From an uncultured Planctomycetaceae bacterium (lineage in GTDB: Bacteria > Planctomycetota > Planctomycetia > Gemmatales > Gemmataceae): 64,000 nucleotides of DNA. The translations under genes and the position numbers were made by a program. Every line of letters begins with the position of its first letter. Positions within the stretch are counted from its first letter, which is position 1. Below the pieces are notes generated by a model. That model was given only the letters and a program-made list of their open reading frames with translations. It was not told the origin of the DNA and searched no databases. The stretch lies in contig CALARU010000312.1 in NCBI GenBank assembly GCA_937888715.1, positions 62,001-126,000 on the forward strand, written 5' to 3'. This document shows, piece by piece, positions 1 to 64,000 of the stretch.

Positions 1-467
1 TCGCTGGTCTGGCCAATCATTGCGATCCCTAGAGTGCGCAATATTTTATCGAAGGAGTTAAGATCTAGACGAACATTAAACCCCGGGATCGATTCGAGTT
101 TATCAAGCGTGCCCCCGGTATGGCCAAGCCCGCGCCCTGAAATCATGGGAACATAAACACCACACGCTGCAGCAAGTGGCCCAAGAATGATGGAGGTTTT
201 GTCGCCCACGCCCCCGGTACTGTGCTTGTCGATCACAGGGCCAGGGAGATCGGGCCAGGAAAGGATTTTTCCAGAACTAGCCATGAGTTGGGTGAGATTT
301 GAGGTTTCGCGTGTGGTCATGCCTTCGAAAAAAATAGCCATTAACATTGCTGATAGCTGGTATTCGGGCCATGTACCCTTAGCCGCCCCGGTGACAAAGC
401 TTTTAAGTTCAGATTCCGAAAGAGTAAACCCCTCTCTCTTTTTTCTGATAAGTTCCGGGATAAGCAT
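1..467 (-). CDS. deoA: Thymidine/pyrimidine-nucleoside phosphorylase, N-terminal part (cut by window edge)
   Basis: The enzyme cleaves thymidine or uridine with phosphate to the free base and (deoxy)ribose-1-phosphate, in cytosolic nucleoside salvage. About 155 residues are visible, reading off the left edge. The sequence begins MLIPELIRKKREG and carries the family phosphate/nucleoside-binding signature KHSTGGVGDKTS near residues 85-96, followed by VPMISGRGLGHTGGTLDKLE, which is nearly invariant in this family. The ATG has GGAAGGA about 8 nt upstream. It is divergent from the efflux genes with about 110 bp between. Whether it is DeoA or the broader-specificity Pdp type cannot be decided from the N-terminus alone. 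No sign of damage in the visible part. Confidence 0.93.
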   Translation of the reverse strand, partial: MLIPELIRKKREGFTLSESELKSFVTGAAKGTWPEYQLSAMLMAIFFEGMTTRETSNLTQLMASSGKILSWPDLPGPVIDKHSTGGVGDKTSIILGPLAAACGVYVPMISGRGLGHTGGTLDKLESIPGFNVRLDLNSFDKILRTLGIAMIGQTS

Positions 468-580
468 TCTTTAAAATCCTTCCATTAAAAATGGCAAGCC
501 CGTGTTTATTATTATTCAGTAAAGAGGTATCATCGTAACTTGAAGAGGAAATTAAAGCGATCTCCAAACGGATGTAAATC

Positions 581-1948
581 ATGGAACCTGGCATAGTAGT
601 TAAAAAAAACAAAGTACTGGAAGTAATATATTTTCTTACCGAATCGATTCCCACCTTGTTGGTAAGTGCGGGGTTGTTGGGTATTGGATATTGGGGCGCC
701 ACCACCGAATGGACATTTAAATTTCCGGGCAGTGCGGAGTCAGAAAATAAAAGCCAGGAAGAATCAAAAGAAGCTGACGCTTCTCTTTGGAAGGTGGAGG
801 GGGGTGTAGATAAGACAAACCCTTACGAAAAAGCAACTCTTACTGCGCCAAGCAAAGAAGTATTGGATCTTTCCGAATTGGGATTCCTAACAATTGAATC
901 GCAAGCTCTTATTCAAACCATTTCTGGGACGGGGTACATTGAATTTGATTCGCTCAGAAAGGGTAGCATCAGCTCTAAGGCTCCTGGTGTGGTATCTCGG
1001 ATTTTGAAAAAGCAGGGGGATAAAGTTTTGAAAGGTGAAACGATTGCACTCATTGATTCTCCTGATGTAGGTAAAGCCAAAACAGATTTTATGCAATCAC
1101 TGGTGCTGAAGGATAACCGGAAAAAATCCATGGAACGGGGCCAGTTAGCAGCGGCAGTCATCCCGGAAAGGCAGATTCGAGAATTGGAAATGGTATTCAG
1201 GGAAATCGAAATCAAGCTGCTTGCTGATTTGCAGACACTCATCAATTTTGGATTTACTATTGAAACGATGGATTATAAAAACCTTTCTGATGCAGATATC
1301 TTTAAAAAGATTTGCGAAATCGGTATCCCAGAATCCATTATCAAGGAGCACAAAGGTTCGCTCTCTGCTAATCTGCTTCCCCTAAAAGCCCCTTTCGATG
1401 GCCAGATTATTGCCGTGATTAAAGGCTTAGGTGAAAATGTTGGCCCCGCAGATGCCCAGTGCATTCTGGCAGATGCTTCCAAACTTGTCCTGATTTTTAA
1501 TCTTCCCTTGGAAGCAGTTCAGTTGGTGAAGGTTGGTCAAGATTTTCGATTCAAGGCGGAACTTGTTGAAGACCAGATCATCACGGGGAAAATAGATTGG
1601 GTCTCACCCGAGCTTGATGATAAAACCCACACGGTAAAGGTGCGTGCTTCTTTTGCCAACCCTGATGGAAAGGTACGCCCAAATACTTTTGGAAAAGGCG
1701 ATATTCAAGTCGGGAAACAAGCGAAAGCAATAATTGTCCCAGATTCCTGTATTCAATACATGAGTAACAAACCTTTTGTTTTTGTCCGATTGGATGACCT
1801 TTCGTTTCAAGCAAAAGCAGTGGAGCTTGGGATTCGCAATGGTGATAAAATGCAAATCACCAAAGGTCTTTTAGCGGGCGAAACGGTTGTCTTTACTGGT
1901 TCGAACATGTTGCGCGCAGAGCTTCTCTCGAAACTAGAAGTGCAGTAA
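581..1948 (+). CDS. RND efflux periplasmic adaptor (CusB/CzcB, HlyD-like)
   Basis: A 455-residue membrane-fusion protein that would link an inner-membrane RND pump to an outer-membrane channel. A hydrophobic segment near residues 24-40 (TLLVSAGLLGIGYWGATTEW) anchors it. A split lipoyl/barrel-sandwich region follows around residues 130-165 (GSISSKAPGVVSRILKKQGD) and 270-290 (LKAPFDGQIIAVIKGLGENV), flanking a helical hairpin; a beta-barrel and a membrane-proximal domain end the protein (GLLAGETVVFTGSNMLRAEL). It lies 23 nt upstream of the pump gene, so the two form an operon. Metal specificity cannot be read from the adaptor; no Met-rich N-terminal copper site as in E. coli CusB is apparent. 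Confidence 0.88.
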   Translation: MEPGIVVKKNKVLEVIYFLTESIPTLLVSAGLLGIGYWGATTEWTFKFPGSAESENKSQEESKEADASLWKVEGGVDKTNPYEKATLTAPSKEVLDLSELGFLTIESQALIQTISGTGYIEFDSLRKGSISSKAPGVVSRILKKQGDKVLKGETIALIDSPDVGKAKTDFMQSLVLKDNRKKSMERGQLAAAVIPERQIRELEMVFREIEIKLLADLQTLINFGFTIETMDYKNLSDADIFKKICEIGIPESIIKEHKGSLSANLLPLKAPFDGQIIAVIKGLGENVGPADAQCILADASKLVLIFNLPLEAVQLVKVGQDFRFKAELVEDQIITGKIDWVSPELDDKTHTVKVRASFANPDGKVRPNTFGKGDIQVGKQAKAIIVPDSCIQYMSNKPFVFVRLDDLSFQAKAVELGIRNGDKMQITKGLLAGETVVFTGSNMLRAELLSKLEVQ

Positions 1949-1971
1949 TTTAATAATTTAGGCGCAAAAAA

Positions 1972-4900
1972 ATGATTGATGTAATTCTTAAACTTTCGCT
2001 TAAATACCGAATTTTCGTTGTCTTGGGGATGCTGGTTTTTGCAGCTTTTTCGCTCTGGATGCTACCATCGCTGACTATCGATGCTTTTCCTGATACCACC
2101 CCCGTTCAAGTTCAAATCAATACCTATGCAATAGGCCTTGCTGCTGAAGAAGTGGAAAGGCAGGTGACCTTTCCCATTGAGCAGGAAATCAATGGTATGC
2201 CCAAACTTAATCAATTGAGATCATTATCGAAATTTGGATTATCCCAGGTGACCGTAACCTTTGAGGATGGGACAAACATTTATTTTGCCCGCCAGCAAGT
2301 TACCGAACGCATAAATAATGCAGTCCTACCAGCAGGGGTGGTAAAACCAACCCTAGGCCCAGTCGCCACCGGTTTAGGCGAAGTTCTCCATTTCATGGTG
2401 CAGCCTGCTTCGCCTGAAACAAGCTTGACAGATGTGCGAACTTTTTTTGATTGGGTAGTTAAGCCCAGCCTCCGGAAAGTCCCCGGAGTCGCAGAAATCA
2501 ATGCTTGGGGTGGCGAAAAAAAACAATACCAGATACGCATTGACCCTGATAGGCTGATTACTTACGACATTTCTTTTGAGCAAGTGGTTGATGCCATCAA
2601 GGCCACCAACATGAATGCTGGGGGAAGCAATATTAACCGGGGGACGGAAACTCTAATCGTCCAGGGAATAGCCCGAACTACAACCTTGGATGAAATCCGC
2701 AATATCGTGGTGGGTATCAAGAAAGACATTCCAATTCAGGTTTCAGATGTTGCTGTCGTAATGGTTGGAAATGACAGCAGATTGGGTGCGATCAGTTACA
2801 TGGGAAAAGGTGAAAGCGTGATGGGCCTAGGTTTTATGCTGATCGGGGAAAGTAGCAATGATGTTACCCACCGGCTTAAGGATAAATATGAAACAATTAA
2901 GGCCAACCTTCCCAAAGATATCAAAATGGATATTGCCTATGACCGCACCGAGTTGGTGGACAAAGTGATCGGTACGGTAAGAGGGAATTTGTTTGAAGGT
3001 GGCCTTCTGGTGATAGCCATTCTCTTTATTTTTTTGGGGAACCTGAGGGCGGGGATTGTAGTTGCAACTGCAATTCCGTTTTCTATGTTTTTTGCATTCA
3101 ATGGAATGATGGCGTTTGGGATCGCAGGAAGTTTATTAAGCTTGGGTGCAATCGATTTTGGGATGGTTGTGGATAGTTCTGTGGTTTTGGTAGAGCACCT
3201 TATGAGTAGGATGGGGGAGGAAGGCGCAGAAAAACGCAACCGACTCGAACTTATTTACGAAGCTGCAATGGAAGTGCGAATGCCCACCCTTTTTGGTGAG
3301 TTAATTATTATCATTGTTTATCTTCCAATTTTGACACTCGAGGGCGTTGAAGGAAAGTTGTTCAGGCCAATGGCCCTTACCGTTGTTTTCGCCCTTGTAG
3401 GTTCCTTGATTTTATCATTAACTCTTATCCCCGCACTTGCCTCGCTGCTTTTGCCCAAGAAAATGAGCCATTCAGTCCCTATTGTTGTTCGAATTGCGAT
3501 TTGGATTTATAAACCCTTATTGAAGTTGGTTTTGAGATTCCGCATTGCTGCAATTCTGATGGTGGTGTGTGTAAGTTTGGTGGCAGTCATGATGGCCAGA
3601 TCGCTTGGATCAGAGTTTATTCCGAAACTTTCGGAGGGTGCGATTGTAATCAATATTTTTAGGCCTGTTGGCACAAGTATCCAAGAAGCAGTGCGTTACA
3701 ATACCAAGTTGGAAAAGATGGTTCTCGCAGCCTTCCCTGATGAAGTAAAAAGGGTTTGGAGCAGACTGGGTTCGCCTGAAGTTGCAACCGACCCAATGGG
3801 CCCTGAAGAAACGGATTTTTTTATTACACTTAATCCCCGAGAGAAATGGACTAAAGCCAAGACACAGGAAGAGCTAATAGGCCTTGTTGATGAATTAATG
3901 AAGCCCTTGATTGGTCAGGAATATTCGTTTACGCAACCCATTGAGCAGCGGGTGAATGAAATGATTTCCGGAGTGCGTGCGGATGTTGCTGTCAAAATAT
4001 TTGGAGATGATTTTGAGGTGCTGAAGAAGAAAGCAGAACAGGTTGAACAAATATTAAAAAACATCCAAGGTGCTGAAGATATACTTGTAGAGCCCGTGAG
4101 CGGGCAGCCAGTGTTGCAGATTAAATTGAAGCAGGAACAACTTGCGATTCATGGTCTTGCTGCCAAAAATGTGCTGCAACATATCGAAACCTTGGGCAGT
4201 CAGCCTTTGGGCGAAATTCTCGAGGGGGAACAACGGTTTCCTTTGGTTGCAAAGTTTCCTGATAATCTCAGATCTAGACCAGAAGCTGTGGGGGCATTAA
4301 TCGTGACAACTGCGAGTGGTGAAAAAATCCCTCTTGCAGGAATTGCAGATATCCAAGAAATTCGCGGACCTTCAAGAATATCTAGAGAGTGGGGGCAGCG
4401 CAGAATAACCATTCAGTGCAATGTTCGAAATCGTGATGTGGGAAGCTTTGTTAATGAAGCGCAGAAGCAAATCAAAACCAAGGTGAGTTTTCCCACAAGC
4501 AGATATAGGGTCGAATGGGGCGGGCAATTCGAACAACTTGCTGCTGCCAAATCCAGACTTGCAGTAATCGTTCCCATTTCACTTTTGATGATTATCTTTC
4601 TTCTTTATCTTACCTATCGAAATATGACCGATACCCTGATTGTTTTTACATCAGTGCCCCTGGCATGCATAGGCGGTGTTGCTGCACTTTGGTTCCGCCA
4701 GATGCCTTTTTCTATATCGGCTGCAGTTGGATTCATCGCCCTTTTTGGCCTTGGGGTCCTTAACGGCATGCTGCTGGTTACTTTTATCAGGCAGTTAAGG
4801 GCGGAAGGGATGGCGTTATTGCAAGCAATAGAAAACGCAGGTGTAACGCGCCTTCGAGCTGTTTTAATGACCGCATTAGTCGCAGGCTTTGGCTTTATTC

Positions 4901-5061
4901 CGATGGCTTTTAGCGATGGAGTTGGTGCAGAGGTTCAAAAGCCCCTTGCAAGTGTTGTGATTGGTGGCGTAATAAGCAGCAGCGCCCTGACCCTTTTTAT
5001 TCTTCCCGTAATCTATTCTTTCTTTGCACCTAAAAAAGTTCCACCTTTGGAGACAAAATAG
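1972..5061 (+). CDS. Heavy-metal efflux RND transporter, CusA/CzcA family
   Basis: A 1029-residue inner-membrane proton antiporter of the HME-RND type. The N-terminus (first membrane helix, then IDAFPDTTPVQVQINT) and the two porter-domain halves are complete, giving the usual family length. The transmembrane helix 4 motif DFGMVVDSSVVLVEH at residues 395-409 carries the paired acidic residues of the CzcA-type proton relay (DFGxxVDxxVV), which favours divalent cations such as Co/Zn/Cd over monovalent Cu/Ag, although this is only a tendency. It is translated from the adaptor mRNA after a short gap. No outer-membrane TolC/CusC-type factor is found on either side within the window, so that component must be encoded elsewhere or lie outside. 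Confidence 0.93.
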   Translation: MIDVILKLSLKYRIFVVLGMLVFAAFSLWMLPSLTIDAFPDTTPVQVQINTYAIGLAAEEVERQVTFPIEQEINGMPKLNQLRSLSKFGLSQVTVTFEDGTNIYFARQQVTERINNAVLPAGVVKPTLGPVATGLGEVLHFMVQPASPETSLTDVRTFFDWVVKPSLRKVPGVAEINAWGGEKKQYQIRIDPDRLITYDISFEQVVDAIKATNMNAGGSNINRGTETLIVQGIARTTTLDEIRNIVVGIKKDIPIQVSDVAVVMVGNDSRLGAISYMGKGESVMGLGFMLIGESSNDVTHRLKDKYETIKANLPKDIKMDIAYDRTELVDKVIGTVRGNLFEGGLLVIAILFIFLGNLRAGIVVATAIPFSMFFAFNGMMAFGIAGSLLSLGAIDFGMVVDSSVVLVEHLMSRMGEEGAEKRNRLELIYEAAMEVRMPTLFGELIIIIVYLPILTLEGVEGKLFRPMALTVVFALVGSLILSLTLIPALASLLLPKKMSHSVPIVVRIAIWIYKPLLKLVLRFRIAAILMVVCVSLVAVMMARSLGSEFIPKLSEGAIVINIFRPVGTSIQEAVRYNTKLEKMVLAAFPDEVKRVWSRLGSPEVATDPMGPEETDFFITLNPREKWTKAKTQEELIGLVDELMKPLIGQEYSFTQPIEQRVNEMISGVRADVAVKIFGDDFEVLKKKAEQVEQILKNIQGAEDILVEPVSGQPVLQIKLKQEQLAIHGLAAKNVLQHIETLGSQPLGEILEGEQRFPLVAKFPDNLRSRPEAVGALIVTTASGEKIPLAGIADIQEIRGPSRISREWGQRRITIQCNVRNRDVGSFVNEAQKQIKTKVSFPTSRYRVEWGGQFEQLAAAKSRLAVIVPISLLMIIFLLYLTYRNMTDTLIVFTSVPLACIGGVAALWFRQMPFSISAAVGFIALFGLGVLNGMLLVTFIRQLRAEGMALLQAIENAGVTRLRAVLMTALVAGFGFIPMAFSDGVGAEVQKPLASVVIGGVISSSALTLFILPVIYSFFAPKKVPPLETK

Positions 5062-5079
5062 GTTTTGAAAAGGATGATC

Positions 5080-5114
5080 CAAAGTTGAAGCAGATGAAAT
5101 AGAGCTCAACTTTG
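5080..5114. terminator. Hairpin between convergent genes, possible 3' end
   Basis: Arms caaagttga(a)gc and gctcaactttg form an 11-bp stem with one bulged base and a loop of about 12 nt, starting 18 nt after the pump stop codon. No U-tract follows on either strand, so it is a weak terminator candidate and may be an mRNA-stabilising 3' hairpin. Confidence 0.4.
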
Positions 5115-5157
5115 CATGGTTATATTCAGGTTGAAGTTTTAAAACCGACTAAATTTC

Positions 5158-5817
5158 TTAGTCATCGTCCCCATCGGAATCGAAGGAGGAAGACTGGCTT
5201 TCCTCCGAAAGGTAGAAAATACGAATCTTGGCGCTGTCGCGCATTAAATCGATCCTGCCTATTTCAATTCGGTGGATTGGAAGCCCTGTCCTTAGTTTCA
5301 AATCTTCAATCAGTTGGTTTCGATTCTCAGGCTTGATCAATTCGATCTTTTCGTAAATGACCATCTGACTATTTTCGTGTGGCAGAGTTACTTTACGATC
5401 TAAAACAAAAGTTAAAAGCAGTAATACACCATTCGAAATAAGCAGCTCAGGTAATCCTGTGTCCAAACTGGAAAGAGCGTTTAATATCCCAATAGTGACG
5501 CTTGTGAGAAGGTAAGCCATTTCTCTGATGGGCACAGAAACCGATCGATAGCGGATGATGGAGAAAATCGCAAATAAGCCGAATGCAAAGCCTATCTTGA
5601 TGGTAGCGCTGCTAAGAAGATAGCAGATTATGAAATTGATGATGTTGAAAAGGAAGAAAGAAAAAAGAAAATCTTTGTTCCTATGTCTAGGATAATAAAT
5701 GATCCTGACGAGCAGAAAAATCACAAGGGCGTTCAGTGCGAAACGGAATCCGAATTCTGCTAAACGGGATCCGCCGAAATATACGTTGGCGCTAAGTGCT
5801 GGCTCTTCAAAATTCAT
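5158..5817 (-). CDS. DUF4956 membrane protein paired with the VTC-domain gene
   Basis: A 219-residue integral membrane protein. Several hydrophobic helices occupy residues 20-130; the block GFAFGLFAIFSIIRYRS then PIREMAYLL around residues 74-103 is the signature of DUF4956. The C-terminal third is a soluble alpha/beta tail ending in an acidic run (SSFDSDGDDD). Its start overlaps the end of the VTC-domain gene by 11 nt, which points to translational coupling. The same DUF4956-VTC pairing is known in other bacteria, and the usual suggestion is a role in inorganic polyphosphate synthesis or transport, but no reaction has been assigned to this protein. Confidence 0.85.
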   Translation of the reverse strand: MNFEEPALSANVYFGGSRLAEFGFRFALNALVIFLLVRIIYYPRHRNKDFLFSFFLFNIINFIICYLLSSATIKIGFAFGLFAIFSIIRYRSVSVPIREMAYLLTSVTIGILNALSSLDTGLPELLISNGVLLLLTFVLDRKVTLPHENSQMVIYEKIELIKPENRNQLIEDLKLRTGLPIHRIEIGRIDLMRDSAKIRIFYLSEESQSSSFDSDGDDD

Positions 5818-6619
5818 TTGTTTCCTTGTTTATTTTTGTAATCAATAGTAGTTCAGGTTTAAAGGCGTTGTGTTTGACCAATTCAAGGATTGCGGTGCCT
5901 GTTGCATACTTGCTAAATGAACCTTGCCTGATGCCAAGTTTTTTAATGGCTTCAATAAAAAGGCATTTTGGGGTTATGCGCCTGCTTTTCACTTCTGCAA
6001 CAACTAGGTTGGGAAGATCTTTAGCCTCCACCATATTTTCAAATCTAATATTCATGTCAAGTGTTACTTTGATATTTTCTGACTTGGATACCATGGTGAT
6101 ACGATCATAGGAAATGGTGATTTTTGGTTTTAGGCAATAATCTTGGTAACCAAGTGATGCAATGAGTTCAATCTGTGCTTGATTTAATTCAGGTAGAACA
6201 GCGGGTTCTTCGGTACGAATTTTTTCTGTTTTCTTTCTGGATGTCTTAAACTTTACTTCAAAGAAAACTTTCTGGATGTCGGTGTACTTGCGCCAGCGAA
6301 CTTTGATTCTTTCGGGTTTGCCATTATGGTGCATTAAGTAAAGCTTGAAATCATCCGTGTCGAGGTAGGTGCTTTCGTAATGAAAAACAGTCTGGTTTTT
6401 GATTTTCAGGACATGGTAGTTGGCAGCCATTTGACTAATAATGGATTCAAGTTTAGATCGGTGGAAAACAAACTTTGAGTCAAACCGGCCAAGCAGTTTC
6501 ATTTTGTCGAGGTCATCAAGAGAAATGGTGTTGAATGAATCAAAAAGCAAAGGCGATAATGTATAGCCTTTGATCGGTGGGGAATCTTGGTTGTCTTGGG
6601 TCGGTTCTTGTAGCATCAT
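5807..6619 (-). CDS. VTC-domain protein (polyphosphate polymerase-like)
   Basis: A 270-residue soluble protein matching the VTC domain, the catalytic tunnel fold of the yeast vacuolar transporter chaperone, which makes polyphosphate from ATP. Visible family features are GRFDSKFVFH near residue 44, the basic strand KPERIKVRWRKY, the FFEVKFKTSRKKTEKIRTEE segment with alternating Lys/Arg and Glu typical of triphosphate-tunnel enzymes, and EVKSRR near residue 220. It is upstream of and overlaps the DUF4956 membrane gene, so the two probably work together at the membrane. Polyphosphate synthesis is inferred from fold family only; some bacterial VTC proteins may act on other substrates. Confidence 0.85.
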   Translation of the reverse strand: MMLQEPTQDNQDSPPIKGYTLSPLLFDSFNTISLDDLDKMKLLGRFDSKFVFHRSKLESIISQMAANYHVLKIKNQTVFHYESTYLDTDDFKLYLMHHNGKPERIKVRWRKYTDIQKVFFEVKFKTSRKKTEKIRTEEPAVLPELNQAQIELIASLGYQDYCLKPKITISYDRITMVSKSENIKVTLDMNIRFENMVEAKDLPNLVVAEVKSRRITPKCLFIEAIKKLGIRQGSFSKYATGTAILELVKHNAFKPELLLITKINKETNEF

Positions 6620-6658
6620 GCTTTCAGGTTGATTAAGTAATTCTGTGACAGTTCTACA

Positions 6659-7624
6659 CTATTCGCCATCATGCTTGCGGGGTTTATCCTCTTCATAGGC
6701 ATTCAGAATTTTCTGAACAAGAGGATTTCGTACTATATCAGCTTCTCCTAAATGTATAATTTTAATTCTATCAATATTTTTCAAACGGTTCAAAGCATCT
6801 GTTAATCCGCTTTTAGTATGAGGGGGTAAATCGACTTGGGTTATATCCCCAGTGACGATAACTTTTGAGCCATAACCCATTCGAGTAAGAAACATTTTCA
6901 TTTGTGAAACGGTGGTATTCTGAGCTTCATCCATGATGATGACAGCTTGGTTGAGAGTTCGCCCGCGCATGTAAGCAAGAGGTGCGATTTCTATGATATC
7001 GTTTTCGAGATATCGTTTAACTTGATCGGGATCCATCATGTCGTTAAGCGCATCGAAAAGAGGGCGCAGATACGGATTGACTTTGGCTGCAATATCGCCT
7101 GGTAGAAATCCAAGTCGTTCCCCCGCTTCGACTGCGGGCCTGACAAGAACAATTTTTTTGATCAAACCCTGCCTTAAATTGCTGACTGCCATTGCAACTG
7201 CGAGCCAAGTTTTGCCTGTGCCTGCAGGTCCAACGCAAACCGTAAGATCATTATCAAGCATGGCTTTGACATAAATGGCTTGCCCATCGGTTCGAGGGCG
7301 CAAGAATTTGCCTACAGAATCGGGGAGCTTTTCGGAGTTATGCGCAGGACTGATTCTGTCGCCCCCGGAATGAACCACTTCGATAATGGTCCGAACTTCT
7401 TCCAAAGAAAGAGTTCCCTCATGCCTGAGGCTTTCGCGCATGCGAGAAATAATTCTTGAAGCCTGATCGATTTGTTCCTGAGTTCCTTTGAAAAGAAGTT
7501 GATCGCCCCGACCTAAGACTTGCATATCCAAGGCCTGTCTGATTTCTTTCAAGAATTGATCCCTATTGCCGGAAAGGAGAACGGATTCTTCTCTGCTATC
7601 AAGAGGGATGGCTAAGTCTATCAT
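6659..7624 (-). CDS. phoH: PhoH-like ATPase
   Basis: A 321-residue cytosolic P-loop ATPase of the PhoH family. The Walker A motif GPAGTGKT is at residues 132-139 and the Walker B motif MDEAQNT at 231-237, followed by the sensor-like VTGDITQVDLP. An N-terminal KH-like region (residues 10-75) precedes the ATPase, as in PhoH proteins associated with RNA metabolism. Its neighbours are cdsA 14 nt upstream and the VTC gene downstream, all on one strand. In many genomes phoH lies with ybeY; here no ybeY follows. Function is probably RNA-related, known only at family level. Confidence 0.93.
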   Translation of the reverse strand: MIDLAIPLDSREESVLLSGNRDQFLKEIRQALDMQVLGRGDQLLFKGTQEQIDQASRIISRMRESLRHEGTLSLEEVRTIIEVVHSGGDRISPAHNSEKLPDSVGKFLRPRTDGQAIYVKAMLDNDLTVCVGPAGTGKTWLAVAMAVSNLRQGLIKKIVLVRPAVEAGERLGFLPGDIAAKVNPYLRPLFDALNDMMDPDQVKRYLENDIIEIAPLAYMRGRTLNQAVIIMDEAQNTTVSQMKMFLTRMGYGSKVIVTGDITQVDLPPHTKSGLTDALNRLKNIDRIKIIHLGEADIVRNPLVQKILNAYEEDKPRKHDGE

Positions 7625-7638
7625 TCAGAGTTCCTGAT

Positions 7639-8496
7639 TTAATAAAGGAAAAAAAGCCAGGCAATAGGCCCGATTAATAAAAGCGAATCGAGTAAGTCAA
7701 GAATGCCTCCAAAGCCTGGAATTACTTGGGAAGCATCTTTAGTGCTGAGATCGCGTTTAATAAGGCTTTCGACGAGGTCAGCGAAAACCCCACCTAACCC
7801 AATGATAACGCCAAAAGCAAGCGATGCAAGGGTACAGCAAAGAGGTGTATTTGGGAAAAATTTAGTCCATATAAAAGCGATCCCAGCAGAGAATAAAATG
7901 CCCCCAACAAACCCTTCCCACGTCTTCTTGGGGCTTAGCAAGGGGGTCATCAGATGCTTGCCGAAAAGCTTACCTGTGAAGTAAGCTCCAATATCGCAGC
8001 ACTTCGTTACAGTGATGGTAATCCCCAGGCAATAAAGACCTATGTACGGGCTAATCTCAGATCCTATCCATCGAAGTTGAATCAAGAAGCTGGGTAAAAG
8101 GCCCAGATAAACAATGATAAAAGCAGAGAGAGAAAGATTATTAGTACTAACGCCTGGAGAGCGGAATTTGAACATTTCTATCAAGATAAGAAGGAAGTAA
8201 AAAGCAATCGCAGTGCCCCCGGTTATCTGCCAAGAATGATATGCAGGCGGAAGCAAATTAGAGTGCGGGATCCAGTTTGAAGTAAGAATTGCAGAAACTG
8301 CCAGCATCAGAAGACTTTTACTGGGGGTGAGATCATGACTTTTGAAGAGTTCAAGTAATTCTCTGGTAGCTAAAAAGCCACCGCTAACACAAATGAGCAG
8401 TAAAAAAGGATACCAAGGCGCAAGAAAAAGGTCAGCTACCAAAGCGCTAGACATCGCCCCAACAAGCAAAATACCAACGATGATTCTTTTCTTCAT
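7639..8496 (-). CDS. cdsA: Phosphatidate cytidylyltransferase
   Basis: CdsA converts phosphatidic acid and CTP to CDP-diacylglycerol in the inner membrane, the branch point of phospholipid synthesis. The 285-residue protein has about eight hydrophobic helices and ends with the family signature around residues 230-270: ESLIKRDLSTKDASQVIPG then FGGILDLLDS. The usual H-G-G and D-R-x-D of the signature are F-G-G and D-L-L-D here, so two normally conserved positions vary while the K-R-D..K-D core is kept. It sits 58 bp after uppS, a very common order in bacteria. Confidence 0.9.
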   Translation of the reverse strand: MKKRIIVGILLVGAMSSALVADLFLAPWYPFLLLICVSGGFLATRELLELFKSHDLTPSKSLLMLAVSAILTSNWIPHSNLLPPAYHSWQITGGTAIAFYFLLILIEMFKFRSPGVSTNNLSLSAFIIVYLGLLPSFLIQLRWIGSEISPYIGLYCLGITITVTKCCDIGAYFTGKLFGKHLMTPLLSPKKTWEGFVGGILFSAGIAFIWTKFFPNTPLCCTLASLAFGVIIGLGGVFADLVESLIKRDLSTKDASQVIPGFGGILDLLDSLLLIGPIAWLFFLY

Positions 8497-8554
8497 GGTA
8501 TCTTGATACCAGAAAAATGAGAAACAAGCTTAATAGAAAATGCTAGGTATCGCA

Positions 8555-9289
8555 TTAACTTTTGAGGCCTCCGAAGCGCCTTTCCCGTTTGGAATAATCA
8601 CTCAAGGAGGCGTGCAATGTTGCAATATCGAAGTCGGGCCAAGGCTTTTCAGTAACCCATATCTCGGCATAAGATATCTGCCAGAGTAAAAAATTACTGA
8701 CTCGCATTTCGCCCGCAGTGCGAATGAGAAGATCAGGATCGGGCATACCGTTGGTGTTTAACGAAGAAGAAATTACTGATTCATCAATGCTATTAACGGA
8801 AATTGAACCATCTTTAATAAGAGATGCGATCTTTTGGACAGCATCAACGATTTCTTGTCTGCCCCCGTAATTGATCGCCAAGCATAACCCCATCCCCGTG
8901 TTATCCCTGCAAACTCTGATCGTTTCATCGATTTCATGCTGGACAGAACTAGGCAGCATTTCTTTTCTGCCGATGGTGCTGAAACGGATATTCTTTTCTA
9001 GAAGAAGAGGCCTTTCTTGAACTAGGTAGCATTCAAGAAGTTGCATGAGGAAATCAAGTTCAGGCTGAGGCCTTTTCCAGTTCTCACTGCTGAAACAAAA
9101 AAGGGTGAGTTGGTGTATGCCAATGCGGGAACATTCTTCAACAATGGTTCTGACAGTTTGCATGCCTTGCGCATGGCCTTCAACCCGTGGTAATCCCTTA
9201 AGCTTAGCCCATCTGCCATTACCATCCATGATGATTGCAATATGTGCGGGTAGCCTAGACGGATCGAACTCTCCCAAAGGGGAATCCAT
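8555..9289 (-). CDS. uppS: Undecaprenyl diphosphate synthase (isoprenyl transferase)
   Basis: A cis-prenyltransferase that builds the C55 carrier lipid for peptidoglycan from farnesyl-PP and isopentenyl-PP. Near the N-terminus is HIAIIMDGNGRWAK with the catalytic Asp and the P-loop Arg; FSSENWKRP and, near the end, DLLIRTAGEMRVSNFLLWQ are the other conserved blocks. I start at the ATG that gives MDSPLGEFDP and 244 residues, close to the family length. The reading frame stays open upstream into purA, but those residues have no family counterpart. The start lacks a clear Shine-Dalgarno. It lies between purA and cdsA. Confidence 0.93.
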   Translation of the reverse strand: MDSPLGEFDPSRLPAHIAIIMDGNGRWAKLKGLPRVEGHAQGMQTVRTIVEECSRIGIHQLTLFCFSSENWKRPQPELDFLMQLLECYLVQERPLLLEKNIRFSTIGRKEMLPSSVQHEIDETIRVCRDNTGMGLCLAINYGGRQEIVDAVQKIASLIKDGSISVNSIDESVISSSLNTNGMPDPDLLIRTAGEMRVSNFLLWQISYAEIWVTEKPWPDFDIATLHASLSDYSKRERRFGGLKS

Positions 9290-9353
9290 GTTAGAAGTTT
9301 TCTGAATAGTCTGAGACCTAGTCAAATAAGGCACTCCCGCAACTAAAGTCGTT

Positions 9354-10649
9354 TTATACCCGACCGGTGAAAATCGTCTGAGACCTTTCTGGGCCCACAG
9401 ATATAAGCTTAACAGGAAGCTCAAGAATTTCACCGATTCTATCAGCATATTTTCTTGCAGCGGTAGGTAAATCCGAAATCTTTGACGCAGTAGTCAACGG
9501 TTCATTCCAACCTTGCAGGGTCTCATAAATAGGTTTGCAACGCTCAAGCTCTCTAGCATCCGTGGGGAAATAGGTGATGCGGTCGCCATCAAGTTCGTAC
9601 GCAGTTGCGATTTTCAATTCTGAAAACCCAGCAAGTACATCCAAAAGCATGATGCAAATTTCATCCACCCCATTGATCATGGAGGAATGCCTAGCAGCAA
9701 CAGCATCGAACCAACCACAGCGTCTGGGCCTGCCTGTTACGGTGCCAAATTCCTTGCCGATTTTTCGGATTCGTTCGCCTAAACCATCAGGGCCGTCATC
9801 AAGTTCGGTGGGGAAGGGGCCTTTGCCAACGCGAGTGGTGTAGGCTTTAAGGATACCAATAACTTTGGTCACATATCTGGAAGGCAAGCCTGAACCCGAA
9901 CCAATACCAGCGGTAATGCTATTAGAACTGGTTACAAAGGGGAAACTACCATGATCAATATCAAGAAGGCTGCCTTGTGCACCTTCAAACAGAATGTTTT
10001 TCCCTGCTTTAAATTCTTGATGAAGCAATGTGACGGTGTTGGTGAGATGTGGTTTCAAAAACTGACCATGCTCGTGAAATTCATCAGCAAGCTTTGCAGC
10101 ATCAAACTGAACTGCATCATGATTGAAACCACGCAGCAGCTTGTTTTTGAAATCAACAACAGTATCAAGGCGCTCTTTTAAATGGGCATGCTGGGTGAGT
10201 TCCCCCGTTCGAATGGCATGAACTCTTCCAACCTTATCCTGGTAACAAGGCCCAATGCCTCTGCCAGTGGTTCCGATGCTTTGGCCTTGCTTTGATTCAG
10301 TAAGCTTTTCCTGTTCAACATGGTAGGGGAAAATCACATGGGCCCGATCGCTGATTACCAACCTCTTGCCAATATCAATGTCGTTTTTAAGAAGTTGTGA
10401 AATTTCTTCACGAAGCCTCGTGGGGTTGATGACCACCCCATTGCCTATGATTGATATCACCTCGGGACGGATGACTCCCGTGGGTAGAATCGAAAGCTTG
10501 AAAGTTTTATTACCGGTCATAACGGTATGGCCAGCGTTGGGACCGCCATTATAACGGACCACGATATCGTGATGATCGGTAAGGACATCAACGACTTTAC
10601 CCTTGGCCTCATCACCCCATTGAAGTCCAACAACACAGGTGCAAGGCAT
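9354..10649 (-). CDS. purA: Adenylosuccinate synthetase
   Basis: PurA joins IMP and aspartate with GTP to give adenylosuccinate, the committed step to AMP. The 431-residue length is standard. The N-terminal GTP loop reads WGDEAKGK at residues 10-17, where most relatives have GDEGKGK, so one loop glycine is alanine. Further marks are RYNGGPNAGHT near residue 34, TTGRGIGPCYQDK near 126, and FEGAQGSLLDIDHG near 221. It is the first gene of a minus-strand run and is preceded by a promoter-like pair and two hairpins, the second a canonical terminator shape, which suggests leader control. Confidence 0.96.
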   Translation of the reverse strand: MPCTCVVGLQWGDEAKGKVVDVLTDHHDIVVRYNGGPNAGHTVMTGNKTFKLSILPTGVIRPEVISIIGNGVVINPTRLREEISQLLKNDIDIGKRLVISDRAHVIFPYHVEQEKLTESKQGQSIGTTGRGIGPCYQDKVGRVHAIRTGELTQHAHLKERLDTVVDFKNKLLRGFNHDAVQFDAAKLADEFHEHGQFLKPHLTNTVTLLHQEFKAGKNILFEGAQGSLLDIDHGSFPFVTSSNSITAGIGSGSGLPSRYVTKVIGILKAYTTRVGKGPFPTELDDGPDGLGERIRKIGKEFGTVTGRPRRCGWFDAVAARHSSMINGVDEICIMLLDVLAGFSELKIATAYELDGDRITYFPTDARELERCKPIYETLQGWNEPLTTASKISDLPTAARKYADRIGEILELPVKLISVGPERSQTIFTGRV

Positions 10650-10706
10650 ACTAATTCACCATATCTTAAAAAGTAAGGGGAAAGACCCCATGAACAAACA
10701 CACAAG

Positions 10707-10734
10707 AAAAAAGCCCAAGACGCCTGTCTCGGGC
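10707..10734 (-). terminator. Intrinsic terminator-shaped hairpin in the purA leader
   Basis: On the minus strand, arms GCCCGAGAC and GUCUUGGGC (9 bp with one G-U) close a 4-nt loop and run straight into six U residues. The G-U pair becomes an A-C mismatch on the plus strand, and no U-run follows there, so the structure belongs to minus-strand RNA. It lies 58 nt upstream of the purA start. A second 8-bp hairpin, also with one G-U pair on the minus strand, occupies 10738-10757 just ahead of it. It could attenuate purA, end a short RNA, or stop antisense transcription coming from selD. Confidence 0.7.
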
Positions 10735-10766
10735 AATGATACCCTAAAAAGAGTATCCGACATCAA

Positions 10767-10795
10767 TTCTTATTTAGAAACTATGGTTAAGTCAA
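10767..10795 (-). promoter_or_regulatory. Candidate sigma-70 promoter for the purA leader
   Basis: TTGACT at 10790-10795 and TAAGAA at 10767-10772 are separated by 17 nt. Predicted transcription would begin near 10760, just before the first leader hairpin. Consensus match is strong in the -35 and moderate in the -10. Confidence 0.5.
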
Positions 10796-10877
10796 GCATA
10801 TAGTTATGATAGAGTGCAGGAAGTGAAAGAGATCCGCCAAGAAGGTTTCCAAAGGCCTTTATATCGGGAGACGAAAA

Positions 10878-12095
10878 ATGGTTGTTCCCAAGCATTTTAA
10901 AGTGATTATTCCTGTGTTTATGCTGTTTGCCTTGGCAATGCTTTGCAATCCCATCTTGGCTTTTCAAGAAGAGCCAGTATTTCAGGGCAAAAAACTTTCC
11001 GAATGGGAAGCCTTGCTTAAGTTGGCTCCAGGCTACGATAAGCTTTCTGATGCCGAAAAAGAAAAATCAACACGATCAAGAAGGGCAGGGCTGATTGCCT
11101 TGGAATTGATGGCAAACTCTTTGGATAATAGAATTCTCCCAGCAATGATGTTGGTTTTGAAAAATGATCCAGAAGAGAAGTTGCGAGAAACCGCAGCGTT
11201 ATCGATGACCCGGGTGGCATTAAAGATGGCTGAAAAAGCGAAATCGTCATCAACGAGGCAGTATGCGGCAGAAGCCCTGAAAGAAGCACTTGAAAAAGAT
11301 AAATCGATAAGAGTAAAGGAAATTGCAGCATCATCACTTGGTAAAATAGTTCCAGAATCAGCGCCTGCAATTCCAGCATTGATTTTGGCTATTAAACAAA
11401 AAGACACTGGGCTAAGGGTTGCTGCGGTGGATGCGCTGCGAAGATTAGGGCCCGAAGCCAAGGGCGCAGCACCTGACTTGCGAATTCTGGCTTCAGATGC
11501 AACTGCAGACATCATATCAAAATCGTTTGCGTTTCTAGCTTTGGGAAATTTCAGAGATGTGGAATCGATTCCCGTGCTTTTGCAAACGGTTCAAGATGCA
11601 AAAATGCCATTGGAGTTGAGGCTTCCTGCTGCCAACGCAATTTCGATGATGGGTGGCGAGGCGGGCGGGCGGATTGCAGAAAAATTAGGATTGCTGTTAA
11701 TAGAAGAAGGCACCCCGAAAGACTTGAAAATTGCAGTGTCAATCGCGCTTGATAGTCAGGAAAGTTTTGCCTATCCCGCCTGGAAATCGATGGTGGCCGC
11801 ACTTAAAGACCGTGACGCTGCAGTTAGGTCTATAATCTTGCATTGCCTAGGAAACACTGGGCCAAAGTTTCAAAAAGATTTTAAAGTGGTGCAGGCCGCA
11901 GTGCTAGGTTGCGTCAATGATTCTGCATTGGAAGTAAGGCTTGCTGCGGTAGAAACCTTGGGCCGTTGGGGTCCTGAACTTTCAGATGATGAAGTTTTGA
12001 AAAAGGTGGAAAGCCTAACGAAGGACACTGCAAAAGAAATGCGGGAAACAGCGGCAACCGTGTTGAAAAGGCTTAAGGGAACGCCTTCAAATTAA
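10878..12095 (+). CDS. Secreted HEAT-repeat protein
   Basis: A 405-residue protein with a signal peptide (residues 1-29, ending PILAFQEE). The rest is a run of alpha-helical HEAT-type repeats: recurring blocks such as REIAASSLGKI, LRVAAVDALRRLG, VRSIILHCLGNTG and VRLAAVETLGRWG space at about 35-40 residues and lead to the C-terminus. Such solenoids bind proteins; no catalytic motif is seen. The 3' end overlaps the selD stop region by 4 nt in convergent orientation. Planctomycetes carry many similar secreted HEAT proteins; the partner is unknown. Confidence 0.8.
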   Translation: MVVPKHFKVIIPVFMLFALAMLCNPILAFQEEPVFQGKKLSEWEALLKLAPGYDKLSDAEKEKSTRSRRAGLIALELMANSLDNRILPAMMLVLKNDPEEKLRETAALSMTRVALKMAEKAKSSSTRQYAAEALKEALEKDKSIRVKEIAASSLGKIVPESAPAIPALILAIKQKDTGLRVAAVDALRRLGPEAKGAAPDLRILASDATADIISKSFAFLALGNFRDVESIPVLLQTVQDAKMPLELRLPAANAISMMGGEAGGRIAEKLGLLLIEEGTPKDLKIAVSIALDSQESFAYPAWKSMVAALKDRDAAVRSIILHCLGNTGPKFQKDFKVVQAAVLGCVNDSALEVRLAAVETLGRWGPELSDDEVLKKVESLTKDTAKEMRETAATVLKRLKGTPSN

Positions 12096-13153
12096 GGCTT
12101 AAAAACTAGGTGATGCGATCCTTTAGCCTGAACTTCGCCTACTTCCACCGCGCAAATCGCTCCGTTAGCCAAAGCTGCTTTTATAAATAAAGCCACTTCT
12201 TCTTTAGGCAGGCTAACCAGCAACCCACCCGAGGTTTGGGCATCCAAAGCCAATTCCATGGAAACCGTATCAGGATTTCCTTCGATTCGGAGGTGGGGGA
12301 GAATATATTCTCGGTTGGTTTTGCTGGCACGCGTGAAAAAGCGTTTTGAAATCAGGGTTTCAATCCCAGCAAAGCGAGGGAGTTTTTGTAATTCAAAAAC
12401 AAGAGTGGTGTTGCTTCCCAGTGCCATTTCCAATGCATGGCCTGCAAAACCATAGCCAGTGATATCGGTCAAGCCATGCGGGTGTAGATTCTGCAGTGCA
12501 TCTGCGCCCACTTTATTTAGTTGAACCATGCTTAAGCATGCAGCCTTAAAAAGATTTTCCGGGCAGGCGTTTGCCTTGTGTGCAGTGGTTACAAACCCAG
12601 TTCCCAAAGGCTTGGTAAGAACTAGTCTATCCCCAGGCTTGGCCCCAGCATTGGTAAGCACTTTATCTGGATGAACAATACCTGTGACGGAAAGCCCGAA
12701 TTTTATTTCTTTGTCTCGGATGGTGTGGCCACCTACGACGACCGTGCCAGCGGCCATGCATCTTTCGGCCCCACCTTCTAAGATTTTCCCTAACCAAGTT
12801 AATTGTGGATCTTCATCATCGGGGTAGGCAACTAGGTTTAAAGCGGTTTTAGGAATGCCAGCCATGGCATAAACATCAGAAAGGGCATTGGCAGCTGCAA
12901 TTTGGCCATATAGGTACGGATCATCGACCACAGGGGGGAAGAAATCCACGGTTTGGACCAAAGCGATTTCATCTGTTAGCTTGAAAACGCCTGCGTCATC
13001 GTGAGTTTCGGTACCCACCAGCAAATTCGGGTCTTTGGATCGGGGCACATTTTGCAGAACCTGCGAAATCCCCCCCGGCGAAAGTTTCCCCGCTCAGCCA
13101 GCACAGGATGCGTAGTCGGTCAATCTTTTCTTCCGACCAAAAAAACTAAACAT
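12092..13153 (-). CDS. selD: Selenide, water dikinase, a UGA (Sec)-containing selenoprotein
   Basis: SelD makes selenophosphate from selenide and ATP, the Se donor for selenocysteine and selenouridine. The conventional open frame begins only at MPRSKDPNLLVG, which lacks the catalytic end. Upstream in the same frame the sequence reads MFSFFGRKKRLTDYASCAG-U-AGKLSPGG, with an in-frame UGA (13094-13096) as residue 20 exactly where E. coli SelD has catalytic Cys17, and Lys23 three residues later matching E. coli Lys20. The ATG at 13153 has AAGGAG about 6 nt upstream, overlapping the stop of the preceding SelW-like gene. Full length is 353 residues, family-typical. Later blocks DDAGVF, TTAHK and GGLLVSLP fit SelD. 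A candidate SECIS hairpin lies 30 nt after the UGA. No selA, selB or tRNA-Sec gene is in the window. Confidence 0.94.
13050..13068 (-). promoter_or_regulatory. Candidate bacterial SECIS hairpin in selD
   Basis: In the mRNA, GCAG-GUU-CUGC forms a 4-bp stem with a 3-nt loop, extended by UUU/AAA beyond a C-A mismatch. The stem begins 30 nt after the UGA and the loop G is about 34 nt away, inside the 16-37 nt range accepted for bacterial SECIS. The apex resembles the GCAGGUCUGC core of the E. coli fdhF SECIS. Confidence 0.55.
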
Positions 13154-13161
13154 GCCTCTCC

Positions 13162-13407
13162 TTATTTAACTTCAGCCATCAATTCTTCCAATTGTTTTAA
13201 TATCAACTCTTCGTTAGGGAACTTCCCTTCAGATAGTTTTGAGTAAAGCAGTTTTCCATTTGCGGTCAACTCAAAACAACCCCCACTTGATGGAATTAAT
13301 TTCATTTCGAGAATCTGCATTTTGAAATGTTCCAGTAATTTTGCTGTCAAACTGACAGCCTGAGGCTCATAGTTTCACTTGGAACAATAGCGTAATTCTA
13401 CTTTCAT
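13162..13407 (-). CDS. SelW-like (Rdx family) selenoprotein with CxxU motif
   Basis: An 81-residue thioredoxin-fold protein of the SelW/SelT/SelH (Rdx) family, thought to act in thiol redox chemistry. The N-terminus reads MKVELRYCSK-U-NYEPQAVSL, with an in-frame UGA at 13375-13377 forming the C-x-x-U redox motif (Cys8, Sec11). The later MKLIPSSGGCFELTANGKL and YSKLSEGKFP segments match the conserved SelW middle and end (VxLxPxxGGxFEVxxNG, SKxxxGxFP). The ATG is preceded by GGAAAGG. Conventional calling keeps only the last 62 residues and loses the active site. It is first in an operon with selD, whose ribosome site overlaps this stop codon. A 7-bp SECIS candidate follows the UGA. Confidence 0.92.
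13343..13359 (-). promoter_or_regulatory. Candidate bacterial SECIS hairpin in the SelW-like gene
   Basis: GCUGUCA-GUU-UGACAGC is a perfect 7-bp stem with a GUU loop. It begins 15 nt after the UGA, placing the loop G at about 22 nt, the usual distance for bacterial SECIS elements. The loop is the same GUU as in the selD candidate. Confidence 0.72.
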
Positions 13408-13437
13408 GATTAACCTTTCCTGATTCAGGGATCTTCT

Positions 13438-13451
13438 ATACTAATCAGTAT
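13438..13451. promoter_or_regulatory. Short inverted repeat between divergent genes
   Basis: ATACT-aatc-AGTAT lies in the 95-bp space between the SelW-like gene and the divergent Tsr3/DTW-like gene. It could be an operator or part of a -10 element. Support is the symmetry alone. Confidence 0.25.
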
Positions 13452-13502
13452 GTTAGGCTTTGGACGATTAAGGACCAAATTTAAACCATAGGATTAAGGC
13501 CG

Positions 13503-13958
13503 ATGGATGTATTTCCCGATACCGTAATAATTCGTAGCGTAAAGGAAAAGTCCAAGAAATGTTCGGTGGTACCGCTAAAGGGAAGGCCCGGCATTGTCTT
13601 GTTGAATTATCCTTTTAAAAAAACTTTAAGTTTACCCAATTATATTCGTCTTTCTGCGGAGGGGCCTCCACTTTCCCTAGCAGATAATGACAAAGGTATA
13701 TTATTATTAGATGGGAGTTGGCGAAATGCGGGTAATATGGAAAGAAGTTTTGAGTCGATTCCCCCAAGATCCTTGAGCCAATATAAAACAGCCTACCCGA
13801 GAACCTCGAAGTTTGGAACCGACCCAGAAAACGGATTGGCATCAATTGAAGCGCTCTATGTTGCCTATTTTATTTTAAATAGAAACCCAATTGGTCTTTT
13901 AGATCACTATCACTGGAAAAAAGAATTTCTGGAACTGAACAACTTTCCTGCTTCGTAA
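13503..13958 (+). CDS. Tsr3/DTW-like (TDD superfamily) protein, probable RNA aminocarboxypropyltransferase
   Basis: A 151-residue protein. The core shows ILLLDGSWRNAGNM near residues 66-79, matching the D-x-[ST]-W motif of the TDD superfamily (Tsr3 and DTW/TapT), and KTAYPRTSKFGTDPENG then LASIEALYVAYFIL in the position of the substrate-binding and EA-containing helix of these enzymes. Tsr3 and TapT transfer the aminocarboxypropyl group of SAM to rRNA or tRNA uridine. Which RNA is used cannot be told; it is shorter than most DTW proteins. An AGG-rich site precedes the ATG. It is divergent from the selenoprotein pair and convergent with the DUF255 gene. Confidence 0.65.
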   Translation: MDVFPDTVIIRSVKEKSKKCSVVPLKGRPGIVLLNYPFKKTLSLPNYIRLSAEGPPLSLADNDKGILLLDGSWRNAGNMERSFESIPPRSLSQYKTAYPRTSKFGTDPENGLASIEALYVAYFILNRNPIGLLDHYHWKKEFLELNNFPAS

Positions 13959-13963
13959 TGAAA

Positions 13964-15901
13964 TCACTTTTTTGGCTGTGCTTCAAGAAACTCGGCCAAA
14001 GCTGTGGCTAACGCAGTGGAAGATGAAGGTTGCATTTTTAAACGCATTACCAATCCTTTAAATGAATCTTCTGCAACTTTTATATGCTTTGGGTCTTGAG
14101 TATACTTTGATAGTTTTACCAAGTTACTTAATGCAACACTATTGGCGGAAGGTTGTGCGCCATCGTATTGATCGATAGAGCGGGCGAAAAGTTTTTCGTG
14201 CTCTTCCGAAGTTTGAAAGAATGGCCCCGAACCTTGTTTACCATGATGCTTGATCATTTTTTCGTTCAACTCGACAGCTTGGGTGAGTCGCTTTTTGTCA
14301 CCATTGATTTCGTATAGGGTTAGCAATCCATGAACGAGATACGCATAGTCATCAAGATAAGCGAGGATTTTCGCCTGAGCTTTTTCCCCGGGAACCGCTC
14401 CAAAACTTCGCATTAATCTGCCATCCGCCTGTTGTAGGTTGTTTAAAATAAAATCCGATGCCTTCTCCGCAGCTTTTAAGTAGGCAGGTTCATTAAGTGC
14501 TTTTGAAGCCATTGCAAGGCCAGCGATCATCTGGCCATTCCAACCGGTTAGAATCTTGGTATCTAAAAAAGGCCTGATGCGATTGTTTCTAAGGGCGAGA
14601 AGTTTTTTTCGCGAGGCATCAAGAGAAGACTCTAATTTTTCGAGAGATGTTTTTTGGCTAAGCGCCAGTTTCTCGGGCAACATCGACCGCCTTAAAATAA
14701 AGAATTTCTCTTCAAAATTCGGTTCTCTGGCGTAGGTGGTTTTAAAGAGTTCAAGATCGGCTTTTTCTTTAAGCACTTCGGCTAATTCTTTATCTGTCCA
14801 AACATAAAACTTGCCCTCTTCGCCATCACTATCCGCATCGAGAGCAGAGTAAAACCCACCTTCTGGGGAAGTCATCTCGCGTAGGATAAAAGCACAAGTG
14901 GAGTTAAGAGCTTGTGAGTAAAGTGGGTTTTTGTTGTTGAAAAGGGCCCTAGAATAAGCCTCGCAGAGTTGCGCATTGTCGTAAAGCATTTTTTCGAAGT
15001 GAGGGATAGTCCAAGAAGGTTCGACAGTGTAGCGATGGAATCCGCCACCAAGGTGATCAAAAATGCCACCCAAAGCCATTTGATCAAGAGTGAAGGAAAC
15101 GATTGATTTGATGTTGCCTGTGGCATCGTTGTTTTGTTCATGTTGCAAAAGCTTGAGGTAGCAAGGCGTGGGGAATTTGGGCCCTTGGAAGTTTCTGGCT
15201 TGTGAACCAAACCCTCCATATTTAGGATCAAAGCCTTCTTGAACAGCTTCAACCGATGCATTCACCAAGGCTTTATCGAGCGGAATCAGGGCCAGCCCAA
15301 CAGTTTCACCAATCAAGACTCTTCGTGTTGAAGTTGCTAATTTATCAGCTTGATCTTCAACATTTTTCTGCTCTGTTTTGTAAACATTAAGAATGCCTTC
15401 AAGTACGGATTTAAAACCACGCATGCTCTGGCCTTGCACTTCTTTATCGAAAGGAGGCCAGTAAGTGCCACCAAAAAAAGGCTTTGCATCGGGTAAAAGA
15501 AACATCGATAAAGGCCAACCACCTCTTTGCCCTAATACATTCAGCGAAGTTAAATAGGCATGATCGATATCCGGCCTTTCTTCTCGATCAACCTTGATGC
15601 ATACAAAATTATCGTTCAGAATTTTTGCGATAATCGCATTTGAAAAAGATTCTTTTTCCATGACATGGCACCAGTGGCATGCGCTGTAGCCAATGGAAAG
15701 GAAGACGAGTTTTTTTTCAGCTTTAGCTTTTTTGAAAGCTTCTTCGCCCCAAGGGTACCAGTCGACTGGGTTGTGTGCGTGTTGCCTGAGGTAGGGGCTA
15801 GCTTCTTTTGCAAGCCGATTGGGTTTGCCTTTTTCTTCGCCCAATGCTGGGTGAAGTAAAAACAAAAACGCAAGCAATGCGCAGGCATTTCGCAAATTCA
15901 T
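13964..15901 (-). CDS. Secreted DUF255 thioredoxin-like / six-hairpin protein (YyaL/SPATA20 family)
   Basis: A 645-residue protein with a signal peptide (residues 1-21, ending HPALGEE). The N-terminal DUF255 thioredoxin-like domain starts [21 protein letters not shown] and contains the redox motif C75-H-W-C78 in [15 protein letters not shown] long C-terminal six-hairpin-glycosidase-like region follows ([46 protein letters not shown]). Family length is usual. The biochemical role of YyaL/SPATA20 proteins is not settled; the exported form here, upstream of no other enzyme on its strand but just after a DsbD-N-like gene, suggests periplasmic thiol chemistry. Confidence 0.9.
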
Positions 15902-15920
15902 GACAAGTCCAGTTTTTTGA

Positions 15921-16388
15921 TTAGGGAAGCTGCAGAGTAGCTACAGCAGGGGCAAGGCAGGATTTTTTAGAGCAAGCTTGGTATTTCACCACAACTTCCA
16001 GAGGGCCGGTTTGATTCCTTGGAACTGCAACTCGTAATTTGATTTTTACGGTTCCTTCGTAAGTGGAGTAATCGCCTACAACATCATCCTTCACGAGTTT
16101 ACCCGCGGGGTATTCTACTTTGGCAGGGATTGATTTGCCTTCGGATTTGATTCCTACACTGGTTTGCACGGATGCTAAATCGGGGTTTACTACGGGGTTC
16201 GCATAAAGGTGATATCCTGGTTCTACAGAAAGGGTTATTACGACGAATTTTTCTTCTGCAGTGGTGGAGGGGGCTTTGGCAATTTCTACCTTAACCACTT
16301 TTGAACTATCGGCGCCCTGAGCATTTACAGCGCAAGCAATTTGTAACGAAATTAAAAGGCCGGAGAGGAAAAGCATGGATTGTTTCAT
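15921..16388 (-). CDS. Stand-alone DsbD N-terminal-like domain, exported
   Basis: A 155-residue exported protein with signal peptide (residues 1-23, cleavage after NAQG or nearby). The remainder is an immunoglobulin-like fold resembling the N-terminal domain of Dsb[35 protein letters not shown], and [20 protein letters not shown]. The last block places two cysteines as in the electron-accepting Cys pair of nDsbD. No membrane or thioredoxin domain is attached, so it would need electrons from another protein. It precedes the DUF255 gene by 19 nt on the same strand, so the two are probably co-transcribed. Confidence 0.8.
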
Positions 16389-16501
16389 TGTGAGAATCCT
16401 TCATGGAATAAGATGTTCAAACACCTACTATTAATTTATCATCATTTAGGTAATTAAGACAAATCTAATTGGGACATTTAGGCGATTACTACGAGGCAAG
16501 C

Positions 16502-17368
16502 ATGAGATTTTTAACTACATTGGTACTGGGTATTTGTGTTTCTTGCATGGTTCTGGCGCAAGATACTGCAAAAAAGCCTGAAGCTACCAAGGAGATCGCT
16601 AAAAGTATTTGGGATAAGCTGGATGCCAGCCCATCTTCTGTTTTTGAATCAAATAAAATCATTTTAATGCTGCCTAAAACTGCTGAATCAAAGGCAAAGG
16701 GCATCGCATCAAATCTTGAAAAGTACTACGAAAATGCAGCAAAAAGCGTTGGATATAAGGAAGATAATGCTCCCTGGAGTGGTAAACTTATGGTATTCAT
16801 CATTCCTGAAAGGGAGCAGTTTGTTGCCTTTGTTCGAAGGGTGGAAAAACGCTCGCCTAGTAGTGATGATCATGGCTCATTTGGTTTTCTAGCAGGCATC
16901 CCGTATATGGCTTCAGGCCCAACCAAACCCAAAGATTTTACTAGTTCTGAATTGCAGGCTTATAAAGAGATGGGCGGAGCTTTGCTTCGTTCAAAGGCTG
17001 GAGAAAAGACACCATTGCCTGATTGGGTGGTTGATGGCTTTGGCAGGGCGGTTCACTGGCGGGTTCAGGGAGGTAACAATAAAACAGTGCAAAATGATAG
17101 AAGAAAAGAGCAGATCATTGCCCGCAAAGTCTCCTCTGTGAGCGAAATCTGGAATGGTTCAGATGCTGAGGCTACACCCCTGCTTCAAGCTAGTGTGATG
17201 GAATTCATTGCTTTTGGTCCCCAGTCTTCAAAGCTTGGTGATTTCTTGAAAGGGTTTGTCCCAGAAGAAAATGGCGATGCAAAATCAGCAGAACAAGCGC
17301 TGGATTCCTCAGGTATCTCAGCGAAGAATCTGCTAGGTGCGTGGAAACTGTGGGTGCTTTCGAAGTGA
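16502..17368 (+). CDS. Exported protein of unknown function
   Basis: I do not recognise the family. From the ATG giving MRFLTTLVLGICVSCMVLAQD the product is 288 residues with a clear signal peptide; an earlier in-frame start would place charged residues ahead of it. The middle has WSGKLMVFIIPEREQFVAFVRRVEKR and the later TPLPDWVVDGFGRAVHWRV, a layout like MA-type metallopeptidase relatives (lever strand, then the PxWxxxG segment), but the HExxH position reads AYKEMGGALL and has no zinc ligands. It may be an inactive relative. It ends directly against the cysteine desulfurase stop on the other strand. Confidence 0.65.
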   Translation: MRFLTTLVLGICVSCMVLAQDTAKKPEATKEIAKSIWDKLDASPSSVFESNKIILMLPKTAESKAKGIASNLEKYYENAAKSVGYKEDNAPWSGKLMVFIIPEREQFVAFVRRVEKRSPSSDDHGSFGFLAGIPYMASGPTKPKDFTSSELQAYKEMGGALLRSKAGEKTPLPDWVVDGFGRAVHWRVQGGNNKTVQNDRRKEQIIARKVSSVSEIWNGSDAEATPLLQASVMEFIAFGPQSSKLGDFLKGFVPEENGDAKSAEQALDSSGISAKNLLGAWKLWVLSK

Positions 17369-18511
17369 TTAAAGGGAGAGTATTTCTTTAAGAGCTGCGA
17401 TTATCTGGTCGATATCGCTTTCGGTATTAAATGCACCAGGGCTGATTCGAACCGAACCATCAGGGAAAGTGTTGATCGATTTGTGGATGTAAGGCGAGCA
17501 ATGCAAGCCCGGCCTTACAGCTATGTTAAAGGCTTCATCAAGAATACTGCCTATTTCAGGTGCAGCAAGTGATTCCGACTGAAAAGAAACAGTTGCAACC
17601 GTACGGCTAAGGTCATCACTTCCAAAAACAGTAACTCCGGGAATTTCTTTAAGATTGCTTCGGAGCTTTGCAACAAGCTTGGTTTCTCTGTGATGAATGT
17701 TGTTCATGCCTTCTTGATCAACCCAAGCTAAACCAGCAGCAAGGCCTGCGATGCCAAGAACATTAGGTGTGCCACCTTCGAGGTGGTACGGCATTTCCTT
17801 GGGTTGTGTTTCAGTGGAAGAGTCGCCTCCGGTTCCACCTTCTCTCCAAGTACGAAGAGCAACGCGATCCCCTGAATAAAGAAAGCCTGTACCAGTGGGT
17901 CCAAAAAGGCACTTGTGTCCAGGGCAAGCTAGGAGATCGATTTTTTGAGCTTTAATATCAATGGGTATAACGCCAGCGGTCTGGGCTCCATCAACTAAAA
18001 AGATGATGTTTTTTTCTCTGCAGATCGTTCCCACTTCGGTGATGGGCTGAATGGTTCCTAGAACATTGCTTGCATGGGTAAGTGCAACAAGTCGGGTTTT
18101 GGGGCCGATTGCATTTTTGATTTGTTCGGGATCGATGAATCCTTGAGAATCGGCATTAATTTTTGTGAGAGAGATTTTGCCTGCGAGTTCCATGATGCGC
18201 AGGGGTCTACTAACGCTGTTGTGTTCAAGATCGGTGGTGATAACATGGTCGCCTTCATTTAAAAGGCCTTTGAACGCCATGTTAAGGGCATCGGTGCAAT
18301 TAAGGGTAAAAATAAAGCGTTCGGGCGCAGAGCCTTTAAAAAGCTGATTGAGCCGATGTCTACAATCATCAAGAGCCCGTTCAGCTGCAAGGGCCATTTT
18401 GTGACCTGCCCGACCGGGGTTTGCCATATCTTCGCGTGCAAAGCGATCCATGGCTTTATAAACCGATTCAGGCTTGGGAAAACTCGTTGCAGCATTATCG
18501 AGATAAATCAT
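17369..18511 (-). CDS. Cysteine desulfurase family PLP enzyme (class V aminotransferase)
   Basis: A 380-residue PLP enzyme that would take sulfur from cysteine as a persulfide. MIYLDNAATSFPKP opens the protein without the longer N-terminus of SufS; the internal-aldimine Lys is K200 in CPGHKCLFGPTGTG; the catalytic Cys is C338 in RPGLHCSPYIH. Short-start desulfurases of this kind form a distinct clade of class V enzymes, some near selenium genes, so selenocysteine lyase activity is possible. It is the last gene of the SAM-riboswitch operon, 24 nt after the MoeB/ThiF-like gene, and would supply sulfur to the carrier. No accompanying scaffold gene is adjacent. Confidence 0.9.
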   Translation of the reverse strand: MIYLDNAATSFPKPESVYKAMDRFAREDMANPGRAGHKMALAAERALDDCRHRLNQLFKGSAPERFIFTLNCTDALNMAFKGLLNEGDHVITTDLEHNSVSRPLRIMELAGKISLTKINADSQGFIDPEQIKNAIGPKTRLVALTHASNVLGTIQPITEVGTICREKNIIFLVDGAQTAGVIPIDIKAQKIDLLACPGHKCLFGPTGTGFLYSGDRVALRTWREGGTGGDSSTETQPKEMPYHLEGGTPNVLGIAGLAAGLAWVDQEGMNNIHHRETKLVAKLRSNLKEIPGVTVFGSDDLSRTVATVSFQSESLAAPEIGSILDEAFNIAVRPGLHCSPYIHKSINTFPDGSVRISPGAFNTESDIDQIIAALKEILSL

Positions 18512-18535
18512 TTACAGCTCATCTGGGCGTTTAAA

Positions 18536-19576
18536 TTAGTGTCCGATGTAACGGGCGTAAAGCGTCTTTGCCCTGTCTATATCGCTTGTACCTTTAATGA
18601 TAGCCCGCCCATCGGGAAAAACGGTGAACTCACAGTCTTCAGCATTAAATTTAAGCATAAACTTGTTGAAGCTTACATCGCCCAAGGTCTTAAGTTGAGC
18701 AGCCATATCTTCAAACTTAATTTTGTTTGGCGTACGATTGGAAATTTGAACAGCGTTTCTGCCACACAAACTTGTGGTTTGCGAACCGAACTCGCCATCA
18801 ATCCATTCGAATTTTCGATGCTTGCAGCAAGGGCAATCAACCTTACCTAGAAGCGGAGCAATCTTTACCCTGCGATAGGTGTTTTCCCAAACATCAATCT
18901 GCACGAGTTCTTTGTTGATGGTTTCAGGTTTGCCTGAAAGAATCTTGATGGCTTCGGTGGCTTGCATGCTTGCGATGATGTTTACGACGGGCCCAAGTAC
19001 GCCCGCAGTTTCGCAAGTATCAGCAGAGCCGGGTGAGGGCGCAGCTTCAAACACACAGCGAAGGCAAGGAGTTTGATTCGGGATAATGGTCATGGTCATG
19101 CCATTGCTACCAATCACACCACCATAAACCCATGGCTTGTTATACTTGACTGCAATATCGTTGATGAGATAGCGAATTTCAAAGTTATCGGTGCCATCAA
19201 GAATAAGATCTGCGCCTTCACAAAGTGATTCGATATTGGTGCGATCGATATCGGTGACGACAGATTCGATGTTAATAGAAGAATTGATTGCACGAAGTTT
19301 ACGAGCAGCAGCTTCAGCTTTGGGCAGGTTTTCGGTGACATCGTTTTCATCGAAAAGAACTTGACGCTGAAGATTGCTGGGTTCGATAAAATCGCGATCA
19401 ACAACTTTGATGGAGCCAACGCCAGCCCGAGCAAGGTTGTTGGCAAGCACGGTGCCAAGGGCGCCGCATCCGCACAGGGTGACTTTGGAAGCTAAGAGCT
19501 TACGCTGCCCTTCTTCGCCCACCCCGTGGAAACGCATTTGCCTGCTATAGCGATCAATAGACTTGAAGTCGATCAT
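18536..19576 (-). CDS. MoeB/ThiF-like sulfur-carrier adenylyltransferase
   Basis: A 346-residue E1-like enzyme that adenylates the C-terminal glycine of a MoaD/ThiS protein for thiocarboxylate formation. Visible are GCGALGT (36-42) for ATP binding, DRDFIEPSNLQRQ (60-72), the zinc cysteines C171xxC174 and C248..C251, and the active-site Cys188 in DTCETAG. After residue 255 is a 90-residue tail in place of a rhodanese domain, ending GRAIIKGTSDIDRAKTLYARYIG, a shape often seen in MoeB-like proteins. Its start overlaps the preceding gene by 4 nt. The carrier in the same operon is the obvious partner. Confidence 0.92.
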   Translation of the reverse strand: MIDFKSIDRYSRQMRFHGVGEEGQRKLLASKVTLCGCGALGTVLANNLARAGVGSIKVVDRDFIEPSNLQRQVLFDENDVTENLPKAEAAARKLRAINSSINIESVVTDIDRTNIESLCEGADLILDGTDNFEIRYLINDIAVKYNKPWVYGGVIGSNGMTMTIIPNQTPCLRCVFEAAPSPGSADTCETAGVLGPVVNIIASMQATEAIKILSGKPETINKELVQIDVWENTYRRVKIAPLLGKVDCPCCKHRKFEWIDGEFGSQTTSLCGRNAVQISNRTPNKIKFEDMAAQLKTLGDVSFNKFMLKFNAEDCEFTVFPDGRAIIKGTSDIDRAKTLYARYIGH

Positions 19577-19941
19577 TCGCCATCTCCTACGCCCATGTCA
19601 TCAAGAAAGGTATCAAGAACTTCGACAGTTCCGCCGCCCCATTTTTCTTCGCGAGCAAATGCAGCAAGAACAGCAAGGTCTTCTTTAAGCCTTGCAACTT
19701 CTTTGGCATTTAAGCGCTGAAGGTAGGTTGCAACTTGATCCAAGATTGCAGCACCAGCCTGCTGATTACAAATGTTCTCATCCGAGCCGGCGATGAAAAC
19801 AACAAAATGTAGAAGGCTCAAAAGCAGCGGATTTGCTCCGACCTGATCAGGAATCTCTGGGAAAATTGCGGTTCCTTCTGGAACTTCAATGCTATTTTCG
19901 TCCATATCTTCCATTTCATCCATGTCTTCGTTGTCTGCCAT
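19573..19941 (-). CDS. Acidic protein of unknown function in the sulfur-carrier operon
   Basis: A 122-residue protein I do not recognise. The first 23 residues are strongly acidic and methionine-rich (MADNEDMDEMEDMDENS), then a helical region LLLSLLHFVVFIAGSDENIC and LNAKEVARLKEDLAVLAAF, with a GEGGT-like end. There is a single cysteine (about residue 58), no JAMM metalloprotease motif and no membrane segment. It sits 1 nt after the MoaD/ThiS gene and overlaps the MoeB/ThiF-like gene by 4 nt, so tight coupling suggests it works in the same sulfur-transfer step, perhaps as an adaptor. That is inference from position only. Confidence 0.75.
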   Translation of the reverse strand: MADNEDMDEMEDMDENSIEVPEGTAIFPEIPDQVGANPLLLSLLHFVVFIAGSDENICNQQAGAAILDQVATYLQRLNAKEVARLKEDLAVLAAFAREEKWGGGTVEVLDTFLDDMGVGDGE

Positions 19942-19942
19942 A

Positions 19943-20215
19943 TTAACCTCCTGCTACTGCCGGGATAATTGCTACTTCGTCGCCATCTTTTACAGGAGTG
20001 GCAAGGTTTTCGAGGTAACGCATATCTTCGTCATTGATAAAGATGTTTACAAATCTGCGCAACTGGCCATTATCGAACAGCCGTTGTTCCATTGCTGGGT
20101 GAAGTTTACAAAGTTCGCCAAGTGCTTCGCCTACAGTGATGGCAATAACTTCAACCGAAGCGAGATTGCCCGCATGAGGTCGGAGTGGAGTAGGGATTTG
20201 AATTTTAACTGCCAT
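19943..20215 (-). CDS. MoaD/ThiS-family sulfur carrier protein
   Basis: A 90-residue beta-grasp protein. It begins MAVKIQIPTPLRP, continues VGEALGELCKLHPAMEQRLF and INDEDMRYLENLATPVKDGDEVAIIPAVAGG. The C-terminus is a free Gly-Gly as in MoaD and ThiS, so no proteolytic trimming is needed before adenylation. In this family the Gly carboxylate becomes a thiocarboxylate that donates sulfide. No molybdopterin or thiazole genes are near; the operon partners are a threonine-synthase-like enzyme, a MoeB/ThiF activator and a desulfurase. That context resembles the CysO and HcyS carriers of amino-acid sulfur assimilation. Confidence 0.93.
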   Translation of the reverse strand: MAVKIQIPTPLRPHAGNLASVEVIAITVGEALGELCKLHPAMEQRLFDNGQLRRFVNIFINDEDMRYLENLATPVKDGDEVAIIPAVAGG

Positions 20216-20269
20216 AAATACCTTCCAGCGGAAAAGCCCGCATGTTAAAAAAATCCAGATAATAGAGGA

Positions 20270-21529
20270 TTAAGCAAGAACAGGTTCTTGGGTATTTTCC
20301 ATGGTGGCTACGAACTCGTCGAGCGAGGTTCCAATGGTAACAGGTTCGCCTAGTTGAGTCGCTAGGGAATCCTGCGTTTTAAGACCATTGCCTGTAATGA
20401 GGAGAACGATTTCTTCATTTTTGGGAATACGGCCCTGCTCGACCAATTTGCGAGCGGTTGCGACAGTAACTCCACCTGCTGTTTCAGCAAACACGCCTTC
20501 AGTTTTTGCAAGTAAAAGCATGCCTTCCCTGATTTCATCATCGGTAACATCTTCGGCCCAGCCACCGCTTTCGCGAATAAGCTTGGCAGCGAAGTAGCCA
20601 TCTGCAGGGTCGCCAATTGCGAGTGATTTGCAAATAGTGTTTGGTTTCCGAACAGGGCGATGAGATTCCCAGCCGTTTTTTACTGCTCCACTGATTGGGT
20701 TACAGCCTGTGGCTTGGGCACCATAAAACTTGGTGGAGGGTTCCTGCTTAAGAAGGTCGATTTTGTAAAGTTCTTGGAAGGCCTTGCTGACTTTGCCAAC
20801 AAGTGCACCACCAGCCATCGGGCTGACCACATGCTGGGGCGTTCGCCAGCCCAGTTGTTCTGCAATTTCAAAGCCCATGGATTTAGAACCTTCGGCATAA
20901 AATGGACGGAGGTTGATGTTCACAAATCCCCAGCCATATTTAAACGCCACCTGAGTGCAAAGCCTGTTTACTTCGTCGTAGGTGCCACGCACTTTAATCA
21001 CATTGGCGCCATAAACCGAGGTCCCCATCACCTTGGCTCTTTCAAGATCAGAGGGAATAAAGATATAGCTTTGCATTCCAGCTGCAGCAGCATTAGCTGC
21101 AACACTATTGGCGAGATTTCCGGTAGAGGCGCAGCCTACGGTTTTCAAACCAAACTCATGGGCTTTGCTTAATGCAACTGCAACCACACGATCCTTGAAG
21201 GAAAGGGTGGGGAAGTTGACCGCATCATTTTTTATCCATAGATTCTTGACCCCGATTTCTTTTGCCAGGCGGTCTGCTCGAATTAAAGGTGTGCCACCAA
21301 CATGCAATCCTACGGTGGGTTCACCATCAATGGGTAGCAGTTCTTGATAGCGCCACATGTTGAAGGTGCGGGCTTCTAATTTTTCTTTGGTAAGAACGCC
21401 TTTTAGGCCTTCATAATCATAATCGATTTCCAATGGCCCGAAATCGTCCTGGCAGAAATTGACAGGGGTTACGGGGTATAATTTGCCACACAAGCGGCAC
21501 TTCATGCCTTTTACAAAACTGGAAGACAC
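20270..21529 (-). CDS. Threonine-synthase-like PLP enzyme under SAM riboswitch control
   Basis: A 419-residue fold-type II PLP enzyme. An N-terminal zinc-ribbon reads MKCRLCGKLYPVTPVNFC; the PLP Lys is in PTLSFKDR (residue 112) and the phosphate loop in CASTGNLANS, both typical of threonine synthase, which turns O-phosphohomoserine into threonine. I start at a GTG preceded by GGAGGA with 8-nt spacing; a frame opening further upstream would be translated riboswitch. The next gene is a sulfur carrier 54 nt on. The riboswitch and the carrier raise the alternative that it makes homocysteine from O-phosphohomoserine and a thiocarboxylate. Sequence alone does not choose. Confidence 0.88.
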   Translation of the reverse strand: MSSSFVKGMKCRLCGKLYPVTPVNFCQDDFGPLEIDYDYEGLKGVLTKEKLEARTFNMWRYQELLPIDGEPTVGLHVGGTPLIRADRLAKEIGVKNLWIKNDAVNFPTLSFKDRVVAVALSKAHEFGLKTVGCASTGNLANSVAANAAAAGMQSYIFIPSDLERAKVMGTSVYGANVIKVRGTYDEVNRLCTQVAFKYGWGFVNINLRPFYAEGSKSMGFEIAEQLGWRTPQHVVSPMAGGALVGKVSKAFQELYKIDLLKQEPSTKFYGAQATGCNPISGAVKNGWESHRPVRKPNTICKSLAIGDPADGYFAAKLIRESGGWAEDVTDDEIREGMLLLAKTEGVFAETAGGVTVATARKLVEQGRIPKNEEIVLLITGNGLKTQDSLATQLGEPVTIGTSLDEFVATMENTQEPVLA

Positions 21530-21642
21530 TTGTCTTTCCTCCATATACGCAGGACAATAACCTGCAATAAAATTGGTAGTCTTTTCCAGAGGAGGATATT
21601 TAAGCTTGGAGATAAAAAAGGGGCATACAGTAAGTACGACAC

Positions 21643-21760
21643 TTCTTATCTCTCCCGGCAAACCCGGGTAGGAGGTAGCACCAGCATCGTTGCGAGTAAA
21701 CGCTTCGACCGGTTGCTGTGGCTTCGACGGGCCTAATCCCTCTGCCACTCTGGATAAGAA
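21643..21760 (-). ncRNA. SAM-I (S-box) riboswitch
   Basis: Read on the minus strand, the element opens with CUUAUCCAGAG, then GGCAGAGGGAUUAGGCCC, GAAGCCACAGCAACC, GGUGCUACCUCC and closes GAGAGAUAAG, matching the conserved S-box strings in order. P1 is an 8-bp pairing between 21643-21650 and 21753-21760. SAM binding normally represses methionine or sulfur genes. It lies 113 nt upstream of the threonine-synthase-like GTG. The 3' strand of P1 (GAGAUAAGAA) can instead pair with a downstream UUUUUUAUCUC at about 21610-21620, a plausible alternative structure. A second hairpin (GCAGG/CCUGC, 21549-21565) lies closer to the start. Confidence 0.95.
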
Positions 21761-21780
21761 ACTCACCAAATTGTTCTAAT

Positions 21781-21809
21781 AATATATTCTGTATTGTGAC
21801 AATCAGCAA
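21781..21809 (-). promoter_or_regulatory. Candidate promoter of the SAM-riboswitch operon
   Basis: TTGCTG at 21804-21809 and TATATT at 21781-21786 are separated by 17 nt; transcription would begin near 21774, about 14 nt before the riboswitch P1 stem. Confidence 0.5.
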
Positions 21810-21922
21810 TCGATAAACCGAGAAAATATCAAAATCCTTTGAATTCTTCATTACCTTGAGTCGCTAAATTGCTAAATCACGGTACTGTTTAACATTGTTT
21901 AATCAAAAAGGAGTGGATTTCT

Positions 21923-23023
21923 TTAGTCTTCATCGTCATCGGAATCAACCCAGTCTGGAAGAGGTGGGGGTGTCATCAGATCGAGTTCGAGAAGAACAGT
22001 CATCGCAGAATCAGGCCTATTATCTTTAGACTTGTTCATCATGCGTTCGACCAATTCCACAAACCAATCGGAAAGATCGGTGCGGAAATTCGTGATGGGT
22101 TCAGATTTTTCCTTACTGCGTTGAGCTTTGATTTTGTCTTTCTTCTCTAAGCCTGGGTAAGGTAGTTTTCCGGTTAAGGCATGATAAAAAGTGCACCCCA
22201 ATCCATAAAGGTCGGCTCTGCCATCGATCTCGACGGAGTTGTAGGATTGCTCCGGTGCAATGTAATCCATGGTGCCCACAATGTAGCCCTTGCCGCCAAT
22301 GATTTTAAGATCTTCATCTTTTTCACCTTGGACAAATGCCAACCCAAAGTCAAACAACTTTGCTTGGTTTTCAGGGGTTACCATGATGTTTGAAGGCTTG
22401 ATATCGCGGTGGATAACGCCGTATTGATGGCAATGAGCAAGAGCCGTCAAAGTATGGCGCATCAACTTGATAGCAAGATCCTGAGAGATTGCGCCGGATT
22501 CGTCGATGATTTTTTGGAGTGATTTGCCTTGGATGAATTCGATGAGCATGTAGTTGAGCCCTGCGAAATCTTCTAAGCTGAAAACCTTAACGACATTGGG
22601 GTGATCAAGTTTCTGGGCGATGTAAAATTCTCTTTTAAACCGGGCGATGAGTCTGTCTTGCCTTTCGGTTTTGAGATTGCGAAGCACCTTCATGCTAACG
22701 AAGTTTAATTTATCATCATTTTTTCTGGCGAGGTAAACGGTGCTCATTCCACCTCTACCCAGAACAGAAAGCACTTGGTACTCTTTCATCACCAAGCCAC
22801 GGGATTTACCTTTTAATATTCGCTCTGCTTGAAATTTGGTGATCTTTCCTGCCTTCACTAAATATTCTGCGATGAGGTTGGGTTCGCTTCGGATGGTTTT
22901 ATCAAGGTTGTTATAAAGCACAACAACTTCCACCTTGTCCATCAATTTGCTGCGCATGAGGGACATGAGGAAGTCGCCTACATTGACTTCAGGGTTTGAT
23001 TTTTCAGGATCTGGGGGGCTCAT
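21923..23023 (-). CDS. Soluble Ser/Thr protein kinase (Hanks type)
   Basis: A 366-residue protein kinase. Residues 15-75 form an N-terminal helical domain common before planctomycete kinases (IAEYLVKAGKITKFQAERIL). The kinase domain has LGRGGMSTVYLA (88-99), the ATP Lys K112 in FVSMKVL, the catalytic loop HRDIKPSN (205-212) and DFGLA (225-229), then GTMDYIAPEQ. No transmembrane segment or sensory C-terminus is present; the tail is acidic (DWVDSDDDED). It stands between the SAM-riboswitch operon and pheT on the same strand. Substrates are unknown. Confidence 0.93.
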   Translation of the reverse strand: MSPPDPEKSNPEVNVGDFLMSLMRSKLMDKVEVVVLYNNLDKTIRSEPNLIAEYLVKAGKITKFQAERILKGKSRGLVMKEYQVLSVLGRGGMSTVYLARKNDDKLNFVSMKVLRNLKTERQDRLIARFKREFYIAQKLDHPNVVKVFSLEDFAGLNYMLIEFIQGKSLQKIIDESGAISQDLAIKLMRHTLTALAHCHQYGVIHRDIKPSNIMVTPENQAKLFDFGLAFVQGEKDEDLKIIGGKGYIVGTMDYIAPEQSYNSVEIDGRADLYGLGCTFYHALTGKLPYPGLEKKDKIKAQRSKEKSEPITNFRTDLSDWFVELVERMMNKSKDNRPDSAMTVLLELDLMTPPPLPDWVDSDDDED

Positions 23024-23057
23024 ACCCGTTAACCGCCTTTAACTTGGTGGTTATCAA

Positions 23058-25571
23058 TTAAACTTCTTTTCCACGAATCTGGGCTTTCAGCACATGCTTA
23101 AGCCTGTCTTCAATTTTCTTGTGCAGCTTGTCAACTTCTTTGTCGTTAAGCGTGCGATCATCAGCCTGGTAACTAAGGGCAAAAGCAAGACTTTTGGTTC
23201 CTGCGGGAACTCGATCACCTTGATAAATATCAAATAGCCTAGCAACTTTAAGAACATTGCCCCCTGCAGCCTGAATTTCGGCGGTAACCGTTTGGCCTGT
23301 GATGGATTGATCAACGACCACTGCAATATCCCTAAGGGCAGCAGGGAAGCGCGAGACGGGCTTAGACAAATATCTTACAGGAAGGCCTGAAGCCAGAGTG
23401 AGCAAGTCGAATTCTGCTGCGATTATTTCGTGATTATCCAGCCCGAGGGTGGATGCAAGCTTCGGATGTAAGACGCCAAACATTCCTGCAACTTTGTCAT
23501 GAATTAGTAGAGCAGCGGATTTGCCCGGATGAAGGGCGGGGTGGTTGCCTGGTTTGAAGGAAACCTTTTCCAGATGAACTCCGGAAGTAAGCCCCTCGAC
23601 AATGCCTTTCAAATCATAGAAATTCAAATTGTTTTTACCGGAGGGATCTTCCACCCAGAAGGGTTTGTTTCGCGGACCACAAATTGCAATCGCAAGTTTG
23701 TAGGGCTCTACAGGCAATGCTTGACCACTCACTTTTTGATACACTTTGCCCACTTCGAAAAGCTTGACGCATTCGGTGTGTTTGAGGTTGGCTTGGGTCA
23801 GCGAGACAATACTTGCCATAAGGCTTTGGCGCATAACAGTGCGTTCGCTACTGATGGGGTTGAGCAATGTTACATAAGCTGGCTTCGAGGATTCTAGAAA
23901 AGCAGATTCTGCTTCGGGTGATGTTAGCGAGTAAGCAATCGTTTCTTGCAACCCAAGGTGAACGAGTGTATCTTTTATTTTGCGTTCAAAATCAAGTTCT
24001 GGATCGATCAAAACCGGCGGTAATTGCTCTGAAAGGCTGGTTTCGGGAAACTTATCGTACCCGTACAGTCGTGCGATATCTTCGAGAAGATCTGCAACCC
24101 CAACTTGGATATCCAATCTATGGGTTGGCGCAGTAACCCGAAGCATTTCGTTGCTTACTTTTTCAACTTTAAACTCTAAGGAAGTTAAAAGTTTGGTGCA
24201 TTCCTCGATGGGGATTGCGATCCCAAGAATGCGCTTGGCTTCCGCAAGCGAGAAATCAATAACTTGCAATGGTTTGGGAGAGGGATAACAATCGATCCTA
24301 CCTTCAGCGGGCAGGCCATGGGCAAATTCTTGCATCAATTGCAGTGCTCGGTTGGCGCCGCCAATTACTTGATCTGGATGTATACCTTTGCTAAACCGGG
24401 TTGCAGCTTCGCTGGGAAGTGCCATGGATTTCATTGCTTTGCGAATTGCAAGGAAATCAAAGTTTGCACTTTCAAGCATAACCCGCGAGGTGGATTCGGT
24501 AACTTCGGTTTCAGCGCCCCCCATCAATCCTGCGATTGCAATAGGCCCAAGCGCATCTGCAATAACAAGAGTTTCAGCAGAGAGTTCACGATCTAAACCA
24601 TCTAAAGTCTTGATCTTTTCACCCTTGGTCGCGAAACGGATTACGATCTCGGGAGTTTTCCCTTTGGCTCTTGAGCAGAGAATATCGTAATCGAATGCGT
24701 GCAGTGGTTGGCCCTGTTCAAGCATTACATAATTCGTGATATCGACAATGTTGTTGATTGGCCTCATGCCAGCTTGATGCAACCTGCGCTTTAAAAAAGC
24801 GGGGGAGGGAGCAACTTTGATGTTCTCGATAAGCGAAGCGGTATAGCGATGGCATGCAGAGGTGTCTTGGATGACAACATTTATCTTGCCGGTAATTGCA
24901 GGGCCAAAGTTATTTGGTTTGTGCTCAAAGGGTTTTAATTTACCCCCGGTCATTGCTGCGACTTCGCGTGCAACGCCTATCATCGAAAGGCAACGGGCCT
25001 TGTTAGGCAGAATGTCGAGTTCGATGATGGAATCACCAAAATAATCAACAAGGGGCATACCCACAGTCGCATCGTCTTCAAGAATGATGATGCCATCGTG
25101 ATCTTCGGAAATGCCAAGTTCAAAGCCGGAGCAAACCATGCCATCGCTGGTAATACCCCTGATTTTTCCGGGTTTAAGTTCTTTTAAAACCTTTGGAGTG
25201 GCATGGCCATCGAAAAGCACGGAGCCCGAAAGTGCAAGAATAATTTTTTGGCCCGTATCACCCACAGCAAGATTGGGCGCCCCAGTAACCATGGTAATGG
25301 ACCTGCCCAAGCCATACTCAACAGTTGGAAGTTTAAGCCTATCTGCATCGGGGTGCTTATCAACCTTGGTGACCAATCCGATTATGATTTTGTCTTTATC
25401 CCAAACAGGATAGGGGTCTTCTGTTCCAAGTCTTAGTCCTTCAGGTGCAGGAACGCCCCAGTGCTTGATGCCAGATACTTCAAGCCCTGCAAGGGCAAGT
25501 CTGTTGACTAAAGCCTCGAGTGAAAGGTCGAAGTCTACATAATCTTTGAGCCAGCGAATCGGAACTTTCAT
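23058..25571 (-). CDS. pheT: Phenylalanyl-tRNA synthetase beta subunit
   Basis: The larger subunit of the alpha2-beta2 synthetase that charges tRNA-Phe; 837 residues, near the bacterial norm. It opens MKVPIRWLKDYVDFD, carries the EMAP/OB tRNA-binding region (residues 45-155; VDKHPDADRLK), the B3/B4 editing domain (NIVDITNYVMLEQGQPLHAFD, EGLMGGAETEV-like block), the B5 domain, and the C-terminal FDX-ACB anticodon domain (KPVSRFPAALRDIAVVV). It lies 66 nt after pheS. No frame damage is seen. Confidence 0.97.
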   Translation of the reverse strand: MKVPIRWLKDYVDFDLSLEALVNRLALAGLEVSGIKHWGVPAPEGLRLGTEDPYPVWDKDKIIIGLVTKVDKHPDADRLKLPTVEYGLGRSITMVTGAPNLAVGDTGQKIILALSGSVLFDGHATPKVLKELKPGKIRGITSDGMVCSGFELGISEDHDGIIILEDDATVGMPLVDYFGDSIIELDILPNKARCLSMIGVAREVAAMTGGKLKPFEHKPNNFGPAITGKINVVIQDTSACHRYTASLIENIKVAPSPAFLKRRLHQAGMRPINNIVDITNYVMLEQGQPLHAFDYDILCSRAKGKTPEIVIRFATKGEKIKTLDGLDRELSAETLVIADALGPIAIAGLMGGAETEVTESTSRVMLESANFDFLAIRKAMKSMALPSEAATRFSKGIHPDQVIGGANRALQLMQEFAHGLPAEGRIDCYPSPKPLQVIDFSLAEAKRILGIAIPIEECTKLLTSLEFKVEKVSNEMLRVTAPTHRLDIQVGVADLLEDIARLYGYDKFPETSLSEQLPPVLIDPELDFERKIKDTLVHLGLQETIAYSLTSPEAESAFLESSKPAYVTLLNPISSERTVMRQSLMASIVSLTQANLKHTECVKLFEVGKVYQKVSGQALPVEPYKLAIAICGPRNKPFWVEDPSGKNNLNFYDLKGIVEGLTSGVHLEKVSFKPGNHPALHPGKSAALLIHDKVAGMFGVLHPKLASTLGLDNHEIIAAEFDLLTLASGLPVRYLSKPVSRFPAALRDIAVVVDQSITGQTVTAEIQAAGGNVLKVARLFDIYQGDRVPAGTKSLAFALSYQADDRTLNDKEVDKLHKKIEDRLKHVLKAQIRGKEV

Positions 25572-25637
25572 GATTCAATACCCGGGTTGTGTTGTTGCAA
25601 AATGAAAAACCAAAACAAATACAACCGATACCTAAGA

Positions 25638-26660
25638 TTAGAACTGGGACAAGAAGCGAAGGTCGTTGCCCCAAAATTCTCTTATGTCTTCAATGGCATG
25701 GCGAAGCATGGCAATGCGTTCCGGCCCCATTCCAAAGGCAAAGCCAGAATACTTGGCAGGGTCGTAGCCGCCGTTTTTCATGACTTCCGGATGAACCATC
25801 CCAGCGCCCATGATTTCGAGCCAACCGGTTTTTTTGCAAAGCGGGCAACCCTTGCCACCACACACGATGCAATCCATATCCACTTCAATGCTTGGTTCGG
25901 TAAATGGGAAATAACTTGATCGAATGCGAACCTGCCTGGAGTCACCAAACATTTTGCGGGTGAAAGCCGTTATGGTTCCAATTAAATCGGTCATTGAAAC
26001 ATTAGTGCCAACCACCAAGCCTTCAACCTGATGAAACATGATTTCGCTACGGGTGGTAATGGCTTCGTATCGGTAGCACATGCCGGGCAGAATAACCCTG
26101 ATAGGTGCGGGGTGAAACTTGCGCATTACATGAATCTGACCGGGGGAAGTATGGGTACGCAAAATCAAACCAGGATCGGTGGTATGAAAAGTATCCCACA
26201 TGTCGCGAGCTGGATGATGGGGAGGCATGTTAAGCAGGCCGAAATTGAACTCGTCGTCCTCGATTTCTCGGGAGCGAAAAACTTGAAAACCCATCTCAGC
26301 AAAGGTGGATTGAATGTCGCGCAGGGTTTGAGTTGCAAGATGCAACTTCCCAGCGGGCGGAACCATGCCGGGTAAACTAATATCGAGTTTCTCGGTTTCC
26401 AAGCTTTTCAGCATAGCTTGTTCGAGGCAGTTTTTAAGGGCGGTTTCGTAGGAAGCGGAGAGTTGTTCTTTGACGATATTGGCTTGCTGGCCGTATTCTT
26501 TGCGGGATTCTGGAGGAAGCTCGCTAACTTTTTTAAGAGCAGCGAGCATTTCACCATTTTTACCGAAGTACTGAGAGTTCCAATTTCTTAAAGTGGATTC
26601 ATCACTACAAGCACCTAATTGATCCAAGGCGCGGTTTTTAAGTGAATCCAATTCAGACAT
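25638..26660 (-). CDS. pheS: Phenylalanyl-tRNA synthetase alpha subunit
   Basis: The catalytic class II subunit, 340 residues. The N-terminal coiled coil runs over residues 1-100. Class II motifs follow: MGFQVFRSREIEDDEFNF with DALN-equivalent MPPHHPARDMWDTF, motif 2 GMCYRYEAITTRSEIMFHQ, and motif 3 FGMGPERIAMLRH. The HPARDMWDTFH and THTSPGQ blocks are diagnostic. It follows rplT by 38 nt and precedes pheT, the classical infC-rpmI-rplT-pheS-pheT order. Confidence 0.97.
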   Translation of the reverse strand: MSELDSLKNRALDQLGACSDESTLRNWNSQYFGKNGEMLAALKKVSELPPESRKEYGQQANIVKEQLSASYETALKNCLEQAMLKSLETEKLDISLPGMVPPAGKLHLATQTLRDIQSTFAEMGFQVFRSREIEDDEFNFGLLNMPPHHPARDMWDTFHTTDPGLILRTHTSPGQIHVMRKFHPAPIRVILPGMCYRYEAITTRSEIMFHQVEGLVVGTNVSMTDLIGTITAFTRKMFGDSRQVRIRSSYFPFTEPSIEVDMDCIVCGGKGCPLCKKTGWLEIMGAGMVHPEVMKNGGYDPAKYSGFAFGMGPERIAMLRHAIEDIREFWGNDLRFLSQF

Positions 26661-26698
26661 TGTATGGCTTCAATTAAGAGGACAAATCAACCTGAGGC

Positions 26699-27067
26699 TT
26701 ACTTAAGCCCTACAGGTTGGTGCTTTTTAGCCAACTCAACAATTTGAGTAAAGGTTTCAGGGTCGCGAATTGCGATTTCTGAAAGAGTCTTTCGGTCTAA
26801 ACTTACTGAGGCATTCGTAAGGCCTGCGATCAACTGGCTATAGCGTATGCCACGCATTCTGCAAGCTGCATTGACGCGAATGATCCAAAGCCTGCGGAAT
26901 TCGCGTTTACGCACCTTACGATCGCGGTAAGCGTAAACACCAGCACGAATCAGAGTAACTCTGGATTGGCGCTGCAGGTTGTGCCTACTGGCACGATAAC
27001 CTTTGGTTAATTTTCGTAATCGCTTGCGGTCGCGAAGAACAGTTTTTCCGCTGCGTGCTCTTGTCAT
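26699..27067 (-). CDS. rplT: 50S ribosomal protein L20
   Basis: A 122-residue, basic r-protein needed early in large-subunit assembly. It starts MTRARSGKTVLRDRKRLRKL and includes SRVTLIRAGVYAYRDRKVRKREFRRLWI, the L20 core, and YSQLIAGLTNASVSLDRK. It is 55 nt downstream of rpmI. In other bacteria L20 represses its own operon by binding the leader; a structured spacer upstream of rpmI is noted separately. Confidence 0.98.
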   Translation of the reverse strand: MTRARSGKTVLRDRKRLRKLTKGYRASRHNLQRQSRVTLIRAGVYAYRDRKVRKREFRRLWIIRVNAACRMRGIRYSQLIAGLTNASVSLDRKTLSEIAIRDPETFTQIVELAKKHQPVGLK

Positions 27068-27122
27068 GGCTTACCAAGTCTCCAACGCTATAAATCAGCG
27101 TTTCAGTAAAACAGCTACAAAA

Positions 27123-27323
27123 TTAAGATTTTCCGCCCATTAACCGAATGTACTTCTTGGCCAATCTTCCGGTATCGATAACGGTACCACGAAGTTGCCT
27201 TTTTCGTTTGCTAGTCTTGTGGCCTAGAAGATGCTTTTTACCAGCTTTATGGCGCTTAAGCTTACCATTGGCAGTAACGCGAAATCGCTTCTTCGAGCCT
27301 TTGTGAGTCTTTAACTTGGGCAT
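27123..27323 (-). CDS. rpmI: 50S ribosomal protein L35
   Basis: A 66-residue basic r-protein of the large subunit: [20 protein letters not shown] then [17 protein letters not shown], the complete L35 family pattern. It sits between infC (182-nt gap) and rplT in the conserved IF3-L35-L20 cluster. Confidence 0.97.
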
Positions 27324-27378
27324 CTGAATTACCCTTCCGTGTCTTATTGGAACTTAGTTATCTGAAAAATCCATCAAA

Positions 27379-27455
27379 TCATGCATAAAAAGCATGAACA
27401 ATACTAAACAACGCCTGCAAATGGGATAAAGTTAAAACCATTCACAAAATGCAGG
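27379..27455 (-). promoter_or_regulatory. Structured spacer before rpmI, possible L20 control leader
   Basis: Two hairpins lie in the 182-nt infC-rpmI gap. One is UCAUGC/GCAUGA (27379-27397). The other joins CCUGCA with UGCAGG (27414-27455) and has a second inner stem AAUGG/CCAUU, separated by an asymmetric internal loop. L20 sites are known in the same gap of E. coli, so translational control is plausible but unproven. Confidence 0.4.
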
Positions 27456-27505
27456 AAAAGATGATATAGGGAATTAGGAGTCTGGGGGCAAACCAGAATC
27501 GTGAA

Positions 27506-28048
27506 TTAATCTTTTTTTGGTGCAAGCATGGCAGTCATTTTCTTGCCTTCCATCGATGGAGGTTTCTCCACTTTGGCAAATTCTTGTAGTTTTTCCAAGA
27601 TTAAATCGATAATCCGCTTACCTTCTTCAATATGCTGCAATTCCCGGCCCTTGAATATCACATTTACCTGAACTTTGTCTTTATGCTCTAAAAACTTACG
27701 AGCCTGATTGATTTTTGTTTCAATATCGTGGTCCCCAGTCTTGGGCCTAACTCGTAATTCTTTGATTTTTTGCTGGTGGACCTTGGTTTTGTTGTTTTTT
27801 AGCGATTGTTGATAACGAAACTTGCCGTAATCAAGAATCTTGCAAACAGGCGGTCTTTCGTTGGGATTAACCTCAACAAGATCTAATTCTGCTTCTCGGG
27901 CCATTTCTAGGGCTTGAAAAGTTGGAATTACTCCAACAAATTCACCGTTGGCACCAATAACACGAACTGGGGAGATGCGTATTTGTTCATTCATGCGAAG
28001 GCCCCGGTCTTGGGGAGCCGTTGAGGGGGGGTTAGGACGCTCGTTGAT
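27506..28048 (-). CDS. infC: Translation initiation factor IF3, probable ATC start
   Basis: IF3 binds the 30S subunit and checks the start codon. The protein contains NEQIRISPVRVIGANGEF, then LVEVNPNERPPVCKILDYGKF, KELRVRP and the C-terminal domain ending MTAMLAPKKD. I start at an ATC codon preceded by GGAG with 8-nt spacing; this gives 180 residues, the length of E. coli IF3, which starts at AUU. The first in-frame ATG (27994) yields only 162 residues and lacks a ribosome site. The longer open frame upstream of the ATC has no family similarity. A rare start would fit the known IF3 self-control. Confidence 0.9.
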   Translation of the reverse strand: MNERPNPPSTAPQDRGLRMNEQIRISPVRVIGANGEFVGVIPTFQALEMAREAELDLVEVNPNERPPVCKILDYGKFRYQQSLKNNKTKVHQQKIKELRVRPKTGDHDIETKINQARKFLEHKDKVQVNVIFKGRELQHIEEGKRIIDLILEKLQEFAKVEKPPSMEGKKMTAMLAPKKD

Positions 28049-28217
28049 ACCTATTTCTCCAAAAAAACTAATAATGTTGGCAACGCCGGCGCGAAAAACC
28101 AACGAATTAAACAAAGTTAGAAGCCGGACCTCATTAAAACAATTTAGGTTGTTTATAAGGCTATTATAGAATTTACCACGGTAGTTGTGGAATTGGAAAG
28201 AGAAAGATTCAATATTT

Positions 28218-28457
28218 TTAAGGAATTGCCTCAACAAAATCGATTTCGGGCAGATGTTTGCGAAGTTCCTCTTCGATTCCAAAGAGCACGGCTCTGACCG
28301 CACTTGGGCAGGAACCGCAGGTTCCCAATAAGCGAACTTGCAAAATTTTTCCATCCAATCCTGCCACTTCGATTCTGCCTCCATCCATTTGCAATGCTGG
28401 TTCAACATGCTCTAATATGGCTTTTTTACAGGCTTCTAGAAGATTATCGGTTTCCAT
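28218..28457 (-). CDS. NifU C-terminal domain-like protein (Fe-S carrier)
   Basis: A 79-residue single-domain protein: ALQMDGGRIEVAGLDG in the first half and LLGTCGSCPSAVRAVLFGIEEELR with the C-x-x-C cluster ligands of NifU/Nfu C-terminal domains. Such proteins carry or hand over [4Fe-4S] clusters. It is the gene between ribF and infC, 42 nt after ribF. The metal donor is not in this window. Confidence 0.92.
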   Translation of the reverse strand: METDNLLEACKKAILEHVEPALQMDGGRIEVAGLDGKILQVRLLGTCGSCPSAVRAVLFGIEEELRKHLPEIDFVEAIP

Positions 28458-28499
28458 TAATTATCTCGTTTCATAAATTTTGTAATCTTATTTTTATTA

Positions 28500-29483
28500 T
28501 TAGACAGGGTTGCGCTTGTTAAAGAATTCGGGGTTATCTGCAAATACAAGATGGCGCGTTTGTTGGATATCCAACTCCAATTGTTGGACCAAAGCATTTT
28601 TATCTACAAAAGTTTTGACGTTTCGGATTTTTTCTAAAAAATTGATTTCTAGGGTGTGATCATACAAATCCCCCTCGAAGTCGAGTAAATGGGCTTCAAC
28701 TTTCTGCGATAACTCCGAAAAAGTTGGATTTGGGCCTATGTTTACAGCAGTTGCAAAGGTTTTATTGCCAATGTTGCACAAGGCAGCGTAAACCCCATTC
28801 ATGGGTAAAAGGGTTTGAATGTTTTCGAGGTTTGCGGTGGGGAACCCGATGGTACGGCCTCTTTTAGCGCCTGAAACGACTTTTCCTTCGATGGAATAGG
28901 TTCGCCCGAGGAGTTTTTTTGCCTGAAGCATATCCCCGGTTTGGATGGCTTTTCGAACCCTGCTACTGGAAACTACTTCGTTATCGACCAGAAAAGGGGT
29001 AGCAATGGTGCCCACGATGTTTCGGGTTAGGCATAATTCTTTAAGTAGATCGATGTTTCCTGTTCGATTTTTACCGAAGTGAAAATCGGGCCCTTCTACA
29101 ATTCCTTGGGCTTTAAAGGTTTCAAAGATTATTTTTTCAAAGAATTCTTCTGCTTGTAATTCCAACAAACCATCATCTGTTTTTAATACTGCAACATAGT
29201 CTGCACCCGCAGCGTGCAAAAGTTTTTTCTTTTGTTCGAGTGTGCTTAGAAAACTTAGATTGATGCCTGGCCTTAAAATTAAAAGAGGATGGGGGTAAAA
29301 GGTGATTGCGACGATGGGGGCAGGGGGTTGGGAAATCGTTTTTCCCAAGGTTTTCATTTGTGTAATCAGGTTTTTGTGCCCTTCATGCACGCCATCAAAG
29401 TTCCCAATCGAGATAATTGCTCTACGGGAATGAGCGGGGATATCAAAGGTTTTCCATGAAGGCACAATTTGATTTGAGGTCAT
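28500..29483 (-). CDS. ribF: Bifunctional riboflavin kinase/FAD synthetase
   Basis: A 327-residue enzyme making FMN then FAD from riboflavin. The N-terminal FAD-synthetase (nucleotidyltransferase) domain has SIGNFDGVHEGHKNL near residue 25, and VEGPDFHFGKNRTGN near 133; the C-terminal flavokinase has KRGRTIGFPTANLE near 209 and NIGPNPTFSE near 250. Standard length and order. It is the first minus-strand gene divergent from RNase P RNA. Confidence 0.96.
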   Translation of the reverse strand: MTSNQIVPSWKTFDIPAHSRRAIISIGNFDGVHEGHKNLITQMKTLGKTISQPPAPIVAITFYPHPLLILRPGINLSFLSTLEQKKKLLHAAGADYVAVLKTDDGLLELQAEEFFEKIIFETFKAQGIVEGPDFHFGKNRTGNIDLLKELCLTRNIVGTIATPFLVDNEVVSSSRVRKAIQTGDMLQAKKLLGRTYSIEGKVVSGAKRGRTIGFPTANLENIQTLLPMNGVYAALCNIGNKTFATAVNIGPNPTFSELSQKVEAHLLDFEGDLYDHTLEINFLEKIRNVKTFVDKNALVQQLELDIQQTRHLVFADNPEFFNKRNPV

Positions 29484-29545
29484 CTCTTTTACCAGTTAAT
29501 CAAGGGTTTAATTTGCAATTCGAATAACCCACCCTCCATAAGCAG

Positions 29546-29551
29546 TATACT
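29546..29551 (+). promoter_or_regulatory. -10 element of RNase P RNA gene
   Basis: TATACT lies 7 nt before the predicted RNA 5' end at 29559. No recognisable -35 element at 16-18 nt spacing is seen. Confidence 0.5.
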
Positions 29552-29558
29552 GGAATTA

Positions 29559-29971
29559 TTCACAAGCTGGTTGGATAGTCGCTGCTGCTTTGAAAAAAGC
29601 GGGAGAGGAAAGTCCGGGCTCCATAGGACACGGTGGTGGGTAACTCCCACCGTCCGAAGTAACATACTTAACTGTGTGTTGCGTAAGGGTAGGGAAAGTG
29701 CAACAGAAAGATACCGCCCCAAAAGGGTAAGGGTGAAATGGCGGGGGAATGCAAATTCCTTAATGTAAGAGCCCACCAGCAGCCTGGTGACAGGCTGGCT
29801 CGGCAAACCCCACCGGGAGCAAGGCCAAATAAGAAGGAAGGACTGGTCCGGTCCGTTTGACCTTCGGGTAGGTCGCTCGAGCGTTCGGGTAACCGTTCGC
29901 CTAGATAAATGGCTATCTTCTTGCCTTTTTAAGGCAAGATACAGAACCCGGCTTATAGGCTGGCTTGTGAA
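29559..29971 (+). ncRNA. rnpB: RNase P RNA, bacterial type A
   Basis: The catalytic RNA that trims tRNA 5' leaders. Signature strings are in order: GAGGAAAGUCCGGGCUCC in the 5' half, then AACCCCACCGGGAGCAA, UAGAUAAAUGGCUA and ACAGAACCCGGCUUA in the 3' half. The ends pair as P1 (uucacaagc with gcuugugaa). Length about 413 nt. The U-rich tail directly after P1 runs into the stop codon of the convergent DUF1501 gene, so the two 3' ends overlap. Confidence 0.97.
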
Positions 29972-29977
29972 TATTTT

Positions 29978-31366
29978 TTACACCGCATTTTTAATGATCT
30001 GGCCTCTGCAAATGGGCATTGGCCTACCTTGAATATCGTGGATTTCGGTATCTGGTGCGATTCCCATTTGGTTATAAATGGTGGCATGCAAATCTTGCGG
30101 CCTAATAGGCTGGTCTTTTACATAGGCCCCGGTTCTATCGGAAGAGCCAATAACTTGGCCCCCCTTAATTCCGCCCCCTGCTAAAGCTGCTGAAAACACA
30201 TGGCCCCAGTGGTCTCTTCCTGCATTGCCATTATGTTTTGGGGTACGGCCAAACTCGCCCGCCCAAACCACGAGGGTATCTTTTAATAAACCACGGTATT
30301 CGAGATCTTCCAAAAGGGCGGAATAAGATTGATCCATCACGGGCATCAATTCCTTTTTAAGTTTCTCGGCATTTTTTGCGTGGGTATCCCAGCTGGGGCT
30401 GCCTTGTGGTTCGTTTGCGAATCGGGTCCAGTTTACTTGGATCATGGGCACCCCGGACTCTACTAATCTGCGTGCCAGTAATACGCTTTGGCCCCAGCGA
30501 TTTTTTCCATACCTTTCCCTCATCGATTCCGGTTCAAGGTTTAGATTAAAGGCTTTGCGGGTTGCTTCACCACTCATTAAATTAAGGGCTTGTTTGGTCT
30601 GGTTTTCAAACTGCTTTTGATTTTTGTCTGATTGGTTCTTGGCTGCGCTGTTGTTCACGGATTCAAGAATTTTCAACCTCTCATCAAATCTTTTCTCGTT
30701 AATTCCTTCTGCAAGGGTCAGGCCCGGAATTTGAAACCCTGCGGATTCGGGGTGACAATTGATCAGCCAAGGGTTGTTGGCACGGCCTAAAAACCCAGCA
30801 TCTTGCCCGGGCCAAGTGATTCCGCCATCGTTCCAAATATGCTCTGGCAGCACGATTGCCTCTGGTTTTACAGATACCGACCCTAATAATTTTTGAATGA
30901 TTGCAGCAAAACTCGGGGTGTCATTGGGCGCACCCGGTTTAGCATTCTCGAAATTCATCGGTTGGTGCGGGGTTCCCGTTAACATCGAGTAACCGCTGGA
31001 AGAATGGGCGTTATCATTGGTCATCATCGACCTAAGCACGCAAATTTTATTGGTTAATAGCGCGGTTTTTGGCATCAATTCACAGACTTTTAGGCCTACG
31101 GTGGTTGTGCTAATTGGCTGGTAGGGGCCGCGGATTTCTATTGGGGCTTCTGGCTTTGGATCCCAAGTCTCGTGCTGGGGTGGCCCACCTGTGAGGTATA
31201 AAAAGATGCAGGCCTTTGCTTTTCGTTCCTTGGCAAATTTGTAACTTGCGGCTTTTGCATCCCCCAAACCCATCCCTAGAAGGCTTAAACCTCCTAGACT
31301 TATCCAATCGCGACGGTTGATGCCATCGCATAGACGGGTGGATTTTGAGTCGAGTATTGAAATCAT
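29978..31366 (-). CDS. DUF1501 protein, exported (solitary copy)
   Basis: A 462-residue protein of the planctomycete DUF1501 family, an alkaline-phosphatase/sulfatase-fold relative of unknown substrate. The N-terminus has a twin-arginine-type signal (NRRDWISLGGLSLLGMGLGDAKA). Family blocks are IFLYLTGGPPQHETWDPKP, WGQSVLLARRLVESGVPMIQVNW, VVWAGEFGRTPK and GRDHWGHVFSAALAGGG. Usually the partner DUF1549/DUF1553 gene is adjacent; here none is. Function is unknown. Confidence 0.92.
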   Translation of the reverse strand: MISILDSKSTRLCDGINRRDWISLGGLSLLGMGLGDAKAASYKFAKERKAKACIFLYLTGGPPQHETWDPKPEAPIEIRGPYQPISTTTVGLKVCELMPKTALLTNKICVLRSMMTNDNAHSSSGYSMLTGTPHQPMNFENAKPGAPNDTPSFAAIIQKLLGSVSVKPEAIVLPEHIWNDGGITWPGQDAGFLGRANNPWLINCHPESAGFQIPGLTLAEGINEKRFDERLKILESVNNSAAKNQSDKNQKQFENQTKQALNLMSGEATRKAFNLNLEPESMRERYGKNRWGQSVLLARRLVESGVPMIQVNWTRFANEPQGSPSWDTHAKNAEKLKKELMPVMDQSYSALLEDLEYRGLLKDTLVVWAGEFGRTPKHNGNAGRDHWGHVFSAALAGGGIKGGQVIGSSDRTGAYVKDQPIRPQDLHATIYNQMGIAPDTEIHDIQGRPMPICRGQIIKNAV

Positions 31367-31476
31367 AGTTTCTCCATCTGGTAGGTAGGAGCAATTTACT
31401 CTTATTACTTCATCGGATCAAGTAATAACTGGGCATTAAAATTGGTTCGGGTTTAACTTCAATATTGGAGCACAGA

Positions 31477-32082
31477 ATGAAAGAATTAGTGATTGGTACA
31501 AAAAATAAATCAAAACTTAAAGAAATAAAAGAAATCTATGTCGACTTACCTTTTAATTGCATAGATCTTGGCGCCTTCCCCAATGTTTCTGAGGTAGTAG
31601 AAGATGGTTCCAGCTTTGCTGAAAATGCTGCGAAAAAAGCATCGGGCTATGCTTTGCAAGTGGGCAAATGGGTTTTAGCTGAAGATAGTGGTTTGGTCGT
31701 TCCTATTCTTAAAGGTGACCCAGGCATTCACTCTGCACGCTATGCGGGGGACCACGGTGGCGATGCAGCCAACAATACCAAACTTTTACAAGAATTAAGC
31801 AAATATCCCGCTGAAAACCGCGATGCTTACTATATTTGCGTGGCTTGTTTGGCCGACCCGCAAGGCAAAGTTATGGCTTTGACGGAAGGGAAATGTCATG
31901 GCCGAATTATTTCTGATTACTTGGGGCAGGGAGGTTTTGGCTACGATCCCTTGTTTTTGGTTTTGGAGTACCACCAGACTTTTGGCGAATTAAGTTCTCG
32001 GGTTAAACATGCAATTAGTCATCGAAGTAAAGCTTTGGCTCAATTACGGCCGACTTTGTGGCAATTAATCAGCAATTCTTAA
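31477..32082 (+). CDS. rdgB: RdgB/HAM1 non-canonical purine NTP pyrophosphatase
   Basis: Removes dITP, XTP and related nucleotides to protect DNA and RNA. The 201-residue protein begins MKELVIGTKNKSKLKEIKE and shows ENAAKKASGYA, LAEDSGLVVPILKGDPGIHSARYAG, and GFGYDPLF with the family SHRSKAL end. The ATG is 6 nt after GGAG; an upstream TTG in frame lacks that spacing. It is divergent from the DUF1501 gene and upstream of rpsB by 212 bp. Confidence 0.96.
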   Translation: MKELVIGTKNKSKLKEIKEIYVDLPFNCIDLGAFPNVSEVVEDGSSFAENAAKKASGYALQVGKWVLAEDSGLVVPILKGDPGIHSARYAGDHGGDAANNTKLLQELSKYPAENRDAYYICVACLADPQGKVMALTEGKCHGRIISDYLGQGGFGYDPLFLVLEYHQTFGELSSRVKHAISHRSKALAQLRPTLWQLISNS

Positions 32083-32294
32083 TTCTGAGACTGCTTTTTT
32101 AACAAGGAACTTGATTTATTTTGCCTTATAGAGTTTGACCCCTGTTTGGTTTTCCAATAAACTATCTTTTTAGCAAATGCTATTGCTTCTTTGTTGATTT
32201 ATCGATGGTCGGTTCCCTGTGGTTATATCATCATAAGTAAGATGCACCGGGACGACTTTGGTCAAAAATATCTGCAAAAGCGGGAGAGTGCTGC

Positions 32295-33161
32295 GTGGCG
32301 ATTGTCCAAGTAAAAGATCTTATCGAAGCTGGAGTTCATTTTGGCCATAGAGCCAGTCGTTGGAACCCTAAGATGCGGCCGTACATTTACGGCAAACGCA
32401 ATCTTATCCATATTATCGACTTGCGTGAAACCGTTAGGGGCCTTTTGCGCGCCTTCCGTTTCCTTACCAAGCTTTCTGCTTCTGGTAGCCAAATCCTTTT
32501 TGTTGGCACCAAGCGCCAGGCAAAAGATACCATCGAAACCGAAGCTCGCCGTTGTGGCATGCCTTTTGTTTCCGAACGATGGTTGGGTGGCACCCTTACT
32601 AATCACCGTACAATTCGCGATCGTTTAAAAAGATTGGCAGAGCTTGAAGCTATGTGGCTTCCCTCTTACGAAAACCCTGCCAAGGTTGATTTGGTTGCTT
32701 ATATCAAGACCATGCTTAACGAGTCTGGTAAGCTTGATATTCATAAAGCTCCTGAAACCAGCGTTATTCGTAGCTATAGCAAAAAGATGATTTCTAATTT
32801 AAGCCGTGAGCTTACCAAGATTCAACGAAACTTGTCTGGTATCCGCGAAATGCACAGGCTTCCTGATGCTTTGGTTATCGTTGATCCTAGGCGTGAACAT
32901 ATTGCTATTAAAGAAGCAAAGCGTATGGGCATTGCAACCGTTGCGCTGATTGATACCGATAGCGATCCAGATGATGTTGATTTGCCAATTCCTGCCAACG
33001 ATGATAGCATTCGTTCGGTGGAACTGGTGCTTGCAAAGCTTGCTGATGCAATTATTGAAGGCCGTGCAGCGTTGGCAACGGAACAGGCAACTGCTCCAAG
33101 GCCAAGGCCCGCACCTAGTGGCACTGCTGGCACCGTACGTGCTCCTGCCATTGTTGATTAA
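32295..33161 (+). CDS. rpsB: 30S ribosomal protein S2
   Basis: Late-assembling 30S protein. The GTG start with GGGAG upstream gives [19 protein letters not shown]; further blocks are [34 protein letters not shown] and [22 protein letters not shown]. The 288-residue length is longer than E. coli S2 (241) by a Pro/Ala-rich C-terminal tail ([14 protein letters not shown]). It is followed by tsf, the usual pair. Confidence 0.97.
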
Positions 33162-33214
33162 TCTCGGGTGTTTGTTTCAATACATAAGTTTTGATCTATT
33201 TTAGGTGAATTAGT

Positions 33215-34054
33215 ATGAGTGCTATTTCCGCAGGTGTTGTTAAATCTTTGCGTGATCGAACCAATGCCCCCATGATGGATTGCAAGGAAGCCCTTGTTGA
33301 AGCCAAAGGTGATGTTGAAGTTGCGGTTGCCATCTTGCGTAAGAAAAATGCCGCGATTCAAGCAAAGAAGGGCGAGCGTGAAACTGCTGAAGGCAGAATT
33401 GCATTTCATATCGACCCCGCTGCCAAAGTTGCTTCCCTTATGGAAGTTCGTTGCGAAAGCGGTCCCGTTATTAATAGCGAACATTTTGTTTCCCTTGCTA
33501 ATGATCTTGTAGCTCAAGTTGTGGTTTCCAATCCTGAAAGTTTAGAAGCTTTGATTGCACAACCTTTTCATAAAGATCCATCCCGTAAGGTTAACGATCG
33601 CATTGCTGATGTTGTTGGTTTGATTCGTGAAAACATGAAGGCAGCCAAGTTCGTCAGGCTTCAAGGCGGGCACTTCGGTTCCTATATTCATCATGATGGT
33701 TCTGTTGGTGTTTTGATCCAAGTCGAAGGTGTGAAAACGGATGAGCAAATCCTGCGTGATATTTGCATGCATATTGCTGCTAAAAGTCCTTTAGTTGCTG
33801 TCCGCGAAGAAATCGCTAAAGAGGTTATCGATAAGGAATTCCAAATTGCTCGTGATGCTGCTACTGCATCTGGGAAGCCTGCGAATATTGTTGAAAAAAT
33901 TGCTGAAGGTAAAGTTAAAGCCTGGCTTGCTGAAAATGTCCTCCTTGAACAACCTTTTATCAAGGAAGAGAAGAAAACTGTTGGCGAAATTCTTAACGGT
34001 GCTGGACTCAAATTTGTCCGCTTTGTCCGTTATAGGGTTGGGGAATTAAGCTGA
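33215..34054 (+). CDS. tsf: Elongation factor Ts
   Basis: The guanine-nucleotide exchange factor for EF-Tu. The 279-residue protein opens MSAISAGVVKSLRDRTNAPMMDCKEALVEA, the N-terminal UBA-like part, and continues KKNAAIQAKKGERETAEG, MEVRCESGPVINSEHFVSLANDLVAQV and the core FIKEEKKTVGEILN end. Follows rpsB by 53 nt. Confidence 0.97.
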   Translation: MSAISAGVVKSLRDRTNAPMMDCKEALVEAKGDVEVAVAILRKKNAAIQAKKGERETAEGRIAFHIDPAAKVASLMEVRCESGPVINSEHFVSLANDLVAQVVVSNPESLEALIAQPFHKDPSRKVNDRIADVVGLIRENMKAAKFVRLQGGHFGSYIHHDGSVGVLIQVEGVKTDEQILRDICMHIAAKSPLVAVREEIAKEVIDKEFQIARDAATASGKPANIVEKIAEGKVKAWLAENVLLEQPFIKEEKKTVGEILNGAGLKFVRFVRYRVGELS

Positions 34055-34121
34055 TTAATCTTTCTTTTAATATTCACTTTATTATAGAAACGCTCACTCA
34101 ACCCGGCGAGATGGACAAGAG

Positions 34122-35492
34122 ATGAGCGTTATTTTTTCGCATCAACCAAACCCTAAAGTCACTTTTCTAGGCGCAGCGGGGACCGTTACAGGCTCCATGC
34201 ATCTATTGCAATATAAAGACTTTAATATCCTTCTTGATTGCGGGCTCGAGCGAGACAAGAATACCGTACTTAAAGACGATGAGTTTCCTTTTGATCCCGA
34301 AGTTATTGATGCCGTAATCCTTAGCCATAATCATTCCGATCATTGTGGTAAATTGCCCGCACTTGCCCGAAAAGGCTTTCGTGGACAGGTTTATTGCACG
34401 CCTGCAAGCAAGGATTTACTGGGCGTTGTTCTTAAAGATTCTGTCAACATCCAGGAAAAAGAAGCCAAGCATCGCAACAAAACAAAAAACCACTCCGCAC
34501 CTTCCCAAAACGATACCTTCTCGATTTTGGATCGTTGTGTACCTTTAGATTACGGCAAAACTTTAGAGATTCGTAACGGGATCAGTCTCCGGTTTCATGA
34601 TGCTGGGCATTTGCTCGGGTCTGCAATCTCTGAAATTTCTATTGGTAAGGGTGACAAGGTTTTTAAGATCACCTATACCGGCGATCTTGGGCGTTTTGGC
34701 CTGCCTTTTCATCCCAACCCTTCTCCTGTGCCCGCTGCTGATCTTTTGATTTGTGAAAGCACCTACGGGGGCAAGTATCACGACAACGAAGAAAAGATGG
34801 CTGCGAAATTAGACATCGTCATGCGCGATACCATTAAAAGGGGTGGCAAAATTCTTATGCCAGCCTTTAGTTTGGGCCGCACTCAAATGCTTCTTTATTA
34901 TCTTGAAACTTGGATGCTCCAAAATAAGATTCCAAGGCTTCCTATTTTTCTTGATAGCCCTCTGGCTGTTGAAATCAGCAGGGTTTACAAGAAATATAAC
35001 AATCATCTTTCCGTTAATTGGAATTCTGAATCCGAAAATATCATGATTCTGGATTCTTGGGAAGAAGCTCAAACTGCAAGCTTCCATCCCAAGCCAGCAA
35101 TCATTGTTGCATCGGGCGGGATGTGTGAGGGCGGGAAAATCCTTTCGCACCTTAAAAATCATCTTGATGATCCTAGAACCAGTATTGCGCTTGTCAGTTT
35201 TCAAGCTCCCTCTACCTTGGGCTCAAAGCTTCTGGAAAAGAAGCCTTCGGTTTATTTCCATGGGAAGTCTTGGAACAAATGGGCTGAAATCCACGAAATC
35301 AAAGGCTTTTCTGGCCATGCGGATCAAACTGATTTTAATAAACTCCTTTCGCCTATTGCTAAAACTTCAGGGCATGTGCGTTTGGTGCATGGCGAACCAG
35401 AATCCGCCAAGGCGCTTGCTTCTGAATTGTCAAAATTAGGTTTTAAAGATGTAAAGCCGGTTCGCAGGGGAGAATCGGTCACCCTCACTTGA
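34122..35492 (+). CDS. MBL-fold beta-CASP RNA-processing nuclease-like protein
   Basis: A 456-residue metallo-beta-lactamase protein of the CPSF/RNase-J-like beta-CASP group. The metal-binding HxHxDH is SHNHSDHCGKLP near residue 67; later HDAGHLLGSA, DLGRFGLP, SFSLGRTQ and the beta-CASP MCEGGKILSHL block, then GFSGHADQ. Members act as endo/exoribonucleases on mRNA 3' ends or stable RNA; substrate here is unknown. It begins with a short 67-nt gap after tsf, and the histidine-phosphatase remnant follows 22 nt on. Confidence 0.9.
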   Translation: MSVIFSHQPNPKVTFLGAAGTVTGSMHLLQYKDFNILLDCGLERDKNTVLKDDEFPFDPEVIDAVILSHNHSDHCGKLPALARKGFRGQVYCTPASKDLLGVVLKDSVNIQEKEAKHRNKTKNHSAPSQNDTFSILDRCVPLDYGKTLEIRNGISLRFHDAGHLLGSAISEISIGKGDKVFKITYTGDLGRFGLPFHPNPSPVPAADLLICESTYGGKYHDNEEKMAAKLDIVMRDTIKRGGKILMPAFSLGRTQMLLYYLETWMLQNKIPRLPIFLDSPLAVEISRVYKKYNNHLSVNWNSESENIMILDSWEEAQTASFHPKPAIIVASGGMCEGGKILSHLKNHLDDPRTSIALVSFQAPSTLGSKLLEKKPSVYFHGKSWNKWAEIHEIKGFSGHADQTDFNKLLSPIAKTSGHVRLVHGEPESAKALASELSKLGFKDVKPVRRGESVTLT

Positions 35493-35514
35493 TTTTTATT
35501 TGAGGTGAAGCAGA

Positions 35515-36225
35515 ATGCAAAGGCGCATTTATCTTCTCAGGCATGGCGATGTAAGTTATTTTTCCTCCGATGGCCAACCTGTTTCGTTTTAACATGCCGC
35601 CCTTAATGATCATGGTATTGCCCAGGCAATTGCACTGGGCGAGATACTTGCTCCTATCGCTTTTCAAAAATATGTCTTCAGTGGTTTATTGCGTTCGCAT
35701 CAAACCCTGGATCTGGTAGTGGGTAAACGGGAGGCTGGTAGTTCTCCTGATTTTCTTGCGTGCCCAGATTTTGGTGAAATTCAGCCCGGTACAATTCATA
35801 CCTTTCCTGGTACAGATTTTGACCACTGGAAAAATTACTTTTTATCAGCCCTTGGCCCAGGGCTTAACTTTGATTCTCGTTTTATGGGTGGAGAGACTTT
35901 TTTTGATTTCACCAATCGTGTCAACTTTTCTCTTCGCACTTTGCTTGAAGATTCTTCTTGGGCAAACGCCTTGGTGGTTGCTCATAGTGTGGTTAATCGT
36001 TGGATACTTTGCAGGTTTCTTGGTTTGGGCCTTGATGGGATTCATGCGATTGAGCAGGATTCGGGTTGTATGAATGTGATAGATGTTTTTCCGGATGGAA
36101 AGGGCGTTATCCGGCTTATGAATTACACTCCGGGTGATCGTGCGAAAGTTAATCTCAGGAAAAACACCTTGGAGATGCTGTTTGAGCAATCTGTGGAGGC
36201 GCACAAAAAAAACAATCCCACCTGA
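35515..36225 (+). pseudogene. Histidine phosphatase family gene interrupted by an in-frame TAA
   Basis: The ATG has GAGGTGA upstream and gives MQRRIYLLRHGDVSYFSSDG, including the RHG catalytic histidine. An in-frame TAA at 35590-35592 stops translation after 25 codons, but the frame continues with good family sequence: HAALNDHGIAQAIALGEIL, FSGLLRSHQTLDL, NALVVAHSVVNRW with the second catalytic His. A start inside (35689) would drop the RHG. A single base change (for example AAA to TAA) explains it, so either a recent nonsense mutation or a sequence error. No selenocysteine explanation applies to TAA. It follows the MBL gene in the same direction. Confidence 0.82.
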
Positions 36226-36264
36226 GGAAATCTCTTTTCTAATAATGTTTGATGTTTCGGGTTA

Positions 36265-36273
36265 TGTTATAAT
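36265..36273 (+). promoter_or_regulatory. Extended -10 promoter element
   Basis: TGTTATAAT is a perfect extended -10 (TGnTATAAT), 35 nt upstream of the chosen start of the cytochrome-domain gene. A -35 element is weak, as is usual for extended -10 promoters. Confidence 0.5.
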
Positions 36274-36307
36274 TAATCATCTTTACTCGTTTATCGGACT
36301 CACCAAA

Positions 36308-39300
36308 ATGACTTTCAAACAGCACTGTTTTTGGATTTTGCTTCTTTGTAACAGCTTGAGTGCAACTTTCAGCTTTGCTCAGGAACCCTTGGCAATCTGG
36401 CATTTTGATACGGAAGAAACATCCAAGCTTCAATCTGTTGGAGGTGTTCATCGTGATATCGCTGGCCCAAGGCCACCCATGTTTCCTGACTTTTCACCCG
36501 CCAACACTGCAGTCAAATTTGATGGCAAAGGTTCCCGCTTTGTTCTCAAAGATCTTGGTAACGATAGTAAATTTGATTTTACTAATAGCGATAGCATCAC
36601 GCTTGAGTCTTGGGTAAATGTTCCCCAGAGTAATGCTAATGAAAATGTTTACATCATTGGCAAAGGGCGTACTTTTGCTCCTGGATTTGATAAGGAAAAT
36701 CAGAACTGGGCCCTGCGCCTTCGCGAACAAAAGGGTGATTCCTGTGTCAGTTTTCTATTTTTCAGCATGCCTTCTAAAAATGAAAAAGGTGATTGGCATC
36801 GCTGGACTACCAATACCGGGTTCAAGGCTGGTACTGGGTGGCATCATGTTGCAGTCAGTTACACTTTTGGAAAACCTGAATCCATTTCAGGCTGGATCGA
36901 TGGTAAAAAGATTTCTGGTTCTTGGGATATGGGCGGAGCTACCACCAAGGCGCCCGTCACCGATAACGATGATATTTGGATTGGTTCTTCCATGGGTGGC
37001 TCGCCTGGCAATAGCTTTCGCGGCTTGTTGGACGATGTTGCAATTCATCGTGGCATTGTTCCAGATGATCTCATGCAAAAAAGGTTTCGACGTGTTGGCC
37101 CAGAGCAAACTGTTGTTCAATCGGATTCTTTTATTGCGCCAACTCAAGCTGGTACAAAAAATGTGCAAGTTCAACTTCATGAAGGCTGGACCGCATTAGA
37201 TTCCTGGCCCAATCTTGCAGAAGATCTTGCTAAGCCTTTCACCTTTTATGAACTTCCTGCATTTCTTTTTCATCGGATTCCCCATCGGTATGATGCTTGG
37301 GGGATTCGTGATAACTGGCAGGGAACCGTAATCCTTAAAGCTTCTACGGAAGTAACAATCCCCTCGGGTTCCCATGACTTATTGGTTCGTTCAAAAGGTG
37401 GGGCAAGGCTTTGGATTGATGGGAAGTTGATTTGTAAGACCCCTTTTCATGCCAAGGAAACTGGTGGCCATGAAGCTGTAAAACCTGTTCCAAGCCTTCC
37501 TGCGATAAATGCTAGGCCCGTGGGTTATGGCGATCATGAAGTCCTAGTTCGTTTTTCAGGCACGGGCAAAAAGCATCAGATTCTTTATGAAACATTAGTG
37601 GGCGGAAAGAAGTTTCGACATGATACAGGCGATTCTTGCGTTGCGATTAAATACGAAGGCGAGTCGCAATTTAAAATTCTTGGAAGTGATTTCAATGAAG
37701 CTAATGGTGGGGCAGCTAACATTGGGAAAACCCTGCTTGTGGATAAGGATTGGGAGCGGGCTACTGCTAAATTAGAACTTAATCTTGTAAACCTGGATGA
37801 TCATGCCAGAAGGTTTGCTGCTTCAAACCAAGATGCCTATTGGGCTAAAAGGCGAGAGGCATCCAAGGCATGGGCCATGGCTAATCCAAGCCCTAAAGTT
37901 CCTGAAGTTGCAAATAACAAGCTTATTAACAATGAAATTGACCGCTTTATTCTTTCTAAGGTTGAAGCTCAGTTAGTTTCTAAACAAGATTCTGTGGTTG
38001 CAAACACCTTTCATACCAAGGTTCTTCCCCTGCTTAAGGAGCAGTGTTTTCGTTGCCATGCAGATAAGGTGAAGGGTGGATTCAAGTTGGATTCGCTGCA
38101 GGAGATTTTAAAGTCGGGCGATTCTGGGAAATTAGCAGTCGTGCCCGGTGCGCCTGAAAAATCATTCCTCATCGAAAAAATCAAAGGGAAATCTACCGAA
38201 AGAATGCCTCCCAATGGAAAAGGGTTAAGTGAGGAAGAAATAGGCATCTTGGAGCAATGGATTAAAGCGGGTGCGCAATGGGCTCCCGAATCTGTTCAAC
38301 CCAAGGATCTTGTCTTTGCAAATTTAACCAGTGACATATCTTTTCTTCGCAGGGCATTTTTAGACACCGTCGGTGTTCCACCTTCCTCCGATGAAATCCG
38401 CAAATTTATTTCTGATCAAAGCGCATCGAAAAGAAGCAAAATAATTGATCGGCTTTTGGTCGATCCAAGGTATGCGGATCATTGGGTTAGCTATTGGCAG
38501 GATGTGCTTGCTGAAAATCCCAATATTCTTAAACCGACTTTGAATAACACAGGTCCCTTCAGATTCTTTATTTACGATGCGCTTAAGGATGATAAACCTA
38601 TGGATCGGTTTGTCTCTGAGTTGATTCTTATGCGTGGTAATATTAACCTTGGAGGTAGTGCGGGTTTTGCAATGGCAGCGGATAATGATGTTCCGATGGC
38701 TGCAAAGGCTCAGATTCTTGGCACTGCATTTCTTGGGGTCGAGATGCAATGTGCTCGGTGTCATGATTCACCTTTCCATTCTACCACTCAGAAAGATCTC
38801 TTTCAGATTTCTGCAATGCTTGAACGCAAGGTTTTGGTTCTACCTAAAAGTAGTACCGTGCCTGCGGGATTTTTTGAAAAGAAAGAAAGAGAATCGCTGA
38901 TCAAAGCAACACTCAAACCTAACCAAAAAATCGATCCTGCGTGGCCTTTCAAAAACATCGCAACTGAAGATGCGTCAGGTCAATGGCTGATTCAAAAAGA
39001 AGATGCTCGTGAAAAGCTTGCTGTAATCATTACCCTGCCTGCAAATAAACGGTTTGCCAAGGTTCTTGTGAATCGGTATTGGAAAAGGCTCATGGGGGCG
39101 GGAATTGTTGAACCTGCATTTGATTGGGAGAATAAAAATGCAAGTCATCCCGAACTTCTGGATTGGCTTGGGCATGAATTTGTAGCTTCGGGGTATCAGG
39201 CAAAATCTGTTATTCGTTTGATCATGAATTCTCAGGTATATCAGCGCGAATCCAATGGTCATAACCTTACTACTGCTTCTGATAAACGGTTTTTCACCGC

Positions 39301-40030
39301 ACCCGATAAAAGGCGAATGTCTGCTGAACAAGTCGTTGATTCTCTTTATCAAGCTTCGGGTAGAAGCATGAAAGTTGAAGAAATTACTTTTGATTCTGAT
39401 AGTAGACAACCGCCAGATAGAATGCTAAACCTTGGGGTTCCTAAGCGGGCTTGGGAGTATACCTCCCTTTCTAATGAACGCGACAGGCCAAGCCTTGCTC
39501 TTCCCCGAGTGCAGGCTGTGACCGATGTTTTAGAAGCTTTTGGCTGGCGTGGTGCTAGGCAGAATCCTATTACTGATCGCGATACTTCCCCTCATGTTTT
39601 ACAGCCCGCTATTCTTGCCAATGGTACTTTGTCTTCTTGGATTAGCAGGCTTTCTGATAATAGTTTTCTTACCCGCATAGCCCTAGAATCAAAGACACCG
39701 AATGAACTTGCAGATGAAATTTATCTGAGGTTTCTTTCACGATTTCCTACTGAAGATGAAAAAAATAAAGTTCTGGATATGCTGGAGCCTGGCTTTGTTT
39801 CTCGAATTAACAATCCTGTTCCTAGTTCATTTGTTGAGCTTGCAAGGTTGCCTAATATTTCTTGGACCAATCATTTGGTTGAAGAAGCGACTAAGGTGAA
39901 ATTGGAAATGGAAAAAAGAGCTAGGGTAGGCGATGCTCCTTCCGAATTACTTGACGATTCTTGGCGTGAACGAGTTGAAGATATTGTTTGGGCAGTCTTT
40001 AACCTTCCTGAATTTGTTTGGGTTCCTTGA
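36308..40030 (+). CDS. LamG + PSCyt + DUF1549/DUF1553 exported cytochrome-like protein
   Basis: A 1240-residue exported protein of the planctomycete PSCyt family. The ATG gives a signal peptide MTFKQHCFWILLLCNSLSA. A LamG-like jelly roll occupies about residues 30-270 (ESWVNVPQS, GWHHVAVSYTFGKP). A PSCyt heme domain has CFRCH near residue 580 and MPPNGKGLSEEEIGILEQWI; then DUF1549 (RAFLDTVGVPPS, MQCARCHDSPFH) and DUF1553 (LVNRYWKRLMGAGIVEP, LIMNSQVYQR). Two CxxCH sites are visible. It is followed 33 nt later by a DUF1501 gene. Substrate is unknown. Confidence 0.9.
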   Translation: MTFKQHCFWILLLCNSLSATFSFAQEPLAIWHFDTEETSKLQSVGGVHRDIAGPRPPMFPDFSPANTAVKFDGKGSRFVLKDLGNDSKFDFTNSDSITLESWVNVPQSNANENVYIIGKGRTFAPGFDKENQNWALRLREQKGDSCVSFLFFSMPSKNEKGDWHRWTTNTGFKAGTGWHHVAVSYTFGKPESISGWIDGKKISGSWDMGGATTKAPVTDNDDIWIGSSMGGSPGNSFRGLLDDVAIHRGIVPDDLMQKRFRRVGPEQTVVQSDSFIAPTQAGTKNVQVQLHEGWTALDSWPNLAEDLAKPFTFYELPAFLFHRIPHRYDAWGIRDNWQGTVILKASTEVTIPSGSHDLLVRSKGGARLWIDGKLICKTPFHAKETGGHEAVKPVPSLPAINARPVGYGDHEVLVRFSGTGKKHQILYETLVGGKKFRHDTGDSCVAIKYEGESQFKILGSDFNEANGGAANIGKTLLVDKDWERATAKLELNLVNLDDHARRFAASNQDAYWAKRREASKAWAMANPSPKVPEVANNKLINNEIDRFILSKVEAQLVSKQDSVVANTFHTKVLPLLKEQCFRCHADKVKGGFKLDSLQEILKSGDSGKLAVVPGAPEKSFLIEKIKGKSTERMPPNGKGLSEEEIGILEQWIKAGAQWAPESVQPKDLVFANLTSDISFLRRAFLDTVGVPPSSDEIRKFISDQSASKRSKIIDRLLVDPRYADHWVSYWQDVLAENPNILKPTLNNTGPFRFFIYDALKDDKPMDRFVSELILMRGNINLGGSAGFAMAADNDVPMAAKAQILGTAFLGVEMQCARCHDSPFHSTTQKDLFQISAMLERKVLVLPKSSTVPAGFFEKKERESLIKATLKPNQKIDPAWPFKNIATEDASGQWLIQKEDAREKLAVIITLPANKRFAKVLVNRYWKRLMGAGIVEPAFDWENKNASHPELLDWLGHEFVASGYQAKSVIRLIMNSQVYQRESNGHNLTTASDKRFFTAPDKRRMSAEQVVDSLYQASGRSMKVEEITFDSDSRQPPDRMLNLGVPKRAWEYTSLSNERDRPSLALPRVQAVTDVLEAFGWRGARQNPITDRDTSPHVLQPAILANGTLSSWISRLSDNSFLTRIALESKTPNELADEIYLRFLSRFPTEDEKNKVLDMLEPGFVSRINNPVPSSFVELARLPNISWTNHLVEEATKVKLEMEKRARVGDAPSELLDDSWRERVEDIVWAVFNLPEFVWVP

Positions 40031-40063
40031 TCCTTTTTATCATTTGAATTGAGGGTGATATTA

Positions 40064-41338
40064 ATGTCACAACTTTCTGATCGCAGAAAATTCCTTGCTG
40101 CTTCCGCTCTGACTATTGCGGGATCTGCATCTGCGTTTAACCCGGTTCACTTTCCTAAGGGTAAAGCAGAACATTGTGTTTTTATCTGGCTGGGTGGTGG
40201 CATGGGCCAGACTGATTCCTTCGATCCCAAACGGGTGGGCGATCCGAAGAAGAAAGTTGCAGGTTCGTATTACAAAGCTATTGATACCTCGGTTAAGGGG
40301 GTTCAAGTTTGTGAGCATTTTTCCAAAATAGCACCACTCATGGATCGCATGACTATTATTCGCACCATTAATCATGATGTTATTGATGAGCATGCCGCTG
40401 CAGTCAATCGCATGCATACGGGCAGAAATGTTATAGGCACTGTGGTTTACCCTTCCATTGGTTCTGCTGTTGCGCATGAAAAAGGAGCGGCACAAGATGG
40501 CGCACCATCTTATGTTTTGATCGGTTATCCTAATGTTACCCGCGGCCCGGGTTTTCTTGGTTCAAAATTCAACTATCTTTACCTTACCGATACGGTGAGT
40601 GGGCCTGCAGGATTATCCCGACCTGAAATGATTACCCTACCTAGGCAAGATCGCAGGGAGGCGTTGCTTTCCGAACTTCGGAAAGTCAATAAGGTTGCGG
40701 GAAAAGACAAAGCACTCCAAGATTACGAAACTGCTCTCGAGCAAAGTTTAAAACTGACTGGCCCTGCTTTTTCCAAAGTCTTTAATCTTACTGAAGAAAA
40801 CTCCACCCTAAGAGATTCCTATGGGGGCGAGTTCGGCCAACGTTGCCTTTTGGCTCGAAGATTGATTGAGCGAGGGGTTCGCTTTATTGAAGTTTCGCAC
40901 AATCTCAATTTTTCTAACGGTACCGGTTGGGATGTGCATAACCAAGGTATAGAAAAACAACATATACTGATTCAAGAATTAGACCAAGCACTTGCTGCTC
41001 TTGTCCTTGATCTTGAATCTAAAAAAATGCTTGATAAAACTTTGATTGTCGTTGCGACAGAGTTTGGTAGGCCGCCAGAATTTGATGGAGGCGGGGGCAG
41101 GGGGCATCAATCTAAAACTTTCAGTGTCCTGCTTGCTGGAGCTGGGTTGAAGCATCAGGGGGCCTTTGGTGAAACCGATGAACTCGCCAAAAAGCCTGTC
41201 AAGGATTTGGTCAGCGTTCCCGATTTCTTTGCAACCATCCATGCATCACTCGGCATCGATCCTTCAAAGCATCTTTATGATGGCGACCGCCCGGTGCCTA
41301 TCACGGATTCCGGCGTTCCTGTAAAGGTTCTTTTTTAA
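40064..41338 (+). CDS. DUF1501 protein, exported, partner of the PSCyt gene
   Basis: A 424-residue DUF1501 protein with a twin-arginine-like signal ([20 protein letters not shown]). The ATG has GAGGGTGAT upstream. Family blocks are [54 protein letters not shown] and [17 protein letters not shown]. The usual FGRTPxxNG reads FGRPPEFDG. It is co-directional with and 33 nt after the PSCyt gene. A bidirectional terminator follows. Confidence 0.92.
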
Positions 41339-41354
41339 AGTGGTGTAAACAAAC

Positions 41355-41387
41355 AAAAAAGGCAGATGAATTTCATCTGCCTTTTTT
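41355..41387. terminator. Bidirectional intrinsic terminator
   Basis: ggcagatga and tcatctgcc pair in a 9-bp stem, extended by A-runs and T-runs on each side, so both strands end in a U-tract. It serves the converging DUF1501 gene and sigma-factor gene. Confidence 0.88.
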
Positions 41388-41412
41388 ATTATTGTTATGG
41401 AATCGTAGCTGT

Positions 41413-43095
41413 TTAAGGCATTTCCAAATGTTTTTCTTCGACCATATGCCTTAGTTTGCGCATCGATCTTGCATGAATTTGGCGTACCCTTTCCTTGGTA
41501 ATTCCAAATTGCATGCCGATTTCTTCCAAGGTTGCAGATGATTGTTTTTCATCCAGCCCAGCACGCAGCTTGATGATTTCTCTTTCTCGCGGGTCGAGGA
41601 AATTCAAAAGCCTGTTGATGCTGTGGCTGGCGCGTTCCTTCTGCGCGTAAAGTTCTTTTTCATCGGAGCGCCCATCCACCGTTGTGCTGAACACTTCTTC
41701 ATTGCCTGTAACAAAGCGTTCCCGATGATGGATTTCAGTTGGAATGCTGCGGGCGAAATTCTTCATGATGGCCCAGCTTGCATAAGTGCTGAACTTGAAG
41801 CCTCGACCGAAATCAAACTTTTCCACTGCCCGGATCAATGACATGTTGCCATCGGATATAAGTTCGAAAAAGTTTTCAACCTGGCCACTATGGCGCTTGG
41901 CAATATTCACTACCAGGCGCATGTTGGCGTTAATCAGGGCATCTTTCACCATATTGGCTTGGTGAATCAAATTCTCGATTTCATCAAGTACTTGCACTTT
42001 CAATTTTAAAAGGTCTATTTCTGGAGGATTTGCACCTTCTTTAAGTATGCTGTTTCGAAGTTTCGAAGCCTTGAACTTAAGGAAATTCATCTTACGGAAA
42101 AGGTGTTGTTCCTGTTCCTTGTTTAAGAGGGGGACTTCGTAAAGATTGCCCAGTTCTGTTTGCACATCCTTGGGAGCCTTCATTGATTTTCTTTTGGTTT
42201 CGTATTCATCTGCATCTGGCATGGGGGCAAGAATTGCCAATTCAAGGTTGGCATTTTCAAAGCCAAGGTTTGGAATGAAATCCAAATTGTGTTCGAGTAA
42301 ATTTTGAGCCCTAACCTCATGTATCACGCGGTACATCGAGGTTCGGTTTCGTTGAAAGCGTTTGGCTAGAATATCCACGGTTTCACCTCGAGAGTAAGAG
42401 TTAAAAATACTTTGTCTTGATTCGGGAGACAAAGGGTTGGTAAGGTCTGGAAATACTGCGCTCGCTGGATTGATACGATCATGATTCTTGATCGTATACC
42501 TTACCGTTTCAGGTGAGCGTTTAATTTTTTTCGATATACGAAGGCTGATCTCGGTCACATTGGCATTAGTTAAATGCGCCATCCTGCTTGCAATTTTGAT
42601 AACCCTGTTTTTTTCTTCATTAGAGAGCTGCGAAAAGCTTCCGCTTTTTTCAACCCTCTCCTGATTGCGGGATACAAATCGCTCGATTTCACTTCTCGTA
42701 TAGCCTAGCTTTCGTTTTCCGCCACGCACTATTTTCAATCCGATTAACCCAAGCTTTTTCCACCTTCGTACCGTCTTTGTTGAAACATTCCAAAGCTTAC
42801 TGACTTCGTCCACGGTATAAACTGGTTCAACTTCGGGCTGGCTACTTGCAAGCGACTGAATCAGAATGGGCAGATCGTGTAAGAGGTCGGAACCATCGAT
42901 CCGTAAATCAGGAAAAGAATCTGGTCGATATCCGGTAATCCTGAAACAGATAAACTGGTAAGGATATTTTTTCGAGGCATCAACTTCTTGAAGAAACTGC
43001 TCAGTTCGTTCCTGCTGCTGGGTCTTTCGACCTACAGGGGTGAAACGAGTGAGCTGGTCTTCCAGCAGCATCAAAGCAGGGTGCCTGAAAATCAC
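41413..43095 (-). CDS. Sigma-70 family factor fused to N-terminal MerR/excisionase-type HTH
   Basis: A 560-residue RNA polymerase sigma factor. The GTG start has GAGGAAGGA upstream. Residues about 95-150 form a MerR/excisionase-like helix-turn-helix: YTVDEVSKLWNVSTKTVRRWKK then KLGYTRSEIERFVSRN. A second HTH-like block follows near 230-260 (RGETVDILAKRFQRNRTSMYRVI). Sigma region 2 is NANMRLVVNIAKRHSGQ, DGNMSLIRAVEKFDFGRGFKFSTYASW, and region 4 DPREREIIKLRAG with IGMQFGITKERVRQIHARSM. Region 3 is short and region 1.1 absent. It may be a specialised or housekeeping-like factor. Confidence 0.88.
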   Translation of the reverse strand: MIFRHPALMLLEDQLTRFTPVGRKTQQQERTEQFLQEVDASKKYPYQFICFRITGYRPDSFPDLRIDGSDLLHDLPILIQSLASSQPEVEPVYTVDEVSKLWNVSTKTVRRWKKLGLIGLKIVRGGKRKLGYTRSEIERFVSRNQERVEKSGSFSQLSNEEKNRVIKIASRMAHLTNANVTEISLRISKKIKRSPETVRYTIKNHDRINPASAVFPDLTNPLSPESRQSIFNSYSRGETVDILAKRFQRNRTSMYRVIHEVRAQNLLEHNLDFIPNLGFENANLELAILAPMPDADEYETKRKSMKAPKDVQTELGNLYEVPLLNKEQEQHLFRKMNFLKFKASKLRNSILKEGANPPEIDLLKLKVQVLDEIENLIHQANMVKDALINANMRLVVNIAKRHSGQVENFFELISDGNMSLIRAVEKFDFGRGFKFSTYASWAIMKNFARSIPTEIHHRERFVTGNEEVFSTTVDGRSDEKELYAQKERASHSINRLLNFLDPREREIIKLRAGLDEKQSSATLEEIGMQFGITKERVRQIHARSMRKLRHMVEEKHLEMP

Positions 43096-43096
43096 T

Positions 43097-43210
43097 TTAA
43101 GAATCCTTCCTCAAAACGGGACTGTTTTTTCTAACCAGAGCCATCGCTGCCTTGCGATGCTTACTACCTATACGAGTCAACCACTCAAAAAGTTCAAATG
43201 TTTTTTTCAT
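43097..43210 (-). CDS. Possible 37-codon leader ORF ahead of the sigma factor gene
   Basis: An ATG-started frame beginning MKKTFELFEWLTRIG and ending 1 nt before the sigma GTG. Its last codons contain the sigma Shine-Dalgarno, so translation could be coupled. The peptide is basic (SKHRKAAMALVRKNS). Its own ribosome site is weak (AGGG), and no family is recognised, so it may be chance. Confidence 0.35.
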   Translation of the reverse strand: MKKTFELFEWLTRIGSKHRKAAMALVRKNSPVLRKDS

Positions 43211-43548
43211 GGTTACAACCCTATATTCGAATGCGCCATCAATTTATTAACAACGGAACCTGAAAATTTCCAAATTACTTGTGTTGTAGAGGAAACATCC
43301 CCTGAACTATTACTTGCAAGAATAAACAATGATTATTAAGGGTAGGTTAAAAAAAGAGGGTTGGCTGGAAAAGTAAAACTTTTCTTTAAATACTCATAAA
43401 GGATGTGTTCAAATGTCCACATCTTGTTGAATTTATCAATCAATAACTCGTTAGAATTAAAATTTCCTTCCATATTCTGCCTTTATCACCGGTTTTTGGG
43501 ATAAACTTTGCCGTTGGCTTCCTTCTTTTTATCAGGTGTAGTGTCGCG
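43211..43548. other. Intergenic stretch without a recognised gene
   Basis: AT-rich spacer between the divergent sigma-factor and 43549 genes. It holds a GATGTG/CACATC hairpin near 43400-43425 and presumably both promoters; I cannot place a convincing promoter and see no tRNA or small RNA. Confidence 0.5.
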
Positions 43549-44865
43549 ATGATTAAGAGACGTAACGTATTGCAAAGTATAGGTTTAAGTGCGATTCTTT
43601 GGCCTTTGTCTTTAAGAGCCGCTGATTTCTATCGCTTAAGTGAAACTTTTTCCCCAGGCAACCGGTTTAGGATTCAAACTACCACGGAACTTACTGGGTC
43701 CATGCTTTTTACCTCGAATCTTCAACCAAAAAAACAAATTCAGATTAAAGGGAAGAGTCAAATTGATTTTGATGAAACTATCTTAACCTTGGATTCTTCT
43801 CTTAAAGTGAATAAGTCTCTTCGTGAGTATCGGAAAGTTGAATTATCTCGGACTTTGGATGGCCAAAATCAGGAAACCACTCTTAGGCCTGAAACTCGCA
43901 GCCTCGTGCTATTAAGGCAGGGTTTAAAAAAAATCCCCTTTTCTCTCGATGCGCTCCTAACGTGGAATGAACTTGATCTGATCCGAACGGAAGTTTTTCC
44001 CTGTGCCTTGGCGGGGCTTTTTCCTACCCGCTCTGTGGGCTTAAATGAATCTTGGAATGCAGGGCTTGAAGCTGTTCAAGAACTGACGGATCTGGAAGTG
44101 CTGGAGTCCTCCCAAGTTACTTGCAAGCTGGATTCAGTAAACTTGGTAAACAATCGCAAGACTGCAAGGATCAGTTTTTTGGGCAAGGCATCTGGCATCA
44201 ACGAAGATGGCCCCAATCAACAAATTCTGGATGGTTATATTTTCTTTGATTGTGAGACCAGGCATTTGTCTTTTCTTTATCTTAAAGGGACCAGCATTCT
44301 TAAAAACAAAGAAGGCAAGGATGTTGGAAGAATCGAAGGACGATATACCCTTTCACGGGAAATGCTCCCCGCAATTCTTCTGGACAATAAAATTCTAGCG
44401 CAATACGAACCGGATGCTAATAACACCAGGCTGTTGTTTGAAAGTCAGGATACTGCTTTTACGTTTCATTATCCGAGAGAATGGAAGGTGACCTCTCAAT
44501 CAGATTCCCAGGCAACGCTAGATCATTCGAAAGAGTCTGGATTGCTGATAACCAAAGAGAAACCCTCGAGATACACATCAAATGCAATGTATAAGGATGA
44601 AGCATTTGCGTTTATTCGACAGCAACAGATGCGGGTAGAAAGTCAGGGCGAGATTCAGTCAGCCAATGGAATTCTCGGCTTGGAGTTTTTTTCGTGGGAT
44701 GTGCAGATTGAAAGTCGCAGGATGTACCTGCTTTATTTTGTCTACAGAATAGGTCAAAATGTATTTACTCTTGCAAGTAGATGCCCTCAGGAAAACAAGG
44801 CGGCCTTGCGAAGTGATATCATGGGGATTGCTACCTCTATAAAGCCTACAGGGAAGAGCGGTTGA
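43549..44865 (+). CDS. Exported protein of unknown function
   Basis: A 438-residue protein I do not recognise. It starts MIKRRNVLQSIGLSAILWPLSLRAA, a twin-arginine-like export signal. The body is mostly beta strand; the last 130 residues (TAFTFHYPREWKVTSQSD and MYLLYFVYRIGQNVFTLAS) resemble PsbP-like or DUF1795 folds where a hydrophobic ligand or protein surface binds. It is 1 nt upstream of the next small gene in the same direction, so the two are probably one operon. No catalytic motif. Confidence 0.65.
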   Translation: MIKRRNVLQSIGLSAILWPLSLRAADFYRLSETFSPGNRFRIQTTTELTGSMLFTSNLQPKKQIQIKGKSQIDFDETILTLDSSLKVNKSLREYRKVELSRTLDGQNQETTLRPETRSLVLLRQGLKKIPFSLDALLTWNELDLIRTEVFPCALAGLFPTRSVGLNESWNAGLEAVQELTDLEVLESSQVTCKLDSVNLVNNRKTARISFLGKASGINEDGPNQQILDGYIFFDCETRHLSFLYLKGTSILKNKEGKDVGRIEGRYTLSREMLPAILLDNKILAQYEPDANNTRLLFESQDTAFTFHYPREWKVTSQSDSQATLDHSKESGLLITKEKPSRYTSNAMYKDEAFAFIRQQQMRVESQGEIQSANGILGLEFFSWDVQIESRRMYLLYFVYRIGQNVFTLASRCPQENKAALRSDIMGIATSIKPTGKSG

Positions 44866-44866
44866 G

Positions 44867-45319
44867 ATGGATGATAAATTCAAGGCCTTGGAACAGGATT
44901 TTCGATTTCCGAGTGGGAAGTGGACAGGTTTCTTTGTCCAGAAAAACCCGCCTCTCGGGAAGCAATGGATGGATTTACAATGTATGTTTGAAAAAGGAAT
45001 CATCACTGCAAGCGGCAATGATATTGTCGGAGCATTTACATTCAAAGGGCATTACGATACTGCAACTGGAAAATGCAGTTGGAACAAAATATACAAAGGC
45101 AATCACCCCGTTTATTATGAAGGCTATAACGAGGGCAAGGGGATATGGGGCACCTGGTTGATTGAAGATAAAGCGAATGCGATAACCCTGAAGGGTGGGT
45201 TTCACATTTGGCCTGAAGGGATGCTGGTTTCTGAAGATGAGGATCTCGTAGCGGAGTTGGAACTTCCCGCCAATAATGGAAGTTTTAAAAAGCCCGAATT
45301 GGTTCCTGCGAAAGCCTGA
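44867..45319 (+). CDS. Small cytosolic protein of unknown function
   Basis: A 150-residue protein I do not recognise: beta-rich with many Gly and Trp/Tyr residues (FPSGKWTGFFVQ, GKCSWNKIYKGNHPVYYEGY, GKGIWGTWLIED, GGFHIWPEG). The strand pattern suggests a small beta-barrel such as a lipocalin-like fold; no signal peptide. It is coupled to the preceding gene (stop and start 1 nt apart) and convergent, without space, with the PPC-domain gene. Confidence 0.65.
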   Translation: MDDKFKALEQDFRFPSGKWTGFFVQKNPPLGKQWMDLQCMFEKGIITASGNDIVGAFTFKGHYDTATGKCSWNKIYKGNHPVYYEGYNEGKGIWGTWLIEDKANAITLKGGFHIWPEGMLVSEDEDLVAELELPANNGSFKKPELVPAKA

Positions 45320-47401
45320 TTACTTGCCCGGGATATTCACCATGATCGGGTTACTTGCATAGCCTCGTTTGACAGTGAAATTGAGCGACACATTTGCCAG
45401 GACGCAAATAGGAACTTCTGCAAAGGGCTTGGCATCTGGCGCCACTTTTAGAAGTATTTTTCCTTTAGTTTCTTTCTCTGATAAAGCTGTTTTGGCTCCG
45501 GTATCGAGCATGGTAACACCTGGTGGCAGGGGGTTTCCAAAAATCTGGTTTAGGTGTTGATGCCTCACATCAAGGCTAACGCGCCCTTTGTAATTCTCTG
45601 CGCGTACAATTTCTACATCAATCGTAATCGTTTTACCTGGCTCTAAGACGATTTTTTCAGGGCTGACTTTTATCTGCACGATATCTTTTTCAGGGGTGAT
45701 TGCAATCATCTGAGTTTCAACAGGCCAAGTGCTTCTTCCGCCTCCAGGCATCTTTAATTCGGTAAGAGGCCCAACTTTTTTAATGATTTCTTTCTCTTTG
45801 CCTTCTTTGTCTTTGTATTTTGCCTTGGCAATAATGTTAACGAGCGAGGCACCTGCTTTTGCATCCTTGGCGCATTGGAAAAGCAGTAAACCATCATTCT
45901 GGGTTTCGGGTAAGGTTAGGGGAACCATGGTTATTCCAGAAGGAAGATTTTCAGGATGGAAAGTAATCGGGCCTGTGAATCCGCCTGTTCGTTTGACTCG
46001 CACATACCAAGCTGCTGCCATCCCGGGTGCGATGCCTGCTTTGTCATCATCGCAATTGACGATGAAATCTGGTTCTTCGTGGGTGATATTCAAGAGGTAG
46101 TTGAAACCGAGGCCGCCACGGTTTAATAAGTCGCGCACTTGGATTTTGAAAATGCCATCGGCTGTTGCAGTGTAAGTAAGATAAGAATCTTTGGTGGCAT
46201 TGGATTGATCGTCGTTGCTTGCGATGATTTTGTCTTTATCATTTGTGATGCTTAAAAAACTATCCAGTTCAGAACCTAGTCTGCGTGCCCGGATTTCTGC
46301 AATGATGGATTCCCCTTTTTTTAACTTGATGGGAAAGGTGTCTGTTTCGCCAGGCTTTAAGATTCTTCCATTGATGGTGCAGGGAAATAAGGCGTCAGAG
46401 TTCGTGGCTGATTCTTCAAAGATTTTGAGTCCGGAAATGTATACTGGAAACGGATTGCTCAATCCTCCATCGGTTTTGATTACTGCATTAAGTGTGCTTG
46501 TTGGCGCTGAAGTATTGGGAATTCCTTCTAAAGCCACTTGGGTTTCAGGTACATTCCCGCCGCCCACTTTGACTTGCAAGGGCCCCGTGGGCGAATGTGC
46601 TAAAGGGTAACACCAGGTAACATATGGGCCACCCGTAATAACGAGGTTGTAGGGCATGTTGATACTTGCTGCATAATCCACATCGCGTACTACCACCATG
46701 TATTCACCCGGCGATGCAAATCGGTAAGTAACGCAGGGGTCTGCAAAATGGAAGTCATCATTGGCTGCTAGTTCTCTGCCTGTTGAATCATGAATACTGA
46801 TCATCGGATCGATAGCAAGAAACTGGCTGTGCCTCTTGTAGAAGAACCGGTGTGATACAACTCCAAAGGAAATAGTTTGCCCTGCTTTTACGGTGAATTT
46901 ATAAGCGTCAACTTGTTCCTTGGCGCTGATCATGCCAGACACAATACTGCCAATATTAATGGGCTGGGCAGTTGCGAAATCAGCATGGAGAGTTGTTTTT
47001 TCAAGAACAACCGGAAGATCTGCGATAAGAATCTGGCCCACCGTGGATGCACCGGAAGCGCAAGCTAGGCGGAATTCACGCATACCAGGCGAAGCTGTTT
47101 TGTCGACGGTCACCTTGATTTTAAGTTCGGTGGTTTTGCCTTTTTCTGGAATGCCTTCAGCTTTGATTCCGGTGCCTGCAAAAAGCACAGCAATGGGATT
47201 TGAGGGGTTGCTGGTTTCGCAAAAAAGGGTAATCTCGCTGGTTTTTCCGCGTTCAATAACTGCTGGGTAGACATGCGTGATCTGTGGGAATGAAGTTTGC
47301 GACAACGCCATTCCTGGCACTAGAAATGCCAGCAATCCAAAAATGCTGGAAAGCTTGACTAGTGATTGAAAAGAAATTCTCTGGTGTTGAGTAGCGACCA
47401 C
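45320..47401 (-). CDS. Exported PPC-domain protein of the DUF1549 module
   Basis: A 693-residue protein with signal sequence (LSSIFGLLAFLVPGMALSQ). Two pre-peptidase C-terminal (PPC) beta domains are visible: QVDAYKFTVKAGQTISFGVV with GEYMVVVRDVDY, and DTFPIKLKKGESIIAEIRARRLG with GIFKIQVRDLLN. Later beta-sandwich repeats resemble CARDB/Ig folds. The GTG start has GAGGA 6 nt upstream and overlaps the preceding DUF1553 end by 43 nt, so it is translationally coupled to it. It probably binds the cell surface or a partner. Confidence 0.85.
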   Translation of the reverse strand: MVATQHQRISFQSLVKLSSIFGLLAFLVPGMALSQTSFPQITHVYPAVIERGKTSEITLFCETSNPSNPIAVLFAGTGIKAEGIPEKGKTTELKIKVTVDKTASPGMREFRLACASGASTVGQILIADLPVVLEKTTLHADFATAQPINIGSIVSGMISAKEQVDAYKFTVKAGQTISFGVVSHRFFYKRHSQFLAIDPMISIHDSTGRELAANDDFHFADPCVTYRFASPGEYMVVVRDVDYAASINMPYNLVITGGPYVTWCYPLAHSPTGPLQVKVGGGNVPETQVALEGIPNTSAPTSTLNAVIKTDGGLSNPFPVYISGLKIFEESATNSDALFPCTINGRILKPGETDTFPIKLKKGESIIAEIRARRLGSELDSFLSITNDKDKIIASNDDQSNATKDSYLTYTATADGIFKIQVRDLLNRGGLGFNYLLNITHEEPDFIVNCDDDKAGIAPGMAAAWYVRVKRTGGFTGPITFHPENLPSGITMVPLTLPETQNDGLLLFQCAKDAKAGASLVNIIAKAKYKDKEGKEKEIIKKVGPLTELKMPGGGRSTWPVETQMIAITPEKDIVQIKVSPEKIVLEPGKTITIDVEIVRAENYKGRVSLDVRHQHLNQIFGNPLPPGVTMLDTGAKTALSEKETKGKILLKVAPDAKPFAEVPICVLANVSLNFTVKRGYASNPIMVNIPGK

Positions 47402-49524
47402 AATAAATCCTCTAAGCCTTCTTTGGGGTTTTGAGCTAAGGCAAGTTCCGCAAGTGCTTCCTTCTTTTCTTGATCTCTAGGCAATCTTGAAAGCGTAGCA
47501 AGGAACACTTCGTCTACAGCCTTATCCATTGGGACTTTGTTGCTGATAAATTTGCTAATTCTGCTGTTGGTTTCTGAAAGCTTGCGGTTGAGGAGGTTTC
47601 CACTCATCAGCAGAAGTGCCTGCATCATATTGGCATCTTCGCTGCGTTCGCATTCGCATGTTGCAACTCTGCGGGGCCTGCCAAAGATATCCATAAAGCT
47701 GGAACTGAATTTGCTGTCGGGAAGAGAGATTGCCCTGAATCCAAGTGGTACATCCGTGAACTTTTCGCGTGTACCACATGCGAAATCCACTGCATCAAGC
47801 AGTTGCTCCGCAGACATGCGCTTGGCCCGGAAATGAGTGCAATAGATGTTATCGCCATCGGCTGCAGAGGCCACATTGCTTTCGCTACTAAGTTGGTAGA
47901 CCTGCGAATTCATAATGGTTCGAAGCAGGTGCTTGATATCGTAATTGTTTTTAATGAGATCAACTGCCAATGCATCAAGGAGTTCTGGATTGGATGCGGG
48001 ATTGGTGATGCGAATATCATCGATTGGATGGATAAGGCCTCTGCCGAAATAGTAGCCCCAGTACCTGTTCACGAAATTGCGAGCAAGGGCAGGGTTGTTT
48101 TTATCCTTCAGCCAGGTAACCAAGCCATTGCGCCTGTCGATTGGGTCTTCAATTACGGAACCGCCTATGGGTTTTGGAGGAAGTATTTTTCCTGTTTTCG
48201 GATGGCTTGCTTCACCCGCCATGGTTAGGTAGATGGTGGTATCGCGGCCTTGAAGCCCGAACTCGGTGCTATTTTTTTTGGCGACTCTGGAGAAGAATGC
48301 AGTCATGCTGTAGTAATCGGCTTGGGCGATATTTTCGAAGGGATGATGATGGCACTTGGCGCATTGCATACGAATTCCGAGGAAAACCTGGCAAGCTGTT
48401 TCTGTCCAATCATCACGGGAGCCTATGACAAAGAAATTGGCAGGGCCATTGGCATAGGGGCTTCCGACTGCGGTAAGAAGTTCGCCTGCGAAATTATCCA
48501 TGCGCATGTTGTCGCGGAAGACGGAACGCAGCCAGTTGTGCTGTGACCACATACCTTTTTTTTGTAATACATCTCTGCTATTGCGAAGGAGATCGCCCCA
48601 TTTGTAAGCCCACGAATCAACATATTCTGGTCGGTTCAAAACCTTCTCGATGGCAAGCTTTCTTTTGTCGGGGTTGCTATCAGCTTTGAATGCAAGAATT
48701 TCATCAGGGTTCGGAAGCGTCGACAAAGTGTTGAGGTGAATTCTTCTGAAGAATTCTTCATCGGTGCAGATGTGAGAAGGGGAGAGCCCTGTTTTCTTCC
48801 ATTTCTCAATCCACATTTTGTCGATCAGATTATCATTCTTTGCGAAAGTCTCTAATCCCTTGGCTTCGCCGAAGGGCAGGATGATGCGAAATACGCCTAC
48901 AGCACCTAGATAGCGAACCATGATAACTGTTTCGCCCGGGCCCTTTGCAATTACATTTCCGAGGTTGTCAACAGTCGCAACAGAAGTGTTCATGCTGTCG
49001 AAAGAGGCTTTGGAACTAACATCTTCAGAAGAGTTATCTTCGTAGGTTCCCCTTGTGGTGATTTTGATTTTCTGCCCTGCTTTAGCGATGATCTCAACGG
49101 GCAATACTTCAAGAGATTTGAAGAGTTTATCTTTGGTGGAGGGCCCGATCATGCCTTCTGCAATCCAGCGTTTGAGCGTGGTGTATTCGGGAGAGCCCAG
49201 TTGTAATCGTTTGCCTCCTTCATGAGGAGCTTCAAGAGCGGGCTTTTTTAGGAGAAGGCTTTCTTCGGGAGAAAGTAGGCTGACGCGCCTGCCAATGGCG
49301 CCTCTGACGATTTCACGAAAATCGTTGCTGTCATCAAAGCCACGAAGTGAAAGCTTGAGTCCGCCTTGGCCATATTGGGCACCATGGCAAGCACCTTGAT
49401 TGCATCCTGCCCGGGTGAGAATTGGCTGAACATCGTTGGTAAAGGAAACCTTGGGGAAATCTTGTGCGGAAGAAAACCCTGAAAGAAGTACTAGGCCAAT
49501 CAGGCTTCCGATTTGGTTTCTCAT
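47359..49524 (-). CDS. DUF1549/DUF1553 (PSCyt2-type) exported protein
   Basis: A 721-residue planctomycete protein. After a signal peptide, the N-terminal heme-like region shows RAGCNQGACHGAQYGQGGLKLS, then a Big-2-like Ig domain (residues 145-215, EDNSSEDVSSKASFDSMN), DUF1549 (RIHLNTLSTLPNPDEILAF, MQCAKCHHHPFEN) and DUF1553 (FVNRYWGYYFGRGLIHPIDD). C-x-x-C-H and the C-x4-C-H are both seen, so c-type heme is probable. It lies 45 nt after its DUF1501 partner. Substrate unknown. Confidence 0.9.
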   Translation of the reverse strand: MRNQIGSLIGLVLLSGFSSAQDFPKVSFTNDVQPILTRAGCNQGACHGAQYGQGGLKLSLRGFDDSNDFREIVRGAIGRRVSLLSPEESLLLKKPALEAPHEGGKRLQLGSPEYTTLKRWIAEGMIGPSTKDKLFKSLEVLPVEIIAKAGQKIKITTRGTYEDNSSEDVSSKASFDSMNTSVATVDNLGNVIAKGPGETVIMVRYLGAVGVFRIILPFGEAKGLETFAKNDNLIDKMWIEKWKKTGLSPSHICTDEEFFRRIHLNTLSTLPNPDEILAFKADSNPDKRKLAIEKVLNRPEYVDSWAYKWGDLLRNSRDVLQKKGMWSQHNWLRSVFRDNMRMDNFAGELLTAVGSPYANGPANFFVIGSRDDWTETACQVFLGIRMQCAKCHHHPFENIAQADYYSMTAFFSRVAKKNSTEFGLQGRDTTIYLTMAGEASHPKTGKILPPKPIGGSVIEDPIDRRNGLVTWLKDKNNPALARNFVNRYWGYYFGRGLIHPIDDIRITNPASNPELLDALAVDLIKNNYDIKHLLRTIMNSQVYQLSSESNVASAADGDNIYCTHFRAKRMSAEQLLDAVDFACGTREKFTDVPLGFRAISLPDSKFSSSFMDIFGRPRRVATCECERSEDANMMQALLLMSGNLLNRKLSETNSRISKFISNKVPMDKAVDEVFLATLSRLPRDQEKKEALAELALAQNPKEGLEDLLWSLLNTREFLFNH

Positions 49525-49569
49525 GTCTGCTGATATCCGATTAAAGGTTGGATCAATTGATACCCAAAA

Positions 49570-50901
49570 TCAAGCAAGTATTTCGTTTACAACCTTGCCG
49601 TTAAGGTTGATGCGGAAAGGCCTGCCATCTGGCGCAACATAATGTTTGTCTAAAGGAATGCCAAGAATCGTGTAAAGTGTTGCAGCAATATCTTCAATTT
49701 GAATGGGTGGGGTAACGGGTTGCTCTGCGTTGGCATCGCTTTTGCCAATAACTGAACCAACTTTCATACCACCACCGCCCATGCAGAATACTGTGGATCC
49801 GGCCCAGTGGTCGCGCCCTGCAGCAGAGTTTATTTTTGGAGTTCTGCCGAAATCGCCCAGCCAGATTACCATGGTTTTTTCAAGCATGCCTCTGGTTTGA
49901 AGGTCTTCAAGAAGTGCGGACCAACTTTGATCGATGGTCGGAAGGTTGCGGTCTTTCAAAGTTTTGAAGTTGTTGGCGTGGGTATCCCAGCCACCCATGG
50001 TGACATTGATGAATCGAACGCCCGATTCAACCAACCTGCGGGCCAGAAGGCAAGATTGGCCAAACTTGTTCATGCCGTAGCGTTCGCGAACTTTGACGGG
50101 TTCTTGTGAAAGATCGAAAGCGCGCTTCGCAGCAGGAGATGTAACCATTGAAAAAGCTTTGTCATAAAAGCTGTTCATTGCGCCTACATCATTGCCCTTG
50201 GTTTCGATTTTCTTCTGCCAGTTGTCGAGTTTTTGCAGCATGCGCTCGCGACGACTAAAGCGGGAAGAGGTCAAACCGGTTGGAAGTGAAACACCATCGA
50301 TGCTGAAATCAGCTTTGCTTGGGTCTTCCTGAATAATGAAGGGGTTGTGTTCGCTACCAGCGTAGCCTGGCAGGCCGCCACCAAACCGTTGGTCGATTGA
50401 ATTTCCGAGTTGGACATAAGGTGGCATGCCATTGCGGTAGCCAAGTTCACGAGACATGACTGCGCCATAAGTGGGGTAAACGGTGCTGGGATTGAAGCGC
50501 CAGCCGGTAAGCATGTAGGCATCAGCAACGCCATGGGAGCCGTTGTAAGAATAGCCGGAGCGAATGATGGAATACTTGTCGAGGTTTTTTGCCATCATGG
50601 GAAGGTGTTCGGAGATTTGTACCCCAGGGATGTTGGTAGGGATGACGCTGAATTCGCCGCGGATGTCGGAAGGTGCATTGGGTTTTGGGTCAAAGGTGTC
50701 GATGTGGGAAGGGCCACCTTGCATCCACATGAAGATAACACTGAGGTTATCAACGGGTTCTTTTTTCTTGGCAGAAGCAGCATTTGCTTGAAGAAGGGTT
50801 GGAAGAGTAAGGCCAGCAAGGCCGAGGCTGCCAATGCGAATGAATTCTCGTCTGTTGGTACCTTCGCAATTATGGGAGGGGCCGAATCCTACTTCAAACA
50901 T
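49570..50901 (-). CDS. DUF1501 protein, exported, in the PPC/DUF1549 module
   Basis: A 443-residue DUF1501 protein. The twin-arginine-like signal is NRREFIRIGSLGLAGLTLPT. Family blocks: VIFMWMQGGPSHIDTFDPKP, MNKFGQSCLLARRLVESGVRFINV, MVIWLGDFGRTPKINS and AGRDHWAGSTVFCMGGGG. First gene of the three-gene minus-strand module with the DUF1549/1553 and PPC proteins. Function unknown at the reaction level. Confidence 0.93.
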   Translation of the reverse strand: MFEVGFGPSHNCEGTNRREFIRIGSLGLAGLTLPTLLQANAASAKKKEPVDNLSVIFMWMQGGPSHIDTFDPKPNAPSDIRGEFSVIPTNIPGVQISEHLPMMAKNLDKYSIIRSGYSYNGSHGVADAYMLTGWRFNPSTVYPTYGAVMSRELGYRNGMPPYVQLGNSIDQRFGGGLPGYAGSEHNPFIIQEDPSKADFSIDGVSLPTGLTSSRFSRRERMLQKLDNWQKKIETKGNDVGAMNSFYDKAFSMVTSPAAKRAFDLSQEPVKVRERYGMNKFGQSCLLARRLVESGVRFINVTMGGWDTHANNFKTLKDRNLPTIDQSWSALLEDLQTRGMLEKTMVIWLGDFGRTPKINSAAGRDHWAGSTVFCMGGGGMKVGSVIGKSDANAEQPVTPPIQIEDIAATLYTILGIPLDKHYVAPDGRPFRINLNGKVVNEILA

Positions 50902-51078
50902 GGTTCACCTATTAAATTAAGGCTATATACGAGGCAGGTATGAGAAACACTAAGAAGCCAAATTTAAGCATAAACTCTAACAAAACATAAAGCAAGCAAT
51001 TGTATAGTAAGATATCGGTATTTTGATTGGCGGGGCTCAAGTCTATTAGGGGCAATGAGGGGCTTAAAGTTGTCTTTA

Positions 51079-52170
51079 TTATGATTCTGGGTCGTTCGGG
51101 AGATCTGTAACGCCCTTAAGGACTTCCTGAACTTTTTTGTGCAGGGTGTTGCGATTGATTCCAAGCCTAGTTGCAGCTTTTACCTGAACATTGTCGCATT
51201 CTTTGAGTATTTGTTGGATCAATTCTTTTTCAACAGCACCAACAATTTGCTCGGATAACACCCCATCTGGCAGGGTGTTGATGCCAATGTGGACAACTTG
51301 CTGGATGAGTTTTACAAGATCGGTGCTCTGTCCGACTTGGGTTTTTGATTGTAATGACTTATACCGTTTGATTTTTTTGCCTGGGGGAGCCAGAGATTCT
51401 GGTGTCAAAGGCAAACCATTGCAAAGCACTACGGCTCTCGCCATATAGTTTTCCAGCTCTCGGACATTGCCAGGCCAATCATGCTTTAAAAGCAAATCTT
51501 GCATATCTGCAGTGAGTTCGGGTGGATCGATTTTATTGGTAATAGAATGGCGCGCAATAAAGAACCGAGCGAGTGCGGGGATGTCGTCGGCCCGTTCCCT
51601 TAATGGGGGAAGATAAACCGGAACGACATTCAGTCGATAATAAAGATCATCTCTAAAACGACCCGCTTCGATTTCATCTTCAAGATATTGGTTGGTAGCT
51701 GCGACAACTCTGCAATCGACTTTGATGGTTTTGCTTTCGCCAACCCTTTCAAACTCATTTTCTTGTAGAACTCTTAGAAGTTTAACCTGAAGCTTGGGGC
51801 TCATGCTCGAGATTTCATCGAGGAAGATGGTTCCGCCATGGGCTGCTTCAAAGCGCCCAGTTTTATTTTCTACTGCGCCAGTGAATGCACCTTTGATATG
51901 ACCGAATAATTCGCTTTCGAGAAGGCTTTCGTTCAGGGCGCCACAATTCACACGAACATACGGCCCATCATTCCGTTTTGAAAGAAGATGAACTGCCCGA
52001 GCGATAAGTTCTTTGCCGGTGCCTGTTTCACCAATAATCAGAACCGTTGCTTGAGTAGGTGCGACCTTTTTGATAAGGCCGTAAACTTCTTGCATGGCCT
52101 GAGATTGGCCAACAATATCGGCCAATGGCGCATTAGCGCCTTTATCGGCGTTATGAATGCCGCGGCTCAT
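51079..52170 (-). CDS. Sigma-54-dependent transcriptional activator without a receiver domain
   Basis: A 363-residue AAA+ activator of sigma-54 promoters. Walker A GETGTGKE is residues 47-54, the sigma-54 contact loop GAFTGA 94-99, and [13 protein letters not shown] the Walker B. The C-terminal Fis-type HTH is [21 protein letters not shown]. There is no N-terminal receiver, PAS or GAF domain, only about 20 residues, so activity must be set by expression level or a partner. It is 87 nt downstream of the sigma-factor gene on the same strand. Confidence 0.93.
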
Positions 52171-52257
52171 CCTATTTGCCTCTCTGTCCTTGCTAGTCCT
52201 TAGTGTCTATTAAACAGAAAAGAGAGTGAAAAGCCTAGTAAGATTAGCGAATGTTGG

Positions 52258-53193
52258 CTAAATGTTTTGGAGAGGTGGCTGAAGTCCTTTTTTTGCAAGG
52301 AGAACAGCAAGGCTTTCTGAAGACAATCGCGGCTCATCCAAAATAAGGGTTTCCATCTCCGTATTAACAAAAGCAATCATATCTTCACCGCTCCAACCAG
52401 CATTAATAAGCTTGGGTTCTATCATTTGAACAAAGTTTTGGCGGATTTTATCCGTCAACCTAGAGACATTGCTTTCATGAATACCCAGAAAAGAAGCAGC
52501 CTCTCGTTGGGTCAGGCGGTATCGAACTCTGAGCCCGAGCAAAAGTTTTTCCTGATCGGAAAGTGTTTCAAGCCATTCTTGAGCAGCAAGGCGAAATTCT
52601 TGATGCCAGTGCTCATCAGAAATCTCAGGCGCATGCCAATACATTTCATCCGCCTCGTCGTCACCTAAAGGCTTATCGTGTTTGCTCTGCCTTAATTTGG
52701 TCAGGTTGGAGTTGTGAAAAACCCTGATCAGCCAGGGAATGAGAGGCCTTCTGCCATCGTATTTTTCGAGAACAGAACCGGACGTTTCTTTCTCACCGGT
52801 CAGTAGGAACCCCCAAAATTCTGCTACTGTATCTTCTTGCCTGGTGGCATCTCCGGGAAAAAGCCTTGCTGCTCGAGATCGTAATGCATCTACAAGAAGT
52901 TGGTCATGCCTTCCGGTTTTGGATGCAAATAAAGTTTCCCAAGCGGTGCTTAATCCTTCGATACAAGATGAGTTCAGATAGAAATCGAGGAAATGAAGCC
53001 CCTCGAGAAGTGATTTTTCATGCAGGCCTTTAGCCCTGCATTTGGCATTGAAGAGTTCTTTGCATCGTTGCAGATGGAACGCAAGTTTTTCATGCTGTAA
53101 ATTAATGCCTGGAAGATGCACTCCGCAGAAAGCTCGAACCATCCTGGCTTCTTTTTCGTTCCCGTTTAAAGGCTTTGGTGTACCCGATTCCAT
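52258..53193 (-). CDS. Sigma-70-family (ECF-like) RNA polymerase sigma factor
   Basis: A 311-residue sigma-like protein. Region 2 resembles ECF factors in the block RSRAARLFPGDATRQEDTVAEFW and IPWLIRVFHNSNLTKLR; region 4 in LSDQEKLLLGLRVRYRLTQREAASFLGIHESNVSRL. A 115-residue N-terminal extension and a 65-residue C-terminal tail flank these, and no anti-sigma gene is adjacent. Downstream 4 nt of the MCE-OmpA gene on the same strand. The call rests on motif resemblance. Confidence 0.72.
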   Translation of the reverse strand: MESGTPKPLNGNEKEARMVRAFCGVHLPGINLQHEKLAFHLQRCKELFNAKCRAKGLHEKSLLEGLHFLDFYLNSSCIEGLSTAWETLFASKTGRHDQLLVDALRSRAARLFPGDATRQEDTVAEFWGFLLTGEKETSGSVLEKYDGRRPLIPWLIRVFHNSNLTKLRQSKHDKPLGDDEADEMYWHAPEISDEHWHQEFRLAAQEWLETLSDQEKLLLGLRVRYRLTQREAASFLGIHESNVSRLTDKIRQNFVQMIEPKLINAGWSGEDMIAFVNTEMETLILDEPRLSSESLAVLLAKKGLQPPLQNI

Positions 53194-53196
53194 TCT

Positions 53197-54231
53197 TTAG
53201 CCTCGATTGATGAATACCAATAACTCAATGCGTGAGCTTTCTGTTTCAGGCGTTGCTTCAAGCCCTGGATAAGTTTTATCCCCCAAGCCAATCGGGCTAA
53301 CGTTGCGCCTTGAAAACCATCCAGTTTTATGGATAGAATGGCTGTTTTTTAAGTAATCTGTCACTGTTTCTGATTGTTGCCTGGTTAATAGTCGGAGGGT
53401 TTCTCTGTCGGTTGTCCCAGCAGTCATTATCCCTGCAACAACAATATCACTATCTTTGGGAAATCCCATCAACCATTCAGATGCTTTGTCGAGGATTTTT
53501 TTTCCCTCGATACTTAAGATAGCACTCCCGGGCTCAAAAATACCAGAACTATTAATGGTCTTTCGTTTCATATCAGCATTTGATCGTACAACCATTTGCA
53601 TCGGGTCTTCAATATATCCTCGAACAATAGGCATTTTCTTAAGCGCATCCGCATCCTGTTGGAAAGCTTGCATGGTCTGTTGGCTTTGGTTGGCGAGTTG
53701 CACCAAAGAATCATAAAGCTTGGTGTCTTGGGTCAGCTTTCCCAAGGAACCTTCACCTTTGCGAATTTTACTAAGCATATCTGATACCTCAGCCAATATG
53801 TCTGAAATTTCCGGGGTGTGCTTGCTCGCGATTAAATCTTGGTTCTCGGCACTTAAAGAGGAAGGCGAACCTGGGAAGAGTTCTAAAACCTTGGCTCCCA
53901 ACAACCCCTCAGACGCAATGGAAACAACCGCATCTTTTCGGATTAGCTTTTTATAAGATCCTTGGATTTTCAGGCCAAGAACCACAGGGGCACCTGGATT
54001 TTCTGGTGCTTTGATGGATACCACTTCCCCTGCATCCATCCCTTGGATTCGAACCCGCATGCCAACATCTACACCACGAATATCTAGAAAAGATGTTTTT
54101 AGATTGAGAGAATCTTTGCCATACCACCCCCTTGATCCTATCGAGAAAAAGGCGGCTGTAAACAGAATCAGCCCCGCAAGCATGGTGCAGCTTAGTAAGA
54201 GTAGTTGCCTAGGGTTTAATGCTCGAGTCAT
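53197..54231 (-). CDS. MCE (MlaD) domain fused to OmpA-like C-terminal domain
   Basis: A 344-residue envelope protein with an N-terminal membrane anchor (LLLLSCTMLAGLILFTAAFF). Residues 40-130 form an MCE/MlaD domain (LKTSFLDIRGVDVGMRVRIQGMDAGEVV, LLGAKVLELFPG), which in relatives shuttles phospholipids. The C-terminal 140 residues are OmpA/MotB-like (GSAILSIEGKKILDKASEWL, RQQSETVTDYL, PIGLGDKTYPG, SSRIELLVFI) and may bind peptidoglycan. The two-domain pairing would tether a lipid-transfer domain to the wall. No MlaE/MlaF partners are adjacent. Confidence 0.8.
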   Translation of the reverse strand: MTRALNPRQLLLLSCTMLAGLILFTAAFFSIGSRGWYGKDSLNLKTSFLDIRGVDVGMRVRIQGMDAGEVVSIKAPENPGAPVVLGLKIQGSYKKLIRKDAVVSIASEGLLGAKVLELFPGSPSSLSAENQDLIASKHTPEISDILAEVSDMLSKIRKGEGSLGKLTQDTKLYDSLVQLANQSQQTMQAFQQDADALKKMPIVRGYIEDPMQMVVRSNADMKRKTINSSGIFEPGSAILSIEGKKILDKASEWLMGFPKDSDIVVAGIMTAGTTDRETLRLLTRQQSETVTDYLKNSHSIHKTGWFSRRNVSPIGLGDKTYPGLEATPETESSRIELLVFINRG

Positions 54232-54406
54232 GGTTTTATCCTTAAGGTAAACATTATCATACCTTTGAATGAGTGATAGTGCCTCTTAAGAAATCATTTT
54301 TTTGAGGAAAGACTTGCGTATTAACCATTGAAATACAGTAAGATAGGATCGTTCAAGGTTTGATAAAAAGAGCTGAGAGCTTAAAAGTAAATAGGAGAGT
54401 TGAATA

Positions 54407-57046
54407 ATGGCAGGCGAATTCAAACAACAATGCCCGAGTTGCGAAGCGATGGTATCTATTAAGGATGAATCTTTAATAGGCAAAAAGACAGAGTGCACGA
54501 AATGCAAATTCCGCTTCGTGGTGGAAGCTCCTTCGAAAGGCAAGCCTGCAGATGATAAGAAAGCTGCCCCGGTAAAATCCAAAGCCTCGGGCAAAGAAGC
54601 AGCAGCGAAAGCAAAGCAAGAAATTAAGAAAGCGGAATCAGGTCAAAAAGGGCCTAATAAAGCAGGTGCTAAAAATAAGCAAATGCTCATCATTGGTGGC
54701 GCTGTTGGGGGTGTTGCACTTGTTGCTATTGTTGCAGCTATGTTTTTGTTTTCTGGTGGGGAAGATAATTCAAAAACAAAAGTTGCTGAAAAGGGCAAGC
54801 GCAATAGATCAGGCCCTGTAACTCCGAATGGCCCGAATGAAAAACCTGAAGAAAATCCTGAAGAAAAGCCAAAGGAAGATGAGAAAGGCCCTCCAACTGT
54901 TGCAAAAAGCAGTCCAGTTGATCCGGATGTTTCTTCCCGCTTGCCCAGCGATAGTAAGCTTGTTGCAATTATTCAAATGAAAGATTTTTTTGATAGCATT
55001 CTTGCCAAGGTCCTTTTTAATACTCCCGGGGCATTTAATCAGAAAGACTTTACAAAAACATTTGGAGTCTCGATTGAACAAATTGAACAAATCATGCTTG
55101 CGAGAAGTAGCACACTGCCCGATTTTAATCCCTTAAAGAAGAATTGGAAGATGGCCATCGTAAGGTCTAAAGAACCGTTTAAAAAGGCCCACCTTGAAAA
55201 AAGTATTTCTCTTACTCAAGAGCTTCCACTCGAAGGCTTGCGGTGGAGTAAAATCGCTGGCCAACTTGATTCTCTAAGCTCTTTAATGCTTGGTTTCGAT
55301 ACCAATGAAAAATTATCCTTTTTTCTGGCCGATAGCAGAACGATCGTTATTGCTTCGGAAGATAAAATGATTGATTACCTGAAAAAAGATAAAGGCAAAC
55401 CCAAGAAGATAGCAACCGCACCCCCGCCAGAAACATCAAAGCCAAATAATACCATCCCAGGACCTGGATCACCGATGCCCATGCCAGGTTCGCCGATGCC
55501 CATGCCTGGATCACCGATGCCCATGCCTGGATCGCCGATGCCACCTGGATCGCCGATGCCACCTGGATCGCCGATGCCCATGCCTAATGCACAACCGGTT
55601 GATTCAAATGCTGCGCCTGCACCTAGTGCCCCTCCTGTAACTTCAACTGGGAATCATTTTGAAACCTTACCATTACGATTTGCAAAAGTGATGCAAAAAA
55701 GTAACGCAGGTATCATGGTTGTAGGTGTAGATTTGGGTGAATTAGCTGCGGTTATTCCCGTTATATCTACTTCTTTAAGCACATATAAAACCGCAGGAGG
55801 GGCACCAATTCCACCCGATGTTGTGAATCAGTTGAAGACTTTGTCTAAGCTTGAATATGCGGTAATAGAGATTGCAAAAATGGACCCCGACAATCAAATT
55901 TTTTCTGTAGTTGCAGTTAGCCGAGATCGTAAAGTCGGGTCTGATTTTGCAAAACTTGTGTTCCCGTTGATTAATAGAATGCCCCTTGCCTTAAAAGCAG
56001 CCAAATTAGAAATAAGTGTTGATACCGAAGATAAAACGGGCGGTGATCCCTCTGTTCCCGTTAACTCTAGTATTTCCTCTCCTGGTTCAATAACTGGTTC
56101 AGCAGGTGGGAGCGAAATTGTAAAAGAGGGCGCCAACGGTATGATAAAAGCTACTGCATCTTATGATTCGCAAACAGGAAATATGGTAATGGGGTTTTTA
56201 AGCCAATTGCACATCCCTCCTGCAATGTTTAAGTCTAATGAAGTAGCTCTCGGAGAATACCTCGTAACCTTGAAAAACAGTTTCGAAACCAAAGTGATTG
56301 GTAAAAGTGCCGACCCTATTTCCAAGGCCATCATGGGGTATGTAAACGATAAAAAAGCATTCCCTCGAGGTACAGCGGAAGAATCAACCAACAATAAGAA
56401 GTTTGGATTGAAAATGGCGCCTGACAAAAGAGTAGGGTGGATCGTTGAATTACTGCCTTACTTTTCGAATGGTGATTACGTCAGTTTTGCGAAATTAGTT
56501 GATAAAGGCAAATCATGGAGCGATCCGAAAAACCATCAGGTTGCGCGTATTTTTATTCCCGATCTTCTTTATGCAACCCCTATTGAAGGAACTGCTGTTT
56601 CCAGCAATGCTGATCAACCAGGAATAACTAATTTTGTTGGGGTTTCAGGAGTGGGATATGCCTCCGGTGAGTATTCTTCCGACAATAAAAAATCTGGGGT
56701 TTTTGGTTATGAGCGCATTACAAAAATCGAAGATATCAAGGATGGCGCTGCAAATACCATTGCTCTGCTGCTTATAAAGCAAAACAAGAATCACCCTTGG
56801 ATAGCAGGCGGCGGCGCAAGTATCGTAGGTATTTCTGATGGCCCCGATGCCTTGGCCCCTTTCTTGGTCCTCGAAAAAACTAATCGAAATAAAGAGAAAG
56901 AGTACACCGGGATTGCGATCATGGCTGATGGTAAAATCCGTGAAATCTCTAGCAAGATCTCCCCAGAAATCTTTAGAGCTATGTGTACCATTGATGGTGG
57001 TGAGAAAATCGACAACCTTGATGCGATAGCACCTGTCGTCAAATAA
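54407..57046 (+). CDS. DUF1559-like protein with zinc ribbon, TM helix and Pro-rich linker
   Basis: An 879-residue protein. Residues 9-45 are a CxxC..CxxC zinc ribbon (CPSCEAMVS, ECTKCKFRF), then a Lys/Ala-rich stretch, one transmembrane helix (LIIGGAVGGVALVAIVAAMFLF), an acidic-Pro linker and a long external part. Repeats PGSPMPM occupy 55462-55585. The C-terminus resembles the planctomycete DUF1559 (DIKDGAANTIALL, HPWIAGGGASIV). The zinc ribbon would be in the cytoplasm and the DUF1559 part outside. It may act as a membrane-spanning structural or sensory protein. Confidence 0.7.
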   Translation: MAGEFKQQCPSCEAMVSIKDESLIGKKTECTKCKFRFVVEAPSKGKPADDKKAAPVKSKASGKEAAAKAKQEIKKAESGQKGPNKAGAKNKQMLIIGGAVGGVALVAIVAAMFLFSGGEDNSKTKVAEKGKRNRSGPVTPNGPNEKPEENPEEKPKEDEKGPPTVAKSSPVDPDVSSRLPSDSKLVAIIQMKDFFDSILAKVLFNTPGAFNQKDFTKTFGVSIEQIEQIMLARSSTLPDFNPLKKNWKMAIVRSKEPFKKAHLEKSISLTQELPLEGLRWSKIAGQLDSLSSLMLGFDTNEKLSFFLADSRTIVIASEDKMIDYLKKDKGKPKKIATAPPPETSKPNNTIPGPGSPMPMPGSPMPMPGSPMPMPGSPMPPGSPMPPGSPMPMPNAQPVDSNAAPAPSAPPVTSTGNHFETLPLRFAKVMQKSNAGIMVVGVDLGELAAVIPVISTSLSTYKTAGGAPIPPDVVNQLKTLSKLEYAVIEIAKMDPDNQIFSVVAVSRDRKVGSDFAKLVFPLINRMPLALKAAKLEISVDTEDKTGGDPSVPVNSSISSPGSITGSAGGSEIVKEGANGMIKATASYDSQTGNMVMGFLSQLHIPPAMFKSNEVALGEYLVTLKNSFETKVIGKSADPISKAIMGYVNDKKAFPRGTAEESTNNKKFGLKMAPDKRVGWIVELLPYFSNGDYVSFAKLVDKGKSWSDPKNHQVARIFIPDLLYATPIEGTAVSSNADQPGITNFVGVSGVGYASGEYSSDNKKSGVFGYERITKIEDIKDGAANTIALLLIKQNKNHPWIAGGGASIVGISDGPDALAPFLVLEKTNRNKEKEYTGIAIMADGKIREISSKISPEIFRAMCTIDGGEKIDNLDAIAPVVK
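55462..55585 (+). repeat. Coding tandem repeat PGSPMPM/PGSPMP
   Basis: Units of 21 and 18 nt (core ggatcaccgatgcccatgcc) repeat six times in frame and give a Pro-Gly-Met linker. Near-identical third positions between units suggest recent slippage. Confidence 0.85.
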
Positions 57047-57061
57047 CAGGATTAATAATCG

Positions 57062-57105
57062 TTAAAGCGTGAGGGGGTAAAACCCTTCACGCTTTAATAT
57101 TTTTT
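57062..57105. terminator. Intrinsic terminator at a convergent junction
   Basis: ttaaagcgtga and tcacgctttaa pair with an inner ggg/ccc; on the plus strand a T-run follows (tattttttaa). It ends the DUF1559 gene and may also serve the enolase gene. Confidence 0.8.
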
Positions 57106-57118
57106 AACGCACTAAAAA

Positions 57119-58438
57119 CTAGAGTCGGGTGATTCGATAACTCGGATGATCAGGCGAGAAGAGTTCGGGAAGCAATCTTGCTCCAAGGCCCGCTCGGGTA
57201 GGTAATGCAATATGCCCTTTTTCAATTTTAATTGGCTCATCTATCAACAGTGGATAAAGAGTTTTTATGTGGGCCCTAACTGTTTCTTGATAAGTCACAT
57301 TGGTGCAGGATGCTGAAATCTGCAATCCAGAAAGCAGAGTTAGTGGGCCGGTACAATCATGCATGAGTGCAGGCACATTAAACACTTGGGCGAATTCTGC
57401 GGCCCTTCGAGTTTCACTAATTCCACCAACCCAAGTAGGATCTATCATCACATAATCTGCAGCTTTTTGAATCAGCACCTGTCGGTATTCTTCGCGGCTA
57501 ACCAGCATTTCGCTTACTGCGATTGGTACTTGCGCTCGATTGCGAAAATCAGCAATGGTATCAACGCAGTCAGGCCGGATGATATCTTCCATCCAAAGCG
57601 GTTTAATCTCGCGCATTGATTCAGCTATTCGAAGCGCAGCAGGTAGTGAAAAGAACCCATGGCCATCGAGCATCAGTTCCATTTTAAGGCCGACCCTATT
57701 GCGGATATCGTGCAAGGGTTTTAATGCCTGTTCAAGATCGGGCCAAGAAATCCGGAGCCCACCCGACTTTAAATAAACTTGATCAAGAGACCAAGTTTTC
57801 ATCGCAGTGTAACCTTCAGAAAGAAGTTCTTCTGCAAGATCTGCAGCGTGGTAAACGCTATTGTAATTATCTTCAAGAGGGCCTGGTTTGCCAGGGTCGC
57901 CATGGCCTGGCCAACCCTGAGCATCAGGCGAATCTTTAGGCCTACGCCCATAAGAAGGCCCACCACAACTATTGTAAACTGGGATAAGGTCACGAACTGG
58001 GCCACCCAAAAGTTTCCATATGGGCTGTTTAGTAAGTTGCCCTAGAATGTCCCAAAGTGCGAGGTCGATCGCAGAGATCGCTCGAAGTTCACATCCTCGT
58101 GCACCAAAAGCGGAGGCTCGTTCATAAAGAAAGCGCCAATGGCTTTCAATCGCAGTGGCATCCGCACCTAATAATCTGCGGGCCATCCAGTCGTGCAAAG
58201 TAGCTGCAACAGCGTGTGGAATATAGTATGACTCGCCATGGCCAATTACGGGGGTGCCATCAACTGTTCCTGCATCGGTGTGAATCCGCAGAAGTACCAG
58301 CCCTGCCATGATGTCGTGTGGGACAAGAGTTTCGATTGCGACAATTCGGGGGCCGTTGCGAAAAGCGTGCTGTTGAGTAGGGCCCGATGCGCGGGCAATA
58401 TAATCTGAATGATCAGATTGTTTGTTGGAAGTACTCAA
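57119..58438 (-). CDS. Enolase-superfamily (mandelate racemase/muconate-lactonizing type) enzyme
   Basis: A 439-residue sugar-acid dehydratase or racemase. The capping domain has RIVAIETLVPHD and LWDILGQLTKQPIWKLLGG; the barrel has the metal ligands in MELMLDGHGFFSL, LWMEDIIRPD and IAVSEMLV. Asp/Glu/Glu metal sites and the catalytic motif in MHDCTGP are seen. I start at a TTG with GAGGA 6 nt upstream; a TTG two codons before has no spacer. Substrate unknown; galactonate-dehydratase-like enzymes have the same layout. No sugar operon is adjacent. Confidence 0.88.
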   Translation of the reverse strand: MSTSNKQSDHSDYIARASGPTQQHAFRNGPRIVAIETLVPHDIMAGLVLLRIHTDAGTVDGTPVIGHGESYYIPHAVAATLHDWMARRLLGADATAIESHWRFLYERASAFGARGCELRAISAIDLALWDILGQLTKQPIWKLLGGPVRDLIPVYNSCGGPSYGRRPKDSPDAQGWPGHGDPGKPGPLEDNYNSVYHAADLAEELLSEGYTAMKTWSLDQVYLKSGGLRISWPDLEQALKPLHDIRNRVGLKMELMLDGHGFFSLPAALRIAESMREIKPLWMEDIIRPDCVDTIADFRNRAQVPIAVSEMLVSREEYRQVLIQKAADYVMIDPTWVGGISETRRAAEFAQVFNVPALMHDCTGPLTLLSGLQISASCTNVTYQETVRAHIKTLYPLLIDEPIKIEKGHIALPTRAGLGARLLPELFSPDHPSYRITRL

Positions 58439-58519
58439 GCGCAATCCTCTTGGATTGGAGTTCGAACTGTTCTATGCAATAACAATTCGAACCCCAAGCT
58501 ATGTTTTTGACTGATATCA

Positions 58520-60358
58520 TTAAGCCTGTTTGGGCTGTAACTTTGCAGGGATGCTACTGGTTTTGGAAGCCATTCTGCTGCTTAGCCAATATTGCCTGGG
58601 GATAAGGCCAACGCCAATAAGCCCAAGTTGGCTGAGCCAAAAAGCGGTTAGCCCCCAGGCGAGTTGATCATTAAAACCATAGGCGTGAAGCCCAACGCCA
58701 AGTTGGTTGGTGCCAAACCATGACCAACCAGTGACCATGTTTCCAGCGATTGCTAAGAGTGCAACACCACGGCTTTTAGCCATGCCTCCCCAGCGTGCAT
58801 GAAGAATGATTGCGTTCCAAATCACGATAAGTAAAGCGCCATTTTCTTTGGGATCCCAGCCCCAGAAACGGCCCCAAGATTGATCGGCCCAAATGCCGCC
58901 CAGCACCGTCCCTACAAAACTGAAAAGCATTGCAAAACAAACCACACCATAAATCATTTGTGTCAGAGATTTGTCGCGTTCAGGGGTAAGTGTGGTGGTT
59001 ACTAAGCCCATAACCACATAGATGATGCCTAGAAAACCTGCGACGAATGTTGCGGTATAACCCAGCGTTACGCAAGTAACATGCGTTGCGAGCCAGAAAT
59101 TGGTGTCGAGAACTGCTTGCATCATTTCTAAAGTGTCGCCTTCAGCAGAAAGATGCTGTGCGATTAAAAGAGTCAAAGAGCCAGTGATAGAGCCAACAAT
59201 ATTACCAATGCCATTTTTATAAATACCCTCGAGCATAAGGCAGCCAAGAACGCAGCCCCAGCCGATGAAAATTGCAGAGGAATAAAGGTTGGTGACAGGT
59301 GGCCTACCTTGGATATACATTCTGGAACCAAGCGCCCAGGTATGAACAAGAAGGGTTAGAATGCAAAGCCAGAAAGCGGTTTTGTTGAGCGTTGCAGGCG
59401 CAGTGACCCATGCAAAGCATGAAATCAAAAAGACGAAAAGGTAAACGACAATGCAATGATAAAAAGGTGAGAAGTGATTAAAGAACACTTCGAAACCTGA
59501 GATTTCAGATTGTGCGGGCAATTCTTTAGTGATGAGTTCTCGGTATTCGATGAGCGCCTTGTTGAAATTCAGAGGCTCATTTTTAAGGTAGGAAAGAAGC
59601 ATTTGGCCGAACACGCTTACAGTGGGATTCATGCTAGCGTTTGGGTCAGCTTGGTTGGCATTACGAGATTCGAGTGCAGCTTGCATGAAAGGTTTCCAAT
59701 CTTCACCTTTGCCCGCGGGGATCACCAAGGGGGTCTGCAAGGATGCGATTTCCATGTAAGATTGCAAGTGATGAGCTAGCTGTAAAACGCTTTTGTCGAA
59801 AGCATCTTTCTTGGCGTTTTCTTTTTGATCCGCAGCTTTGCCTGCCTTTTCGAGTTCACCCATTTGAGGTGCGAATTCTTCGATCGAGTAACGAAGTCCG
59901 GGTCTGGGTTGCAAGGCTAAAAGGCCAAGAAGTTGATCGTTTTCAATGCGAAAAACCTTGTGTTTTTCTGCTATATGATTGTCTGAAAACCTGCTAGTCA
60001 TTACATCAAGCAGCCAACGTACTGCAGGTTGTCTTTTGTCTTTTTCACTTAAAGATGAGTAGGCTTTGTTTTCTTCAACCGTTCGGGAACTTTTGTTCTT
60101 AAGGGTGGTAAGTTCAGTCTTTTCTTTTTCACTTATGTCGGGCTTGAATGTTTGAAAACCATCGTTCATCACCATGAGTGAAACGCGTGCGAAGGTATCC
60201 ATGGGCTTAACGCGCCCACGGTCTACAATAGGCAGCCTTGCAAATTCTTGAATGTGGAATCCTTCTACGGGATCCACAGGTTGTGCAGCTTGAAAGTAGA
60301 AATAGGTGAATCCAAGAATTACTGCAATTGCTGGAACGATAAGGTTAGGTTTATGCAT
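58520..60358 (-). CDS. ccsA: Cytochrome c biogenesis protein CcsA/ResC-like (System II)
   Basis: The heme-handling half of the System II synthase, 612 residues. The WWD heme motif is WGRFWGWDPKENG near residues 495-510, in a run of about eight membrane helices with surrounding histidines (HVTCVTLG, LHARWGG). An N-terminal region of about 300 residues with one TM helix and a large soluble domain (IPAGKGEDWKPFMQAA) is extra. The ATG gives MHKPNLIVPAIAVILGF and overlaps the resB stop by 8 nt; a longer open frame runs into resB and is not used. Confidence 0.92.
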   Translation of the reverse strand: MHKPNLIVPAIAVILGFTYFYFQAAQPVDPVEGFHIQEFARLPIVDRGRVKPMDTFARVSLMVMNDGFQTFKPDISEKEKTELTTLKNKSSRTVEENKAYSSLSEKDKRQPAVRWLLDVMTSRFSDNHIAEKHKVFRIENDQLLGLLALQPRPGLRYSIEEFAPQMGELEKAGKAADQKENAKKDAFDKSVLQLAHHLQSYMEIASLQTPLVIPAGKGEDWKPFMQAALESRNANQADPNASMNPTVSVFGQMLLSYLKNEPLNFNKALIEYRELITKELPAQSEISGFEVFFNHFSPFYHCIVVYLFVFLISCFAWVTAPATLNKTAFWLCILTLLVHTWALGSRMYIQGRPPVTNLYSSAIFIGWGCVLGCLMLEGIYKNGIGNIVGSITGSLTLLIAQHLSAEGDTLEMMQAVLDTNFWLATHVTCVTLGYTATFVAGFLGIIYVVMGLVTTTLTPERDKSLTQMIYGVVCFAMLFSFVGTVLGGIWADQSWGRFWGWDPKENGALLIVIWNAIILHARWGGMAKSRGVALLAIAGNMVTGWSWFGTNQLGVGLHAYGFNDQLAWGLTAFWLSQLGLIGVGLIPRQYWLSSRMASKTSSIPAKLQPKQA

Positions 60359-61670
60359 TGGAATTTGCCCTCTGTTTGAGGAAAGTATTAAGGTGCATGC
60401 CAAAATGAAGGAGCATGCCAAACGAAACAACCAGACAGGAAAGGTAAGGCATAATCCAGCCTGGATTTCTGACAACTTGAAGGATGGTGCCTTTATCGTT
60501 TGGAAGGAAACCAGATTGATAGAAAGTTTCGCCATCGTAGCGAAGCGGGTTATTCATGGAGATAAGTGTTTCCCTGTTTTCGTTAAGGCTTTCGTTAGAC
60601 AGTTTGATTTTGCTGGAGAAGTTTTTTGGGGTATTAGTGCCTAGGTAGCGCTCGTGTTTGAATTCGATGAGTTCCATGGAGAAAGGTTTGTAAGATCGTT
60701 TAAACCTTAGTGCCATCTCTGTTTTGGTTCCATCTTCCGTAATAACCGATTGCGTTGGTTTTAAAGAAGAAAGGGAAAGCCATATGGAGGCAAGATAAGT
60801 GCCTACGCTTTTGCCTGTTTTTTTATCGATCAGGTTGATGTATGCGGAAGGCAGGTCGATTTTTTGATCTTTATCGGTACCCGAAGCCTCGTTCTTTTCG
60901 TTGGCCCGAATTCGAACGCCATCCCCAATGTTAGCGAGATTAGCAATCTCTTCTTTTTTATCAGGGTCGATTTCTTCGACTGAGGAATTATTCATGTACT
61001 TGATGATTTCGATGTCGAAAGGAAGAAGAGGGGTAGAAATCTTTCCTCCGGTCCTAAGAAGATGGTTTGGAATTACCACTACTTTTTCTTTTTTAGGAAT
61101 CGACATGTCCGAAAAAGCAAGTTCAGGGCCGTTGACTTTTCCCATGAAGCCCGAAGTTTCTTTTAGTTCAAGATAATTGGTTACACCACCTTGCTCGATC
61201 GTCATGTTTCCTTCTGTCGCAAAGATGCCGGTGATTAATTCACCCAGCATTAAAAGAATAATCCCTGCATGAATAGAAATGATACCAATGCGTTTGGTTG
61301 AAAATTTAAATCTTACTGCATGGGCCGCTAGTAAGTTTGCAAGCATGAGCCCGCCTATAGTCCAACCGCCCGGAAATGGAAAAGAGCCTGGCCATTGCGC
61401 AGTAGGCGAAACCCAGCGGAAGGTTTGGCAAAATCGGGCGAACACTTGATTGGGGATGAACACATAAAAAGAGCGGAAGTAATCGCTTACCGCAGTCCAG
61501 ATTGGGTTATCAACCTGAGCTAGAGTCCCTGCAAAAACCAAAATCAGGGAAAGCACAAATAACACCACGGTTAATTGCAGCGATGCAAGAGGCTTTAAAA
61601 GCTTCAAGAGGATGAATTGAGAATTTTTGTTAGGGTTGTATTTGTTGTTGTTTGGTTCGGTTTCGCTCAT
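60351..61670 (-). CDS. resB: Cytochrome c biogenesis protein ResB-like (System II)
   Basis: The partner of CcsA for attaching heme to exported apocytochromes; 439 residues. The N-terminal ResB helices are LLKPLASLQLTVVLFVLSLILVFAGTLAQ and later GIISIHAGIILLMLGEL; a periplasmic domain lies between residues 150 and 380, then the last helix (MPYLSCLVVSFGMLLHFGMH). It overlaps ccsA by 8 nt and its start overlaps the lipoprotein stop (TAATG). It may mature the CxxCH proteins of this window. Confidence 0.92.
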   Translation of the reverse strand: MSETEPNNNKYNPNKNSQFILLKLLKPLASLQLTVVLFVLSLILVFAGTLAQVDNPIWTAVSDYFRSFYVFIPNQVFARFCQTFRWVSPTAQWPGSFPFPGGWTIGGLMLANLLAAHAVRFKFSTKRIGIISIHAGIILLMLGELITGIFATEGNMTIEQGGVTNYLELKETSGFMGKVNGPELAFSDMSIPKKEKVVVIPNHLLRTGGKISTPLLPFDIEIIKYMNNSSVEEIDPDKKEEIANLANIGDGVRIRANEKNEASGTDKDQKIDLPSAYINLIDKKTGKSVGTYLASIWLSLSSLKPTQSVITEDGTKTEMALRFKRSYKPFSMELIEFKHERYLGTNTPKNFSSKIKLSNESLNENRETLISMNNPLRYDGETFYQSGFLPNDKGTILQVVRNPGWIMPYLSCLVVSFGMLLHFGMHLNTFLKQRANSNA

Positions 61671-62737
61671 TATTTTGCTCCATCTGCAAATTGAAGAGAA
61701 GATACAAAGCTTTCGAAACTTTGCTTCTGCATTTTAACAACCGTATTTGGACCCTTCATCTTCACAAACCATGTGGTATCAGGTGTGCTTATTACCGCAC
61801 CCAAAATCCGATCAGTGCTACCTTCGATATCAATGCATAATGCAACACTGGATTTTGTTTGAAGTTTGGTCAGCGCACTAGTGATCATTTCGGGCGATTG
61901 CGGCGCAAGGCCTACTTGTTGACGCCAACGATTGATGTTACTTTCCAACCCACCAGCAGGCCCAGCTAGAGGAGTAAGAGTGATGTCGGCTTTTCCAGCA
62001 GTTTCATTCACTTTGAATGTTGCAAGGCTCATCGCGGAATTAGGCACTTGCTCCCAAGTGTCTGGTTTCTTGAATTCCTTCACCCCAGGTGAGGCTTGAT
62101 TTGAGGGCGGATTAGCGGGCATTTTCGGGAAAGATTTTGCGAAAGGTGGAGTCATTGCACCTTTTTTGCCTCCCGGCCCCGTGTAGTCTGCAAGTATTGC
62201 TTCAACACCCTGAATGGTTTCTTTTTTGATAACGGTTGGAAGGTCGCCCTCGGATACAGGCCCCAATCCTACTTGCTCGCGCCAACGATTGATGTTAGCA
62301 AGAATAGATCCCGCATCTTTGCCCAACTTAATAACAGTAAGTTCCAGCTTGGGATTTGCTTCGGGATCGATAAGGAAAGTGGCATAACGAAGTTCGTTGG
62401 TTTTGCCGGCTTTCCAATTGCTTGGGGCGTTCCATTGAATGGGTGGGGTAGAACCTTCCGCACTAAATCGAACGGTACGAACAAAGGTTTCAAAGTCTTC
62501 TGTTTTCGTAGAAAGTTTGCTAGCAGGGCCAATAAGTTTAAAGAACCAAGTAGAATCTCCCTTGGAAAATATGGCAGCCAACAAGCGAACGGGTTCACCT
62601 GTTGTGGAATTTCTTTCTGGTGGATCGAGTCGATTAACCTCGTAGGCTGTGATTTCTTCTTTTTTGCAACCTTGTGCTAGAAGGGTGAAAAAAAGTACCA
62701 AGCCAACTTTAAATAAATCCGTTACACTTTTTGTCAT
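61670..62737 (-). CDS. Lipoprotein with internal duplication, first in the ResB-CcsA operon
   Basis: A 355-residue protein with a lipobox (LFFTLLAQGCKKEE, Cys24). Two similar halves recur: LELTVIKLGKDAGSILANINRWREQVGLGPVS and DITLTPLAGPAGGLESNINRWRQQVGLAPQS share the INRWR-QVGL core, each followed by a beta region. The family is unrecognised beyond that. It ends with the resB start inside its stop, so it is co-translated with the maturation genes and may assist cytochrome c assembly or heme delivery. Confidence 0.75.
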   Translation of the reverse strand: MTKSVTDLFKVGLVLFFTLLAQGCKKEEITAYEVNRLDPPERNSTTGEPVRLLAAIFSKGDSTWFFKLIGPASKLSTKTEDFETFVRTVRFSAEGSTPPIQWNAPSNWKAGKTNELRYATFLIDPEANPKLELTVIKLGKDAGSILANINRWREQVGLGPVSEGDLPTVIKKETIQGVEAILADYTGPGGKKGAMTPPFAKSFPKMPANPPSNQASPGVKEFKKPDTWEQVPNSAMSLATFKVNETAGKADITLTPLAGPAGGLESNINRWRQQVGLAPQSPEMITSALTKLQTKSSVALCIDIEGSTDRILGAVISTPDTTWFVKMKGPNTVVKMQKQSFESFVSSLQFADGAK

Positions 62738-62899
62738 TCGATTTCCTGAAAAATATATCTTAGTAACTGTATTTTAGCTTAGGGCTGTAACTTCATGAAA
62801 CAATTTAACGAAATAGTTTCTTCAATTTCTGGGGTTTGATTTTGTCGAGTGTTGTTCAACTTCAACTTCATGTTGATTACTTGGCTTTATAGTTCCGGT

Positions 62900-63199
62900 T
62901 TAGGAAGGCGGGTTTTTGGTGTCATCAAAACGAAATTCTTCATGAATCGGTCTTTCTTCACTTTGTCTGGTTCGGTCTCGCTGCATTAAAGCATATCTTC
63001 GGATTTGGTCATGTTTTTGAAAGGAAAAAGATGACCATAACCTAGCCCCATTCCATCCCGCAAGTAATAAAGCCAACCACCCAGCATTTAGGGTGCTATC
63101 TCCTAATTTAATTCCGGGACTGGGATTGCCCGTAATTGGTTCATAGAGCAAAAGTCCGCATCCGATAAGAATCCAGGTGGCACCCAAAAAAATATTCAT
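62900..63199 (-). CDS. Small membrane protein of unknown function
   Basis: A 99-residue protein from the ATG giving MNIFLGATWILIGCGLLLYEP; the longer frame upstream has no hydrophobic helix and was not used. Two transmembrane segments are visible (residues 2-20 and 38-54: NAGWLALLLAGWNGARLW), then a basic, Arg-rich tail (RRYALMQRDRTRQSEER). I do not recognise it. It lies 162 bp upstream of the lipoprotein gene on the same strand. Confidence 0.55.
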   Translation of the reverse strand: MNIFLGATWILIGCGLLLYEPITGNPSPGIKLGDSTLNAGWLALLLAGWNGARLWSSFSFQKHDQIRRYALMQRDRTRQSEERPIHEEFRFDDTKNPPS

Positions 63200-63343
63200 G
63201 AACACAATCTCATTGTACTGTAAATGCAAACAGCTATTCTTATTATCTATCCAAACCCTGAAAGGTACAATCAAAATTATTTTGTTTGTACTGTAGATGT
63301 GTAATAATTGGCCCCTAGATCCCTTTTCCTTGTGGAGATTAAA

Positions 63344-64000
63344 ATGCTGTTTGAAACACTTACCCCAGAGCTAATCAGTCTTTTACGCAAATATGACACT
63401 CCCACTATTTGTAATGTGGTCGAGTTGCTTGATTTAAGACCCAGATCTTCAGGCTATATGGATAAGCGAATTCAGGCATGTTTCCCCTCTCTTCCCCCTA
63501 TGGTTGGTTATGCCAGCACTGCAACATTTAGGTCGGCTGCGCCACCAAGGGGTGGGAATGTGTATGCTGGGCTTTCTGGGCAACTCGAAGATTTTAAAAA
63601 GTTCCCTGGCCCTGCAGTTGTTGTGTTTCAAGATCTTGACGAACCTTCCGCATCTGCAACTTTTGGCGAAGTCATGTGCACCACCTATAAAACTTTTGGC
63701 GCTGCTGGCTTGATTACCAGCGGAACAGGTCGCGATCTTGATCAGGTTGCTGCAATTGATTTCCCTGTTTTCACTTCGGGTACCGCCTGCGCTCACGGCT
63801 ATTGCCAAATCTTGGATATTGGAGTCGGCGTTCATGTTGGCGGAGTTACTATTTTTCCGGGTGACATTATTCATGCCGACAGAAATGGTGTAACCACCAT
63901 CCCGCATGGCACCGCATCACTTATTGCCAATGCTTGTGCGGAATACATGGCTGCAGAAGCAGTAATCATGGATTATTTGAAAACAAACAAGCCCACGGTG
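63344..64000 (+). CDS. RraA-family (HMG aldolase-like) protein, cut by window edge
   Basis: At least 219 residues, open at the right edge. GGAG is 7 nt upstream of the ATG. Family blocks: [41 protein letters not shown] (where relatives have GxxxDGxxRD) and [15 protein letters not shown]. The members include the RNase-E inhibitor RraA and 4-hydroxy-4-methyl-2-oxoglutarate aldolases with a divalent metal. The Asp normally before the RD pair is Ser here, which may change the activity. Confidence 0.85.

Follow-up and report, generated by a model that had tools for sequence, protein, structure and literature searches.

An in-frame UGA codon at the catalytic position of SelD

Does a UGA codon within the selenide, water dikinase gene (selD) of an uncultured Planctomycetaceae bacterium end the reading frame, or does it encode selenocysteine (Sec) in the active site? 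The window analyzed here, a 64,000-nt stretch of a single contig, had been proposed in a preliminary description to carry a SelD gene with Sec at 12092-13153. The gene is real; its strand, which was missing from that description, is the minus strand, and a plus-strand reading of the same interval contains many stops. The features of the gene are as follows.

12092..13153, minus strand: selD, selenide, water dikinase, 353 aa, putative Sec at residue 20 (translation with UGA read as U, TIGR00476, alignment with 3u0o)
13094..13096, minus strand: in-frame UGA, putative Sec codon 20 of selD, at the position of E. coli Cys17 (translation, alignment)
13158..13163, minus strand: Shine-Dalgarno sequence AAGGAG of selD, overlapping the selW stop codon (sequence)

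With UGA translated as U, the frame runs from an ATG at 13153-13151, preceded by AAGGAG, to a TAA stop at 12092-12094; the product begins MFSFFGRKKRLTDYASCAGUAGKLSPGG... and the only UGA is codon 20. Under table 11, the default ORF starts at GTG 13048, 35 codons late, and encodes 318 aa without the catalytic loop. Both the strong Shine-Dalgarno sequence at the extended ATG and the late start expected of an ordinary gene finder had been predicted, correctly, from the sequence. The match to TIGR00476 (355.9 bits, cut-off 125) covers residues 10-319 and runs through the UGA. In the alignment with E. coli SelD (3u0o), which extends over almost the full length (query residues 9-347), U20 is aligned with Cys17, as the preliminary description had it, and K23 with Lys20, such that the Cys/Sec and Lys of the N-terminal catalytic loop are both present. 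The planctomycete protein thus retains the catalytic Lys but differs from E. coli SelD in having Sec for Cys17 and Gly for Cys19, with a Cys at -3 instead.

Conservation of the UGA codon across relatives

Within the genus, the catalytic codon is UGA in the window's genome and in five others, six in all; in another genome of this genus (G086), no SelD match of the close type was detected. The family is most likely Gemmataceae, as members of it correspond to Fimbriiglobus and Gemmataceae records. Across 95 of its genomes, most genes of the close SelD type (57-98% identity) contain exactly one TGA, and in every SelD locus that was read it falls at this codon. Among the 30 best family selD loci, 28 have UGA, and Cys is encoded in the remaining two. 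Altogether, five Cys relatives (L036, L043, L050, L051 and L052) have TGT or TGC at the Sec codon and keep the Cys at -3, giving CxxC; Cys at the UGA position of homologues is one of the marks of a bacterial selenoprotein gene. In the tree, in which some forks are weakly supported, these five Cys-SelDs branch from within the family's Sec sequences, suggesting conversion from Sec to Cys. Given that selA is also present in several family genomes with Cys-SelD, the presence of selA alone does not track Sec-SelD.

Two other readings of the frame can be weighed against these data. A shortened SelD translated from GTG 13048, without the catalytic loop, would be the sole open reading frame under table 11. 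Residues 10-23, however, lie upstream of this GTG and are nearly invariant among relatives, the N-terminal extension evolves as coding sequence does, with changes in the genus confined almost entirely to third codon positions, and the strong Shine-Dalgarno sequence is located at the upstream ATG, all of which make the shortened protein exceedingly improbable. We give just as little credence to the view that UGA is in general use here as a sense codon (Trp) or that the frame reflects random readthrough or a sequencing error. This view has in its favor the in-frame UGA itself and nothing else, while TGA ends 11 of the 45 long ORFs in the window, relatives have Cys rather than Trp at the codon, and further assemblies, of the genus as well as the family, have the UGA too. 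Chance is excluded, since similarity to SelD spans the UGA, residues 10-23 hardly vary among relatives and this codon is UGA throughout the genus. Comparison among relatives supports selD as a selenoprotein gene, in which we infer that UGA is read as Sec in the active site.

Other SelD types were also seen. A number of family genomes still carrying selA have as their SelD a distant Cys-type protein (RAGCAAK, ~42% identity; L057, L058, L060, L061 and L062 in genomes G075, G022, G023, G068 and G047). In many family genomes, SelD-like matches (~34% identity) lie within frames of ~730-790 aa, which probably represent the Ndh-SelD fusion already known. In a record labelled Lutibacter sp. B2 (L119), SelD groups with Tissierellia, suggesting a mislabelled record or transfer.

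A covarying hairpin downstream of the selD UGA

Single-sequence folding after the UGAs of both selD and selW gave no significant energy, the selD region of the window species folding no better than shuffled sequences, and covariation was therefore used instead. An alignment of 49 sequences, which ranged from Gemmataceae to Phycisphaerae and included a few from other phyla, revealed a hairpin that the preliminary description did not include:

13052..13066, minus strand: predicted bacterial SECIS hairpin of selD, 6-bp stem and GUU loop, five of six pairs formed here (covariation, codon shuffles)

The hairpin lies 27 nt after the UGA; counted from the U of that codon, nt 31-36 pair with nt 40-45, enclosing a GUN loop whose G and U are invariant. 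Pairing was observed in 96.9% of cells of the alignment, and both sides had changed in 31 cells, affecting four pairs; the covariation score was 0.383, compared to 0.125 for shuffled and ≤0.075 for slid alignments. Synonymous codon shuffling, which separates the hairpin signal from protein conservation, left all six pairs in a mean of 5.0 (maximum 12) of the 52 Sec genes, while 41 of the actual genes have all six, and the mean number of stem pairs was 5.60 of 6 against 4.06 (sd 0.14) in this null. Compensating changes, most of them synonymous, preserve the stem, with codons switching jointly between CAG-CTG and CAA-TTG (synonymous swaps) and among GCG-CGC, GCT-AGC and GCC-GGC. In the five Cys relatives the stem is eroded, with only one to four of the six pairs left. 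The window species itself has one mismatch (C-A). Judged by these comparisons, the hairpin is a bacterial SECIS element, lying shortly downstream of the UGA and presenting a G in a small apical loop.

A second candidate selenoprotein gene, selW, upstream of selD

Directly upstream of selD is a gene that is overlooked by standard ORF calling and was likewise absent from the preliminary description:

13162..13407, minus strand: selW-like gene, predicted Rdx-family selenoprotein of 81 aa, CSKU motif, putative Sec at residue 11 (translation, TIGR02174, PF10262)
13375..13377, minus strand: in-frame UGA, putative Sec codon 11 of selW (translation)
13343..13359, minus strand: SECIS-like hairpin of selW, GCTGTCA-GTT-TGACAGC (sequence, comparison)

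The product (MKVELRYCSKUNYEPQ...) scores 63.9 bits with TIGR02174 (cut-off 34.2) and 71.4 bits with PF10262 (cut-off 22.6). The UGA and hairpin are conserved into Bacillaceae, where the hairpin keeps its location but has a stem of different bases (GCGA-GTT-TCGC). By these comparisons, the selW-like gene is a second selenoprotein gene, with Sec insertion predicted at codon 11. It resembles the known SelW-like Rdx selenoproteins (PF10262; PMC1088965, PMC2398784) in its CxxU motif, length, Rdx family and a SECIS-like hairpin of its own, and differs from them in that the planctomycete gene is directly upstream of selD and some relatives have UxxU. The latter are two members of genus g16 (L028 and L035), whose SelW has two UGA codons, with UAMU replacing CxxU. 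A further SelW-like gene with an in-frame TGA (CTSU) is present elsewhere in the window's genome (L063, G000:C30:5200-5412).

When the window was scanned for further UGA-interrupted frames, only selD and selW were convincing, as judged by eye. The window also contains a SAM riboswitch (21643-21760, minus strand), an RNase P RNA (29563-29971, plus strand) and a minus-strand cluster (17369-20215) whose genes, named by eye from their sequences, resemble those for cysteine desulfurase, ThiF/MoeB and ThiS/MoaD and perhaps form a sulfur-carrier pathway.

Selenocysteine machinery in the genome

The preliminary description had made the absence of Sec machinery its point of refutation; in the same genome (4.56 Mb assembly, 99.6% complete), tRNA-Sec, selA and selB are all present. 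The tRNA-Sec is above the Rfam cut-off and was called by ARAGORN as type SeC with anticodon TCA (UCA), while selA (542 bits) and selB (405.5 bits), both above their curated cut-offs, adjoin each other on contig C287. The selenouridine synthase gene mnmH was detected with 324 bits. The check for selenoproteins covered SelD, Rdx, Fdh-alpha and MnmH, and no in-frame UGA was found in the Fdh-alpha-like genes. Sec users without FdhA were reported to have Sec-SelD and, in most cases, the selenouridine trait (PMC1794560), and Sec-SelD together with mnmH and no Sec-containing Fdh-alpha among the four families checked agrees with that statement. Genes for Sec insertion have already been reported for Gemmata obscuriglobus and Isosphaera pallida (PMC4807772).

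An in-frame UGA was also seen in mnmH of two species of one genus at the same codon (RLUQLDP; L048, G048:C141, and L049, G045:C30). The position is not Cys in aligned homologues, and neither Sec nor an error fits comfortably.

Pairing of selW and selD

Among the 30 best family loci, 23 have selW directly upstream of selD and codirectional with it, and with further family loci counted, selW is just upstream in 13 genera. The same arrangement was found in one Isosphaeraceae and two Gemmatales records, while in nine Bacillaceae loci the two genes are divergently oriented, head to head. In two family members (L043 and L052), Sec is retained in SelW and Cys is found in SelD. We found no description of the pairing in the papers searched, which left out most subscription papers, such that this is absence of evidence only; the neighboring selenoprotein genes given in PMC2398784 include Prx/SelW and others but not SelW/SelD. 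The recurrent selW-selD pairing thus seems to be undescribed so far.

What the pairing reflects can be read in two ways. There is about an even chance that selW and selD are neighbors with no functional link, through shared regulation or slow rearrangement, in line with the lack of an adjacent selW in seven of the 30 family loci and in the Phycisphaerae compared. The occurrence of two arrangements, codirectional in Gemmatales/Isosphaeraceae and head to head in Bacillaceae, argues against this. A more tentative idea, which we regard as possible but rather unlikely, is that SelW acts as a partner dedicated to SelD: being a redox protein with CxxU, it would keep the CxxU of SelD reduced or hand over selenide.

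Discussion

The best explanation for the locus as a whole, to which we assign a probability of about 0.96, is that selW and selD form a pair, probably one operon, whose products are both selenoproteins synthesized by hairpin-guided UGA decoding. Promoter and terminator scans gave nothing above chance, and cotranscription is a presumption. Each UGA would be decoded as Sec by SelB and Sec-tRNA-Sec, guided by the hairpin within the coding sequence ~15 nt (selW) or 27 nt (selD) downstream. SelD is predicted to convert selenide and ATP to selenophosphate, with Sec20 and Lys23 in the active-site loop. The selenophosphate would be passed to SelA for Sec synthesis, including that of the Sec in SelD itself, and to MnmH for 2-selenouridine in tRNA.

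Together with FdhA, Sec-SelD is the most widespread bacterial selenoprotein (PMC1794560). The planctomycete protein shares with described Sec-SelDs (PMC1794560; PMC4561486) the Sec at the catalytic position, a downstream bacterial SECIS and selA, selB and tRNA-Sec in the genome, and differs in nothing essential, with a CxxU motif (CAGUAGK) here compared to the UGC motif (KAGUGCK) of Bacillaceae. CxxU accounts for about 5.6% of single-domain Sec-SelDs in the GOS set (PMC2398784) and was found in 25 of 80 named SelD loci here, a count to which one search pattern favoring the CxxU motif contributed. The Sec-SelD family is thus long known and its CxxU variant on record; the fresh lead is the SelW-SelD link only.

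Two genes are corrected by our analysis: selD, which ordinary annotation cuts short, and selW, which it misses. A clear Planctomycetota clade of CxxU-type Sec-SelD is added as well, containing nested Sec-to-Cys conversions that are accompanied by decay of the SECIS. The recurrent pairing of selW with selD suggests a testable role for bacterial SelW: were it a partner of SelD, it would have a defined part in the activation of selenium.

Follow-up and report, generated by a model that had tools for sequence, protein, structure and literature searches.

A SAM-I aptamer and the operon behind it

The window (the whole 64,000-nt stretch of DNA analyzed) carries a SAM-I (S-box) aptamer on its minus strand, followed on the same strand by thrCx, thiSx, a gene for a 122-aa protein, thiFx, and csdx, in this order (Table 1). 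The genes are tightly spaced, with stop-to-start distances of 54 nt, 1 nt, a 4-nt overlap, and 24 nt along the operon, and the aptamer lies 113 nt upstream of thrCx. The start of thrCx was placed at the GTG at 21529, which has GGAGGA just 5′ of it, rather than at the TTG that opens the longest ORF. Elsewhere, the window contains an RNase P class A RNA gene at 29563–29971 (+), with 266.6 bits.

Table 1. Positions of the riboswitch features and operon genes within the window
Feature	Positions	Strand	Basis
SAM-I (S-box) aptamer, RF00162	21643..21760	(-)	80.1 bits vs gathering score 44.4
Predicted anti-P1 strand CUUUUUUAUCUC, can pair with the 3′ P1 strand GAGAUAAGAAG	21609..21620	(-)	Minimum-free-energy fold; folds of 7 genus members
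Predicted anti-Shine-Dalgarno strand UCCUCC	21591..21596	(-)	Conserved in genus
Shine-Dalgarno GGAGGA of thrCx	21537..21542	(-)	Sequence
thrCx, PLP enzyme named threonine synthase, MetM-like, GTG start	20270..21529	(-)	PF00291, TIGR00260, clade, signature
thiSx, ThiS/MoaD-type sulfur carrier ending Ala-Gly-Gly, MetO/CysO-like	19943..20215	(-)	PF02597
122-aa four-helix protein	19573..19941	(-)	Found just in Gemmataceae-type loci
thiFx, ThiF/MoeB-type E1, predicted thiSx activator	18536..19576	(-)	PF00899; PRK12475 388.7 bits
csdx, cysteine desulfurase family protein	17369..18511	(-)	TIGR01977, above cut-off

An Rfam scan of the whole window matched RF00162 at 21760–21643 (−) over the full length of the model (positions 1–108, E = 3e-17) and above the gathering threshold, and these are exactly the coordinates at which the original prediction had placed a SAM-I riboswitch. 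The 8-bp P1 that had been proposed to close the element is present, with the strands UUCUUAUC and GAUAAGAA. The element has P1–P4, varies in the P3 loop in the usual way only, and is the single RF00162 match in the 4.56-Mb genome. Across 22 SAM-I sequences of relatives, 98.3% of the consensus-structure cells held standard pairs, versus 36–46% when the partners were slid. Most consensus pairs were invariant among these sequences, and 3 both-side pair changes were observed against 1.2 expected from shuffles (at least 3 in 20 of 500 shuffles). The element is a real, ordinary SAM-I riboswitch located on what is most likely a methionine-pathway operon, and it would be expected to bind SAM.

The product of thrCx exceeded the cut-off of the TIGR00260 ‘threonine synthase’ model (277 bits); the class that the original prediction had given to the first downstream gene is thus right as a label. 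The sulfur-carrier machinery that it had described behind this gene was also recovered, namely ThiS, a ThiF/MoeB-type E1, and a cysteine desulfurase. The best solved relatives of thiSx were CysO of Mycobacterium tuberculosis (3dwg, 1.7e-20) and the ThiS/MoaD-family protein 4n6e, and thiFx carries a C-terminal extension of ~90 aa. The 122-aa protein had no Pfam, NCBIfam, or PDB match, and a fold search with its predicted model (pLDDT 86.9) returned nothing with E below 2. It is fairly variable (36–52% identity) and has no conserved catalytic residues.

Within the class, thrCx was present in 59 of 119 genomes and was confined to the family and order of the window and two further families; SAM-I was found in 47 of 59 relatives. 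Wherever both were located (22 planctomycete genomes), SAM-I preceded thrCx on the same strand in every case, at a distance of 98–400 nt and once of 940 nt. Downstream of thrCx, 20 loci of relatives contained thiSx (19/20), thiFx (19/20), and csdx (16/20), while the 122-aa gene occurred at 8 of the 9 loci of the window's family and at none of the 11 others. One Gemmataceae genome (G036; loci L080 and L104) keeps SAM-I and thrCx, and the carrier, E1, and desulfurase were not found adjoining.

Predicted control at the thrCx Shine-Dalgarno site

Switching was modeled in ViennaRNA folds in which P1 was removed by energy penalties. In the P1-less fold, the 3′ P1 strand was predicted to pair with CUUUUUUAUCUC and the 5′ P1 strand with CUCUGGAAAAG. 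The Shine-Dalgarno site was unpaired at 0.27–0.46 without P1 versus 0.03–0.15 with P1 in all seven genus members (close relatives), and UCCUCC was its commonest predicted partner when P1 was enforced, with UCUCC taking this place in one of the seven (L022). For the three members tested, 4, 6, and 1 of 150 shuffled platforms showed a drop in accessibility as large as the observed one, and the P1-less fold was unusually stable, being matched by 1, 0, and 6 of 150 shuffled platforms. This sequestration pattern was absent from 20 more distant leaders (mean difference −0.03), and translational control is therefore claimed for the window's genus only. In this genus, closure of P1 would release UCCUCC or UCUCC to cover the Shine-Dalgarno site of thrCx, while in the absence of SAM both P1 strands would pair downstream and leave the site freer. 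The folds suggest that SAM probably represses the operon at translation here. Relative to the usual SAM-I element, the window element would differ in having an expression platform predicted to hide the Shine-Dalgarno site, without a terminator.

Many SAM-I elements in Bacillota act as transcription terminators, and a CUUUUUU tract lies 3′ of the aptamer, so that the homocysteine pathway proposed below might be controlled by transcription termination instead of Shine-Dalgarno sequestration. We consider this rather unlikely, since a terminator scan of 21400–22000 in the window was empty and the constrained folds of the genus members favor sequestration. No terminator was found in two distant leaders either.

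Identity of the enzyme encoded by thrCx

In an unrooted tree, the thrCx clade was separated from 10 comparison enzymes with a split support of 0.999. The signature L138, N205, R207, Y210, and ETAGG (residues counted from codon 2 after the GTG start) was fixed or nearly so among 102 clade members and occurred as a set in none of the 10 comparison enzymes. All 102 members contained [ST]TGNL and N-[IV]-N-x-R, as well as a Tyr at the position that holds Arg in 9 of the 10 comparison enzymes, and nearly all contained ETAGG and TGNGLKT. The substrate-site motifs of ThrC were not found in thrCx, which reads STGNL and N-I-N-L-R-P-F-Y-A-E-G-S-K versus STGNT and N-S-x-N-P-x-R-x-E-G-Q-K in characterized ThrC. 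Compared with the Aquifex, Thermus, and Bacillus enzymes, T is changed to L138, S to N205, R to Y210, and GNAGN to AGGAL. The altered Arg and Thr positions are presumably those that bind the substrate phosphate in Thermus threonine synthase; the invariant Arg207, three residues off, could take over this role in the thrCx clade. Judged by its motifs and its place in the tree, thrCx falls outside the canonical threonine synthases and belongs to a separate clade.

A different function is suggested by Streptomyces albulus, in which MetM is described as the synthase that makes homocysteine from O-phosphohomoserine, accompanied by a sulfur-carrier gene, metO, and preceded by a SAM riboswitch (PMC12172450, citing Hasebe et al. 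2024; we follow the citing paper's account). A locus of the actinomycete Nonomuraea gerenzanensis contains, in order, SAM-I at 3816–3957 (68.7 bits), a thrCx homologue (48.8% identical) with the signature residues, and a ThiS ending in AGG. Because this order matches the one reported for Streptomyces MetM/MetO in that account, we call the window pair MetM/MetO-like. By this likeness, drawn through the Nonomuraea locus and the citing paper, thrCx is most likely a MetM-type homocysteine-making enzyme. The original prediction had found it odd that a SAM-I riboswitch should precede a threonine synthase gene. The arrangement stands, but it most likely does not mean SAM control of threonine synthesis: since thrCx is probably a homologue of the MetM type, and since MetM/MetO has been reported to be under SAM control in Streptomyces by the same account (PMC12172450), the target is most likely a methionine-pathway gene, as is normal for SAM-I, and the mismatch is mostly an error of gene naming.

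It has also to be considered that thrCx might be a true second threonine synthase, through which SAM would repress threonine synthesis and so balance the O-phosphohomoserine branch. Its TIGR00260 score is in line with this, as is the in vitro threonine synthase and threonine deaminase activity of a cyanobacterial MetM homologue, a MetM-like ThrC that gives threonine from O-phosphohomoserine (PMC12172450). However, the window's own genome already has a canonical ThrC, adjoining dapB, thrCx lacks the residues common to the Aquifex, Thermus, and Bacillus enzymes, and a constant sulfur-carrier neighbor would make no sense for threonine. A second threonine synthase is thus improbable, and we retain the MetM-type assignment.

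Scanning 84,980 species genomes yielded at least 569 thrCx relatives, of which the best 80 loci were used for counts. These include Planctomycetota, deltaproteobacterial lineages, Mariprofundus, Verrucomicrobiota, Dadabacteria, Nitrospinota, Omnitrophota, Armatimonadota, and others. Among these best 80 of at least 569, a ThiS carrier adjoined or lay close to the thrCx-type gene in 74, and 52 had SAM-I upstream of it, in 50 cases no more than 400 nt away. Four of the 28 loci without SAM-I have less than 500 nt of upstream sequence, and no other riboswitch class was found in 12 loci lacking SAM-I. Across phyla, again among the best 80, the carrier's constant partner was thrCx, while thiFx and csdx varied. 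A Gly-Gly end was present in 55 of 82 standalone carriers. This would explain why, in very many genomes, a SAM riboswitch lies before a gene named ‘threonine synthase’, such genes probably being mis-named MetM-type homocysteine synthases.

Methionine pathway genes and the proposed sulfur route

For a canonical GHMP homoserine kinase, the window's own genome gave no more than weak matches; the TIGR02535 type was therefore searched, and a proposed homoserine kinase of this type was found (492 bits, cut-off 446). A full-length MetH was also present (1578 bits). The genome gave no match to MetX or MetA and none to MetY above cut-off. The other 25 sampled genomes of the family likewise gave no MetA and no MetY above cut-off, and their MetX matches were at most weak, of a kind typical of unrelated hydrolases; the same searches did detect MetX and MetY in sister families. 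Recognized MetX, MetA, or MetY was thus found in 0 of the 26 sampled genomes of the family and thrCx in all 26, and the operon would fill this apparent gap in the methionine pathway of Gemmataceae.

The genome encodes a single full-length PLP enzyme of the Cys/Met type (locus L005, 1483–2628), which reached the cut-off of none of the NCBIfam models listed and whose gene adjoins a homospermidine/deoxyhypusine synthase-like gene. This enzyme may act as a cystathionine synthase or lyase, and it could provide a second homocysteine route in this genome. A strict either/or relation between the operon and MetX/MetY was ruled out by several Isosphaeraceae-type genomes having both, with strong matches, so that in such relatives the operon is not always the sole homocysteine route. 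In seven other families of Planctomycetia, many genomes showed no thrCx and no strong match to MetX, MetA, or MetY.

We consider it quite probable that the SAM-I element serves as the OFF switch of a homocysteine operon of the MetM/MetO type, with the MetM link drawn partly from the citing paper. From the computed aptamer, operon, gene families, conservation, and missing MetX, MetA, and MetY, we infer the substrate, the order of sulfur transfer, SAM binding, and the level of control as follows. The desulfurase csdx would draw sulfur from cysteine, and thiFx would adenylate the C-terminal Gly-Gly of the carrier, leading to a thiocarboxylate. The carrier sulfur would then replace the phosphate of O-phosphohomoserine on thrCx to give homocysteine, which MetH would methylate to methionine, the precursor of SAM; ample SAM would close P1, and the operon would be repressed. 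Since thiSx already ends in Gly-Gly, a trimming protease should be unneeded here, and since a cysteine desulfurase lies within the operon, cysteine would be the donor and net cysteine synthesis by the operon is unlikely. It is also conceivable, and to us nearly an even matter, that this one riboswitch governs a complete protein-borne transsulfuration, from cysteine through persulfide and carrier thiocarboxylate to homocysteine, which would be the only homocysteine source in Gemmataceae in place of the cystathionine and acyl-homoserine routes, aided by the 122-aa protein as a lineage-specific helical scaffold.

Two other uses of the carrier were weighed against homocysteine synthesis. The operon might make cysteine from O-phosphoserine via a protein thiocarboxylate, like CysM/CysO of M. 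tuberculosis, to which the CysO-like carrier and the PALP fold of thrCx would correspond. This is very improbable, because thrCx groups with threonine synthases, far from CysK/CysM (cysKM model 48 bits), the desulfurase implies cysteine as donor and not as product, and SAM-I control points to methionine. ThiS/ThiF/desulfurase modules also act in thiamine, molybdopterin, and tRNA thiolation, and the operon might serve one of these with thrCx as a hitchhiker; yet it contains no thiG, thiH, moaE, or tRNA thiolase gene, and across phyla it is thrCx that stays with the carrier, thiFx and csdx being the less constant parts, which makes this the least probable use of all.

Homocysteine synthesis from a carrier thiocarboxylate, our preferred reading, has known counterparts. 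With S. albulus MetM/MetO, the operon shares the upstream SAM riboswitch, the threonine-synthase-like PLP enzyme, and the sulfur-carrier gene; it differs in phylum and may also differ in holding its own E1, cysteine desulfurase, and helical protein. The Wolinella HcyS/MetY system likewise has a carrier thiocarboxylate as sulfur donor for homocysteine, and we take its enzyme to be MetY, of the Cys/Met-type PLP fold, and its carrier to be trimmed by a metalloprotease, whereas the window operon has a PALP-fold enzyme (PF00291, no PF01053 MetY) and a carrier already ending in Gly-Gly. The CysM/CysO/Mec system of M. tuberculosis has in common a PALP enzyme with a CysO-like carrier; its product is cysteine, and a JAMM protease is encoded in the operon. 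Operons of this type have been described (PMC1779556). The window operon differs in its product, which would be homocysteine, and in its PALP subfamily, and profile searches found neither a CysM-type enzyme nor a JAMM protease in it. What is new here is the extent, that is, a dedicated E1 and desulfurase under one switch, a new phylum, and probably wide mis-annotation, and the self-contained operon offers a test case for thiocarboxylate-dependent homocysteine synthesis.

A JAMM gene is present elsewhere in the window's own genome, outside the operon. Among the loci beyond the class, eight deltaproteobacterial and related loci contain ThiS ORFs of 171 aa, in which a MetO-like carrier continues, beyond its AGG, into a further domain, identified by Pfam in one of them (L126) as NIL (PF09383). 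A JAB protease gene follows the fused carrier in L126 and apparently also in L121. NIL domains of MetN transporters bind methionine, and the domain composition together with the JAB gene therefore suggests that fused carriers may undergo proteolytic maturation and be subject to methionine feedback. Mariprofundus-type loci have a small ORF after the carrier (L117, 2475–2759; L157, 2018–2257), followed by a further PALP gene; this ORF was tested in L117 and is a NIL domain, and its L157 counterpart looks alike.
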